From positions 1-46,602 of IMG/VR virus record IMGVR_UViG_3300032236_001956: a DNA stretch of 46,602 nt; one strand, written 5' to 3'. Position numbers and translations under genes: made by a program. Positions 1 to 46,602 of the stretch are shown piece by piece; within the stretch, counting starts at the first letter, position 1; each line of letters starts with the position of its first letter. The stretch is from a virus. The notes beneath the pieces are model-generated. The model did not search any database, had not been told where the DNA came from, and saw nothing but the letters and a program-made list of their open reading frames with translations.

Positions 1-446
1 AACTTGCGGCCGCGGTGCTCGCCGCGTAGGGCCTTGATGGCAGCAACCAATTCGGCATCGTAGCCAAAGCGGAACACTGCCAGAGCATCTCTGCTCAAGA
101 GCTTGCGATCAGTAACAGGCTTGGCAACATCGGCAGCAGACACCGGCGCGTCGCTCGCCCAGGGCTGCGTGGCAAACACCGGATTCACAAGCCAGGCATC
201 CATGAACGCCTTGCCACCCAGCTGGCCCTGATATTTGCGCAGCAGCTTGAGGGCAGCCTCGGCCTGCTTCACAGTCCAAGCGCGGCCGCTCTGGGCACGC
301 TGGGCCAGGCTGTGGCCAAAGTGGGCATCAAACTTGCTGAAGCCGGCGCCATCCCAGGTTGCGGCGCCGTTGCACACGCCGGCAACACGGCAGATCAAAG
401 CTTCAGCAGTGTCGCTGTGGGCAGCATCAACGCGCCAGTTCTGCAT
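1..446 (-). CDS. SNF2/HARP-type helicase, N-terminal part (cut by window edge)
   Basis: The reading frame is open from an ATG at 446 to the window edge, giving 148 residues with no stop; the C-terminal part lies outside. An AGGAG stands just upstream of the ATG and a TTGACA/TATTAT promoter at 472-499. Residues about 10-75 contain DGAGFSKFDAHFGHSLA and KLLRKYQGQL, a module I recognise from the N-termini of phage and plasmid SNF2-like helicases. The last part (VFRFGYDAELVAAIKALRG) resembles the HARP-like domain that precedes the ATPase core in SMARCAL1-type annealing helicases. No ATPase motif is inside the window, so enzymatic activity is inferred. The complete plus-strand SNF2 helicase at 1415-3025 lacks this N-terminal module, so the two may be complementary or paralogous. 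An ORF can be read on the other strand here but looks like a shadow. Confidence 0.55.
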   Translation of the reverse strand, partial: MQNWRVDAAHSDTAEALICRVAGVCNGAATWDGAGFSKFDAHFGHSLAQRAQSGRAWTVKQAEAALKLLRKYQGQLGGKAFMDAWLVNPVFATQPWASDAPVSAADVAKPVTDRKLLSRDALAVFRFGYDAELVAAIKALRGEHRGRK

Positions 447-471
447 ATCACGCTCCTTGCTCTATGACGTC

Positions 472-499
472 ATAATAGCATATCACATCGATCTGTCAA
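472..499 (-). promoter_or_regulatory. early-type sigma70 promoter (TTGACA-16-TATTAT)
   Basis: Read on the minus strand, TTGACA (499-494) and TATTAT (477-472) are separated by 16 bases. The sequence after the -10 box, GTCATAGAGCAAGGA, is nearly identical to that downstream of the promoter at 1362-1389, which makes this one member of a repeated promoter-plus-leader cassette rather than a chance match. Confidence 0.75.
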
Positions 500-693
500 C
501 CAAAAAAATGCCTAACCGAGGGCAATATAGAGCGATGTAGCAACCCCGTTTCATACAAATCAACAGGTTAGCTGGTGAGGCGCATGCTATAAAATCAATG
601 GGTTAGAACAAACCGGCGTCTCTCGTGGGGTTCGTGGTCACCACATGCTACACAGGCACGCTGACATATGTGAGAGAGGTTGAAAATTTATGG

Positions 694-721
694 TCGACAT
701 CACGACGTGATGTGTTATCTT
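694..721 (+). promoter_or_regulatory. early-type promoter with internal dyad
   Basis: TCGACA (694-699), a 16-base spacer and TATCTT (716-721) fit the family seen at 472, 1362, 35943 and 37091. An inverted repeat ACATCAC-GAC-GTGATGT (697-713) fills the spacer and could be an operator. The downstream ATAGAGCAAGGA matches the leaders of the two neighbouring early genes. Confidence 0.6.
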
Positions 722-747
722 ACGGATATAGAGCAAGGAATGACGCA

Positions 748-1032
748 ATGAGCTACGTGATCGTCGATGTCGCTACCCGCTGCAAGGTGATGTTCCGCCC
801 CACCCGCGTGGATAGCTGGGCTACCGAGCGCGCCGCCAAGGCTGCGCTGACCCGCATGGTCAAGAAGACCGGCTACCTCCGCAGCGAGCTCGAGGTGATG
901 GAAATCAACGCCTACAATGCCCAGGTTCCCATGGTGGAGCGGGTCAACCTCATGACCAAGAAGACGTATATGGAGCGGGCCGATACCCCCAACTACTGCT
1001 CGCCGGCGTCGGAATCTTACTGGAGCATGTGA
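748..1032 (+). CDS. small early protein of unknown function
   Basis: The start at 748 was chosen because AAGGA lies 8 bases upstream; the frame is open further upstream but without an RBS and across the promoter. The product has 94 residues, begins MSYVIVDVATRCKVMF, is basic in its middle (AAKAALTRMVKKTGYL) and has no signal peptide, membrane segment or motif I recognise. It follows an early-type promoter and is almost joined to the next gene (stop at 1030-1032, next ATG at 1035), so the two are probably co-expressed. Codon use looks like that of the neighbouring genes, which supports it being real. Confidence 0.65.
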   Translation: MSYVIVDVATRCKVMFRPTRVDSWATERAAKAALTRMVKKTGYLRSELEVMEINAYNAQVPMVERVNLMTKKTYMERADTPNYCSPASESYWSM

Positions 1033-1034
1033 AC

Positions 1035-1355
1035 ATGTCGGAACCCACTGAAAAACTTCCTGAATATCGCGTGGGTCAGATCTGGTCTGACCGTAAACGC
1101 CGGGCGGAGGGTGTGTTCTTCATCACCCACGTCTACAAGCGCCTCTATAAAGACGGAAACTCAGCAGTGAGGGTGGTGGGTCTACAATCCAACAAGGAGC
1201 CTTACCAAGAGGATTGGTTGGACCCACGGCCTCAGGGGTCGCCTGTGCCCACACTTGAGGATGAGCTGCGGGATCTGGATGCTCGCAGCATGGCGAAGAT
1301 GTATCCCCACAAAATGTGGGAACCATATGATCCTTATCCTGAAGAAGACAAATGA
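1035..1355 (+). CDS. small early protein of unknown function
   Basis: The ATG at 1035 is preferred: GGAG at 1022-1025 is 9 bases away, whereas an in-frame GTG at 1029 is only 3 bases from it. The product is 106 residues, charged, with an N-terminal stretch YRVGQIWSDRKRRAEGVFFI that looks like a small beta-barrel and an acidic C-terminus (EPYDPYPEEDK). No known family is recognised. It is coupled to the preceding gene and is followed after about 30 bases by the promoter of the SNF2 helicase. Confidence 0.65.
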   Translation: MSEPTEKLPEYRVGQIWSDRKRRAEGVFFITHVYKRLYKDGNSAVRVVGLQSNKEPYQEDWLDPRPQGSPVPTLEDELRDLDARSMAKMYPHKMWEPYDPYPEEDK

Positions 1356-1361
1356 TTTTGG

Positions 1362-1389
1362 TTGACATTTCGGCACACCATGCTATTAT
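1362..1389 (+). promoter_or_regulatory. early-type sigma70 promoter (TTGACA-16-TATTAT)
   Basis: TTGACA (1362-1367), 16 bases, TATTAT (1384-1389), then CTCGTCATAGAGCAAGGA containing the Shine-Dalgarno sequence of the helicase gene. It is the closest relative of the promoter at 472-499. Confidence 0.8.
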
Positions 1390-1414
1390 CTCGTCATAGA
1401 GCAAGGAATACGTG

Positions 1415-3025
1415 ATGTTGAACGTGCCCGCCACAGTTGAAAACGCCCGCAAGATCCGCCGCCTGTGCGTCAAGCACGGCCTCAACATGGACGCGGGCGT
1501 GAGCGAGCTGCTCAGCAGCATTCCGCAGGTGCGCACCATCCCGGGTTTCCAGTTCGAACTCAAGGATTTCCAGAGCGCTGGCGTTGCCTGGATGGAAGCG
1601 CAGGGCGGCACGGGCATTTTGGCCGACGAGCAAGGCACCGGCAAGACGGTGCAGGTCATGGCCTACGCCCACAAGAACGCCATGTTCCCCATGCTGGTGG
1701 TTGTGCCCAACACGCTGAAATTCAACTGGCGCAATGAAATCCTGGCCATGACGGGCGAGCGTTATCGCATCAACGTGGTGGGCAAGGCCTATTCCAAGAA
1801 GGAAACTGCCAAGCGCACTGCCCGCCACAGCAACGTCGTTTACAGCAAGGCGCCTCTGGCAGGCTGCGACATCTACGTCATCAACTACGACATTTTGGCT
1901 GCCAACGTGAGCAACATCGAAGCGCTCAACATCCGCTTCATGGCGGTGGACGAGAGCCACAAGATCAAGAACCAGGATGCCCGCCGCACGCAGGCCATGA
2001 TCCGCTTGGCCACTGGCGAATACGACGAGAAGCTGCCGGGCGGCCGGCGACGCACCGTGAGCACAGGTCACAAGATTGGCGCAGTGACGCTTATGAGCGG
2101 CACGCCGCTTGTGAACCGCCCGCGTGAGATTTACACCAGTGTGCGCACTGTGGGCAGCTATGTGCCACAGTTTAGCTCGTTCACCAAGTTTGCCTTCCGC
2201 TACTGCGGCGCCAACAAGAACAGCTATGGCTGGGATTTTACCGGCGCCAGCAACACTGACGAGCTCAACACGCTGTTGAACCAGCATGTGATGCTGCGCC
2301 GCCTCAAGGTGGACGTGCTCAAGACGCTGCCGCCCAAGATTTACCGCACCATCCCCTTGGACTTTGACCGCGCCGAGTATGATCGCGTGGAAGGCGCCTT
2401 CAACGGCGTCAACTGGCGTCAGGGCATGGAAGCCATTGTGCGCTTGGGCGGCAATGTGCCCAAGACCGACGACGCCATCGTGGCCATCCAGAAGCTGCGT
2501 GAGATTGCCGGCTATGCCAAGCTGGCCAGCACTGTGGAATGGATTCGCGACTACACCGAAGAAGGTGAGAAGCTGGTGGTTTTTGCGCACAACCGCCAGG
2601 TGATCGAGACCATCAAGCGCGAACTGGAGCAGGATGCCCAGTATAAGGACGCTGTGGCTGTGATATACGGCGGCGTCCGTGACGAAGAGCGTGCCGATGC
2701 AGTGCTGCGTTTCCAGAACGATGCTCAGGTGCGTGTGATTTTGGTGGGCATTACTGCTGGCGGTTTTGGGCTCACGCTTACCGCTGCCAAGGCAGTGGCG
2801 TTTGTTCAGCTGCCTTGGACGCCGGGTGAGATCAGCCAGTGCGTGGACCGCATCCACCGCATCGGGCAGGACGCCGACAGCGTCACAGTGTTCAACTTGG
2901 TTGCCGAAGGCACCATCGAGGAAGACATAGCGGACATGCTGATCAGCAAGGGTCAGGTGCTGGATGCAGTGTTGGATGCAGGCCGCGTGGTGAACACCCT
3001 GGAACTCAAACTGGAAGGAAAGTAA
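1415..3025 (+). CDS. SNF2-family DNA helicase/translocase
   Basis: This 536-residue protein has the full set of SNF2 superfamily 2 motifs: Walker A ADEQGTGKT (70-78), DExH box DESH (179-182), motif III SGTP, motif V GITAGGFGLTL and motif VI QCVDRIHRIGQ (475-485). The arrangement is that of compact SMARCAL1-like annealing helicases, without extra domains. SNF2 enzymes move on double-stranded DNA using ATP; in T4 the analogous job (branch migration, fork restart, recombination-dependent replication) is done by UvsW, so a replication or repair role is likely. The ATG at 1415 is 7 bases after AAGGA; a GTG one codon earlier is too close. A very long antisense ORF is only a codon-bias shadow. The neighbouring truncated gene probably belongs to the same family. 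Confidence 0.9.
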   Translation: MLNVPATVENARKIRRLCVKHGLNMDAGVSELLSSIPQVRTIPGFQFELKDFQSAGVAWMEAQGGTGILADEQGTGKTVQVMAYAHKNAMFPMLVVVPNTLKFNWRNEILAMTGERYRINVVGKAYSKKETAKRTARHSNVVYSKAPLAGCDIYVINYDILAANVSNIEALNIRFMAVDESHKIKNQDARRTQAMIRLATGEYDEKLPGGRRRTVSTGHKIGAVTLMSGTPLVNRPREIYTSVRTVGSYVPQFSSFTKFAFRYCGANKNSYGWDFTGASNTDELNTLLNQHVMLRRLKVDVLKTLPPKIYRTIPLDFDRAEYDRVEGAFNGVNWRQGMEAIVRLGGNVPKTDDAIVAIQKLREIAGYAKLASTVEWIRDYTEEGEKLVVFAHNRQVIETIKRELEQDAQYKDAVAVIYGGVRDEERADAVLRFQNDAQVRVILVGITAGGFGLTLTAAKAVAFVQLPWTPGEISQCVDRIHRIGQDADSVTVFNLVAEGTIEEDIADMLISKGQVLDAVLDAGRVVNTLELKLEGK

Positions 3026-3033
3026 TCCACACA

Positions 3034-3186
3034 ATGTGGTATTGGATTTTGATTGGGCTGTTGTTTGGCCCGGGTATTTTCAAGTTTATGCTCAACACCG
3101 GCGACGCGCTGGGTGCAATTTTACTTTTTATGTTTGTTGTAATACTAATAATTGGACCCTTCTACTACCTTTTTGGACCTTTATAG
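3034..3186 (+). CDS. small membrane protein, 50 residues
   Basis: ATG at 3034, stop TAG at 3184-3186. The product is strongly hydrophobic with two predicted membrane segments, WYWILIGLLFGPGIFKFML near the start and GAILLFMFVVILIIGPFYYL near the end. It starts 8 bases after the helicase stop; AAGGA lies about 14 bases upstream, which is long. It is followed 10 bases later by another membrane protein gene. Small paired membrane proteins of this kind in phages can serve lysis, lysis timing or superinfection exclusion, but nothing in the sequence decides between these. Confidence 0.55.
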   Translation: MWYWILIGLLFGPGIFKFMLNTGDALGAILLFMFVVILIIGPFYYLFGPL

Positions 3187-3196
3187 GATAGAAAAA

Positions 3197-3721
3197 ATGA
3201 AACTTCTACAGCTTGTTGTTGCTCTGCTATTGGTAAGCACCCCTGCATGGGCCTATTTAGACAGCGGTGGTGAGCTCATATGGGGATCATTTCTGCTGAT
3301 GATCCCCGCTCTGATACTGTTCTTCGGAGGCTGGGGACCCATTGCCATATGGGTGGGCGCAATTCCAGCAATGGGCATGATTTATGGATTTCTTGTGCTA
3401 TTCAACTTTACAGGAGAGAATCCACGTCAAGAATCTATATTCACAGCCAACAGCCACTATCACATCAGTGTAAGGGAAGCTGCCAGACTTGATGCAATTT
3501 ATTCAGGAGCCGAGTGTCTTGACGGCAGAGGTTTAAATATTTGCACAAAGGAGTATGTAAGATGTTGGAAAGACAACATCTGCGCAGGTCATTTCAAACA
3601 GGTCTATCAACAGCGAGCTCGTGAATTGGCTGCCAATCCCAATGCATTCCAGCCTGGCAGTCAGATGTGCAAGGAAGAATATACTGGTGATACTGTTAAT
3701 CAACGCCACAGGTGTTGGTAA
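3197..3721 (+). CDS. exported/membrane protein with Cys-rich C-terminus
   Basis: The start at 3197 gives a clear signal peptide: MKLLQLVVALLLVSTPAWA with an AWA signal peptidase site. Then come hydrophobic segments (about residues 28-65) and a 100-residue hydrophilic tail with six cysteines, in contexts such as AECLDGRGLNICTKEYVRCW and DNICAGHF. Cysteines in an exported tail suggest disulfides in the periplasm. The total is 174 residues. The stop at 3719-3721 abuts the stop of the minus-strand hub gene, so the two transcription units converge with no spacer. I do not recognise the family; a host-envelope role such as superinfection exclusion is only a guess. Confidence 0.6.
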   Translation: MKLLQLVVALLLVSTPAWAYLDSGGELIWGSFLLMIPALILFFGGWGPIAIWVGAIPAMGMIYGFLVLFNFTGENPRQESIFTANSHYHISVREAARLDAIYSGAECLDGRGLNICTKEYVRCWKDNICAGHFKQVYQQRARELAANPNAFQPGSQMCKEEYTGDTVNQRHRCW

Positions 3722-6010
3722 TCAGGCGTTGTTGACTGCGGTGCCGCGGAACATGCTAGCTTCGGCTTCGCGGCGTGTAACCAAGCCTGGCAGTTTTGTG
3801 CCTTTGGCGTAAACATATTGCATGAACAAGGGCGGAACATCTGCATAGTTGCCCTTGTTTAATGCAGCCAGCAGATCGCTCTTTTGCAGATTGCCTCCGC
3901 CCAGATTGAACGTGAAACTTACCAGTGCGTCGTATTGGGCTTGTGTGATGGGCACCTTGACATATCGTTGCACATAAGTTTCGGCTTTTTCTTTGAGATC
4001 CTGAACCAGCAATGCGTCGCATTCTGTTTGTGTCAATGGTCGGTTGAGACTTATGTTGATCCCATTTATAGTAACAGACATGCTGGCCTTTTCCTGAGGC
4101 AATAACAAATGCCCATACCCCACTGTGGGCAATCCCACTGGGTCATTGTATACACTGTATTTCAATCCCTCGTGTCTCTTGACGAAATTCACCAAACTTG
4201 CCGAACTGCTGTAACTACCTGCACTGGCAAGATCAGTTGCAGCCCCTGCATATTTGTAGATGGGCTCTCCTTTGTCATCGTATCCTTCACCCACGTAACG
4301 ACCATAGGGCATTCCTGCTTTGGGGCTGCCAATGATATCCAGAGGTTTTGTTTGACCCGGGATGATCTGACCAGTCTTTAATCCGTCGTTAGTGCCAGAT
4401 TCAATGCTGCCATTTAACCCAAATACACGACTGTTGTGCCCTGTATAGGGTTCATGATAGGGCAGGCGGGGCATTATTGTGGTGGTAAGTATGTACCTAA
4501 ACTCACCATCTGTTATTATCTCCATGTCCTTTTGTTGCAATGTGACGGGAGTGCTGGCAGTGGTGGCAGTTTTGGCAACTGGTGCAGGAGGACCATTTAC
4601 GTCAACTCTGGGAGAACTCAGTACAAAATTTCCCGTGGCCAAAACACCAAAGTCGCCGCCGCTGGCATCGTGAATATAGCCACCTGCACGTCTGTCCCAA
4701 CTGCCGTAGGCAGTGTCATACATGTTTGCACCGCTGCTGCGATGCATTTCACGTTGGCTTGTGATATACATGTTTTGCTGACTGGCAATGTGAAAATCCT
4801 GTGCGGCTTGTATTTTTATCAAACCTCCGCCGCTTGTGGTGGTTTGATTGGGAGTGGGGCTCAGCTGTATGCTGGTGCCCACGCCGTTTACTGTGTAACT
4901 GATAAGGTTGTAATTGGTGTCGCTGTTGCGTCGAAACTCCACAATCAACCCTTGGCTAAACACCACGCTGCTGTTGCTTATTTTACCGCTGCTGCTGCTT
5001 TGCCATTGTCCAGAATATGTATATGCTGGCTTGTTGAGAATATTTGCTGCAACGTCGGTGGGATCCAACAGTATGGCAATATCAGGAATAGGACCATTTT
5101 TTTCGTCACAGGCTTTCATATAGATGCTGCCACCAGCTTCCATGTTTATATCTTTGTCTGCTCGTAGATTGAGACTGCCGCCAGTGCGTATACTGATGTC
5201 AGCCTGTGCATATACGTCAATTTCCCCACCGGCACTCAATTCAACCCAGTTTTTACCATCCACGCTGTTCATGTAAACACAGCCTGTGTTGTCATTCACC
5301 AACACCTGAGCACCATGTTGAGTGCGCAATCTTATAAAACGGTTGTTGGGATCGTCATCAAACACAACTTGGTTGCCGCCTGGCGTCAAAAATCCATATG
5401 CACTGTTGATGGGATCGCTTCGTCTAGCACTGGTGCTCGTGACACCTCGTATGGGATCGTTTAACAATCCCTGTGTTAGCAGGCCATCTTTTAGTGGGGC
5501 ATATTCGGGTCTTTTTGTGGTATCTGGATCACCATTATATGTGCTTCTTTTGTTATATTCCACTACAGGAGCACTGGGGTTGCCCAAGTCACCACTTATC
5601 CCGGGAACCATGTTGTTCATGTTCCATTGATACATACATCCAATCCAAATGCCTTTGCTGCTATCTCCATTAATGAACATACAGATTACTTGATTTTCTA
5701 TATCGGGAGGAACAAACCACATTCCATAGCTAATTTGACTGTCTGTATAATTGGCACTGTTGGGTTTGTTTTTGTAAACACTTGTTGCTCCGGCAAATGG
5801 ACTACAATAATTCATCTGTAACCAAGTGTCAGGATCCTGACCATCACCCCCACATATTTCCGGTATCCAAACCTTCAAGCGTCCCATGTGCTTGTCGTCT
5901 TCGGTTTCCTTGACTATACCCATGTAGACTTTGTCAAAGAGCTGAGCCCTGCCCTGTGGCTGCAAGGCATAATAGTCGGGAGTTTCGATATCTCTTCTTA
6001 AATTTGTCAT
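3722..6010 (-). CDS. 5: baseplate hub/central spike with tail lysozyme (gp5-like)
   Basis: This 762-residue protein begins with a gp5-type OB-fold region (about 25-135; GRLKVWIPEICGG, YGMWFVPPDIENQVICMFING), which in T4 sits at the hub. A long middle contains spike-like beta repeats (SIRTGGSLNLRADKDINMEA). A GH24 T4-lysozyme domain occupies about 603-755, with the catalytic trio visible as E614 (RHEG), D623 (YND) and T629 (LPTVGYGH). In T4 gp5 the lysozyme lies between OB fold and spike; here it is at the C-terminus, a different domain order. The enzyme would cut peptidoglycan as the tail penetrates. It is the last gene of a minus-strand baseplate block and starts 20 bases after the preceding gene, with a weak ribosome binding site. 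Confidence 0.85.
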   Translation of the reverse strand: MTNLRRDIETPDYYALQPQGRAQLFDKVYMGIVKETEDDKHMGRLKVWIPEICGGDGQDPDTWLQMNYCSPFAGATSVYKNKPNSANYTDSQISYGMWFVPPDIENQVICMFINGDSSKGIWIGCMYQWNMNNMVPGISGDLGNPSAPVVEYNKRSTYNGDPDTTKRPEYAPLKDGLLTQGLLNDPIRGVTSTSARRSDPINSAYGFLTPGGNQVVFDDDPNNRFIRLRTQHGAQVLVNDNTGCVYMNSVDGKNWVELSAGGEIDVYAQADISIRTGGSLNLRADKDINMEAGGSIYMKACDEKNGPIPDIAILLDPTDVAANILNKPAYTYSGQWQSSSSGKISNSSVVFSQGLIVEFRRNSDTNYNLISYTVNGVGTSIQLSPTPNQTTTSGGGLIKIQAAQDFHIASQQNMYITSQREMHRSSGANMYDTAYGSWDRRAGGYIHDASGGDFGVLATGNFVLSSPRVDVNGPPAPVAKTATTASTPVTLQQKDMEIITDGEFRYILTTTIMPRLPYHEPYTGHNSRVFGLNGSIESGTNDGLKTGQIIPGQTKPLDIIGSPKAGMPYGRYVGEGYDDKGEPIYKYAGAATDLASAGSYSSSASLVNFVKRHEGLKYSVYNDPVGLPTVGYGHLLLPQEKASMSVTINGINISLNRPLTQTECDALLVQDLKEKAETYVQRYVKVPITQAQYDALVSFTFNLGGGNLQKSDLLAALNKGNYADVPPLFMQYVYAKGTKLPGLVTRREAEASMFRGTAVNNA

Positions 6011-6029
6011 TGTGTTTATTCAAAATCCA

Positions 6030-8765
6030 TTAATAGGGGAGAATTACTGAACGACCGTTGATATCAACGGCAGGAGCATCTCCAGGGGATTGCCAAGCAG
6101 GGTATATGGAAGGAACTGCTGAAGGACTAGAAGGACCAGATTGCACTTTTTGGTTACTCTCACTGAGCTTTCTTGCCTCAATACTCTTCATAATAGGATT
6201 AGCATGTTGACTCTGAGTGTCTTTGAAACTTTTCAAAGTTTGAATAAACTGGCCCTCTTTGAAAGTATTTGTAACTTCCCATACACTATAATATCCATCC
6301 ACTACTTGGGTATCGCCTGTGAAATCCATATATCCAGTGTCTTCATTTTGTATTTGCCCGCTGCGGAATTTCAGATAAAACATATTGTCCCCACCCAAAA
6401 GTTCCACATAATCTTTGCTTAACTCATTTAACTTGTCGGGAACTTTTGCATTTTGTTCCACATTGCCATGACCCATCCAATAGGGGTCTCCCCGGATATC
6501 CATGGAAATGTTCATCATTTCCTTATTGATACTGTCAAAATTACCCGTGACTGCACCAAATAGTGTTCTGCTAACAGGCAAGTTTAAGGGATCTTTGCTG
6601 GTGTCTTGCGGTTTAGCACTTGCTGTTCCTTGATTGGTGTTTGCAGAGTTTGCTTCTCTATTGGGTTTTACTGTGTTAAAAAATGGCATTGTGGTATCTA
6701 CATCCAAGATTTTTTGGTCCTCAGCAAAAATTCCACCTTGATTGAATGCAGTTGTCAATTTGGCATTACTTTGTAATATTTGGTTTACAAGTGTGTTACT
6801 GCCTAATGCCCCCGCTACTGGATCAGTAAAACTCACAAAAGCATCTGCCCTAGTTCTTAATTCTGCTGCCTCCCGTGCAGCGGCATTGTCTTTAATTTCT
6901 TGCTGTACAGAGGCAAGCTCAGCTTTGGCATTAGCAATATCTGCTTGTAATTTATTACGTGCATCAAATACATCCCGGCTTACTCCAGGATTGGACCGTT
7001 TCAAGATATCAGGAACTAGGGGATTTGCTAGGTATTTCTGGAGGCTAGATTTGCGATCATCTAGCTCTTTGGCTTTTTGTACAGCAGTTCTATATCTTAA
7101 ATCATGGGCTGCCCAAGGTGCACTATTTTCTGCTGTCACAGCTCCCTGAACCGCATTGCTTGCAGTGTTGAATCCGCCATAAGCCGGGGTACTAATAGTC
7201 CAAAAATGGTTGATTTTAAAATCAAAACGTATGATGTCTAAATTTTGTCCGGTGTAAATCCATTCATATTTTTTGGCGATACGCCCGTTGCGCAACATAT
7301 ATAGGATTTTTTCTGCTTGTATGGCTGCACCTTCGGCTTTTCTCACACTAGGGATATCATCTCGCACACGTACTTCCTCATAGGGTATTAATGTGTAAGT
7401 GATTTTTTTGACATAATCTCCTGCATAGGTGTCAAACCCAATATACTCCATTTGGCAATGCAGCTTAATGTTTTTCCTTATACTATTGAGTGGCATACCC
7501 TGGCTGCTGCTTGTGCTATCTGTTCCCAACATCCAAGCTTCTGCTTGATTTGCCAAACTTATTACATAATATACCATTTGACCTACGTCGGTTCCGGAAC
7601 TTATTGTGAGTTTTACTTCATTGCCATCCCTTTTGGGTGTCATGTTGCTTGCATATTGATCATTCTCTAAAACTTTTCCTGGATTAATATCCCAAGATTT
7701 AAAATCATTTGGCAAAACAAATTCATATTTTGTAAGCGGTGCGGTTCCCAACGCCAATCTTACGGCATTTGTATTCAATGCATCTGTCAGTTTACTGAAA
7801 AATTCTCCTACTTTTGTAGCACCTATAACCACCGTTTTATCACTCATGGCCACAGTATTTTCAAAACCATGCTGACCATCAAACAAGCCAGTTATCTCAT
7901 AAGTGGCACCTGATTCCGTACCGCCCAGAGTCATATCTGTTATGGTTACTCTGTACAACTTGTAAAACAAGCCTGAAGCTACGGGGGAGCCATCTTCATT
8001 ATATCCTGTAAAGTATACTTCAATGAAATACTTGCCACGTTGCCAATTGTTGATACCATAGGCTTGCGCAGAACTCCTGATGCGGTCAGGCAAGCTGAAC
8101 CCCAGGGGCTCTGTAATCACCATGGTCCAGTTGACACTGGGCATGTTTCTCGTTAATCCCGTAGTACCTGTGAGATTTCTGAATGTAAATTCTCTAATAT
8201 TAAAACCGGCTGTCACGCCACTTTCTGCAATCACTATTTTGGGAATATTGTCCACAGCGTGTTTACTTGTAGAGGATATTGTTTCGCTATTTTTTTCTGT
8301 GCTGACCCAAAACTTCACATGGTAGGTGTAATTGTTATATTCATCCAAGGGATTGGGTTTGATTGATTTGGCAACAAGAGCAGCGATGTCAATTTTGGGT
8401 GCTATGCTGGGAGAAAATACACCATCCTGAATTGGGCTAGTTGGGGCATATTGATCCCACGCTATTGCCTCTTCGGTTTTTTGACTAGTTGGTGTAAACC
8501 CTTCTTCGGGAGGCACAGAAGTGGCAAGTGATCCACTTGGCAGTGTTTTTCTAGCATTTTCTGTAAGTTTTGCTCTTGCGTCGACCTGGGCCTGCTGTTG
8601 AGCTTGCCCAATAGAATCAGCAGCGTCTCTCGCAGCAATTCTATCTGCTCTGCTTCTGGGGCCCAATGTAGGTTGAACATTAGTATCAAGTGGCTGAGGA
8701 TTAGCAGGTGTTGGGTCTCTGCCTCCCAACCAGGATGGTAAAATACCCGAAAGAAAACCCGACAT
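6030..8765 (-). CDS. large baseplate/tail protein, probably hub
   Basis: The product has 911 residues. The N-terminal 130 are low-complexity, polar and rich in A, Q and P. A segment NPLDEYNNYTYHVKFWVS (about 137-155) resembles the start of structural domains seen in large T4-like baseplate proteins. The middle has many beta-type stretches, and a coiled-coil-like segment (about 580-640, DDRKSSLQKYL, KAELASVQQEIKDNAAAREA) follows. The start overlaps the stop of the gp53-like gene by one base. Lying between gene 53 and gene 5 equivalents, it may do the work of gp27, the hub partner of gp5, but I see no convincing sequence match to gp27. The motif QDGVFSP is shared with the tail protein at 9070-9909. 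Confidence 0.6.
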   Translation of the reverse strand: MSGFLSGILPSWLGGRDPTPANPQPLDTNVQPTLGPRSRADRIAARDAADSIGQAQQQAQVDARAKLTENARKTLPSGSLATSVPPEEGFTPTSQKTEEAIAWDQYAPTSPIQDGVFSPSIAPKIDIAALVAKSIKPNPLDEYNNYTYHVKFWVSTEKNSETISSTSKHAVDNIPKIVIAESGVTAGFNIREFTFRNLTGTTGLTRNMPSVNWTMVITEPLGFSLPDRIRSSAQAYGINNWQRGKYFIEVYFTGYNEDGSPVASGLFYKLYRVTITDMTLGGTESGATYEITGLFDGQHGFENTVAMSDKTVVIGATKVGEFFSKLTDALNTNAVRLALGTAPLTKYEFVLPNDFKSWDINPGKVLENDQYASNMTPKRDGNEVKLTISSGTDVGQMVYYVISLANQAEAWMLGTDSTSSSQGMPLNSIRKNIKLHCQMEYIGFDTYAGDYVKKITYTLIPYEEVRVRDDIPSVRKAEGAAIQAEKILYMLRNGRIAKKYEWIYTGQNLDIIRFDFKINHFWTISTPAYGGFNTASNAVQGAVTAENSAPWAAHDLRYRTAVQKAKELDDRKSSLQKYLANPLVPDILKRSNPGVSRDVFDARNKLQADIANAKAELASVQQEIKDNAAAREAAELRTRADAFVSFTDPVAGALGSNTLVNQILQSNAKLTTAFNQGGIFAEDQKILDVDTTMPFFNTVKPNREANSANTNQGTASAKPQDTSKDPLNLPVSRTLFGAVTGNFDSINKEMMNISMDIRGDPYWMGHGNVEQNAKVPDKLNELSKDYVELLGGDNMFYLKFRSGQIQNEDTGYMDFTGDTQVVDGYYSVWEVTNTFKEGQFIQTLKSFKDTQSQHANPIMKSIEARKLSESNQKVQSGPSSPSAVPSIYPAWQSPGDAPAVDINGRSVILPY

Positions 8766-9073
8766 TACAATAATCCTGTTAAGTTAGATTTGCTGGGAAT
8801 TAACACTTGAATACCCGGAACCATGTCGTAAATTGGATCTTTTATAGTATTCACATTGTAGACTGAAAATACCCACCAAAGTTTTGGTGTGCCATACCAA
8901 TCATAGCTTAATAGATCAGGTCTATGTCGATACTTTTCTCCCAGGTAGATATATTGATCTTCAGTGCTATAACTCAGCGTCGGCACTGTCCAATGATCTA
9001 AATATGTAACATACTTATTTGTTTGAGGAGTAACACTGTAGGGACTGCTGGCATTATATATTGCAGATATCAT
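8765..9073 (-). CDS. 53: baseplate wedge protein gp53-like
   Basis: The start at 9073 was preferred over the longer ORF from 9127 because GGAGG lies 6 bases upstream and the ATG forms an ATGA overlap with the preceding gene's stop; the longer form would overlap that gene by 58 bases. The product has 102 residues. The stretch YLGEKYRHRPDLLSYDWYG followed by LWWVFSVYNVN and a final IQVLIPS is the pattern of gp53, whose C-terminal half is LysM-like and holds adjacent wedges together. T4 gp53 is about twice as long, so this is a minimal version. It belongs to the minus-strand baseplate operon. Confidence 0.75.
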   Translation of the reverse strand: MISAIYNASSPYSVTPQTNKYVTYLDHWTVPTLSYSTEDQYIYLGEKYRHRPDLLSYDWYGTPKLWWVFSVYNVNTIKDPIYDMVPGIQVLIPSKSNLTGLL

Positions 9074-9909
9074 ATCCATCCTCCACTTGTCAAATACTCC
9101 CCAGCGCGAAATCGATCCAAACTCCATTCTCTTAGTTTTTTTGGACTGTGCTGTATGGTCAAGTTTACTGAGATATCAAATAATGCGGGTATTCTGGTTA
9201 AACCTCCGCCGGGAACATTTACTCCAATGTAGTCAGGGTCAGGGGGCAGTGTGACAGAAAATCCTGTTACAACAACAGGCAGTGCTCGAAACATTGCTGC
9301 ACCATGAGCTTCAAAAATCAATATGGGCGGAGGAGTGCCTGGCTGAGGATCAACACTTGATCCAAAACTCATCTTGGTTACGGTTCGCAAAAAATGTATG
9401 CATGCCAAATTATAGAGTGCTTCCTGTGTTGTTTGGCTTGAGAAACTACCCTGGACTGCAAGTTTGGTGGCGGGCGTTCGATTATATGCAAGTATTTCTT
9501 GATTGCTGTGAACAGGAGACATGTCAGAATAAGTTACTTCTTGATTGTATGTGATAGTAGGAGTATAGGGCCATACCATACCACCAGTTTCTTTTAATAC
9601 ACTTGCGGGACCTGCGTAAACTAATGTGTTGGCTCTAAAATTATCTTTGGCCCTCAGCCTTGCTCGGAGATCATTTACAGGTGCAACAGGAGGGCTTGCA
9701 ACTACCAAATCACTGGGATCCTGGTCCCTACGTGACGTACGGGTGGCTATCATATTTATAGGCGTGTTACCCTCAACTGGGCTAAACACCCCGTCTTGAA
9801 CGGCACTCACCATAGTGGGATACACATATTCGTCCCGACCTCCTTCCCGCGTGGGCCTATCTTGTTGAGCCATGGGAACTCTGCTTCCAAACCCTGCACT
9901 TTCAACCAT
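9070..9909 (-). CDS. tail/baseplate structural protein
   Basis: This 279-residue protein is first in the minus-strand baseplate operon, directly behind a late promoter. The ATG at 9909 is chosen, with AAAGGG about 10 bases upstream; a GTG at 9918 would be too close. A disordered N-terminal 80 residues includes QDGVFSP and precedes a compact domain starting LVYAGPASVLKETGGMVWPY and continuing YNRTPATKLAVQGSFSSQT and IHFLRTVTKMSFG. I recognise this domain from structural proteins of T4-like environmental phages, where the role is usually unassigned. The position suggests a tube cap or baseplate-tube connector similar to gp48 or gp54, which is inference. Confidence 0.6.
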   Translation of the reverse strand: MVESAGFGSRVPMAQQDRPTREGGRDEYVYPTMVSAVQDGVFSPVEGNTPINMIATRTSRRDQDPSDLVVASPPVAPVNDLRARLRAKDNFRANTLVYAGPASVLKETGGMVWPYTPTITYNQEVTYSDMSPVHSNQEILAYNRTPATKLAVQGSFSSQTTQEALYNLACIHFLRTVTKMSFGSSVDPQPGTPPPILIFEAHGAAMFRALPVVVTGFSVTLPPDPDYIGVNVPGGGLTRIPALFDISVNLTIQHSPKKLREWSLDRFRAGEYLTSGGWI

Positions 9910-9938
9910 AAATATCACACCCTTTGAATGTCATGTGT

Positions 9939-9946
9939 TATTTATC
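9939..9946 (-). promoter_or_regulatory. T4-type late promoter
   Basis: GATAAATA on the minus strand. The predicted +1 at 9933 gives a 24-base leader containing AAAGGG before the ATG at 9909. It drives the minus-strand baseplate block. Confidence 0.75.
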
Positions 9947-9965
9947 AGGTGAAATCTTGGCTATT

Positions 9966-9995
9966 TCGACTGTGAGATAGACCATTCAATATAAT
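9966..9995 (+). promoter_or_regulatory. probable sigma70 promoter of gene 55
   Basis: A perfect TATAAT (9990-9995) lies 18 bases after TCGACT (9966-9971), 20 bases before the gp55 start. A host-type promoter is what one expects for the gene that makes the late sigma factor. Confidence 0.5.
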
Positions 9996-10015
9996 CAAGG
10001 GTTTGGAGAAACCGC

Positions 10016-10840
10016 ATGATCCCTACCCCTGTAGTAAAAGTAAAATACCTTACCAACAAAGACCTATTAGAGCAAATACACGTCAGTAAAAAGAGTTACT
10101 GTAGCTTTCTGGAACCTGCCTATGGTGATTATGATGTCATAACACATGATTTGGCAACCATTACACCGGAAGTGCTGGTGCAGGCTAGACAAAAACGTGC
10201 CGAGATACTTAGCCTCCGGGCCAAGAAGGCAGCACAGGCACTGGGAGAAAAAAATCCTCAGGTAAAAATAGACCCCGAGACCATAGATCTCGAAGGTGTG
10301 GTTGTGAGACTCATGACTTATGATCACATACCACCTCACCCAGTTAAAGCACTATCAGGCAAAACCAACGCCGAGCGCCATGTCAAAGTGAACTTTCCGG
10401 CATTTCAGCATTTTGTGTTTAGAGAAGGAGCATGGTTGTGTGTGGGCAAGAGCCACTGGCGGGGTGGTTTGCAGAACGGCGAGTTTTGTGTGTCACACGG
10501 CAAAATGACCAATAAACTGGCCATGATGTTCATGAAGCTGGTGGAAAAATACGGCAGAAAAGGCAACTGGCGGGGATATACCTACAATGACGAAATGCAA
10601 TGCCAAGCGCTGTTGCAGCTGAGTCAGATTGGTTTGCAGTTTGACGAAAGCCGCAGTGAAAATCCCTTTGCATATTATACAGCCGCAGTGACCAACAGCT
10701 TCACTCGCATACTCAACACTGAAAAACGCAATCAAAATATCCGTGATGATCTGCTCATCATGCACGGCAGCTTGCCCAGTTATACTCGACAAACAGACAA
10801 CGATATTGCACAAAAGGCAGCTGGCGATTTGCCCGCTTGA
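10016..10840 (+). CDS. 55: late-transcription sigma factor gp55
   Basis: The product has 274 residues. It begins VKYLTNKDLLEQI, like the T4 gp55 N-terminus (NNKELLQAI). At about 185-245 it has a sigma region 2-like segment (GYTYNDEMQCQALLQLSQI, FDESRSENPFAYYTAAVTN, FTRILNTEKRNQNIRDDL) that parallels gp55's GYTQSWKQEM, FDETKYKNPHAYIT and FVQRIKKERK. gp55 binds host RNA polymerase core and recognises the TATAAATA late promoters, and the window contains 18 of those. It is longer than T4 gp55 (185 residues) because of an insert at about 60-170. GGAG lies 8 bases before the ATG. The genes downstream are 47 and 46, also near 55 in T4-like genomes. Confidence 0.85.
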   Translation: MIPTPVVKVKYLTNKDLLEQIHVSKKSYCSFLEPAYGDYDVITHDLATITPEVLVQARQKRAEILSLRAKKAAQALGEKNPQVKIDPETIDLEGVVVRLMTYDHIPPHPVKALSGKTNAERHVKVNFPAFQHFVFREGAWLCVGKSHWRGGLQNGEFCVSHGKMTNKLAMMFMKLVEKYGRKGNWRGYTYNDEMQCQALLQLSQIGLQFDESRSENPFAYYTAAVTNSFTRILNTEKRNQNIRDDLLIMHGSLPSYTRQTDNDIAQKAAGDLPA

Positions 10841-10866
10841 TTAGCACAGATGCCATGTGTTAGAAT
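10837..10866 (+). promoter_or_regulatory. possible promoter giving a leaderless gene 47 mRNA
   Basis: TTGATT (10837-10842), an 18-base spacer and TAGAAT (10861-10866) with a TG-T extension in front. A start 7 bases after the -10 box would fall on the A of the gene 47 ATG at 10873. There is no Shine-Dalgarno sequence before that ATG, which fits, but the promoter match is moderate. Confidence 0.35.
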
Positions 10867-10872
10867 AGGCAC

Positions 10873-11901
10873 ATGGCATCAGCAAACACACCCCCGGACT
10901 TCAGTCATGTTGCAGTGTTTACAGATCTGCATTATGGCATGCGAAACAACAGTCGCGAGCACAACATTGCCTGCGAAGAATTTGTCAAATGGTTCATAGC
11001 GCAGGCCACATCACGTGGCATCAAGACGTGCTTCTTCCTGGGCGATTACCACCATGTGCGCAGTGCAATCAACATCAGCACCTTGAACTACAGCGTGGCT
11101 GGTTTGAGAATGCTCAACGCTGCATTTGACAATGTGTATTTCATAATTGGCAATCATGACTTGTATTTCCGTGACAAACTGGAAATCCACAGCATCCCCT
11201 ACATCACAGAATTTCCCAACATCCATCTCATTGATCGCGTAACCACTGTGGGCGACCACACCTTTGTGCCCTGGTTGGTAAATGATCAGTGGCAGAACAT
11301 GCAGCACATACAGACACCCTATGTTTGGGGGCACTTTGAGCTGCCGCGTTTCAAGATGAATGCCATGGTGGAGATGCCCGATCACGGCACACTCAACAGC
11401 GGACATTTTGCACGACAAAAGGCAGTCTACAGCGGACATTTCCACAAGCGACAACAACTGGGAAATATTCAATACGTGGGCAATGCCTTTCCACATGATT
11501 TCAGCGATGCCTGGGACGATGCACGTGGCATGATGTTTTGGAGGCCCGGTGTGGATCCGGAATTTGCAGCTTGGCCCGCTGCACCGCGCTATCGTGTGTT
11601 GCCTCTCAGCCAGCTATTATTGAATCCTGCACAGCATCTGCAACCACAGAACTTGGTGAGAGTTTCCATGGACACAGACAGCAGCTATGAAGATCAGCAG
11701 TTTGTGAGAGATTTGCTGGAGATTTGTTACGATTTCCGTGACCTTGTTTTCCAGACCCAAGCAGCCGATACTCAGGAACTGCTAGACGATGCTCAGGTAG
11801 ATTTTGAAAGTGTGGACACCATCGTGATAAGCCATCTCAACAGCATCGAGAGCAAAACCATCAGCAACAAAACCCTTGTTGAACTTTATCAGAGTCTGTA
11901 A
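10873..11901 (+). CDS. 47: recombination nuclease subunit gp47 (Mre11-like)
   Basis: The 342-residue product has the metallophosphoesterase motifs of SbcD/Mre11: D18 and H20 (TDLHYG), GDYHH (57-61), GNHD (93-96) and SGHFHKR (187-193). With the Rad50-like gp46 made by the next gene it forms the nuclease-ATPase that resects double-strand ends and degrades host DNA, feeding recombination-dependent replication. The gp46 ATG follows 2 bases after this gene's stop, so the subunits are translationally linked. No ribosome binding site is visible before the ATG. The length is like T4 gp47 (339). Confidence 0.93.
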   Translation: MASANTPPDFSHVAVFTDLHYGMRNNSREHNIACEEFVKWFIAQATSRGIKTCFFLGDYHHVRSAINISTLNYSVAGLRMLNAAFDNVYFIIGNHDLYFRDKLEIHSIPYITEFPNIHLIDRVTTVGDHTFVPWLVNDQWQNMQHIQTPYVWGHFELPRFKMNAMVEMPDHGTLNSGHFARQKAVYSGHFHKRQQLGNIQYVGNAFPHDFSDAWDDARGMMFWRPGVDPEFAAWPAAPRYRVLPLSQLLLNPAQHLQPQNLVRVSMDTDSSYEDQQFVRDLLEICYDFRDLVFQTQAADTQELLDDAQVDFESVDTIVISHLNSIESKTISNKTLVELYQSL

Positions 11902-11903
11902 TC

Positions 11904-13676
11904 ATGTTGACACTAAAAAAGATTGAAATCCGCAACTTTCTCAGTGTGGGTAATGTGGTGCAAACAGTGCAGCTCAACCGAGCAGGCATGACCCTGGTGC
12001 TGGGCGAAAACCAGGACCTGGGCGGCAACGGCAACCGAAACGGCGTAGGCAAAACCAGCCTGCTGAATGCCATAAGTTATGCGCTATACGGCAAAGCTCT
12101 AAGCAGCATAAAACGCAATAATCTCATCAATAGAATCAATGGCAAAAACATGTCTGTGAGCATAGAGTTCACAGTGGGCGCACATAGTTACCGCATTGAA
12201 CGAGGACGCAGCCCCAATTTTTTCCGCTATCTTGTAGACGACAAAACAGTCAATGCAGCCGACACTGACGAAGCACAGGGCGAAAACAGCGAGACGCAGA
12301 AAACCATCGATGCTGTGTTGGGCATGACTCACACCATGTTTTGCAACATTGTGGCGCTCAACACCTACACAATCCCGTTCCTCAGTCAGGGCTCAGGCAA
12401 ACAACGCGAGCTCATTGAAGAACTGTTGCTGATCACCATGTTGAGCACCAAGGCCGAACGTCTCAAAGAACGCATACGCAACAGCAAGATTGCCTACGAT
12501 CAGGAAGAACTGCGTCTCAAAACTATCAAGAACAGCAACGACAGAATTCAAACCACCTTGGATCAATTGTTGACTCGCATGGTGAAATGGCAAGATGATC
12601 ACGATGTGAAAATTGCCGAGTTGCACGCATCAGTGCTCAGTTTGGAAAAACTGGATATTGATGCAGAAATTGCCGCACACAAAACGCTGGCAGATCTCAA
12701 GACCTATCGACAGGCATTGGCTGATGAACAGCGCCTGTTGCTGGGTAAAAATCGTCACATGAGTCAGCTACAGGCGCAGTTGGTGAAAGTTGCAGAAAAC
12801 CATTCCACTGCCAATGACAGCGAATGTCCCATGTGCAAACAGGGCTTGGCCGAACACATTCACAGCAGCATCATTGCTGATTTGGAAGCACAGTTGGTAA
12901 TGTTGGACGGTCAAATACAACCCCTGCAGGAGGAAATAGATCGGCATCAGGCAGATATCTCCGCACTGCAAGATGCCATTGCCAGCATACCTGTTCCTGA
13001 ACCCTTCTATAAAAACCTGGAAGATGCCTACAACCATCGCAACACAGTGGCCAATTTGCGTTATGAAATCGAACGCATGGAAAATGACACCAACCCCTAT
13101 CTGTCACAGCGAGACAGTCTCAATACCACAATGCAGCCAATCAGTCATGATGTTTTGAATCAATTGGCCACTTTGAAGGAGCATGAGGAGTTCTTGCTCA
13201 AACTACTCACCAACAAAGACAGTTTCATCCGCAAAAAGATCATCGATCAGAACTTGGCCTATCTCAATGTGCGACTGCAAGACTATCTCACCAAACTGGG
13301 CCTGCCACATCAGGTCAGGTTCCAGAACGATCTCAGTGTGGAAATCAGCTTGCTGGGTCAGGATCTGGACTTTGACAATCTCAGCCGCGGCGAGCGCACA
13401 CGCCTGATCCTGGGATTGAGCTGGAGTTTCCGTGATATTTGGGAAAGCAACAACCAGCCCATCAATTTGATCTTTGTGGACGAGCTACTGGATCAAGGCC
13501 TGGATCAGATGGGTCTGGAAAAGAGTGTGGAAGTGCTAAAAGGCATCAGCCGAGATCGTCACAAAAACGTGCTGTTGATCAGCCATCGTGACGAACTCAT
13601 AAGCCGAGTCAGCAACGTGCTCACTGTGATCAAAGCTGATGGATTCACCAGCTTTGATTGGGACTATGAGTGGTGA
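11904..13676 (+). CDS. 46: recombination nuclease subunit gp46 (Rad50-like)
   Basis: The 590-residue SMC-type ATPase has Walker A NGVGKTSLL (46-54), a zinc hook CPMC (308-311) in the middle of a long coiled coil (about 170-440), signature motif LSRGE (493-497) and Walker B LIFVDELLD (522-530). This order is diagnostic of Rad50/SbcC and gp46. It pairs with gp47. The length is close to T4 gp46 (560). Its stop abuts the stop of the convergent nuclease gene at 13677 with no spacer or obvious terminator. Confidence 0.95.
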   Translation: MLTLKKIEIRNFLSVGNVVQTVQLNRAGMTLVLGENQDLGGNGNRNGVGKTSLLNAISYALYGKALSSIKRNNLINRINGKNMSVSIEFTVGAHSYRIERGRSPNFFRYLVDDKTVNAADTDEAQGENSETQKTIDAVLGMTHTMFCNIVALNTYTIPFLSQGSGKQRELIEELLLITMLSTKAERLKERIRNSKIAYDQEELRLKTIKNSNDRIQTTLDQLLTRMVKWQDDHDVKIAELHASVLSLEKLDIDAEIAAHKTLADLKTYRQALADEQRLLLGKNRHMSQLQAQLVKVAENHSTANDSECPMCKQGLAEHIHSSIIADLEAQLVMLDGQIQPLQEEIDRHQADISALQDAIASIPVPEPFYKNLEDAYNHRNTVANLRYEIERMENDTNPYLSQRDSLNTTMQPISHDVLNQLATLKEHEEFLLKLLTNKDSFIRKKIIDQNLAYLNVRLQDYLTKLGLPHQVRFQNDLSVEISLLGQDLDFDNLSRGERTRLILGLSWSFRDIWESNNQPINLIFVDELLDQGLDQMGLEKSVEVLKGISRDRHKNVLLISHRDELISRVSNVLTVIKADGFTSFDWDYEW

Positions 13677-14180
13677 TCAGCTTGCAGACAGCCGGGCTAT
13701 GGCATCACGGTTGTCTGCAAACAGCTTTTCAAACTCTGTAACAACATAACCCTTGTATCGGCAATGATTTTCCACCGTCAAAGTATCCAAATGTCTTGCA
13801 TCAAACGCAGCAAACGCACCACGTCGGTTTATGCGAAACACCACCACCCAGAAATCTTCCTGATCACAAACCATGACAGCCTGGTTGATCCATTTGTCCA
13901 GGATGGCAATGTCTTCGTTCTTGAGCAGGGCATGAAAGGGAAAATCAGCATAGAATTTGCTCTCGATGACCAGTCGTTGCATGTTAGTGGGTGGAATCAA
14001 ATCAGCTTTGAATGTGGCAATCTGCCCGGCATCCATTGTGGCAGCACGATGAATATTTTTGCCGCCCAGGAAGGCTCCGCTGTTGGGCACCCGGATAAAT
14101 TTGGCTTCATATAGCTTGCCGAGAAAGTCGGCAATCTTGCGTTCGCCTGTGTTGCCTTTGGCTTTTTGTGCTGTGGACAT
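13677..14180 (-). CDS. PD-(D/E)XK-like nuclease, possibly junction resolvase
   Basis: The ATG at 14180 was chosen because AGGA stands 5 bases upstream and a late promoter lies at 14204-14211; the frame extends further without an RBS. The product has 167 residues. An N-terminal GERKIADFLGKLY helix precedes RVPNSGAFLGG, then KADLIPP and LVIESKFY, the D...(E)xK spacing of PD-(D/E)XK nucleases. The layout resembles small phage Holliday junction resolvase-like proteins. T4 uses the unrelated endonuclease VII for that step, so this could replace it during packaging, in keeping with late expression. The substrate is inferred. Confidence 0.55.
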   Translation of the reverse strand: MSTAQKAKGNTGERKIADFLGKLYEAKFIRVPNSGAFLGGKNIHRAATMDAGQIATFKADLIPPTNMQRLVIESKFYADFPFHALLKNEDIAILDKWINQAVMVCDQEDFWVVVFRINRRGAFAAFDARHLDTLTVENHCRYKGYVVTEFEKLFADNRDAIARLSAS

Positions 14181-14203
14181 ATTTCCTGATCCCTGTTGTT
14201 TGT

Positions 14204-14211
14204 TATTTACC
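14204..14211 (-). promoter_or_regulatory. T4-type late promoter
   Basis: GGTAAATA on the minus strand. The predicted +1 at 14198 gives an 18-base leader with CAGGAAAT before the nuclease start at 14180. Confidence 0.65.
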
Positions 14212-14215
14212 GCAA

Positions 14216-14245
14216 TTGACTTTGCCTGGCGAAACATACAATAAT
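14216..14245 (+). promoter_or_regulatory. possible early-type promoter of the TnpB-like gene
   Basis: TTGACT (14216-14221) and AATAAT (14240-14245) with 18 bases between; TACAAT at 14237 with a 15-base spacer is an alternative. The following TAGATCAAGGA resembles the ATAGAGCAAGGA leader of the early genes. The neighbouring minus gene uses a late promoter, so the two genes would be expressed at different times. Confidence 0.45.
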
Positions 14246-14264
14246 AGATCAAGGAACCACGATA

Positions 14265-15056
14265 ATGAATCAAACAAGCACATATCATCGCAAAAATACC
14301 TGGCAGAAAACGTTCGATGTAACAGCCAACGAGGCACAGGCACGCACACTGAATCATTTCGTCAAGAACGAACTGGCATATTATCAGTTACTAAGCGGTC
14401 AATTGGGCATACGCATGCGTGCATTTCCCGAAGACTTCATCAACAACACACCCAGTTTAGAGCGGCTGTGGTTGTTTGCAGCCAAATATAATGTCACGGC
14501 TGCGCAACTGAAAGCACAACCGCAGAACAAATGGCCCACAGACATTGTGGGCTCCTGGGGCGCCATGTGGAATCGCAATGGAGAATATCTGCTGTCAAGC
14601 GGAGCAGAAACCATTATGAACCTCATGGCAACACCCTGCCATCTTCATGCCGATGTGCGTCGCAACATTGCCGAAGAAGTATTGAGCAGCATCAAGCACC
14701 AAGCTGAGATTTTGCATGCCGCTCAACACACCATGGAACTTCGCAGTGCGGTGCAAACACTTCCCGAGCATGATCATTTCACCAAGAGGCATGTTCAAGT
14801 GCCACGGCATTTGGTAAAGTGCATCTTCAATGCAGTGAAAGGCCAAAGTGAAATCACAGTGCCCTACTGCAAGGAGCCCTTGATTATTCCACAACAAGAT
14901 ATTTCCGAAAACAAATGGGATATCATGGTGATCAGCCAGGTAAATAAAGAGGCTGACAAAAACAACATGCTGCAACTCAGTCTCAGAACATCACGCAACA
15001 AATATCTCATTACATACACCGACGGTCAACGTCCCAATCGCCTCCCCAGAATGTAA
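14265..15056 (+). CDS. unknown protein with TnpB/Cas12-like ends, no RuvC domain
   Basis: The product has 263 residues and a start fixed by AAGGA 9 bases upstream. The N-terminus WQKTFDVTANEAQARTLNHF followed by VKNELAYYQLLSGQL has the strand-then-helix pattern with a conserved Gln seen at the start of TnpB/Cas12 (RLYP...Q, then YN). A helical middle (about 60-180) follows. The C-terminal 75 residues (ITVPYCKEPLIIPQQ, KWDIMVISQV, LQLSLRTSRNKYLITYTD) look like the second half of a WED-type barrel. The protein ends where RuvC-I would begin, so it could bind an RNA but not cut DNA. No DED nuclease motif, zinc ribbon or transposon end is present. Immediately downstream lie about 490 noncoding bases rich in stems. 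The fold assignment is by eye and uncertain; an unrelated phage protein remains possible. Confidence 0.4.
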   Translation: MNQTSTYHRKNTWQKTFDVTANEAQARTLNHFVKNELAYYQLLSGQLGIRMRAFPEDFINNTPSLERLWLFAAKYNVTAAQLKAQPQNKWPTDIVGSWGAMWNRNGEYLLSSGAETIMNLMATPCHLHADVRRNIAEEVLSSIKHQAEILHAAQHTMELRSAVQTLPEHDHFTKRHVQVPRHLVKCIFNAVKGQSEITVPYCKEPLIIPQQDISENKWDIMVISQVNKEADKNNMLQLSLRTSRNKYLITYTDGQRPNRLPRM

Positions 15057-15491
15057 TAATAGGCACCCCATAGGCACATAATTTATCCCACATACTGGCA
15101 CTATCATTAGCAGCGTAAGGCTGCCGGCGCCCAAGGATTTCAGCGATCACACTGCGCCCGGAGGAATCATCAGATCAGCCTCTGCCAGAAGAATTCAGAT
15201 AAAAGGACCACAACTCTGACAGACATGTCATTTGTGGTGTTGTAAACAGATGTTTGGTAGTCTGTTACAGCAGCTTGGACAACCATAACCGTACGGACCT
15301 TTCACAGGTCGAAGAACATATCCACAAGCAGGGAATTCGGCGTACCGCCCCGCTGCCGCAAGGCTAGGATGCTACCAAATGGCGGAAGCGACTCACATGA
15401 TTGCGCTCCGACCGGATCTTTTTCCGCGTCGGGAAAGTCATGGCTCACGATCTACATGAATGCTAATGCTTCGCCAATTAAAATTAAAAAC
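15057..15491 (+). ncRNA. candidate large structured noncoding RNA
   Basis: No reading frame of useful length occurs here on either strand, although genes are otherwise packed end to end. Many local stems can be drawn: 15110-15124 (GCAGC/GCTGC), 15124-15161 (CCGGCGC with a G-rich partner), a two-tier hairpin 15207-15238 (ACCACAA/TTGTGGT outside TGACA/TGTCA), 15242-15268 (8 bp with one bulge), 15296-15310 (GACC/GGTC), 15351-15390 (CGCT-G-CCGC with GCGG-A-AGCG) and 15408-15432 (CCGAC and CGGA with TCCG and GTCGG). ATAGGCAC occurs twice at the 5' end (15059 and 15070). The plus strand is favoured because the minus operon has its own terminator at 15492-15523. It could be a standalone RNA or the 3' part of the upstream gene's transcript. 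No family was matched. Confidence 0.45.
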
Positions 15492-15523
15492 GATTTGCAA
15501 GTTACGCTAGTAACTTGCAAATC
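15492..15523 (-). terminator. intrinsic terminator of the gp26-like operon
   Basis: A perfect 14-bp stem, GATTTGCAAGTTAC with its complement, around a 4-base loop. On the minus strand it is followed by GTTTTTAATTTT, a good U-tract. It ends the minus-strand operon 24 bases after the last stop. In the plus direction no U-tract follows directly, so it would be a stable 3' hairpin. Confidence 0.8.
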
Positions 15524-15547
15524 AGTGGTTAGGCTTGCCTAACCACT
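15524..15547. terminator. second perfect hairpin next to the terminator
   Basis: AGTGGTTAGG and its complement (10 bp, 11 if the GC next to the loop pairs) lie base-to-base against the terminator hairpin and touch the stop codon of the minus-strand gene. Two stacked perfect hairpins are more than termination needs; it may protect an RNA 3' end. Confidence 0.55.
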
Positions 15548-15765
15548 TATAACAATGATTTTTTATCGGGATTCATGGAAGCATAATGTTTTTCAATCAC
15601 CTTGCTCATGATCTTGCGTTGGTCCCATGTAAGCAACCAGGCATCATTATAGCCCAATCCACCTTGCATGTAAAACACCAAACTAGCAATATCCGTTTCA
15701 ATAAGTTTCCTGTTGGATTCCATGCTCTTGAGAAGTTCTCCTATTAATTCGGGATCACCTGTCAA
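15547..15765 (-). CDS. small tail/baseplate assembly protein
   Basis: The 72-residue product begins MTGDPELIGELLKSMESN and ends WDQRKIMSKVIEKHYASMN. The pattern of a short acidic helix, then GYNDAW and an HY motif, resembles small proteins that accompany gp26-like or tape-measure genes in T4-like phages and are thought to act as assembly chaperones. Its ATG overlaps the stop of the gp26-like gene by 4 bases (ATGA), so the two are translationally coupled. The function is inferred from position only. Confidence 0.6.
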   Translation of the reverse strand: MTGDPELIGELLKSMESNRKLIETDIASLVFYMQGGLGYNDAWLLTWDQRKIMSKVIEKHYASMNPDKKSLL

Positions 15766-16616
15766 GAGCGTTTGGCGAAAAAACTTATGGGATCATAGCT
15801 TACATTGTCTTGCCATGTAAATTGGCAAGATTCGCATTGAATGGATATCTGTTTACGTGGACCGCATTTATTTAAATCATCAACCGCTTGCATGACTTTT
15901 TCTGCCTGTTGATTAGTGATATTCATGAGCCATTCGGTAATAAATGCAGGGTCACTAACATGCTCATTGGTTGATAAGATTTCAACACTGGTAATGCTAC
16001 CTGCTACCAATCTATATGTAAGCAAACTGATGCGATCCACTGCTTCTGCCATTATTTCGGCACGGGCGAATTCGTTGGGATTGGGATTGTTGGCATCAAA
16101 CGCTCTCAGGATTTTTTCTTCTTCAAATTCCCGCTGTATAAAGATGCTGCGTTGTTGGAAGTTATAGGGTTTTACGTGTACTCGCAAAGTTTCATCAATG
16201 CTAACCACACCATCTTGATTATCAATCATGGTTTGTCCATCTAGTATCGATTGACATTGTAAATCAAAATTGCATTCAGCACCACAGCTGGGGCATATGC
16301 GATTGATTTCCATTGCACCGTTATTGCTGGCCATTTTCATGCCCACAAATATTGCCTCGAGGTCAGGCATCAACAGCGCATTGACATTGTGAACGTCTGG
16401 AACACAGTTCTGTATAACCTTTTTCAAAGCTTCTCCGTTAAGCATGGCATCTGGTGTATTCAACAATACATCATCTCTGGCTGTGAGGCCCAAGATCGCA
16501 ATTTCATTATTGGCAGTTAAGGTAATGTCCTGTGGTTGATACCATTTTCCTTGAGTAGGCAGCGCAATATATGTTGAAGCTTGACGAAAGTAGCTTTGCA
16601 GGGGGTTAGGTGTCAT
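15762..16616 (-). CDS. 26: baseplate hub protein gp26-like
   Basis: The 284-residue product begins with YIALPTQGKWYQPQDITL, then ILGLTARDDVLLNTPDAMLN, and has CPSCGAEC about 110 residues in and CESCQFTW near the end. This is the pattern of the family annotated as gp26 baseplate hub subunit in cyanophages and other T4-like phages. The two Cys pairs probably bind one zinc. T4 gp26 is shorter (208). It is co-transcribed with the small assembly gene from a late promoter at 16650-16657 and lies back to back with the tape measure gene, as baseplate hub genes often do. Confidence 0.75.
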   Translation of the reverse strand: MTPNPLQSYFRQASTYIALPTQGKWYQPQDITLTANNEIAILGLTARDDVLLNTPDAMLNGEALKKVIQNCVPDVHNVNALLMPDLEAIFVGMKMASNNGAMEINRICPSCGAECNFDLQCQSILDGQTMIDNQDGVVSIDETLRVHVKPYNFQQRSIFIQREFEEEKILRAFDANNPNPNEFARAEIMAEAVDRISLLTYRLVAGSITSVEILSTNEHVSDPAFITEWLMNITNQQAEKVMQAVDDLNKCGPRKQISIQCESCQFTWQDNVSYDPISFFAKRS

Positions 16617-16627
16617 GAATTTCTTTC

Positions 16628-16635
16628 ACTAAATA
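16628..16635 (+). promoter_or_regulatory. T4-type late promoter of the tape measure gene
   Basis: ACTAAATA, predicted +1 at 16641. It overlaps the leader of the divergent gp26-like operon, whose own late promoter is at 16650-16657; the two face away from each other with crossed start sites. Confidence 0.65.
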
Positions 16636-16649
16636 TTGAAGATACGTGA

Positions 16650-16657
16650 TATTTATC
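16650..16657 (-). promoter_or_regulatory. T4-type late promoter of the gp26-like operon
   Basis: GATAAATA on the minus strand, predicted +1 at 16644, 28 bases before the ATG at 16616. Confidence 0.7.
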
Positions 16658-16681
16658 ACTAAGATCGCACCGGGAAATGCA

Positions 16682-19060
16682 ATGACCATATTAGACGATG
16701 CTATAGCTTTGAGTATTAAACCAGAATACATGTGGGCCAAAGAATCCACAATGCTAAAAATTCTGGCAAAACTTCCTGGTCGTGAGCCTGGATCTAGCGG
16801 GGCCGATCCCCAACAAGTGCTCAGTGACACAATTCAAAAGGCCCCAGTAAATTGGAAAAAGACTCTGGAAGGAGTTGGGACCACTTGGACATATATGTTG
16901 AAATCGGGCATAAGCGGGCCCAGCGGCATATTTGACGCATTGGGAAGAAGTGCCCAAAGTGTATCTGGTAATTTACAACACGTTAATCTAGAATATTCCA
17001 AGGCGTTTGGTACAGTAGCAGTTGTATTAGAAACTTTCAGTCACAGTATTAAAGAGCTTTTCAAAGTCAATAAAGTATTTTTGGATGTTTACGAAAGCGG
17101 AGCAAGATTAGAAGGAGGCATGACTGGTCTCATGAGGGCCAGCATGGCCTCGGGGCAAACTGTTGAAGAATTTGGCTCGTTATTGGTCAAGCATAGTTCC
17201 ACTGTGGCAATTTTAGGTGCTCAGAGAACTCCCGAGCTTATCAAAAGATTTCAGGAATTGACAGGCCAAGGCGGTGAGCTTATGGCAACGCAGGGACAAG
17301 CCAATGAAATGTTCCTGCAAACAGCTGATATTATACAAAATAGTGGTGATATGGTGGGTATGTCCAACGACAAACTCATTGCCAGTAGTAAAGGTTTAAT
17401 TAAGGAAACTAGCGAACTCAGTAAAGAAACAGGACAAAGCAGAAAATCAATTTTAGATTTTGTCAGCAGCGTTACCAAAAGTGGCAGCACCTTCTTGTTG
17501 ACAAGTACTCTAAGCGAACAAGGTCAAAAGAACTTTCGCTCAGCCACCATTGAGGCTCAAAGATTTGGTCAAACAGCCGGCAAGATGTTAATAGATAACA
17601 TTCAAAAAATGGTAGCGGGCGGTGGCGGGCTTGGTTTGTTGGATGATAACTTTCGTACCATGGCAGCGGTTGTGCCTGGGGGTGTAGATGCATTACAAAA
17701 CTTGCAACAGGCAATTGATAGCGGAGATGAAAAGTCTGTAAAGTCAGCCATGGAAAAATTTGGAAGCACCATGGCTAATGCACCAAAGCCTCTGCGTGAG
17801 CAACTTATGAGAGCAATGCCCGAAATAGCCGGAGTCCTGGGCGACTTTGCTATGAATGAGAAAAAAATACAAGACAAAAGACAGCAAGAAATTAAACAAG
17901 ATAGAGCAGTTGCTCTGGCTTTGAATATTACAGAAGAACAAGCCCGTAAAAAAAGAACAGATAGAGAAGAAGCTCAACAAAAGGCAAGTGAAAACGCACA
18001 GCAACGTATGAATAATTTAGATTCGGCAACGAATGAATTGAATACGCAATTTCGCCTGATCTATGCTAACTTAGCCGAATCGTTGTTGCCCGCATTGAAT
18101 CTCTTTGCAACTTTCCTTAAAAAGGTTAGTGGTTTGTATACTGATTTGGATAAAAAAGTAAGTAACATAGTAGGACAGGAAGGTGGTGCTCTCACAACCG
18201 GTTTACTTGGCCTTGGCGCAGCAGGGTACGTTACCAAAAAAGGGTATAATTTCATGCGCAGAAGAAGTGCTGCTACTACACAACTACAACCACCCCCTGC
18301 CCCTCCGCCTTTAGAGCCTCCCACACCACCGCATAGCCCCAGACCTCCTACCCCTAATTCAGGCAGATTCAGCAGATTGGCTGGAAAAGGGGCGGGATTG
18401 GCAGCAGTGGGCGGCATAGCAGGTAATTTGGCTGGCGAAGCTATAGGAGGCACGGCAGGAACCGTTCTTAGTGGAGCAGCGACTGGAGCAGCACTGGGCG
18501 CGTCAATTGGTAGTATTTTTCCAGGTGCAGGAACTGCAATAGGAGCAGTGTTGGGCGGCCTGGCTGGTGGAGCATATAGTTATTATGAATCTGTTAAAGA
18601 TTCCAAGAAGGAGGAAGCAGCATCTGGGTTGCAACGAACTGGAAATCCTCTTGCAGATATAGATGCTATTCTCGAGGGCCGAGAAGGAATCAATGTCAGA
18701 TACACTGAAAGTGGCCGCGCCATGAGTGAGTTTAGCAGAGGATACAAGGAGGTAGTGGCAGCACTCAATTTGGGTATTGATAGCAGGAATCTCACTAATT
18801 TTTCACGACTGCAAGATTTGATTACAGGCAGAAGCGGTGGACTAATGGCCGGTGATTTTGCTGGCATGAATCTGGCTCAATTGACACAGACTCACTATGA
18901 GTCTTCTTCCAGTTATTATGACAGAAGTTTGGAAATTTGGAGAGATATTAGAAACTTGACTCAGGGAATGCGCGAGGATGTGAACAATCTCAAAGGCATG
19001 GTGGATACGTATCTCCGTAACTCACGAGTTGCACCAGCAGGATCTCCCCAAGCTAGGTAG
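16682..19060 (+). CDS. tail tape measure protein (gp29-like)
   Basis: The product has 792 residues. The ATG at 16682 is preferred over an upstream GTG at 16646, which would lie 5 bases after the predicted transcript start. It is long and mostly helical, with a charged coiled-coil stretch (KIQDKRQQEIKQDRAVAL and beyond, about 400-450), a proline-rich hinge (PPPAPPPLEPPTPPHSPRP, about 535-560) and a Gly/Ala-rich hydrophobic segment (about 575-635, AVGGIAGNLAGEAIGGTAG). This is the usual make-up of tape measures, whose hydrophobic part can insert in the host membrane. T4 gp29 has 590 residues. Tape-measure length sets tail length, so a longer tail than T4's is expected. Confidence 0.75.
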   Translation: MTILDDAIALSIKPEYMWAKESTMLKILAKLPGREPGSSGADPQQVLSDTIQKAPVNWKKTLEGVGTTWTYMLKSGISGPSGIFDALGRSAQSVSGNLQHVNLEYSKAFGTVAVVLETFSHSIKELFKVNKVFLDVYESGARLEGGMTGLMRASMASGQTVEEFGSLLVKHSSTVAILGAQRTPELIKRFQELTGQGGELMATQGQANEMFLQTADIIQNSGDMVGMSNDKLIASSKGLIKETSELSKETGQSRKSILDFVSSVTKSGSTFLLTSTLSEQGQKNFRSATIEAQRFGQTAGKMLIDNIQKMVAGGGGLGLLDDNFRTMAAVVPGGVDALQNLQQAIDSGDEKSVKSAMEKFGSTMANAPKPLREQLMRAMPEIAGVLGDFAMNEKKIQDKRQQEIKQDRAVALALNITEEQARKKRTDREEAQQKASENAQQRMNNLDSATNELNTQFRLIYANLAESLLPALNLFATFLKKVSGLYTDLDKKVSNIVGQEGGALTTGLLGLGAAGYVTKKGYNFMRRRSAATTQLQPPPAPPPLEPPTPPHSPRPPTPNSGRFSRLAGKGAGLAAVGGIAGNLAGEAIGGTAGTVLSGAATGAALGASIGSIFPGAGTAIGAVLGGLAGGAYSYYESVKDSKKEEAASGLQRTGNPLADIDAILEGREGINVRYTESGRAMSEFSRGYKEVVAALNLGIDSRNLTNFSRLQDLITGRSGGLMAGDFAGMNLAQLTQTHYESSSSYYDRSLEIWRDIRNLTQGMREDVNNLKGMVDTYLRNSRVAPAGSPQAR

Positions 19061-19079
19061 GTAACACACTGGATATCAC

Positions 19080-19087
19080 GCTAAATA
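19080..19087 (+). promoter_or_regulatory. T4-type late promoter of gene 20
   Basis: GCTAAATA, predicted +1 at 19093, 20 bases before the portal gene ATG. Confidence 0.65.
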
Positions 19088-19112
19088 ACCAACAAACAAG
19101 TTTGGAAACACT

Positions 19113-20888
19113 ATGTCATCTTGGAAGAAATACTTCAGCGCAGTACCCAGTCAAAGCCGCACGGTTCGCACGGCTACTAATCGCACATCTGACGGGCACG
19201 GCGGCACAAGCAGCAAATACTCAAGCTACCTTCCCGAAGTCTATAGCGGTGCGCCCAACCGCGTTGAACGTTACGTCCAATATGAGCAGATGGACCTTGA
19301 CACTGAAATCAACAAAGCACTGGACGTTATCAGTGATTTCAGCACACAGAACTTTGGCAAAGAGGATGAGCCATTTACTATCGTGTACAAAGACAACCTC
19401 ACAGAAACAGAAATCACACTGTTAAAGGACAGTTTGTCACAGTGGTGTGCTCTAAATAAGTGGCAACAGAGGCTGTGGCGTGCATTCCGCAACGTAATCA
19501 AGTATGGCGATCAGATGTATATCCGTGATCCTGAAACCTTTGAGTTGATCTGGGTGGATCCCACCAAGGTGGAAAAGATCATTGTAAACGAAAACCGCGG
19601 CAAAGACATCCAACAGTATGTGATTAGAGACATTGACTTGAACCTGCAAAGCATGGTGGCAACCAGCATGCTGGTGCATGACCAATACAGTTTCCCAGGT
19701 GGTTATCCACGCAGCAGTAACCCCGCCAGCGGCGCCGGCACTGTGAATTATGGTGTCAGCACCAGCCCTGGCAGCCGCAGCAGCCGTTTCAACTTGCCCG
19801 ACAACAACTATGCCATTGACGGCACTCATGTGGTGCACCTCAGCTTGAGTGAAGGCATGGACAATCAGTGGCCTTTTGGCACCAGCATCCTTGAAAGCAT
19901 CTACAAAGTCTACAAGCAGAAAGATCTCCTGGAAGACTCGATTATCATCTACCGCATTGTGCGTGCTCCCGAACGCCGCATCTTCTACATTGATGTGGGT
20001 AACTTGCAGGGACCACGTGCCATGCAGTATGTGGAACGCATCAAAAACGAAATCTATCAGCGCAGAATCCCCAACAGAACTGGCGGCGGCGCCAGTGTTT
20101 TGGACGCAGCATACAGTCCTATTGCCATAAATGAAGATTTCTTCCTGGCACAGAACGCCGAGGGCAAGGGCAGCCGTATCGAAACCCTGCCCGGTGGTGA
20201 AAATCTGGGTCAGATTGACGATTTGAAGTATTTCAACAACAAAATGATCCGCGGCCTGGGTATTCCATCAAGCTATTTGCCAACTGGGCCCGATGACGGC
20301 ACAGCAGTATTCAGCGACGGCAAAGTGGGCACTGCATTTGTGCAGGAATATCGCTTCACCAAGTATTGCCAGCGACTGCAAAACCTCATGGCTCCCATAT
20401 TTGACAAGGAATTCAAACTGTTCCTCAAGCATCGTGGCATTGAAATACAAAGCAGCCTGTTTGATTTGCAGTTCTGGGAGCCACAGAGTTTCAGCGATTA
20501 TCGCAAGATTCAAAAGGACAGTGAGCACATCAACTTGTTCACCAGCATCATGGGCAGCGATGCAGGCAAATATATCAGCAAGCGTTACGCCTTGGTGCGT
20601 TACCTGGGCTGGACCGAAGAAGATGTCTTGGAAAACGAAAAGAAGTTCCAGGAAGAAAACGCCGACAAAGTCAAAGCCAAGACTGGCAAGGCTCCCAGCG
20701 ATCAAGGCGGCGGCGTGGGCTTGGAAAACGTGGGCATCCGCGACATTGGCGGGCCCGAAGCCGACCTGGGCCTGCCTGGCGAACCCGGAGCAGAACTTGG
20801 TGGAGCAGAACTGGGTGGTGAAGCACCGCCTGGTGGAGAACTAGCAGGAGGGGCAGCGCCACCTCCGCCCCCGGGAGGAGGATTGTAA
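19113..20888 (+). CDS. 20: portal vertex protein gp20
   Basis: The 591-residue product has the typical gp20 segments: YVQYEQMDLDTEINKALDVI, LSQWCALNKWQQRLWRAFRN, YGDQMYIRDP and ERRIFYIDVGNLQ. The portal is the dodecameric ring at the head vertex through which DNA is packaged and ejected, and it initiates prohead assembly. The body matches T4 gp20 (524 residues) in layout. The last 60 residues are a low-complexity Gly/Pro/Glu tail ending PPPPPGGGL; its codons also supply the GGAGGAGG ribosome binding site of the next gene. It opens the head cassette that continues to the major capsid protein. Confidence 0.95.
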   Translation: MSSWKKYFSAVPSQSRTVRTATNRTSDGHGGTSSKYSSYLPEVYSGAPNRVERYVQYEQMDLDTEINKALDVISDFSTQNFGKEDEPFTIVYKDNLTETEITLLKDSLSQWCALNKWQQRLWRAFRNVIKYGDQMYIRDPETFELIWVDPTKVEKIIVNENRGKDIQQYVIRDIDLNLQSMVATSMLVHDQYSFPGGYPRSSNPASGAGTVNYGVSTSPGSRSSRFNLPDNNYAIDGTHVVHLSLSEGMDNQWPFGTSILESIYKVYKQKDLLEDSIIIYRIVRAPERRIFYIDVGNLQGPRAMQYVERIKNEIYQRRIPNRTGGGASVLDAAYSPIAINEDFFLAQNAEGKGSRIETLPGGENLGQIDDLKYFNNKMIRGLGIPSSYLPTGPDDGTAVFSDGKVGTAFVQEYRFTKYCQRLQNLMAPIFDKEFKLFLKHRGIEIQSSLFDLQFWEPQSFSDYRKIQKDSEHINLFTSIMGSDAGKYISKRYALVRYLGWTEEDVLENEKKFQEENADKVKAKTGKAPSDQGGGVGLENVGIRDIGGPEADLGLPGEPGAELGGAELGGEAPPGGELAGGAAPPPPPGGGL

Positions 20889-20889
20889 C

Positions 20890-21105
20890 ATGCAAGCTGA
20901 AGAAATTGGATACACAGATCCAGCACAGGACCAATTTACACAACGTAAGATGTCCAATAGCCGCAAGCCCAAAATCACTTTGGCGCATCTCAATAGACTC
21001 AAGAAGATGCGAGCTGCCAAGGATCTGGAAACACTGATGCGTCAAGATTTGATGCAGTTGATGTATGGTGCACCAGAAGAACAATCGGGAGGCATGGGGC
21101 TTTAA
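20890..21105 (+). CDS. small prohead core-region protein (gp67 position)
   Basis: The 71-residue basic protein ends KITLAHLNRLKKMRAAKDLE followed by LMQLMYGAPEEQSGG. Short proteins with this RLKKMR ... LYGxPEEQ pattern sit directly after gene 20 in many T4-like phages, where T4 has gene 67, a prohead core component. It starts 2 bases after the portal stop with a strong GGAGGAGG in the end of gene 20. The core role is inferred from position. Confidence 0.65.
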   Translation: MQAEEIGYTDPAQDQFTQRKMSNSRKPKITLAHLNRLKKMRAAKDLETLMRQDLMQLMYGAPEEQSGGMGL

Positions 21106-21106
21106 T

Positions 21107-22192
21107 ATGACCTATACATTGTACGTTGCTGGAAAAGGCAACATCAGCGTTGCTGATAGCAAACTTAATACCACAGACACAAGTTTGGCATTGCCTGGTC
21201 GCAATACAACCAATTATGGACTGTCGTTGAATCAAAATCTCATTAATTTGTTGCAAAATTTTGCCGGACTTAATGAACCTGCGCAGCCTGCCATGGGTCA
21301 ATTATGGTACGATACCAACAAAAATGATCTCAAAATATACAACGGCAGCTTGTGGGCCAGTATTACCCCTGCATGGGATGAATATGCTGGCAGTCATGTA
21401 ATTCAGATACCTTATGGACTTGATTGGTATTACATGACGGCAATTGTCAGCCAACAAAAGATTGTGGGCATCTATAGTGAGCAGGCATTTACTCCCTCAG
21501 AACTTCCCTACACTATTGATATTGGTGGCATAAGCTATGACGTTGCCAGTAGATTCCCATTGGGAATTGCACAAGGATTGACCATGGCAACGGAGAATGG
21601 CAATTTGTATGCTATGACAGGCATAGCCAGCCAGTCACAAAAGCTATCAGTTGCCCGTAATATCACCCTAATTGGTGATATCTCAGGGGAAGTTCTGTTT
21701 GACGGCAGTGCCAATGCCACAATTATGACCAGTTTGAGTAATCTAAATGTAGCCGGCACATATAATCAAGTGCGAGTGGACAACACCGGCAGAGTAATAT
21801 CCGGCAACGTAAATCTGGGCAGCACAGACATCACCAGCGCTTTGGGGTATACTCCAATTGGCAGCATACAAATAGGTGGAGACGTTGGGGCACAAACTGG
21901 AATAAACGGCAGTGTTTATACTATCAATGTATCTATAGCCAACAGCGGCGTCACAGCGGGAACTTATAACAGTGTAACAGTAGATAAAAGAGGGATTGTG
22001 GTTGATGCTGCTGTAAGTTTGGACTTACCGCAATATGGCATCATCATGTGGCCACAAACTTACGCAGTGCCAACAAATTTTGCTATTTGTAATGGTCAAA
22101 CTGTAACTGGGGCTAATAGCGTGGTAATCAAGACTCCTGATTTGAGAACCTATACCATTGGGGCAACCACGTTTATTATGAGAATTAGTTAA
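21107..22192 (+). CDS. fibre-like virion protein with collar-type C-terminus
   Basis: The start at 21107 overlaps the preceding stop region with GGGGC 8 bases upstream. The product has 361 residues. The N-terminus has the motif TDTSLALPGRNTTNYGLSLN then LLQNFAGLNEPAQPAMGQLW, a conserved attachment module of many phage fibre and structural proteins. The middle is beta-rich with repeats of the type AGTYNSVTVDKRGIVV and AGTYNQVRVDNTGRVI. The end (QYGIIMWPQTYAVPTNFAIC, then KTPDLRTYTIG) is of the tail-collar type found at the tips of short fibres. It is unusual for this gene to lie between the portal and prohead core genes. A decoration or fibre role is inferred. Confidence 0.65.
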   Translation: MTYTLYVAGKGNISVADSKLNTTDTSLALPGRNTTNYGLSLNQNLINLLQNFAGLNEPAQPAMGQLWYDTNKNDLKIYNGSLWASITPAWDEYAGSHVIQIPYGLDWYYMTAIVSQQKIVGIYSEQAFTPSELPYTIDIGGISYDVASRFPLGIAQGLTMATENGNLYAMTGIASQSQKLSVARNITLIGDISGEVLFDGSANATIMTSLSNLNVAGTYNQVRVDNTGRVISGNVNLGSTDITSALGYTPIGSIQIGGDVGAQTGINGSVYTINVSIANSGVTAGTYNSVTVDKRGIVVDAAVSLDLPQYGIIMWPQTYAVPTNFAICNGQTVTGANSVVIKTPDLRTYTIGATTFIMRIS

Positions 22193-22227
22193 AAAATCAG
22201 TGATTTCAACATTTTTTGATTCAGCGG

Positions 22228-22235
22228 TGTAAATA
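22228..22235 (+). promoter_or_regulatory. T4-type late promoter
   Basis: TGTAAATA, predicted +1 at 22241, 33 bases before the acidic core protein start; AAGGAG at 22261-22266 follows. Confidence 0.6.
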
Positions 22236-22273
22236 TCTCTGAGTCTGTTTGGCTTTTAACAAGGAGCAATGAA

Positions 22274-23281
22274 ATGAGTAAAACAAAGTTGGAGAAGGTT
22301 TTAGAGCACCTGCTCAACAACCAAGAAGGGCAGGCAAAAGCCCTGCTACATCAAATCTTTATTGAAAAGGCACGTGCAATTCATGAAGATCTCATGACCC
22401 AAGAAGAGGGCGATGAGTTTGGCATGGACGGCAGCGGAAGCGACGAGGACGATTTCCTAGACGCAACCAAGCGCCACGACAGTGGCATCAGCAACGACGA
22501 AGATGAAATCGAATTCGAAGAAATCATGAGCGAAGAAGAGGACGACATGGCCACTGACGACGATGACATGGCCGATGTAGTTGATGATCAAGCCGGTGAA
22601 GACGACATGGACAGCGAAGACGACATGGACGACATGGGCGGCCAAGACGACATGGGCAGCGAAGCTGGTGAAATGCAAGGCATGGAAAAGGGCATTGATG
22701 CTCTGAGCAAGGCCCTGCAGGACCTGCAAACTGAGTTTGACCGTCTGCAAGGGCACGAAGCTGGCGAAGAACAAGCTGGTGAAGAAGGCGAAGACGACAT
22801 GGACTTCGGAGACGAAGAAGGTGGCGATGACGTCATGGACGGAGAAGAGGGTGAAGAAGGCGAAGTTGAGGAAGATTGGCTGCACGAGGAAGAAGACTGG
22901 GAAGATCTTGAGGAAGGTTTGAAGCTGGACGTTGTCACAGCAGACATGCTGAACCAACAGAAGACACCAGGAGAAGTTGGCAACGGCCCAAAGTTTGCAG
23001 GTGACGTTGGACGTGGCGTCAAAAGCCCACTACCAGCCAGCCAAAAGGACCGCATGGGCGCAGGCCCAGTCACCATGGGCAAGGGCGCAGAGAAGAGCGG
23101 CTATGAGCGTGAAAGCGCACCAAGCAGCGCAACTTTGAAGCACACTCAAGGCGACAACCGCCGCAGCAAGGCCACTCAAAACATGACACCTGTCAGCAAG
23201 GAAGGCGCAGCCGGCGCTCTGCTCAACAAGAGCACCGAAGGCAACAAGCGCAGCCCACTGAGCCGCGCTCCAGCAAAGTAA
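22274..23281 (+). CDS. acidic prohead core/scaffold protein (gp68 position)
   Basis: The 335-residue product starts MSKTKLEKVLEHLLNNQEGQ with a helix about 40 residues long, then has a very acidic central region (about 45-220) of repeated EDDMD, DDMGG and EEGEEGE units, then a basic C-terminal 110 residues (RRSKATQNM, NKRSPLSRAPAK). It lies between the portal and protease genes, where T4 has genes 67 and 68, which encode small prohead core proteins that are cleaved and expelled or retained. The acid/base split suggests interaction with scaffold and DNA. It is much longer than either T4 protein. Its ATG has AAGGAG 7 bases upstream. Confidence 0.65.
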   Translation: MSKTKLEKVLEHLLNNQEGQAKALLHQIFIEKARAIHEDLMTQEEGDEFGMDGSGSDEDDFLDATKRHDSGISNDEDEIEFEEIMSEEEDDMATDDDDMADVVDDQAGEDDMDSEDDMDDMGGQDDMGSEAGEMQGMEKGIDALSKALQDLQTEFDRLQGHEAGEEQAGEEGEDDMDFGDEEGGDDVMDGEEGEEGEVEEDWLHEEEDWEDLEEGLKLDVVTADMLNQQKTPGEVGNGPKFAGDVGRGVKSPLPASQKDRMGAGPVTMGKGAEKSGYERESAPSSATLKHTQGDNRRSKATQNMTPVSKEGAAGALLNKSTEGNKRSPLSRAPAK

Positions 23282-23300
23282 TTTTGCTGAAATAACTGTG

Positions 23301-23337
23301 AAAAAAGCTGTGGGGCCTTGCTTCCACAGCTTTTTTT
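23301..23337 (+). terminator. strong intrinsic terminator
   Basis: AAAAAAGCTGTGG (23301-23313) pairs with CCACAGCTTTTTTT (23324-23337) around a 10-base loop. The A-run/U-run makes it bidirectional in form. It separates the core gene from the protease operon. Confidence 0.85.
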
Positions 23338-23387
23338 ATGAAAAACCACAAGAAATCTTGCCATTTCAAACAGTTATTTCCGAACTT

Positions 23388-23395
23388 ACTAAATA
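23388..23395 (+). promoter_or_regulatory. T4-type late promoter of the 21-22-23 operon
   Basis: ACTAAATA, predicted +1 at 23401, 24 bases before the protease ATG. It follows a terminator, so it restarts transcription for genes 21, 22 and 23. Confidence 0.7.
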
Positions 23396-23424
23396 TCTCT
23401 GGCAAATATGTCCCCGAGGATGAA

Positions 23425-24066
23425 ATGAAGAGTACCAGCCTTCTTATCGAACACCTAACATACGAAAAAGCAGCAGCAGAAGTTCTCACTGAGATGGATG
23501 CCAGCGGCCAAAACAAAAACATGTATATGAAGGGTATCTTCATTGAGGGATCCTTGCGCAATCAAAATGGCAGAGTTTATCCCACACGAGAGATCCACAA
23601 AGCCGTGGAGCAAATCAAAGAACAAATTCGCAAGAACAACAGCGTGTTGGGCGAATGCGATCATCCTCAAGAACTACAGATTCATTTAGATAGAGTAAGT
23701 CACAAGATTACAGATATGTGGATGGATGGAAACAATGGCATGGGCAAGCTGCAAATCTTGCCCACTCCTTTGGGCAACATAATCAAGACATTACTGGAAA
23801 GCGGAGTCAAGCTGGGCGTTAGCAGTCGCGGATCAGGCAATGTGGATGACAATGGGCAAGTGTCGGATTTTGACATGCTCACTGTGGATATTGTTGCCAA
23901 TCCCAGCGCTCCCAACGCATATCCCAAGCCTGTGTATGAGCAATTAATGAATCGTAGACATGGATACCGGACTCTGGATCTAGCCGAAAGCATCAAGCAT
24001 GACCCACGTGCCCAAAAGCACTTGCATAAGGCACTGCTGACCTGGATCGATGATCTAAAACTTTAA
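23425..24066 (+). CDS. 21: prohead protease gp21
   Basis: The start at 23425 was chosen because GAGG lies 6 bases upstream, the late promoter start is at 23401, and the resulting 213 residues match T4 gp21 (212). An upstream in-frame ATG at 23338 lies inside the terminator. Motifs of the gp21 serine protease are visible: GIFIEGSLRNQNGRVYP, LGECDHP with H80, and GVSSRGSG with S133/S134. The enzyme cleaves core and shell proteins after (L/I)-x-E during head maturation. Its own N-terminus contains LLIE, a self-processing candidate. The proteins at 28200-31745 and 46123 carry likely substrate sites. Confidence 0.93.
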   Translation: MKSTSLLIEHLTYEKAAAEVLTEMDASGQNKNMYMKGIFIEGSLRNQNGRVYPTREIHKAVEQIKEQIRKNNSVLGECDHPQELQIHLDRVSHKITDMWMDGNNGMGKLQILPTPLGNIIKTLLESGVKLGVSSRGSGNVDDNGQVSDFDMLTVDIVANPSAPNAYPKPVYEQLMNRRHGYRTLDLAESIKHDPRAQKHLHKALLTWIDDLKL

Positions 24067-24082
24067 AAGGAGTAACCGTCCG

Positions 24083-25294
24083 ATGGAAAAAACATTGAAA
24101 GACCTCCTGGAAAATGACGTATTGGGCGACGAGCTCAAAGCATCACTACAGGAAGCCTTTGACAATAAGATTAAAAGCATGGAGACTCGTCTCCATGAAG
24201 ACTATGCTGCACGTTATGCAAATGACAAGGCAGTGCTGGTCGAAGCCATGGACAAGATGTTGAATGACACAATTCGTTCAGAGTTGAGTGAGTTTGCTGA
24301 AGACCGCACCAACCTGCGCCGCGCCACAACCACAGCAGCCAAGCGTTACAACGCCAAATTGCGTGAACACATCAAAGCCATCAACGGCTTTGTGGCCAAG
24401 CAACTAAACGAAGAGATTGCCGAGTTCGTAAATGACCGCAAGCAACTCAAAGTTCAACGTCGTCAAATGGCAAATGAACTGGTAAGCATACGTGAAAACA
24501 CCAGCTTGGAATACACACAACGTGTTCGCAAATTGGAAGAATTCGTGCTCAAGCAACTAAGCGAGGAAATCGCCGAGTTCCACAGTGACAAAAAGGCACT
24601 GGTTGAGCAACGTGTAAAGCTGGCACAGGAAGGACGCAAGCGTATCGAAGAGACACGCACACAGTTCATTACTCGTGCCAAGAATTTGGTGGAAAACACA
24701 CTGAACACTGTTATCCGCAATGAACTCAGCCAATGGCGCGAGGACATCAAGGAAGCCAGAGAAAACAACTTCGGCCGCAAGATTTTCGAAGCTTACGCTG
24801 CCGAATACATGAATAGTTATCTGGCCGAAGGCAGCGAAGTTCGCAAGCTGACCCGGGCGCTTACAGAGAGCCAAGCTCGTCTGGATGCAACCGTGCGTCA
24901 AGTGGACCGCCAGAAGCAAGCTCAAACACGCTTGGTTGAGGATGCTCAAGCCAAGATCAGAGCTGCAAACGATCGTGCAGCCCGTTTGGAAATCATGAGT
25001 GAAATCATGGCACCACTGGGTCGCGAAAAGAGATCAGTGATGGAAGACCTGTTGAAGAACATTCGCACAACGAACTTGCGCGAAGCATTCAATAGATATC
25101 TACCCACTGTGATGCAGGGCAATGTTGCCCATGCAGGGACTGCCAATCAGGCTGGAAAGCGTGCATTGAGTGAAAACAAACAGTCTGTGGGTGTCACAGG
25201 CAACAGAACCAACAAACTTGCAGAAACAGTATCGGAAGAAACTAGGGACGACCTGGGCCAAATTCTATACCTGGCAGGTATCAACAGAGAATAA
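24083..25294 (+). CDS. 22: prohead scaffold protein gp22
   Basis: The 403-residue, almost entirely helical, highly charged protein is made of heptad-like stretches (FVAKQLNEEIAEFVNDRKQL and FVLKQLSEEIAEFHSDKKAL are internal repeats). Between protease and major capsid genes this is gp22, the main prohead core protein, which is degraded by gp21. T4 gp22 has 269 residues; the repeat of the QLxEEIAEF unit explains part of the extra length. GGAG precedes the ATG. It is 16 bases after gene 21 and 14 bases before gene 23. Confidence 0.88.
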   Translation: MEKTLKDLLENDVLGDELKASLQEAFDNKIKSMETRLHEDYAARYANDKAVLVEAMDKMLNDTIRSELSEFAEDRTNLRRATTTAAKRYNAKLREHIKAINGFVAKQLNEEIAEFVNDRKQLKVQRRQMANELVSIRENTSLEYTQRVRKLEEFVLKQLSEEIAEFHSDKKALVEQRVKLAQEGRKRIEETRTQFITRAKNLVENTLNTVIRNELSQWREDIKEARENNFGRKIFEAYAAEYMNSYLAEGSEVRKLTRALTESQARLDATVRQVDRQKQAQTRLVEDAQAKIRAANDRAARLEIMSEIMAPLGREKRSVMEDLLKNIRTTNLREAFNRYLPTVMQGNVAHAGTANQAGKRALSENKQSVGVTGNRTNKLAETVSEETRDDLGQILYLAGINRE

Positions 25295-25308
25295 GGAGCA
25301 AATAAACA

Positions 25309-26508
25309 ATGAGTAAGAATCTCTATGAGACACACTGGGCAGCAACGAAACAGGCCCTCTGCGAAGGTCTCACCGGTCAACGTAAAAAGACCATGGACCA
25401 AGTCCTAGACAACACCAAGCGTGAACTGAACAAGATGAGCGGCATCCTGTTCGAAAGCAGCACACCAGGCGGCACCAGCGCCGGTAACATTGCAACCCTG
25501 AACAAGGTGATTTTGCCAGTTATCCGTCGTGTTATGCCCACTGTTATTGCCAACGAAATCATTGGCGTGCAGCCCATGACAGGCCCCGTGGGTCAGATCC
25601 ACACCCTGCGTGTTCGTTATGCTGACACTTTTGGTACCCCCAACGCAGTGCAAGCCGGTGCAGAAGCACTGAGCCCATTCGATATCGCTCGTTTCTACAG
25701 CGGTAACGGCAACAGCACAACCCCCAAGGCCGCTCCCACAAGCGTGCTCGAAGGCACAGCTGGCAAGCGCTTGAACATCCAGATCCTCAAGGAAACAGTG
25801 GAAGCCAAGACACGTAAGTTGTCAGCTCGCTGGACATTTGAAGCTGCTCAGGATGCACAAGCCCAACAAGGCATTGACATCGAAGCAGAAATCATGGCTG
25901 CTTTGGCTCAGGAAATCACCGCTGAAATCGACCAAGAAATCCTCTACAGCCTGCGTGCATTGGCTGGCACAGGCTTCACATACGACCAAGGCGCAGTGAG
26001 CGGAACTGCAACATTCGTTGGTGACGAGCATGCAGCATTGGCAACATTGCTGAACTATGCAAGCAACCAAATTGCTGCCCGCACACGTCGTGGTGCTGGT
26101 AACTGGTGCGTCGTTAGCCCCCTGGCTCTGACAATCCTGCAAAGTGCAACAACTTCAGCTTTTGCCCGCACAACTGAAGGCACATTTGAAGCCCCAACAA
26201 ACACCAAGTTCGTGGGCACACTGAACAGCAGCATGCGTGTGTATGTTGACCAGTTTGCAAGCATGGACACCAACGTGTTGGTTGGTTACAAGGGACCCGG
26301 CGAAATCGACGCTGCTGCGTATTACTGCCCATATGTGCCACTAACAAGTTCAGGTGTGATCATCGATCCAAACACCTTTGAACCAGTTGTGTCATTTATG
26401 TCACGTTACGGCTACCTGGAACTGAGCAACACAGCCAGCAGCTTGGGTAATGCAGCTGACTACTTGGCCGGTATTGCCATCAACACTGCCCACATAAAAT
26501 TTACGTGA
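25309..26508 (+). CDS. 23: major capsid protein gp23
   Basis: The 399-residue product has the gp23 landmarks: LPVIRRVMPTVIANEIIGVQ then MTGPVGQIHTLRVRY, the middle HK97-fold region, and near the end YCPYVPLTSSGVIIDPNTFE followed by FMSRYGYLELSN. It forms the hexamers of the head shell. The N-terminal propeptide probably ends at LFE49, since gp21 cleaves after (L/I)-x-E and SSTPGG follows. It is shorter than T4 gp23 (521), lacking most of the insertion domain. Codon use is the most biased in the window, as expected for the most abundant protein. A terminator follows at 26545. Confidence 0.96.
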   Translation: MSKNLYETHWAATKQALCEGLTGQRKKTMDQVLDNTKRELNKMSGILFESSTPGGTSAGNIATLNKVILPVIRRVMPTVIANEIIGVQPMTGPVGQIHTLRVRYADTFGTPNAVQAGAEALSPFDIARFYSGNGNSTTPKAAPTSVLEGTAGKRLNIQILKETVEAKTRKLSARWTFEAAQDAQAQQGIDIEAEIMAALAQEITAEIDQEILYSLRALAGTGFTYDQGAVSGTATFVGDEHAALATLLNYASNQIAARTRRGAGNWCVVSPLALTILQSATTSAFARTTEGTFEAPTNTKFVGTLNSSMRVYVDQFASMDTNVLVGYKGPGEIDAAAYYCPYVPLTSSGVIIDPNTFEPVVSFMSRYGYLELSNTASSLGNAADYLAGIAINTAHIKFT

Positions 26509-26544
26509 GCAATATCAATAGGTTATACCTATTGGTTACTAAAA

Positions 26545-26571
26545 GAAAGCCCGGCAAATTGCCGGGCTTTC
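26545..26571 (+). terminator. terminator after gene 23
   Basis: GAAAGCCCGGC (26545-26555) and its exact complement (26561-26571) with loop AAATT; CTTTG follows. It ends the 21-22-23 operon before the endonuclease gene. Confidence 0.8.
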
Positions 26572-26607
26572 CTTTGAGTATGGATTGACTATTACCCCAG
26601 GACCTTG

Positions 26608-26615
26608 TATAAATA
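26608..26615 (+). promoter_or_regulatory. late promoter placed at a start codon
   Basis: TATAAATA inside the near-palindrome CTTGTATAAATACAAG. By the T4 rule (+1 six bases after the last A) transcription starts at 26621, within one base of the ATG at 26620, so the mRNA would be leaderless. Confidence 0.6.
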
Positions 26616-26619
26616 CAAG

Positions 26620-28173
26620 ATGACTCCTCAAGAAAAAATATTAGATATAATTGCAACAAACAAAGCAGATGGAATAGTTACACGAATTAAACATATTCCT
26701 GAACTTTGGTGTGAAGTTGTTGATTTCCCCGTGACCTTTGAACCTAAAAATCACAGTGAACGGATTTATGCATTCGCCCACAGTATAAGCAATCCAGTGT
26801 GTGCATGTGGAAATCGGTTGACTTTTGTTACAATAACCGACGGCTATCGAGAGTTTTGCAGCAGCAAATGCCAGTTTGCACTCAAAGCGGCCACCGAAAG
26901 ACGTGTTGCAGTGTTGAAGGCATCTGGCGGAGTTGGGTTATCCAATCCGAAATATAGGGAAAAAGCCAAGAAGACATTGCAAGAAAAACATGGTGAAAAT
27001 GTCACAAATCCTGGACAAATAAAAAGCCATCGGGAGAATATGAAAGCAAATAATCCCATGTTCCTACAAGAGAATGTGGACAAAATCGTTGCTACTATTC
27101 AAAAAAAATACGGTGCAGCGAAAAGAAATGCATCGCATATACTGATACCTGATAATATATGCAAAATACTCACAGACAAACAAAAGTTTGCTGATTGTAT
27201 TAAAGGTAAAACTGCATTTCAAATATCTCAAGAAACTGGACTCAATACAACAACTATATTGAGACATGCTAAAGATCATCAGCTATTGGATATTATGATA
27301 TATAATCCCCGCAGTGTAATGGAAGAGGATATGAAATGTTGGTTGGACCGCGTGAATATATGTTACAAACACGATGATCGAAAAACCTTAAATGGTTACG
27401 AATTGGATTTCTTATTTCCTGAAATAGGAGTGGCTATTGAACTTAATGGGATTTGGCATCATAGCGAACTTGGTGGTGATAAAGATAAAAAATATCATTC
27501 ACGAAAGTTTAAAGAATGTGAAAATAAAGGAATCCAGTTATTGCAGATCTGGCAAGACGAATACTGGAAAAGCAAAAAAATCGTCCAAAGTAAGATTTTA
27601 TACTTGGCAGGAATGCACATCAATAAAATATATGCAAGGAAATGCAAGATTGGTTGGTTAAATGATAATGATTTAGAGCGCGAGTTCTTGAACATCAATC
27701 ACATACAGGGATTTGCTGATTATCGAAAATTCAGTGCGGCAGCTTGGCATAACGACAAATTAGTGGGTGTAATGAGCTTTGCATTTCAAAACAAATATTG
27801 GGAAATTGTGAGGTTTGCTACTGATATTTCGGTGAATATCCCTGGGTTGTTCTCTCGACTATTGCGATTTGTGATTGATTCGGGGAAGGTGCAAGATAAA
27901 ATAGTGAGCTTCAGTGATAATCGCATAAGCAACGGCAAGTTATACTCGGTCACTGGATTTACATTAGAGGAAACTATTACTCCTGCCTACCAATATACCA
28001 ACGATTATGTTACCAGAGAAAACAGGCAGGGATTTATGAAATCTAAGTTGATAACTCGATTTGGACTTGATCCTGATTATGTGAAAAATTCCACTGAATG
28101 GCAAATAGTCCAAGAGCTGGGTTATGATAGATTGTGGGATGCAGGAAAAAAGAAATGGGTGTTGTCCTTATAA
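26620..28173 (+). CDS. Vsr-like (EDxHD-type) homing endonuclease
   Basis: The 517-residue product has, in order: an N-terminal zinc-binding-like segment (CACGN ... FCSSKCQ, about 65-90), repeated NUMOD-like pieces (NPKYREKAKKTLQEKHG, NPGQIKSHRENMKANNPMF), a helix-turn-helix-like QISQETGLNTTTILRHA (about 205-220), and a Vsr-fold core at about 260-315 (YELDFLFPEIGVAIELNGIW, HHSE, then GIQLLQIWQDEYW). This core is that of the EDxHD homing endonucleases such as I-Bth0305I. The C-terminal part probably binds DNA. The gene is AT-rich compared with its neighbours and sits free-standing after gene 23, both signs of transfer. The ATG is used as start; it has no ribosome binding site. Confidence 0.8.
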   Translation: MTPQEKILDIIATNKADGIVTRIKHIPELWCEVVDFPVTFEPKNHSERIYAFAHSISNPVCACGNRLTFVTITDGYREFCSSKCQFALKAATERRVAVLKASGGVGLSNPKYREKAKKTLQEKHGENVTNPGQIKSHRENMKANNPMFLQENVDKIVATIQKKYGAAKRNASHILIPDNICKILTDKQKFADCIKGKTAFQISQETGLNTTTILRHAKDHQLLDIMIYNPRSVMEEDMKCWLDRVNICYKHDDRKTLNGYELDFLFPEIGVAIELNGIWHHSELGGDKDKKYHSRKFKECENKGIQLLQIWQDEYWKSKKIVQSKILYLAGMHINKIYARKCKIGWLNDNDLEREFLNINHIQGFADYRKFSAAAWHNDKLVGVMSFAFQNKYWEIVRFATDISVNIPGLFSRLLRFVIDSGKVQDKIVSFSDNRISNGKLYSVTGFTLEETITPAYQYTNDYVTRENRQGFMKSKLITRFGLDPDYVKNSTEWQIVQELGYDRLWDAGKKKWVLSL

Positions 28174-28176
28174 ATA
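28169..28176 (+). promoter_or_regulatory. T4-type late promoter of the tagged cassette
   Basis: TATAAATA overlapping the endonuclease stop; predicted +1 at 28182, leader of 18 bases with AAGG before the ATG at 28200. Confidence 0.75.
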
Positions 28177-28199
28177 TCGTATACTTGTAAGGTGCGCTC

Positions 28200-29279
28200 A
28201 TGAAAATCTCTGAATTACTAACAGAATCAAAACCTCTACTGGAAGGCGGCAACGTCTTTGAACTTGCTGATGATACTCCGCTAACGCAAAGAATAGCACG
28301 TCGGGATATAACGCCCACTATCAAGTGGTTGGAATCCATTACGGGTTTGCCCTTGATAGACAACGCACTGGGTAGTGTGGGCAAAAAGGAATCCAGTGGA
28401 GATTTGGATTTAGCTGTAGATGAAAACAAAGTTACAAAAGAAGATCTGTTTGCAAAACTTGTAGCATGGTGTCAGGAAAATAATGTTCCCCAGGACCAAA
28501 TAGTAAACCGTGCCAAAAAGGGCGGCAATCCGGCATTTAAACAGGGATGGGTTGCCAAAAGCGGAATTTCTGTGCATTTTCGTGCCCCTATAAAGGGAGA
28601 TCAACGCAATGGATTTGTGCAAACAGATTTCATGTTCACAGGGGATCCACATTGGATGAAGTTTGGCATGTATGCACCTGGCGATGTAAGCAGGTATAGC
28701 GGTGCAGATAGAAACCTGCTCATGAGTAGTGTGGCAAAAGCTCAGGGACTCAAGTATAGTTGGCAAAAAGGCCTCGTCCGTCGTGAAGATGAACAGCCCA
28801 TCAGCAAAGAGCCCAATGTCATTGCGCAGCGCCTGTTTGGGAGGGGTGTTGATCATCATGTATTTGACAGTGTGGAAAACATGCAAGATCAAATCAACAA
28901 GACTCCCAAACTGAAAGCTCTTCTACGAGATCTATACAACACATTGAAAGATGATCCTAAAGGGCAAGAAGAAGCACAGAGATTGCAGCGCCTCCTGGCC
29001 ACAGTTGTCACGGAAGCAATCAAAGGCTGGAAAAATGCAGTAAGTGACATACAAAAGTTCAGAACGGCGGCCAGCAATGCACTAAAGCCTGCAAAACTGG
29101 TGTCACTGAAAAAAGACGGCACTGAGCGCAAAATGCACGATGCCACATCATATTACTATAGCGAGAAAGAAGCTCGCGACAAACACGATTACATGGTGGA
29201 AATAAATCCCGGCAGAAAGATCCAACACAATCTCTATGTGGACAACAAACTGGTTTGCGCCTTGAAGGAAACCCGCTGA
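28200..29279 (+). CDS. PolX-like nucleotidyltransferase with capsid-targeting-like N-terminus
   Basis: The 359-residue product begins MKISELLTESK, where LTE9 is a candidate gp21 cleavage site like those in T4 internal proteins. The nucleotidyltransferase core follows: GS at 58-59, SGDLDLAVD with D68 and D70, and a third acidic residue D143 in VQTDFMF. The segment YSGADRNLLMSSVAKAQGLK followed by YSWQKGLVRR parallels the FTGSKxHNxxLRxxAxxxGLKLxEYGLF stretch of DNA polymerase X. The C-terminal 130 residues are helical and basic. It may be a template-dependent polymerase, a terminal transferase or a toxin-type transferase. The stop overlaps the next ATG (TGATG). Transcribed from its own late promoter, it is probably a head protein injected with the DNA. 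Confidence 0.6.
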   Translation: MKISELLTESKPLLEGGNVFELADDTPLTQRIARRDITPTIKWLESITGLPLIDNALGSVGKKESSGDLDLAVDENKVTKEDLFAKLVAWCQENNVPQDQIVNRAKKGGNPAFKQGWVAKSGISVHFRAPIKGDQRNGFVQTDFMFTGDPHWMKFGMYAPGDVSRYSGADRNLLMSSVAKAQGLKYSWQKGLVRREDEQPISKEPNVIAQRLFGRGVDHHVFDSVENMQDQINKTPKLKALLRDLYNTLKDDPKGQEEAQRLQRLLATVVTEAIKGWKNAVSDIQKFRTAASNALKPAKLVSLKKDGTERKMHDATSYYYSEKEARDKHDYMVEINPGRKIQHNLYVDNKLVCALKETR

Positions 29280-30682
29280 TGAAAATCCAAGAGATTATAA
29301 CGCCACTATCAGAAAGCAAGGGTTTATTTGGCAGAAAAGTGGGCGACACATTCACAGACGACAACGGTGAAAAAGCCCGATTTGAAAAGATCATGATGTA
29401 TCCCAACGGTGAAAAAGCCTATGCCGACATCCAAGCATGTGATGCAGCCAAAAAACAAATTGAAAAAGACACAGGACTCAAGATCCTGTGGGTAAATGCA
29501 CATGGCGCACACAATCTGGCATTTGCTGTTGCACAGTTTACCCTGGACAACGGAGAATCCATGCTGTGGGGCAGACATTATCGTGTGGTTCCCAGCAATG
29601 TTATCAGCAGTTGGGGAAACAAAGAAACACCCGGCACCTGGACTCTGCAAATCAAATCAGCAACAAAAATGCGCACTGGTTTGACTCCACAAGATTTGAT
29701 TGGCACCGACAAGAAGTTCAGTAATGTGGAGGAAATATTAGCCAAAGTGCGCAGTCGCATGAGTGACCCCGCTATCATGGCGGGATTTGAACAGCTTGTG
29801 CAGGGTAAGTTGCCGGTGTTTACTTCCCAAGCACAAAATTTAGAAGCAATTCGCGACTACCTGGGTGAGATTATGCAACCCATTGCACTAATAAACGGCA
29901 TGGTAGATGGTGATGCCGACACTGCCCGTGAAGAATGCCTGGGAGTAGATTGGACTCAATGCAGCATAGTGTGGCCACAAGCCAAAAACACCAACCTCAT
30001 TGACAGTGTGTTTGTTGCACCACGTGGCAACACGCTGGGTATCAGCAGCAAGGGCAACAAAGGGGCCAATGCCAGCAGCGGCAACATCTGGAGTGCCATT
30101 GAAAAAGCACGCAGGTCGGGAAAAACAGACCTTATTGACAAATATAACAATGTAGTTGAGATCATTGAAGTAATCAACAGCAACAGTGCCATTGAAGGAC
30201 CCATAAAACTGGGCCAAAGATTTGGCATGTGTGATGAGGCTGTGGGCAACGAAATACGCCGCCTGGTCAATGTAGATACAAACGATGTCAGCAAACTCAC
30301 ACCACAAGCACAAAAACTATTTCACGAGTATGGCAGCCGACCTGATGTTTCAGGATATCGCATAGGATTTGTGTTGTTGGCCAATCTTGCCAAAAAAGTC
30401 AGTGCCCATGTGAACCAAGTTCCAGAATTTGGTGAAGGTTGCTTGGCCTTCTTGAATCAAGCCAGCATCTTGCAAGTTTACACCACAGCCAAGGTAGTAA
30501 AGAATGATGTTCACATTACAGGCTTCACCAGCATCTACCCCGCTGAATTTGATGGCTCGGTGTATTTGGACGCTGGTAAAAACTACATGAGCAGCAGAGT
30601 AGCCGGCAAGATCAGCTTCAAGTATGGAGTCAATAAGCCTGCTGTGGATGAGAAGCCCGCCTATGCAGATTTCAGTTTGTGA
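29279..30682 (+). CDS. unknown protein with capsid-targeting-like N-terminus
   Basis: The 467-residue product starts MKIQEIITPLSESKG; LSE12 is a possible gp21 site. The start is fixed by the TGATG overlap with the upstream gene and AAGGA 9 bases before. A segment DSVFVAPRGNTLGISSKGNK (about 243-262) is acidic-then-SSKG, which could be a nuclease-type D...xK pair, but this is weak. The rest is mixed alpha/beta without a motif I know. It lies between two nucleotidyltransferase-fold genes in the same operon, and all three share the N-terminal MKI(S/Q)E(I/L) peptide, so they are likely packaged together. Confidence 0.6.
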   Translation: MKIQEIITPLSESKGLFGRKVGDTFTDDNGEKARFEKIMMYPNGEKAYADIQACDAAKKQIEKDTGLKILWVNAHGAHNLAFAVAQFTLDNGESMLWGRHYRVVPSNVISSWGNKETPGTWTLQIKSATKMRTGLTPQDLIGTDKKFSNVEEILAKVRSRMSDPAIMAGFEQLVQGKLPVFTSQAQNLEAIRDYLGEIMQPIALINGMVDGDADTAREECLGVDWTQCSIVWPQAKNTNLIDSVFVAPRGNTLGISSKGNKGANASSGNIWSAIEKARRSGKTDLIDKYNNVVEIIEVINSNSAIEGPIKLGQRFGMCDEAVGNEIRRLVNVDTNDVSKLTPQAQKLFHEYGSRPDVSGYRIGFVLLANLAKKVSAHVNQVPEFGEGCLAFLNQASILQVYTTAKVVKNDVHITGFTSIYPAEFDGSVYLDAGKNYMSSRVAGKISFKYGVNKPAVDEKPAYADFSL

Positions 30683-30704
30683 TGTAGTGTAATAGGAACA
30701 GCTT

Positions 30705-31745
30705 ATGAAAATATCAGAAATACTTGCTCCTGCATTACAAGAAGGTGGCTGGAGTGATGTTGTTACACAGGGCACTATAATAACACCACAAGTGGTTCGC
30801 CAGGCATTAGCTGTGGTGAAAAAGTTTACAGAGGATTTTAATCGTTGGTTGGCAAGCCACGACCAACCCACTGTGGAAATGGGCCACCCCTTGGGCAGCA
30901 CAGCCTGGCATGGTAGAGATGCAGCCGATGCCACATATGGGGATATTGATTTGCAAATGATTGCACCTGTGCAGGATAATAGCCAATCTGTGAGTCAATT
31001 GGCCAGCCAATGGAACACCATGGCTGATAAATTTATTGCGGAAACACAACCCAGTTACGTTTATGATCAAGGCAAGCCCAGTGCTGGGCATATCATATTT
31101 CAGATATCAGCTGATCAATATGTGCAAGTAGACATGATTTGGACTCCGGCCGCCCTGGCTAACTGGGCAAGATATCGCATGACTCCGGCTCACAAGGTAA
31201 AAGGCGCCATGTATGGCAACCTGTTTAGCACCCTGGGTGAAATCATGCACATCAGCATCCAAAGCAGCGGTGCTCAAATCAAAGTGAAAGATGGCGAGGC
31301 ACTTCCTTTTGCCAAAAGCAGAAAATACGATGCCCTGGAAACACTGAGCCAAGACATTGAAAGATTTGGGCTGGATATCCTTGTGGAACTCTACAAAAAG
31401 ATATATCCCCAGCAAGATGTCAAAAACATTATTGTTGATCCTCTACTGCAAGCCAACCCTGGCATAGATCCTGAAAACATCAAAGCACAGCGTTTGGTTG
31501 ACGTAATAAAAGGGCTGGCACGCAGTTTTCAAGCAAACCGCATGTATGGGCAGTTCAATCTCCGGCACATTAAAGATTACGCCGAATTCATTGCAGAGTT
31601 TAAAAAACACTACCTGGGTAAACTGGATGTGGCTGTGAACAGCACTAAATTTGACAAAGCAGCCAGCCCCGAGGCACAAGCCAAAGCAGCGGAAACCAAG
31701 AACAAAATGATCAGCCATGGCACGGCCATCATGAAAATGTTTTAG
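30705..31745 (+). CDS. second nucleotidyltransferase-fold protein with capsid-targeting-like N-terminus
   Basis: The 346-residue product begins MKISEILAPALQEGG; LQE13 followed by GG is a candidate gp21 site. A nucleotidyltransferase core is visible: GST at 64-66, YGDIDLQM with D80 and D82, and VQVDMIW with D143, followed by a helical C-terminal half. The spacing of the third Asp equals that in the protein at 28200, but the sequences are otherwise different, so this is another branch of the fold (closer to CCA/poly(A)-type or MNT-type transferases than to PolX). AGGA lies 7 bases upstream. The substrate is unknown; transfer of a nucleotide to host RNA or protein early in infection is one possibility. 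Confidence 0.6.
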   Translation: MKISEILAPALQEGGWSDVVTQGTIITPQVVRQALAVVKKFTEDFNRWLASHDQPTVEMGHPLGSTAWHGRDAADATYGDIDLQMIAPVQDNSQSVSQLASQWNTMADKFIAETQPSYVYDQGKPSAGHIIFQISADQYVQVDMIWTPAALANWARYRMTPAHKVKGAMYGNLFSTLGEIMHISIQSSGAQIKVKDGEALPFAKSRKYDALETLSQDIERFGLDILVELYKKIYPQQDVKNIIVDPLLQANPGIDPENIKAQRLVDVIKGLARSFQANRMYGQFNLRHIKDYAEFIAEFKKHYLGKLDVAVNSTKFDKAASPEAQAKAAETKNKMISHGTAIMKMF

Positions 31746-31758
31746 CACTCAGAGCATC

Positions 31759-31766
31759 TATAAATA
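31759..31766 (+). promoter_or_regulatory. T4-type late promoter of the neck operon
   Basis: TATAAATA, predicted +1 at 31772, 19 bases before the ATG at 31791 with AAGGA in between. Confidence 0.75.
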
Positions 31767-31790
31767 CACACGCATACACAAGGATTCAAT

Positions 31791-32894
31791 ATGGCAAAGC
31801 TCAGCCTGTGGCGTGGTTTAGGCACCAAAACCAAGGACTATCAGTTCACCGACAAGATCATTGCACAGCAATATCAAGTGGGCGGGGTGGAGTTCTATGT
31901 CCACAAGTATCTGGGGCCTGATCTCAATGCCAGCACCAACAGCTCTGTGAATTTGGATATGTCGGGTCAGGATCCGTTTGGCATGACCATCCAAGACGTG
32001 GTCAACATGGAAATACGCGACAGAAAGTATGACCCTGATGTGTGGAGCCTGCGTGGACATTACCAAATAAGTGACAGCGAATTTGATTTGCGCCAGTTTG
32101 GTTTGTTCCTCAGCAACGATACCCTGTTCATCACATTTCATCTCAACACCATGGTGGCTCGATTTGGCAGACGCATCACAGCAGGTGATGTCATTGAAGT
32201 GCTCAATCAACGAGATGATTTAGTGACAGGAACCGTGGCAGCCATTAGCAAATATTATGTGGTGCAAGAAGGCACACGACCAGCGGAAGGATACGGACCC
32301 AGTTGGTGGCCTCACTTGTGGCGTGTGAAATGCAACCCCATAACTGACACGCAAGAATACAAGGACATCTTCAATGCACCCATCCTGGATAGTTTGGGCA
32401 ATGAAGTTCTTGATAACAATGGCAATGTTGCCACAGTGGGCAGTGAACTCAGCACACGCGGAGCCGAACTGGCAATAAACGACAAGATACTGGATTTGGC
32501 CACTGCGGCTGTGCCGTTTAGAAACTTGCAGGGTGCGCATTTTTATGTGCTACAGGGAGACCTGGACAAACCTGTGACTATTTGGGCAGGTGACGGCATT
32601 CCTCCCAACCAAAGCAAACCAGTTGATCAGGGCATCACATGGCCCAGCATGCCCAAACAGGGAGATTATTTCTTGAGAATCGACTACTCGCCAGCCTTGT
32701 TGTATAAAAGAACCGAAGACCGCTGGGTGAGAACAGAAGCAAACTGGAGAGCACCTTGGCTGCCGGCAAATCGTTTGCTCACGACCTTTATCAACAACGA
32801 TGCTGTAACCACACTAACTGATGGCACTCAGCAGCCGGAAAAACAAAACCTCCGAGATGCTATTACACCGCGACTTGATCCTGACATAATATAA
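31791..32894 (+). CDS. 14: neck protein (gp14-like)
   Basis: The 367-residue product begins MAKLSLWRGLGTKTKDYQFT and has EIRDRKYDPDVWSLRGHYQI, FDLRQFGLFLSNDTLFITFH and PHLWRVKCNPITDTQEYKDI, which I recognise from neck or head-completion proteins of T4-like phages at the gene 14 position. In T4, gp13 and gp14 form the neck that closes the filled head and accepts the tail. It is longer than T4 gp14 (256). It leads an operon of gp14-like, endolysin, gp15-like and, after another late promoter, gp13-like genes. Assignment to 14 rather than another neck gene is by similarity of pattern and position. Confidence 0.65.
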   Translation: MAKLSLWRGLGTKTKDYQFTDKIIAQQYQVGGVEFYVHKYLGPDLNASTNSSVNLDMSGQDPFGMTIQDVVNMEIRDRKYDPDVWSLRGHYQISDSEFDLRQFGLFLSNDTLFITFHLNTMVARFGRRITAGDVIEVLNQRDDLVTGTVAAISKYYVVQEGTRPAEGYGPSWWPHLWRVKCNPITDTQEYKDIFNAPILDSLGNEVLDNNGNVATVGSELSTRGAELAINDKILDLATAAVPFRNLQGAHFYVLQGDLDKPVTIWAGDGIPPNQSKPVDQGITWPSMPKQGDYFLRIDYSPALLYKRTEDRWVRTEANWRAPWLPANRLLTTFINNDAVTTLTDGTQQPEKQNLRDAITPRLDPDII

Positions 32895-32908
32895 GAGGAG
32901 ACACACCA

Positions 32909-33523
32909 ATGATTACACAACAACAACTGGCTGCATGCATTCCCGGTCACAACATTGACCAATGGTATGACGTAATTGTGGCCTATATGACCAAGTTTGA
33001 AATCAACACTCCCATGCGCATTGCTCATTTTCTAGCACAGTGCGGACACGAGAGCGGAGATTTGAGAGAAATACAAGAGAACCTCAACTACAGTGCCAAG
33101 GGCCTGCGTGGAGTTTTCCCCAAGTATTTCCCCACAGATGAAATGGCATTGCATTACCAGCGCAAGCCCGAGCTGATTGCCAACCGCGTATATGGTGGCC
33201 GCATGGGCAATGGGGACGAAGAAACCGGTGATGGATTCCGCTATCATGGACGTGGATTGATCCAACTCACTGGCAAGGACAACTATAGAAAGTGCAGTCA
33301 CGACGTATTTGGTGACGACCGTTTGGTTGAAAACCCCGATTTGCTGGCAACACCCGAAGGTGCTGTGGCTAGTGCCTGCTGGTATTGGACCAGTCACAAG
33401 TGCAACCAGATTGCCGATCAAAATGACATTTTGCATCTAACCCGAGTTATCAATGGCGGAACCATTGGGCTGGATGATCGCACTGCTCGCACACATCATT
33501 GCTACGCGGTATTGACACAGTAA
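32909..33523 (+). CDS. GH19 chitinase-type endolysin
   Basis: The 204-residue product is a single GH19 domain: FLAQCGHESGDL with catalytic Glu48, then FRYHGRGLIQLTGKDNYRKC and a C-terminal ACWYWTSHKCN and RVINGG. Phage proteins of this family cut the glycan strand of peptidoglycan at lysis. There is no signal peptide, so a holin or similar would be needed for export. The gene is set between gp14-like and gp15-like genes with 14 and 1 intervening bases. T4 instead uses gpe (GH24), and here a GH24 domain is only in the tail spike. GAGGAG stands before the ATG. Confidence 0.88.
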   Translation: MITQQQLAACIPGHNIDQWYDVIVAYMTKFEINTPMRIAHFLAQCGHESGDLREIQENLNYSAKGLRGVFPKYFPTDEMALHYQRKPELIANRVYGGRMGNGDEETGDGFRYHGRGLIQLTGKDNYRKCSHDVFGDDRLVENPDLLATPEGAVASACWYWTSHKCNQIADQNDILHLTRVINGGTIGLDDRTARTHHCYAVLTQ

Positions 33524-33524
33524 C

Positions 33525-35159
33525 ATGCAATATTTCTACAGCGGCCAAATACGTAACTATCGCTTGCAAATCATCCGTGCATTCAGCAATTTCTACATTC
33601 AGTATGGCACGGGTGAACTGGTTCGTGTGCCCTGTAGATATGGCGATCCCAGTCGCATTGCAGAAAATGTAGTGAGAGGAGGCAGTGAAAACAAAGTTTT
33701 AAGCTGCCCTTTCATTACATGTTACATAAGTGGCATCACAATGAGCAGCACACGTCGGCAGGATCCTACATTTGTAGACACAGTTCAAGTCAACGAGCGC
33801 AACTACGATGCGGAAACGCAAAAGTATGGCAATGATATAGGAAATCGTTACACCGTGCAGCGTTATATGCCTGTGCCCTACGATATCACAGTGCAGGTAG
33901 ACATCTGGACCAACAACTTGGATCAAAAAGAACAACTAGCCGAGCAGATTCTGGTGTTATACAACCCCAGTGTGGAAATCCAAACCAGTGTCAACCCTCT
34001 TGATTGGAGCGTGCTGAGTTTGTTGGAAATGCAGGACAACATAACCTGGACCAGCCGCAGCATTCCACAAGGCACTGACAATCCCATTGATGTCATGACC
34101 ATGACATTCAAAGTGCCTGTGTGGATCAATCCGCCAGCCAAAGTCAAACGCCAGGCCATTATCCATGAAATCATTACTGACATTGTGGATGTCACAGGCA
34201 GTCAAGACGTTCACAATGTAAACTGGGAAAGCGTGGAATTTTTGACACGCATCTTTACAGAGCCTGGTGATCACGGCATCAACATCATTAGTGAAAACGG
34301 TCAACTCAAACTGCAACTGACCACAGCGGCTGGCGCCCTGCGAGATCCCGACCAAAATGCCACTGTGTTGTGGGGCACAGCCAATCCTGTGCTAACTGAT
34401 GGGGATCAATTCACTTGGAATGGCCACGAATGCATAGTGACCAGCAGCAATGTTGCTGTGGCTACAGCAGGATTCAACATACAAACACCCAATGGTTACA
34501 CCTGCATGTTGTTCAACGGCAATCAACCACAATTTGTCAACTACACCAACCTCAACATGACATTCACAGAAATAACACCTGGTGTGCTCAGCAGCTTGGG
34601 ACTGCCCACCAGCTACCCTGGCGGAAACTTTGCATGGTGGCGTTTGTTGCAGGCATATGGCAACTTCAAGAGCTATTCACAATACAACACAGCAGGCAGC
34701 AAACTGAAAGTTCGCCTAAGTGATGATGTATCTCCCAGCGGTGTTGGTGTTGTGGGATATCTGGACTACGATGTTAACAATCAAAATCAAATGATCTGGC
34801 GCATTGATACTGTGTCTATACCCGGCATGCAGATTGCCAATATTGATGCGGTGGTGAATCCTGAGAAAACCGGGCCCGGTGCTGGCCTTCCGGCCGCTGC
34901 TACTGGACAGAGATATTTGCTCACAGCAGACATGGCTCAAGACAACATATCATGGGGCACGCTGGCAGCGCCGGCTGATTGCATTGTGGAATATGATGGC
35001 AGTGCATGGTTCGTAGCTTGGAATCCAGCGGAAAACCAAAACACCACACAATGGGTTTTCAACGAATACAGCAGCAAGTATTTGCAGTGGTCAAATAATC
35101 AGTGGCAAAATTTCCTCAGTGGCTTGTATAGGCCCGGGCAATGGAGTCTCAGCATCTGA
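33525..35159 (+). CDS. 15: tail completion/sheath stabiliser gp15-like, C-terminally extended
   Basis: The N-terminal 220 residues (QYFYSGQIRNYRLQIIRAFS, ELVRVPCRYGDPSRI, YDITVQVDIWTNNLDQKEQL, VPVWINPPAKVK) follow the pattern of T4 gp15 (YFYNSSFRRY, IRVPITYAS, YELSIFTRYEDD, MYPPVDD). gp15 caps the tail tube and sheath and joins tail to neck. T4 gp15 has 272 residues; this protein has 544, with an extra C-terminal region rich in W, N and Q (WNGHECIVTSSN, YDGSAWFVAWNP, YLQWSNNQWQNF) that looks like surface-exposed beta domains. It starts one base after the endolysin stop (TAACATG). Confidence 0.75.
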   Translation: MQYFYSGQIRNYRLQIIRAFSNFYIQYGTGELVRVPCRYGDPSRIAENVVRGGSENKVLSCPFITCYISGITMSSTRRQDPTFVDTVQVNERNYDAETQKYGNDIGNRYTVQRYMPVPYDITVQVDIWTNNLDQKEQLAEQILVLYNPSVEIQTSVNPLDWSVLSLLEMQDNITWTSRSIPQGTDNPIDVMTMTFKVPVWINPPAKVKRQAIIHEIITDIVDVTGSQDVHNVNWESVEFLTRIFTEPGDHGINIISENGQLKLQLTTAAGALRDPDQNATVLWGTANPVLTDGDQFTWNGHECIVTSSNVAVATAGFNIQTPNGYTCMLFNGNQPQFVNYTNLNMTFTEITPGVLSSLGLPTSYPGGNFAWWRLLQAYGNFKSYSQYNTAGSKLKVRLSDDVSPSGVGVVGYLDYDVNNQNQMIWRIDTVSIPGMQIANIDAVVNPEKTGPGAGLPAAATGQRYLLTADMAQDNISWGTLAAPADCIVEYDGSAWFVAWNPAENQNTTQWVFNEYSSKYLQWSNNQWQNFLSGLYRPGQWSLSI

Positions 35160-35161
35160 TA

Positions 35162-35169
35162 GCTAAATA
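35162..35169 (+). promoter_or_regulatory. T4-type late promoter
   Basis: GCTAAATA right after the gene 15 stop; predicted +1 at 35175 gives a 12-base leader that starts with the AGGAG binding site. Confidence 0.65.
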
Positions 35170-35186
35170 TCACCAGGAGATACAAC

Positions 35187-35939
35187 ATGGCCGGTGTACT
35201 AAGAGTTGAATTGATTGAACAAGTCAAGCGCATGCTGGGTAGCAGCATGGTTGACCGCGAATTGGAAGCAGAAGATTACGAGCTTGCAACCACACTGGCT
35301 TTTGAACGTTATGAACAGATAGCCGGCAATGCACAGGAAGAAGCCTACATCTTCCTGGAATTGGTAAATGAGGAAGGTGTGTATTTTCTGCCACCGGAAA
35401 TCATCAGTGTGAGACAGATATTCCGCCGCGGCTTGGGTGAAACCAATGGTGGCACCAGCATAGACCCCTTTAGTTTGGCCTATACCAATTTGTATTTGTT
35501 GCAAGCAGGCGCAGGCGGCGGATACACAGCTGGTCTATTGACCTACGAGTTGTTCAACGACTACATCAAGCTGGCAGGGCGCATGTTTGGCGCTTATATT
35601 CAATTTACCTTCAACAATGTCACCAAGAAACTGCAAATCATACGCAAGCCCACCGGCGGCGAGCCCGTGTTGCTGTGGGTCTACAAGAAGCGCAGTGAAG
35701 ATGAATTGTTGCAGGACACGTTTATTAAACCCTGGATACGCAGCTACACCCTGGCCTGGGCCAAGCAGATGCTGGGTGAAAGCTATGAAAAATATGCACA
35801 GATCATTGGGCCTCAGGGCGGCACAACACTAAATGGTGCAGCACTGAAAGCAGATGCCAAGGAAAGCATGGAAAAGCTGGAACAGCAACTCAGGCTCTAT
35901 GAAGATAATTCAATGCCTCTGGGGGTCATCATCGGATAA
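35187..35939 (+). CDS. 13: neck/head completion protein gp13-like
   Basis: The 250-residue product has RVELIEQVKRMLGSSMVDRE, then LATTLAFERYEQIAGNAQEE, and YFLPPEIISVRQIFRRGLG, which fits the gp13 family of head-closure proteins. Its C-terminus has a helical pair (WIRSYTLAWAKQMLGESYEK, AKESMEKLEQQLRLYED). In T4 gp13 binds the portal after packaging together with gp14. It is slightly shorter than T4 gp13 (309). AGGAG lies 7 bases before the ATG. Confidence 0.7.
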   Translation: MAGVLRVELIEQVKRMLGSSMVDRELEAEDYELATTLAFERYEQIAGNAQEEAYIFLELVNEEGVYFLPPEIISVRQIFRRGLGETNGGTSIDPFSLAYTNLYLLQAGAGGGYTAGLLTYELFNDYIKLAGRMFGAYIQFTFNNVTKKLQIIRKPTGGEPVLLWVYKKRSEDELLQDTFIKPWIRSYTLAWAKQMLGESYEKYAQIIGPQGGTTLNGAALKADAKESMEKLEQQLRLYEDNSMPLGVIIG

Positions 35940-35942
35940 AAG

Positions 35943-35970
35943 TTGACATTATATGTTGCTATGTTATTGT
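35943..35970 (+). promoter_or_regulatory. early-type promoter (TTGACA-16-TATTGT)
   Basis: TTGACA (35943-35948), 16 bases, TATTGT (35965-35970), 3 bases after the gene 13 stop. It is the same class as the promoters near the left end and makes the next gene an early gene inside a late region. Confidence 0.75.
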
Positions 35971-35996
35971 TGTGAAAATATCACAAGGAACACACA

Positions 35997-36470
35997 GTGA
36001 CAGATTTCACAGTATATGTTTTGGTGCGTAACGATCTACCCAGTATGAATCCTGGCAAAGCCATGGCCCAGGTGCACCACGCCGGCGTGCAGATGATGTC
36101 TAAACAAGGCACTAACAAGTTGGTCCAGGAATATATCAATTGTGGCATCTCAGCCGGCGCTGATTATTTCAACACTACGCTGGTTCTTAGTGCAACCCGA
36201 GATGAAATTGATGATATTTTTTATCAAGTCCGCAATCTCAATAGTGAAACCATTATTGGCAACACGGTGATTGATCCCAGCTATCCTTTTGTAGTTGATA
36301 GAGAGATCGCCCAACTTTTACAAGAAAACCACAACATAACTTGGGTCAAAGAAATGGATAACGGCCAAGTGCTGATGACCCGCACGGCGCTTACCTGTGC
36401 TTGGTTCCTGGGTGATCGGGACAATCCCGAGTTTCGAGATCTTTTTGCCCAGTTCAGCTTGCATCCTTAG
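35997..36470 (+). CDS. peptidyl-tRNA hydrolase, Pth2-like
   Basis: The 157-residue product starts with GTG, 6-7 bases after AAGGA. The N-terminal YVLVRNDLPSMNPGKAMAQV then HHAGVQMM has the PTH2 signature (GK..AQ..HA; G20, K21, Q25, H28), and VLSATRDEIDDIFYQ matches the next helix of the family. PTH2 releases tRNA from stalled peptidyl-tRNA and is typical of archaea and eukaryotes, with bacterial and phage relatives. A phage copy could rescue translation when host tRNA pools are disturbed. It has an early promoter of its own and converges with the kinase gene, overlapping it by 4 bases inside a hairpin. Confidence 0.8.
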   Translation: MTDFTVYVLVRNDLPSMNPGKAMAQVHHAGVQMMSKQGTNKLVQEYINCGISAGADYFNTTLVLSATRDEIDDIFYQVRNLNSETIIGNTVIDPSYPFVVDREIAQLLQENHNITWVKEMDNGQVLMTRTALTCAWFLGDRDNPEFRDLFAQFSLHP

Positions 36471-36479
36471 GATGCAAGC
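36457..36479. terminator. hairpin shared by two convergent gene ends
   Basis: GCTTGCATCC and its exact complement (10 bp) enclose TTA. The stem-loop contains both stop codons: TAG of the hydrolase (36468-36470) and, read on the other strand, TAA of the kinase (36469-36467). ACTTTCTCT follows on the plus side, a weak U-tract. It probably acts as a compact bidirectional terminator. Confidence 0.6.
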
Positions 36480-37069
36480 ACTTTCTCTACTTTGCTGTAT
36501 AGATCTGGCAGTGTGCCACTGTTCCAGATAACATTGTAGTCTCTCACCCCCAGCCATTCATACTCACTGGGATGAACGTCGCTCCTGATCCGCATGCTTA
36601 GTGGACGGGCAATAGCATCCTGCGCCCATGAGGGTTCGGGATCTCTTCTGACCCAGATAAAATCAGCCCCCATGTCAGCAAGCATGTGAACTTCATTGGG
36701 GAAGCGCACGTCGGTAATCACAACAGATCCTGTGCATTGTGAAATCTTGCGTTCCAGGCCAGCCATCCAGATGTCGTCAAAGAATTTCTCACGCAACACA
36801 TCAGTGCCCAGATACTGAAGCACCCAGCGCGGAGTCACTGTGCGCTGCATCTTTGCGCTCCAAAAATCATCGGGCTGTTCGCGCCATGTGCGGCTCTCAG
36901 CAGTGTTGCCTTCCAACATGTGGCGTGGCCAGCCAAAAATTGCAGCAGTGGCATCTTTGAGGTTGCCGGCAAAGCTCATGGCTGTAAAATCATGTTGGTT
37001 TACAAGGTAATCACCCACTGTGCCCTTGCCGCTGCCAATCCAACCCAATACTCCAATTATTTTTTTCAT
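36467..37069 (-). CDS. 1: deoxynucleoside monophosphate kinase gp1-like
   Basis: The 200-residue product begins MKKIIGVLGWIGSGKGTVGD with a P-loop at 8-16, then FAGNLKDATAAIFGWPRHML, LQYLGTDVLREKFFDD and VITDVRFPNEVHML, as in T4 gp1. The enzyme phosphorylates dNMPs, including modified ones in some phages, for phage DNA synthesis. It is the only minus-strand gene between 16.6 kb and the end, and its promoter is early-type. AGGATC precedes the ATG. Confidence 0.9.
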   Translation of the reverse strand: MKKIIGVLGWIGSGKGTVGDYLVNQHDFTAMSFAGNLKDATAAIFGWPRHMLEGNTAESRTWREQPDDFWSAKMQRTVTPRWVLQYLGTDVLREKFFDDIWMAGLERKISQCTGSVVITDVRFPNEVHMLADMGADFIWVRRDPEPSWAQDAIARPLSMRIRSDVHPSEYEWLGVRDYNVIWNSGTLPDLYSKVEKVLAS

Positions 37070-37090
37070 ATATTGATCCTGTCAGCAAAA

Positions 37091-37118
37091 TATATACAAA
37101 TTTTATATGCAAAATCAA
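37091..37118 (-). promoter_or_regulatory. early-type promoter of the dNMP kinase gene
   Basis: On the minus strand TTGATT (37118-37113), 16 bases, TATATA (37096-37091), 22 bases before the ATG at 37069. Confidence 0.65.
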
Positions 37119-37167
37119 CTCATGCGAACCTTTAGTTGCACGAACACGGGGGTTTTGCACCCCCACC

Positions 37168-37175
37168 CATAAATA
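37168..37175 (+). promoter_or_regulatory. T4-type late promoter of gene 18
   Basis: CATAAATA, predicted +1 at 37181, 24 bases before the ATG with GAGG at a spacing of 6. Just upstream (37148-37164) a GGGGGT/ACCCCC hairpin separates it from the divergent kinase promoter. Confidence 0.7.
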
Positions 37176-37204
37176 ACAGGCATTCATATTCAGTGAGGTC
37201 ATCA

Positions 37205-40200
37205 ATGCCCGATTTAGTTTCTCCCGGCGTTTCAGTAACAGTTACCAACGAGAGCTTTTACACAAGCGCTCCAACTGGCACCGTTCCGCTTATTGTCATC
37301 GCCACTGCACAAGACAAGTTGCAGCCCGGCACTGCCAGTGTGGCTCAATACACAACCAAGGACACAGCCGGTCAACTTAAACTGGTTACCAGTCAACGTG
37401 ATGTCTTGCAGTTGTATGGTGCACCAAACTTCTATAGTGTTGGGGGCACTCCACAATACGACAATCAATTGAATGAAGTTGGTTTGTTTAGCTTATATGA
37501 GTTCCTGGGTATTGCCAATAATGCCTACGTAATCCGTGCTGACATTGATTTAACACAATTGAAACCCAGAAGCACAGAGCCCACTGGTACACCCACAAAC
37601 GGCAGCTATTGGCTAGATACCAGCCAATCTGTATGGGGAACATTCGTTAGTAACGGTAATCCCAACCCTGCATTTGCTTGGAGTGCAGTTGCGCCCATGG
37701 TAATTACAGACAGCATGAACTTGGAAAATATTATACAAGGCCGTGTGCAACTTGACCCAGTTACGCCCACTGCTCCCATTACCAGTGCCAGTGCTAATGC
37801 AGTTGTAGATACAGGAACAATCAGCATCAATGGCGTGCCTGTATCACTTACAAGTGCAATGACCTTGCCAGATATTGCAAATGCAATTAATGGAAGCAAA
37901 GGGTTGCAGTTGCTGGGAGTCAGTGCAGAAATTTTCAGTCACAATGAAATAAGCGATCCAGTTGTGAGTACACAAGTTACAACAGTTTACAATCTGCGAC
38001 TGAAAATAAACGATATCAACAACACTGTTTACTTTGATGAAATTGGCAACGACGCTCCTTTGATTCAATTGGGATTTGTTAACCCCGATAACACAGCCAA
38101 CTATACCCCACTTAATATTGCTTCGCCTTTGAGAAGTTTTGGCACAGCAGGCGAACTGGCTGTTGATACAGTTAGTGTCAGTCCCGGCGCCAATGGCACA
38201 TATAAAAACCGCATCTGGGAAAAGATAAGTGTTGTTACAGGGTTTGGCCTGAACAGCTTCACCAAAGACTGGTGGTTTGCTGTGGGTACAACGGAACAAA
38301 GCACTATTACAGATAGCAACAACACTGATTATGCTTTTGCAGGTTGGGGTTGGCAGGAAGCCGAGCCCCTGGTAGTAACAGCAAGCAAGAGCAACCCTGT
38401 CATGGATTTGAGCGCCACAGCAGCAACCATTACAATTGGTGGCCAAAATGTTGTTGTTGCACCTAGTGACATACATGTGAGCAGTTTAGTTACCAATATC
38501 AACGCTGGATTCACAACCTTGCAAGTTAATGCTCATGCAGATCTTTACACCACAGGCATTAACACCTACTTGCGTATCACCAATTACGATGGCACAACAG
38601 TGAGATTCCATGACACCACAAATGGCAGCAGCAATGGAATTTGGACTACTGTGGGAATTGATACCAGCCAAACGTATTTTGGCAGCGTAACAGGAACCTC
38701 GGCTGTGTCTTCCTTCACAACCGGAGACAAGTTCACAGTGGATATTGGTGCCGGAGCGCAAACAATCACTGTGGCATCCAGCCCCAGCAACGACATCAGC
38801 AATGTGGTAGCACAGATCAACACCGCTGTGGGGGCCAGCATTGCTACTGCACCCAACAATCATCTTACACTGTCACGTGCCGGCACATACATCAAGGTGC
38901 AGCAAGTCAAGGGCACCCCACTCGATCATGCTGGCATTGAAACTGGCAACCACTACGGCCGTCAGGCATTTTTCCAAGATTATTACCCTGCGTTGGCTGT
39001 GCCCAGCACACTGCCACAATTGGCTGCCAAGAGCATTTGGCTGAACACCACTAGCCAAAACCGCGGTGCAGACACAGTTGTAAAACAATATGCAAACGGC
39101 ACCTGGACAACGCAAAACACTGCGCCCAATACTGGAACCATACCATGGTTTCGCCAGACAAGCGATGCAGACATTAGCTTTGGATCACGCAAGTCTGTGG
39201 GTAGCATCTTTATGCAATATAATCCCGACAACAGCATTCCCAGCCAAATGACCATGCAGCTAATGAGATGGGATGGCACAACATGGAGTTCTGCAGGAAT
39301 GGGTGACCAGACCTGGATGTATAGCCCCAAAACAACTGCTCCTCAGGGATCTCCAGCAGATGGCACATTGTGGTATAACACTACACTGCAAGTGGACATC
39401 ATGGTGAATACTGGTCGCCAGTGGGTTGGTTACAAGAACCTCTACCCTGGAACAGACAACAACGGAGTTATCATTAGTGGCAGTGCTCCGCTAACACAAA
39501 GCAACGGCAATGCGCTAGTGGATTACGACATTTGGTTGGACAGCAGCCAGAGCACATACCCAGTTCTAAACAGATATGTTAGCAGCAGCAGAAGCTGGGT
39601 GCAAATTGACAACACGGATCACGTTACACCAGGTGGTATTATATTCGAAGACGCACGCAGCAATGCCGGTGCTGAATATAATTACAGTGTTCTCAACAGC
39701 ACTCTTGTGCTGAGCGACTATGTGGACAGCGATGTGCCTGATGCAGAACTTTACCCAACTGGTATGTTGTTGTTCAACACACGTTACAGCACCAACAACG
39801 TCAAGCGCTGGAGTGCAAATTATTTTGGTGCAGGCATGGGAACCTGGGTCACAGCAAGCGGCAACAACCCCGGCGACCTTACTCCCTACATGGGAACCGC
39901 AGCTCAAAGAATAATGGTAGTCCAGGCTCTGCAGGGTGCCCTGCAAGCAAGTGAAGATGCTCGTGCAGAACAGACATACTTCAACTTGATTGCAACACCA
40001 GGTTATCCTGAATGCATCGATGAGATGGTGACTCTCAACACAGACAAAAAACAGATTGCATTTGTTGTGGGTGATACTCCTGCTCATCTTGCCCCCACCG
40101 GAACCGCAATCGTTAACTGGGCAACCAACGCAGCTAACGCATATGACAATGGCGATGCAGGTTTGATCACACACGATGATTACACCGCAGTGTGGTATCC

Positions 40201-40840
40201 CTGGGCCCTAAGCACCAATTTGGATGGCAGTTATGTATTCGTGCCACCCAGCATGATGGCATTGCGCACTATTGCATTCAACGATCAAGTTGCCTATCCT
40301 TGGTTTGCGCCAGCAGGCTTTAACCGTGGTTTGGTAACTGGAGTCAACAGTGTGGGTTATCTCAATAGCATAGGCGAATATAAAGCATTGACACTGAATC
40401 AAGGTCAGCGAGATGTCATGTATAGCCACAGCATCAACCCCATTGCTTATATCCCCAACCGCGGCTTGGTAATTTACGGACAAAAGACACTGAGTGCCAC
40501 AACCAGTGCTATGGACCGTATCAATGTAGCCCGTTTGATCAACTACCTCAAGTATCAGTTGGACAATGTTGCCAAGAGTTTCTTGTTTGAACCCAATGAC
40601 AAGCAAACTCGTGATGCAGTGCTCACTACATTCAACGGGTTCTTCAATAACCTGGTGGGATTGCGTGCCATATACGACTTTGCTGTGATTTGTGATGAAA
40701 CGAACAACACACCAGCGCGCATTGATGCAAATCAATTGTGGATTGATGTGGCAATTAAACCTGAAAAGGCCATTGAGTTCATCTACATACCCATCCGCTT
40801 GCTCAACACAGGCGATCCAATGCCCAACGGCACACGATAA
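37205..40840 (+). CDS. 18: tail sheath protein gp18, about twice the usual length
   Basis: The product has 1211 residues against 659 in T4. The start at 37205 was chosen because the sheath N-terminus MPDLVSPGVSVTVTNES begins there and GAGG precedes it. The first 120 residues and the last 300 (FLFEPNDKQTRDAV, LRAIYDFAVICDETNNTPAR, EFIYIPIRLLNTG) are standard contractile-sheath core. The extra middle carries four copies of a short unit of the type NGxYWLDTSQS...W (about residues 131-160, 605-640, 715-745 and 772-805) plus beta-rich blocks with VDTGTISINGVPVS and ITIGGQNVVVAP. These are probably surface domains decorating the contractile tail. A 12-bp hairpin terminator follows. Confidence 0.9.
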   Translation: MPDLVSPGVSVTVTNESFYTSAPTGTVPLIVIATAQDKLQPGTASVAQYTTKDTAGQLKLVTSQRDVLQLYGAPNFYSVGGTPQYDNQLNEVGLFSLYEFLGIANNAYVIRADIDLTQLKPRSTEPTGTPTNGSYWLDTSQSVWGTFVSNGNPNPAFAWSAVAPMVITDSMNLENIIQGRVQLDPVTPTAPITSASANAVVDTGTISINGVPVSLTSAMTLPDIANAINGSKGLQLLGVSAEIFSHNEISDPVVSTQVTTVYNLRLKINDINNTVYFDEIGNDAPLIQLGFVNPDNTANYTPLNIASPLRSFGTAGELAVDTVSVSPGANGTYKNRIWEKISVVTGFGLNSFTKDWWFAVGTTEQSTITDSNNTDYAFAGWGWQEAEPLVVTASKSNPVMDLSATAATITIGGQNVVVAPSDIHVSSLVTNINAGFTTLQVNAHADLYTTGINTYLRITNYDGTTVRFHDTTNGSSNGIWTTVGIDTSQTYFGSVTGTSAVSSFTTGDKFTVDIGAGAQTITVASSPSNDISNVVAQINTAVGASIATAPNNHLTLSRAGTYIKVQQVKGTPLDHAGIETGNHYGRQAFFQDYYPALAVPSTLPQLAAKSIWLNTTSQNRGADTVVKQYANGTWTTQNTAPNTGTIPWFRQTSDADISFGSRKSVGSIFMQYNPDNSIPSQMTMQLMRWDGTTWSSAGMGDQTWMYSPKTTAPQGSPADGTLWYNTTLQVDIMVNTGRQWVGYKNLYPGTDNNGVIISGSAPLTQSNGNALVDYDIWLDSSQSTYPVLNRYVSSSRSWVQIDNTDHVTPGGIIFEDARSNAGAEYNYSVLNSTLVLSDYVDSDVPDAELYPTGMLLFNTRYSTNNVKRWSANYFGAGMGTWVTASGNNPGDLTPYMGTAAQRIMVVQALQGALQASEDARAEQTYFNLIATPGYPECIDEMVTLNTDKKQIAFVVGDTPAHLAPTGTAIVNWATNAANAYDNGDAGLITHDDYTAVWYPWALSTNLDGSYVFVPPSMMALRTIAFNDQVAYPWFAPAGFNRGLVTGVNSVGYLNSIGEYKALTLNQGQRDVMYSHSINPIAYIPNRGLVIYGQKTLSATTSAMDRINVARLINYLKYQLDNVAKSFLFEPNDKQTRDAVLTTFNGFFNNLVGLRAIYDFAVICDETNNTPARIDANQLWIDVAIKPEKAIEFIYIPIRLLNTGDPMPNGTR

Positions 40841-40845
40841 CTGGC

Positions 40846-40873
40846 AAATGGCGGGGAGCGATCCCCGCCATTT
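40846..40873 (+). terminator. terminator after gene 18
   Basis: AAATGGCGGGGA and its exact complement (12 bp) with a GCGA tetraloop, followed by CTCTCTG. Confidence 0.8.
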
Positions 40874-40912
40874 CTCTCTGTGGCCAAGCTGATCTCTAAA
40901 AAATCCATTTGG

Positions 40913-40920
40913 TATAAATA
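40913..40920 (+). promoter_or_regulatory. T4-type late promoter of gene 19
   Basis: TATAAATA, predicted +1 at 40926; the 21-base leader contains CGGAGGA. Consensus match and strong RBS fit a highly expressed gene. Confidence 0.8.
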
Positions 40921-40946
40921 CACATAACAAATCCGGAGGAATCAAA

Positions 40947-41531
40947 ATGGCATTCACCCCTACACTAAGCAAGTTTGGCGTACCACTAGTACCTGGTACT
41001 AGTGGTATCGGCATGCTGCAACCCAAATTAAAGTATCGTTTCCGTGTGAGCATGGATCGATTCGCAGGATTTGGCCCCACACTGGAATTGACCCGCCAAG
41101 TCAAAAGTGTGGTTCGTCCCACAGTGACATTTACAGAAACTGCTATCCACAGCTATAACAACGTCATGTATATTCCACAAAAACCCACTTGGGGTGCTAT
41201 TGATATTATTGTTCAAGATGATGTTACCAGCGCAGTTAGCCGATTGATCAATGCACAAGTTCAGCGTCAGCACAACTTTTTTGATCAAACAAGCGGACTT
41301 TCGGGCGCAAATTTCAAATTCCGCACCAAAATAGAAACACTTGATGGTGGCAACGTGGGCGTGCTGGAAGCATGGTATCTGGAAGGTTGCTATCTGCAAT
41401 CTGTTGCATATGATACTTTTGATTACAGCAACAGCGAACCCATGCAGATTACCATGAACATTCGTTTCGACAACGCAACACAAGACACCAGTGTGTTGGG
41501 TGCAGCCGAAGGACTCATGGTCGGCGTCTAA
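40947..41531 (+). CDS. 19: tail tube protein gp19
   Basis: The 194-residue product has KYRFRVSMDRFAGFGPTLEL, then RQVKSVVRPTVTFTETAIHS, and LEAWYLEGCYLQSVAYDTFD then EPMQITMNIRFDNA, the pattern of gp19 family tube subunits (T4: 163 residues). Stacked hexameric rings of this protein form the inner tube through which DNA passes. It has its own late promoter and terminator, so it is expressed as a single-gene unit. Codons 12-21 lie within a 27-base perfect palindrome, which is unusual. Confidence 0.9.
   Translation: MAFTPTLSKFGVPLVPGTSGIGMLQPKLKYRFRVSMDRFAGFGPTLELTRQVKSVVRPTVTFTETAIHSYNNVMYIPQKPTWGAIDIIVQDDVTSAVSRLINAQVQRQHNFFDQTSGLSGANFKFRTKIETLDGGNVGVLEAWYLEGCYLQSVAYDTFDYSNSEPMQITMNIRFDNATQDTSVLGAAEGLMVGV
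40981..41007. repeat. 27-base perfect palindrome in the start of gene 19
   Basis: TACCACTAGTACC (40981-40993), one central T, and the exact complement (40995-41007). As RNA it gives an 11-bp stem with loop CCUGG about 35 bases after the start codon. Confidence 0.85.
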
Positions 41532-41546
41532 CTCTAGATTAGTAGG

Positions 41547-41578
41547 AAGAACGGGGCTGGGAAACCAGCCCCGTTCTT
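41547..41578 (+). terminator. terminator after gene 19
   Basis: AAGAACGGGGCTGG and its exact complement (14 bp) with a GAAA tetraloop. Confidence 0.85.
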
Positions 41579-41581
41579 GTC

Positions 41582-41589
41582 TATAAATA
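41582..41589 (+). promoter_or_regulatory. late promoter whose +1 is the start codon
   Basis: TATAAATA; the predicted +1 (six bases after the last A) is 41595, exactly the A of the ATG. No ribosome binding site exists, since the preceding bases are terminator and promoter. Confidence 0.65.
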
Positions 41590-41594
41590 TTGTT

Positions 41595-42617
41595 ATGACA
41601 ATCACCGATCAAACCCGTTTGGCTTTTCAACCCTACGCCAGCAAATTCTTCCTGGACGATTCTGCAGGAGCGCCTGGCGCTGGCCCCTTGAGCCTGCTAA
41701 AAACTCCCAGATACAAATTCATGTATTATGCCAGCTTTGTGCTGGATCAAACTGTGTTGGATAGCATATCAAGTGAGGCCGACCCAGCCATTGTGAAAAA
41801 CCTGAGATTGGATGGTTGGCAAGACAAAAGAAGCATAAGTTTTCTGGTGAAAAAGGTCGACCGCCCCAAAATAGATCTAACCACGGTGGAAAGCAATCAA
41901 TATAACTTACGCAGACAAAACTACACCAGGGTTGCCTTTACTGACGTAACAATGACTTTGTATGACACAAGTGATAACAGAGTATTAAACATGTGGATTA
42001 ACTATTTCCGCTATTACTTCAATAATTCTCGCGCCGGCGTAGCAGATATTACTTCACTGACTCCTACAGGCCCCAGCACTGGGTTGCGATTCGATGAATT
42101 CCAAAGCGGTTATGGCATGGCACCTGTGTATGGCAGAAACTTTTTTAAAGAAATAGGACTATACGCAATCTTTGGACAGAAAGCCCAGCTAACTCGCCTG
42201 ATATCTCCCAGAATTTCCCGCATAGATTGGGGCACATTTGATAGCACTGACAGCGGACCCACAGAAGTAACTATATCATTTAAATATGAGAATATCATTT
42301 ATAGTGAAGATGTGGATCTTAAAACCAATGCTGATCTAGCAGATAGCATGGGATTTATAGGTAACCCCCTTGACCCTCCCAACGTCCCCATTACAGACGA
42401 TGCGGCATTGAGCAGAATACCCAAGGTGGATTTTGATACCCGGGTGCAGGCAGTGGTGCCTAGACCAGCGCTGCCCTATAGGCAGGTGCGAGAAATAACA
42501 GGACCTGTGGATCAGACTCCGCAAAGCATTTATGTGCCATTTTTAGGAGCAGTGGGCGGGGCTGTGAATATCAGTCCGGTTATCAGCCCTTTTGGCATTT
42601 TGGTTTTTGGATTGTAA
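41595..42617 (+). CDS. tube-fold virion protein, gp54-like candidate
   Basis: The 340-residue product has YKFMYYASFVLDQTVL, KRSISFLVKKVDRPKIDLTT, then TRVAFTDVTMTLYDTSDNRV, NMWINYFRYYFNN and ISRIDWGTFDSTDSGPTEVT then ISFKYENIIY. This succession of strands is that of tube-like domains and parallels gp54 (YSVKMPENRLSY, LDPLVISFRMDSE, MQDWVNSVQDP), the baseplate protein on which the tube starts to grow. The assignment is tentative. The mRNA is predicted to be leaderless. It follows gene 19 and overlaps nothing; the next ATG is 1 base after its stop. Confidence 0.5.
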   Translation: MTITDQTRLAFQPYASKFFLDDSAGAPGAGPLSLLKTPRYKFMYYASFVLDQTVLDSISSEADPAIVKNLRLDGWQDKRSISFLVKKVDRPKIDLTTVESNQYNLRRQNYTRVAFTDVTMTLYDTSDNRVLNMWINYFRYYFNNSRAGVADITSLTPTGPSTGLRFDEFQSGYGMAPVYGRNFFKEIGLYAIFGQKAQLTRLISPRISRIDWGTFDSTDSGPTEVTISFKYENIIYSEDVDLKTNADLADSMGFIGNPLDPPNVPITDDAALSRIPKVDFDTRVQAVVPRPALPYRQVREITGPVDQTPQSIYVPFLGAVGGAVNISPVISPFGILVFGL

Positions 42618-42618
42618 C

Positions 42619-43122
42619 ATGCCCTATAACGATATAATTGCAAAAAACATCAGAAAACAAATTGCGCTCAACAGCGGACCATTGGCGATCACCAGCAAAA
42701 ACGTTGCCGGTACTGGTGGTACTGGAGGCAGCCTGCAATGGGTTGATGTTAATACTCGTCAGTCTGTCGCCAAAAGCGGAGATGCAGGAAACTGGCTAGC
42801 AGCAAATTCTCCTCAGATTTATACCACAGCCATAACCGCAGACAGTTACAACAAAATTTTAGGAATATTCCAAAAAATAGGAATACCCGACAGTGTGTTG
42901 CAGCCTTTGGTAAGCGCAGCCAGTTATTATGTTAGCCAAACAGGAGCAGATCCCAGCGGCATCTACAACAGTTCAACTGGACAACTTAGTGCTCCGTTTG
43001 CCAGCGTATATAATGCATTAAGACATCCCAGCAGCCAAGTTGGTGTAGTCAAGAACAACAGCACACCCAACTGGCAAAATAATCCCCTGTTGCGAGGAAA
43101 TCTGCAAGAGTATCTGCCATGA
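42619..43122 (+). CDS. unknown late protein, probably virion component
   Basis: The start at 42619 directly follows the previous stop (TAACATG). The product has 167 residues, Gly/Ser/Asn-rich, with a Gly-rich patch (VAGTGGTGGSLQWVD) and a helical centre (YNKILGIFQKIGIPDSVLQP). There is no signal or membrane segment and no family is recognised. It is co-transcribed with a tube-like protein and the head completion gene 4, with which it overlaps by 4 bases (ATGA), so a structural or assembly role is likely. Confidence 0.6.
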   Translation: MPYNDIIAKNIRKQIALNSGPLAITSKNVAGTGGTGGSLQWVDVNTRQSVAKSGDAGNWLAANSPQIYTTAITADSYNKILGIFQKIGIPDSVLQPLVSAASYYVSQTGADPSGIYNSSTGQLSAPFASVYNALRHPSSQVGVVKNNSTPNWQNNPLLRGNLQEYLP

Positions 43123-43571
43123 GCAAATTTATACAAAACAAATTTGTGCCCAAGCACCCTGAGAAACTTATAGGACAACAGCAAGTGTTTTATCGTTCCT
43201 CCTGGGAAAATACTGTGATGACCTTCCTGGATACTCATCCCAGTGTGATTCAATGGGCCAGTGAAAGCATCCGGGTAAATTATATCAATCCTCTCACGGG
43301 CAAACGTAGCCAATATGTTCCCGACTTCATGATCATTTATCAAGACAAAAATGGCAACCGCCGCAACGAGATTGTGGAAGTGAAACCACGTAGCCAAGCA
43401 CTGGTAGAACATGCCAAGAGTCGCTATGACAAAGCCATGCAGATTGTCAACATGGCCAAATGGGCAGCGTGCTTGGCTTGGTGCAAGCAAAACGGATTTA
43501 CGTTCCGTGTGCTCACCGAAGACTCGATTTATGCATCTACTGGGAACAATGTGAGGAAACGACGCAAATAA
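43119..43571 (+). CDS. 4: head completion protein gp4
   Basis: The 150-residue product is the same length as T4 gp4 and has QNKFVPKHPEKLIGQQQVFY, RSSWENTVMTFLDTHPSVIQ, WASESIRVNY, YVPDFMIIYQDKNG and EIVEVKPRSQ. The PDF...EVK residues are a PD-(D/E)XK-type nuclease core similar to TnsA. gp4 acts at head completion, probably trimming or protecting DNA ends. The ATG overlaps the preceding stop; the gene's own stop overlaps the next late promoter. Confidence 0.9.
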   Translation: MSKFIQNKFVPKHPEKLIGQQQVFYRSSWENTVMTFLDTHPSVIQWASESIRVNYINPLTGKRSQYVPDFMIIYQDKNGNRRNEIVEVKPRSQALVEHAKSRYDKAMQIVNMAKWAACLAWCKQNGFTFRVLTEDSIYASTGNNVRKRRK

Positions 43572-43574
43572 ATA
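43567..43574 (+). promoter_or_regulatory. T4-type late promoter of the HNH gene
   Basis: AATAAATA overlapping the gene 4 stop; predicted +1 at 43580, where a structured leader begins. Confidence 0.65.
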
Positions 43575-43579
43575 GATGA

Positions 43580-43634
43580 TACGGATCGCGATGTTAGAGC
43601 ATCCATCCGTCCTATCGCTTGGAGGAGCAACAGC
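43580..43634 (+). promoter_or_regulatory. structured 5' leader, copy 1 (HNH endonuclease)
   Basis: From the predicted +1, ACGGAT pairs with ATCCGT and, inside, GATG with CATC, leaving loop TTAGAG. Then CCTATCGCTT and the GGAGGAG binding site follow. The layout and several single-stranded stretches match the leader at 44821-44879, with different bases in both stems. Confidence 0.6.
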
Positions 43635-44612
43635 ATGAATATTTATAGTCACGACTCTGTATTTTTAGAGAATGATTCTACAACTTTATATTATGATATG
43701 GTGAATCTTGCGATTTCAGAAGGGCGCAAGAAAGGAAAGACATGCTATTACGAATCACATCACATACTACCCAAGTCATTGTTCCCAACATACAAGAATG
43801 AAAAATGGAATGTTGTATTATTGACTATACAAGAGCACATCCAAGCTCATATCCTCTTGGTCAGAATGACAACTGGATCGGCCAAATACAAAATGGAAAT
43901 GGCGCTTCATATGTTGGCAACTGGAGTATATTCCGGAAAACGAAAAACTTCTGATATTGATATATCGTTACTTGCAGAGGCAAGGGAATTGGGTGTGTCA
44001 TCCAGATATGAATATTGGACAGAAGAAAGACGAAACACCCACTCTGAGACTCTAAAGAAATATAATGAGTCTGTGGATAAATCATCACTTGAATACCTAA
44101 ATCGAATTGAAAAAATTAGAGAATATCAAAAAACAAAAGAATGGTCGGAAACAGCCATAGAAAATAGATTATTCAATTGCCTCAAAGCTTCACAATCAAG
44201 AAAAGGAATGCCGTGGTCAAAAAACAGAAGGATAGCACATATTGGAGTGACACAATCGGTCGAATCAAATATCAAACGAAGCAATGCGATGAAAGGACGA
44301 AAGACATCTACAGGGATGTTAGGCAAATCTCATTCCAATGAAACAAAAGAAAAAATGAGAGAATCGAACAAAAACCGGACTGATTCCAGAATTCACAAAG
44401 GATATTGGTATTTGTCCCCTGATAATATTGAGGTCTTGTTCTGTCCTATAGGAGAAACCGCGAAATATTATGGCTTATGTGTAGAAAGATTGCGTATTAT
44501 TAGAACTGATCTATCATCAAAGCATAAAGGCTGGTTATATTTGCGGGTTGCTACTATTGAAGAAGTAAACGAGGCAAAACTAAATAAAGGCAGCACAGGA
44601 AAACGCCGATGA
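43635..44612 (+). CDS. HNH homing endonuclease with NUMOD3-type repeats
   Basis: The 325-residue product has an N-terminal HNH domain: YYESHHILPKSLF (H42, H43), NVVLLTIQEHIQAHILL (N59, H68, H72). It continues with basic helical repeats of the NUMOD3 kind (SRKGMPWSKNRR, MKGRKTSTGMLGKSHSNETK) and a C-terminal helix-turn-helix-like part (GETAKYYGLCVERLRIIRTD). It resembles the free-standing SegD/Mob-type endonucleases of T4-like phages. AT-rich codon use unlike its neighbours suggests recent transfer. It is followed, with an ATGA overlap, by a broken copy of gene 16. Confidence 0.85.
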   Translation: MNIYSHDSVFLENDSTTLYYDMVNLAISEGRKKGKTCYYESHHILPKSLFPTYKNEKWNVVLLTIQEHIQAHILLVRMTTGSAKYKMEMALHMLATGVYSGKRKTSDIDISLLAEARELGVSSRYEYWTEERRNTHSETLKKYNESVDKSSLEYLNRIEKIREYQKTKEWSETAIENRLFNCLKASQSRKGMPWSKNRRIAHIGVTQSVESNIKRSNAMKGRKTSTGMLGKSHSNETKEKMRESNKNRTDSRIHKGYWYLSPDNIEVLFCPIGETAKYYGLCVERLRIIRTDLSSKHKGWLYLRVATIEEVNEAKLNKGSTGKRR

Positions 44613-44812
44613 ACAAGCACCTTGCCGAAACATTTGATTTGCCCGAATACAGCCAGCCCAGCGATGCGGACATCAACGCTGCCTTGGAAAATGCTCAGGA
44701 TCTGGAAAAATCCTTCAAAGATATCAATAGCTTCGATGCGCATGATGTGGAAATGGATGAAATATCCGAGATGGCTGTATCGGCACACCGGGACCTACTT
44801 TTGGTGGTATAA
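44609..44812 (+). pseudogene. 16: truncated 5' copy of gene 16 (small terminase)
   Basis: The 67-residue reading frame runs MNKHLAETFDLPEYSQPSD ... HDVEMDEISEMAVSAHRDLL and then ends LVV-stop. It corresponds to the first half of the intact gp16 at 45627 (SKLSETFDMPNN ... HDVEMDEISEMAVSAHKDLL) but lacks the terminase body after DLL. A 48-base stretch is identical in both copies. It is likely the remnant of the original gene 16 disrupted when the GIY-YIG gene arrived, or a tandem duplication made during homing. A short product could still be made because start and ATGA coupling are intact. Confidence 0.75.
44741..44788 (+). repeat. 48-base perfect direct repeat, copy 1
   Basis: Identical to 45768-45815; lies in the truncated gene 16 copy and encodes HDVEMDEISEMAVSAH. 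Sequence on both sides diverges sharply. Confidence 0.9.
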
Positions 44813-44815
44813 ATA
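44808..44815 (+). promoter_or_regulatory. T4-type late promoter of the GIY-YIG gene
   Basis: TATAAATA overlapping the stop of the truncated gene 16; predicted +1 at 44821. Confidence 0.7.
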
Positions 44816-44820
44816 GGATA

Positions 44821-44879
44821 TGCGGTCCACGGGATTACGAGCCCCAAACCGCTCTAACGCTTTCAAGGAGCATCAGCAT
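44821..44879 (+). promoter_or_regulatory. structured 5' leader, copy 2 (GIY-YIG endonuclease)
   Basis: GCGGT pairs with ACCGC and, inside, GGG with CCC, leaving loop ATTACGAG. Then TCTAACGCTT and AAGGAG follow. Compared with 43580-43634 the stems differ by paired changes while the loop and CTAxCGCTT are kept. Confidence 0.6.
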
Positions 44880-45614
44880 ATGTCTACTTATCGACGAAAG
44901 TATCCTGAAGGATACTATGTATATGCCTATATTCGCAATAAAGATTCAGAAAATGGACAAGCGGGGACCCCTTATTATATTGGCAAGGGTAAGAAGAAAC
45001 GAGCTTGGGAAAAACACCGGGTAAAGGTTCCCAAGTCGGATGATAACATCATAATATTGTATGAAAATTTAGATAACTATACAGCCCGTGATATTGAAAT
45101 TAGGTTGATCAGGTGGTATGGTCGTATCGACTTGGGAACCGGTATATTACAAAATTTGACGCATGGCGGGGACGGATCTTCACATTATTCTCCAGAAACG
45201 AGAGAAATCCTTCGAAAAAAGCGCGCAGCTCAAATAATGAAGCCAATGAGCGATGAAACGAAACGTAAAATTGGCGCCGCCAATAAAGGAATAAAACGCC
45301 CCAAACAAACATTAGAAACAATTCAAAAACGAATAAAATCACTAATAGGAATTCCATGCAAAGAAGAGACCAAAGAAAAAATAAGAAACTCTAATTTGGG
45401 CCGCAAAGCGTATAATAATGGAGAAATTACCATTTATCGAAAGGAACATCCGGGCGATAATTGGGAGTTAGGTCCTGTTGTTTTGTGGACTACATGCCCT
45501 CACTGTCTCAATTCAGGATCGTCGGCGGAATTAAGAGGAAAGCATTTTGACAAATGCAAAAGTAATCCAAAGTATAAAAAGTTCATTTTGGTCGATCCTT
45601 TCAATTTATGGTGA
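44880..45614 (+). CDS. GIY-YIG homing endonuclease
   Basis: The 244-residue product begins [20 protein letters not shown], then [16 protein letters not shown] (31-46), a divergent GIY-YIG core with YVY for GIY and YYIG plus R41 as expected catalytic Arg. NUMOD3-type repeats follow ([34 protein letters not shown]), then a C-terminal zinc-finger-like [13 protein letters not shown] ... HFDKC. It lies between the truncated and intact gene 16. AAGGAG is 9 bases before the ATG. It is AT-rich relative to the terminase gene. Confidence 0.85.
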
Positions 45615-45620
45615 TAAATA
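45613..45620 (+). promoter_or_regulatory. late promoter at the gene 16 start codon
   Basis: GATAAATA directly after the endonuclease stop. The predicted +1 at 45626 is one base before the GTG start at 45627, so a leaderless mRNA is expected. Confidence 0.6.
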
Positions 45621-45626
45621 ATTTTT

Positions 45627-46082
45627 GTGACAAATACATATTCAAAATTATCAGAGACTTTTGATATGCCTAACAATACAAGAGAGATAGAGCAAGATCA
45701 TATTGATGAATTGTTAGATCAAGCAAAGAGTATTGAAAAAATGGCTGCACTTGGTGATGTTGATGATCATGATGTGGAAATGGATGAAATATCCGAGATG
45801 GCTGTATCGGCACACAAAGATTTACTGGAACTGGGTATGAATGTGGATACCAGGACTGCGGGAGAGATCCTGGGCACCAGCGCAACCATGTTGAAAATTG
45901 CCATGGATGCTCGCAACAGCAAGATGGACAAAAAACTTAAACTTATCAAGCTGCAAATGGACAAAATGAAACTGGATCACGCCATGGCCAAAGAAGACAA
46001 TGCACCAGTTGATGGGGGCGCCCTTACTTTGGACCGCACAGAGATACTTGCACAAATCCATAACTCTGTGAAAAACCGTTAG
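45627..46082 (+). CDS. 16: small terminase subunit gp16
   Basis: The 151-residue product is short, helical and acidic in its first half and basic in its second (GEILGTSATMLKIAMDARNS, then KMDKKLKLIKLQMDKMKLDH), as in T4 gp16 (164 residues). gp16 recognises concatemeric DNA and stimulates the large terminase gp17. The GTG start is supported by alignment with the start of the truncated copy (L-[AS]-ETFD-[LM]-P soon after the start) and by absence of any other start before that motif. It has no Shine-Dalgarno sequence and is probably translated from a leaderless transcript. The 5' part shares a 48-base exact repeat with the truncated copy. Confidence 0.85.
   Translation: MTNTYSKLSETFDMPNNTREIEQDHIDELLDQAKSIEKMAALGDVDDHDVEMDEISEMAVSAHKDLLELGMNVDTRTAGEILGTSATMLKIAMDARNSKMDKKLKLIKLQMDKMKLDHAMAKEDNAPVDGGALTLDRTEILAQIHNSVKNR
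45768..45815 (+). repeat. 48-base perfect direct repeat, copy 2
   Basis: Identical to 44741-44788; within the intact gene 16. Confidence 0.9.
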
Positions 46083-46094
46083 CCGTGTGGCGTG

Positions 46095-46102
46095 TATAAA
46101 TA
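46095..46102 (+). promoter_or_regulatory. T4-type late promoter
   Basis: TATAAATA, predicted +1 at 46108, 15 bases before the ATG at 46123, with AAGGAG at 46111-46116. Confidence 0.75.
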
Positions 46103-46122
46103 ACAAGCTAAAGGAGCATGTT

Positions 46123-46602
46123 ATGAAATCACTCAAAGACTATCTGGCAGAAAGTCAACAACTGCATGAATATGTTATACGGTTTGCACAGAAGCCCAGC
46201 GACGTGGACATGGACACGCTTGAGGAAGTGCTGAAAAAGTTTGATTTGCGTGATGTAAGTTCGCCCGAAAAGATACAGAATAGCGATTTGGACTTCTTTG
46301 ATATCCCCTATCGTGACATTTACCAAGTTCGCGTGGCCACCGGCGTCAAGTTGAGCCCCTATGTGTTGTTGCAGGACCTACGCACTGCAATGAACATCAA
46401 CGAAAAAGAAATCCGTGTTCGCGGAGCACACGATCCAGTGCAAACAGAACACGAGCACCAGGAATGGTATAACGGAATCCGAGCCGACGCCCGCAGCAAG
46501 GGCTGGCGTCCACAAAGCCACCTCAGCACTGACAGAGAATATCACGAATCAGAACGCAGCCCTGCGCCTGTGGCATATGGCAACGAATACAACAAGAATC
46601 TC
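46123..46602 (+). CDS. unknown late protein with capsid-targeting-like N-terminus (partial)
   Basis: Open to the window end, 160 codons seen. The ATG at 46123 has AAGGAG 6 bases upstream; an ATG at 46118 gives only a two-codon frame. The product begins MKSLKDYLAESQQLHE, with LAE10 as a gp21-type site, close in form to the T4 internal-protein leader. Then come EEVLKKFDLRDVSSPEKIQ and VATGVKLSPYVLLQDLRTAM, where the pattern of small strands and helices suggests a compact domain I have seen in T4-like genomes without known function. The C-terminal 45 residues are polar and probably disordered. It is expressed from a late promoter next to gene 16. Confidence 0.65.
   Translation, partial: MKSLKDYLAESQQLHEYVIRFAQKPSDVDMDTLEEVLKKFDLRDVSSPEKIQNSDLDFFDIPYRDIYQVRVATGVKLSPYVLLQDLRTAMNINEKEIRVRGAHDPVQTEHEHQEWYNGIRADARSKGWRPQSHLSTDREYHESERSPAPVAYGNEYNKNL

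Follow-up and report, generated by a model that had tools for sequence, protein, structure and literature searches.

A 46.6-kb virus contig from IMG/VR, called the window here (the whole stretch of DNA that was analysed), encodes at positions 15057-15547 a conserved, covarying, large noncoding RNA of about 400 bases that is new to Rfam. The RNA lies directly behind the gene for P0001, a 263-aa protein. What might such a pair do? Our preferred account, held tentatively and at somewhat less than even confidence, is that this is a new phage large-ncRNA locus whose two products act as a nuclease-free ribonucleoprotein of Cas12f/TnpB-like ancestry. RNA and P0001 would be transcribed together from a candidate promoter just upstream of the P0001 gene, P0001 would bind the RNA, and the protein itself would correspond to the WED-REC-WED part, the half that holds the RNA, of a Cas12f/TnpB-like ancestor, with RuvC lost or never present. 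We infer co-transcription, binding, and Cas12f ancestry, and any effect on host or phage would likewise be an extrapolation; packaging, host takeover, and transcription regulation, which an earlier note on this DNA had floated as roles of the locus, are unsupported. To our knowledge, few large structured RNAs have been described from phages and they lack an explanation; a new one linked to a gene whose protein has a candidate RNA-binding fold offers a direct handle on function.

A covarying RNA directly behind a protein gene

The window covers part of the genome of a PA5oct/Phosso-like jumbo myovirus. Its gp46-like exonuclease is ~45% identical to the versions in Sinorhizobium phage Phosso and the PA5oct-group Pseudomonas phages, and its gene order (late sigma factor, gp47, gp46, resolvase, hub, tape-measure-like protein, portal) is that of Phosso and PA5oct. 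P0001 and the RNA occupy the slot between the resolvase and the baseplate hub (Table 1). The 490 bases after the P0001 gene (15057-15546) had been described in the earlier note as free of genes, and so they are, because the next credible gene is the small ORF on the minus strand from 15547; the longest open frames inside the region are short and differ among relatives. Most gaps between genes elsewhere in the window measure 106 bases or less. A larger span without an assigned gene, 687 bases at 3035-3721, contains ORFs, such as 3152-3721 on the plus strand.

Table 1. Features of the resolvase-to-hub slot and its borders, in window coordinates
Feature	Position	Strand	Basis
RusA/PDDEXK-type resolvase gene, one slot border	13677..14180	-	ATG at 14180; PHROG 244 E 4e-15, Pfam PF24608 E 7e-20 (both on the longer ORF 13677-14357)
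Sigma70-like promoter TTGACT-N18-AATAAT, candidate for ORF and RNA jointly	14216..14245	+	Consensus scan, 10/12
P0001, 263-aa protein without known family	14265..15056	+	ATG start; homologues 55-57% identical in L022, L015, L024, and L035
Structured RNA core	15057..15467	+	Closing helix 15073-15077 with 15460-15464
Most conserved RNA segment, CAGCTTGGACAACCATAACCG ... CAAGCAGGGAA	15268..15420	+	Basis of covariance model R3
14-bp hairpin, GATTTGCAAGTTAC-GCTA-GTAACTTGCAAATC	15492..15523	+	Covarying; 7 two-sided pairs
Second hairpin, AGTGGTTAGG..CCTAACCACT, stacked directly on the 14-bp hairpin	15524..15547	+	Fold and covariation
Small ORF beside hub gene, other slot border	15547..15765	-	Phosso and Atu_ph07 have homologous small ORFs adjoining the hub
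Baseplate hub gene, synteny anchor	15762..16616	-	PHROG 150 E 1e-15; 61 phage records

Close relatives of the window, all IMG/VR metagenome contigs, were retrieved with the gp46 protein and a 21-nt motif as queries, and four of them are distinct (L022, L015, L024, and L035). In each of the four, the protein (~56% identity) and the noncoding stretch behind it (~70%) are retained at the same position. The resulting five-sequence RNA alignment has 132 consensus pairs, with 95.9% of pair cells paired, and two-sided changes occur at 25 pairs, against 7.5 in shuffles, a count that none of 500 shuffles reaches; when partners were slid as a control, at most 3 pairs carried two-sided changes. Most of these changes set the window apart from its relatives. 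Covariation thus bears out the earlier proposal, made from one sequence, that the region is structured, and does so at the level of RNA. Folding energy of the single sequence gives z -6.2 with the tandem hairpins at 15492-15547 included and z -2.35 once they are removed, so the case for RNA outside the hairpins rests on covariation and not on fold energy. A further contig (L010:4946-5977) has a gp46 that is 97% identical; downstream of it only a weak match to the resolvase is seen, on the other strand, possibly a chimeric end.

Known RNA families do not account for the region: the window stretch has no Rfam match at the gathering threshold or even at E 5, and no tRNA or tmRNA was found. An exact-motif scan with the conserved RNA segment matched only the window-type family, and covariance model R3, which scores 130 bits in the window, had no matches in other jumbo-phage genomes.

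Could the region be merely DNA between convergent genes, with the tandem hairpins stopping transcription and the remainder serving as spacer? The flanking genes do converge, and a minus-strand terminator-like site for hub-side transcription is predicted at 15524-15491, overlapping the 14-bp hairpin. Against this, the ~400 nt upstream of the hairpins are ~70% conserved and carry compensatory changes in many helices; this covariation largely refutes the spacer explanation, which we regard as barely credible.

The predicted fold of P0001

P0001 has no sequence match in PHROGs, Pfam, PADLOC, PDB sequences, or annotated phages. An IpaD-like PDB sequence match (E 0.07) was dropped when the family profile did not reproduce it. 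A structure search of BFVD returned an uncultured phage's protein with 78% identity and, in another virus, a remote structural homologue, A0A345MN37 (16% identity, E 1.4e-7, probability 1.00).

AlphaFold was run on P0001 aligned with its four homologues, and on the L035 homologue. The P0001 model (pLDDT 63.7) has a helical half followed by a C-terminal beta half; the better model, that of the L035 homologue (pLDDT 72.6, pTM 0.69), places a strand at 13-20, helices at 22-154, and strands at 175-252. Both are thus predicted to contain a helical bundle and a C-terminal beta-barrel, with an N-terminal strand coming first in the better one. Cas12f proteins have the domain order WED-REC-WED, and the strand-helices-barrel order of the better model matches it, a resemblance that is suggestive, not significant. 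With the P0001 model, the top five PDB matches in Foldseek are Cas12f chains, CnCas12f1 first (E 0.11, prob 0.15), and with the L035 homologue CnCas12f1 is again first (E 0.020, prob 0.80, 263 columns). AsCas12f and CasLambda2 stand near the top in both searches and Cas12k in the second, all within its first seven. Neither model has a PDB match at E <= 0.001, and TM-scores are low, at 0.18-0.33. The earlier assignment of P0001 to a TnpB/Cas12-like family therefore survives in part: Cas12f leads the structural ranking in two models, but no match reaches E <= 0.001 and neither sequence nor profile comparison returns one. The WED halves of TnpB that the note had read from the sequence itself were not recovered, with no match in Pfam, PHROGs, PADLOC, or PDB sequences.

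We also aligned P0001 by HMM-HMM comparison (hhalign) with a 14-protein TnpB profile that combines InsQ from E. coli IS609 with relatives in phages, and found no homology (prob 0.7%, in the wrong register); power is low, because the query alignment, of five sequences, is shallow (Neff 1.4), making this a weak test. The note's description of P0001 as lacking RuvC is correct: no RuvC domain, active or inactivated, is present, since the 263-aa protein ends after the predicted barrel and the next 490 bases are noncoding.

The arrangement invites comparison with TnpB, Cas12f, and the TldRs, which arose through mutational inactivation of RuvC and some of which are phage-borne (PMC13418256). As in those systems, a structured RNA lies directly 3' of the protein gene, the predicted fold runs strand-helices-barrel, and Cas12f tops the Foldseek ranking; P0001 differs in having neither RuvC nor TnpB profile similarity, its fold matches are sub-significant, and no guide was detected. 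A TldR-like repressor, in which a guide within the RNA would steer P0001 to DNA, draws on the protein-then-3'-RNA order, the Cas12f-like ranking, and the existence of phage-borne TldRs (PMC13418256). We nevertheless judge it quite improbable: the entire RuvC is absent rather than mutationally inactivated as in TldRs (PMC13418256), the end of the RNA is made up of stacked hairpins and shows no evident guide, and a search of the phage's own 46-kb fragment for a guide or antisense target gave no match longer than 12 nt, equal to shuffles, in addition to the missing TnpB profile similarity. A 31-nt match to Halocynthia phage JM-2012 is AT-rich, lies in an unrelated context, and was treated as chance.

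Coupling of protein and RNA in a slot with varied contents

How closely is the RNA tied to P0001? The earlier note had asked whether the two co-occur, and they do, with the RNA just 3' of P0001 at 5/5 distinct homologue loci, all close relatives; co-occurrence is nonetheless weak evidence, because all P0001 homologues belong to one close group. No P0001 homologue was found in 12 jumbo-phage records. The joint transcription that our preferred account proposes would start at the sigma70-like site before the P0001 gene, which is itself weak evidence because the consensus scan found 3 promoter-like sites where 2.2 are expected from shuffled sequence.

Large noncoding regions also occupy this slot in PA5oct, Phosso, GAP32, XbC2, and 121Q. 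That of Phosso comprises ~1.0 kb of noncoding sequence between the resolvase and an RNase HI-like gene and that of PA5oct ~1.5 kb with tiny ORFs only, and the gene-free slots measure 0.77 kb in XbC2, 0.80 kb in GAP32, and 0.8 kb in 121Q. Atu_ph07 has no clear counterpart of the slot, and Vibrio phage 2.275 carries a protein gene there instead. The Rak2-like slot copy, like the window RNA, has the resolvase on one side and the small ORF/baseplate hub on the other, and it runs in the direction opposite to the hub gene. By eye, a long hairpin stacked beside a shorter one near the 3' end is common to the PA5oct-type copies, the Phosso slot, and the window slot. HMMs and three covariance models gave no cross-matches among the window, PA5oct, and Rak2-like RNA types. 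The likeness in slot, strand, size, and terminal hairpins is consistent with either deep common descent or a slot tolerant of RNAs. A motif apparently shared with PA5oct (AGCAGCTT..CCATAAC..GCAGG) was noticed by eye and set aside when the models did not confirm it.

These neighbors in other phages bear on a serious rival, which we also hold as possible at a little under an even chance: like GOLLD and ROOL, the RNA would function by itself or with other proteins of the phage or host, and P0001 would be a mere neighbor in a slot that accepts varied cargo. Arguing against exclusivity of the pair, the slots of PA5oct, Phosso, and the Rak2-like phages hold large RNAs or noncoding regions with no P0001 homologue, and in Rak2-like phages and PA5oct the RNAs occur as 3-5 scattered copies with no common flanking protein. 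There is precedent as well in GOLLD and ROOL, which are encoded by phages, are large (~600-800+ nt) and highly structured, have no known function, are represented in Rfam, and build RNA-only cages (PMC12286853). The window RNA is likewise large, structured, and phage-encoded, but it has no Rfam match and lies directly behind a conserved protein gene; moreover, the slot RNAs are not beside tRNA genes, and those of Rak2-like phages number 3-5 per genome. What speaks for a bound pair is the junction itself: in 5/5 genomes the 5' element of the RNA (AGGCAC) overlaps the P0001 stop codon or begins within a few bases of it, and the promoter scan found no plus-strand promoter-like site directly before the RNA. 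In addition, no homology was detected between the window-type RNA and the other slot RNAs.

A broader reading would extend our preferred account to these phages: jumbo phages would have domesticated, minus any nuclease domain, the half of a Cas12f/TnpB-like protein that holds RNA, together with a ~400-nt RNA, as a scaffold ribonucleoprotein, with the other slot RNAs (3-5 dispersed copies) as diverged relatives or functional replacements. We think this rather unlikely, and were it true, it would define a new class of phage ribonucleoproteins.

Dispersed RNA copies in cultured jumbo phages

The RNA of the Rak2-like phages, present in 3-5 copies, is conserved, covarying, and absent from Rfam. The GAP32 slot sequence recurs at ~5 sites in GAP32, CBB, XbC2, and PHA46, on a single strand throughout. 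Copies include L008:7044-7847 on the minus strand and, in GAP32, those near 35.3k, 98.8k, 261.5k, and 340.7k, with others in CBB, XbC2, PHA46, 121Q, RaK2, and XaC1. In a 23-sequence alignment, 43 of the 86 pairs show two-sided changes, 93.6% of cells are paired, and the covariation score is 0.435, against 0.165 when shuffled and at most 0.107 when slid. Covariance model R1, which represents one domain, finds 5 copies in GAP32, 5 in XaC1, 4 in 121Q, and and 3 in RaK2; window-type loci, PA5oct, Phosso, and Atu_ph07 yield no match. Low-scoring Rfam matches to small sRNAs on GAP32 were treated as chance. The CBB and RaK2 papers do not mention noncoding or intergenic RNAs, and no mention of the multi-copy family was found in the literature searched. 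Because such copies occur in cultured phages, for example E. coli phage 121Q and PA5oct, knockouts and pull-downs are feasible in laboratory systems.

No partner protein common to the copies was found in GAP32 and PA5oct, beyond the orthologous flanks of one GAP32 and RaK2 copy. A TATAAT box lies just upstream of many Rak2-like copies, and in GAP32 and XbC2 the slot copy terminates in an AACCAGC..GCTGGTT hairpin. A leader or antiterminator role for all copies is disfavored, as the GAP32/XbC2 slot copy runs toward convergent genes and has this terminator hairpin. Spacing between copies is rather even in GAP32, CBB, XbC2, and PHA46 (~53-84 kb; P <=0.003 in these four related genomes, a post hoc value subject to shared ancestry and given no weight here) and less so in 121Q, RaK2, and XaC1. 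A role as replication origins is unsupported, because the GC skew of GAP32 does not inflect where the copies lie.

PA5oct has three copies of a large-RNA type of its own (L085:755-1505, L004:15180-16400, and L086:690-1460). Its 246-kb copy is ncRNA004 (NC_071039, 246116-246734), recorded as a 'putative lncRNA, based on RNA-Seq data' and the sole copy annotated as RNA; the slot copy is annotated with tiny ORFs. Like the window RNA, ncRNA004 is a large RNA of a related jumbo phage, and its paralogue occupies the window RNA's slot; it differs in that neither sequence comparison nor covariance models relate it to the window RNA, and PA5oct has no P0001 homologue. A loop motif like AGTTTACGAA is common to the long 3' hairpins of PA5oct (L004:16310-16385) and Phosso (L003:16200-16290), in RNAs that are otherwise dissimilar.
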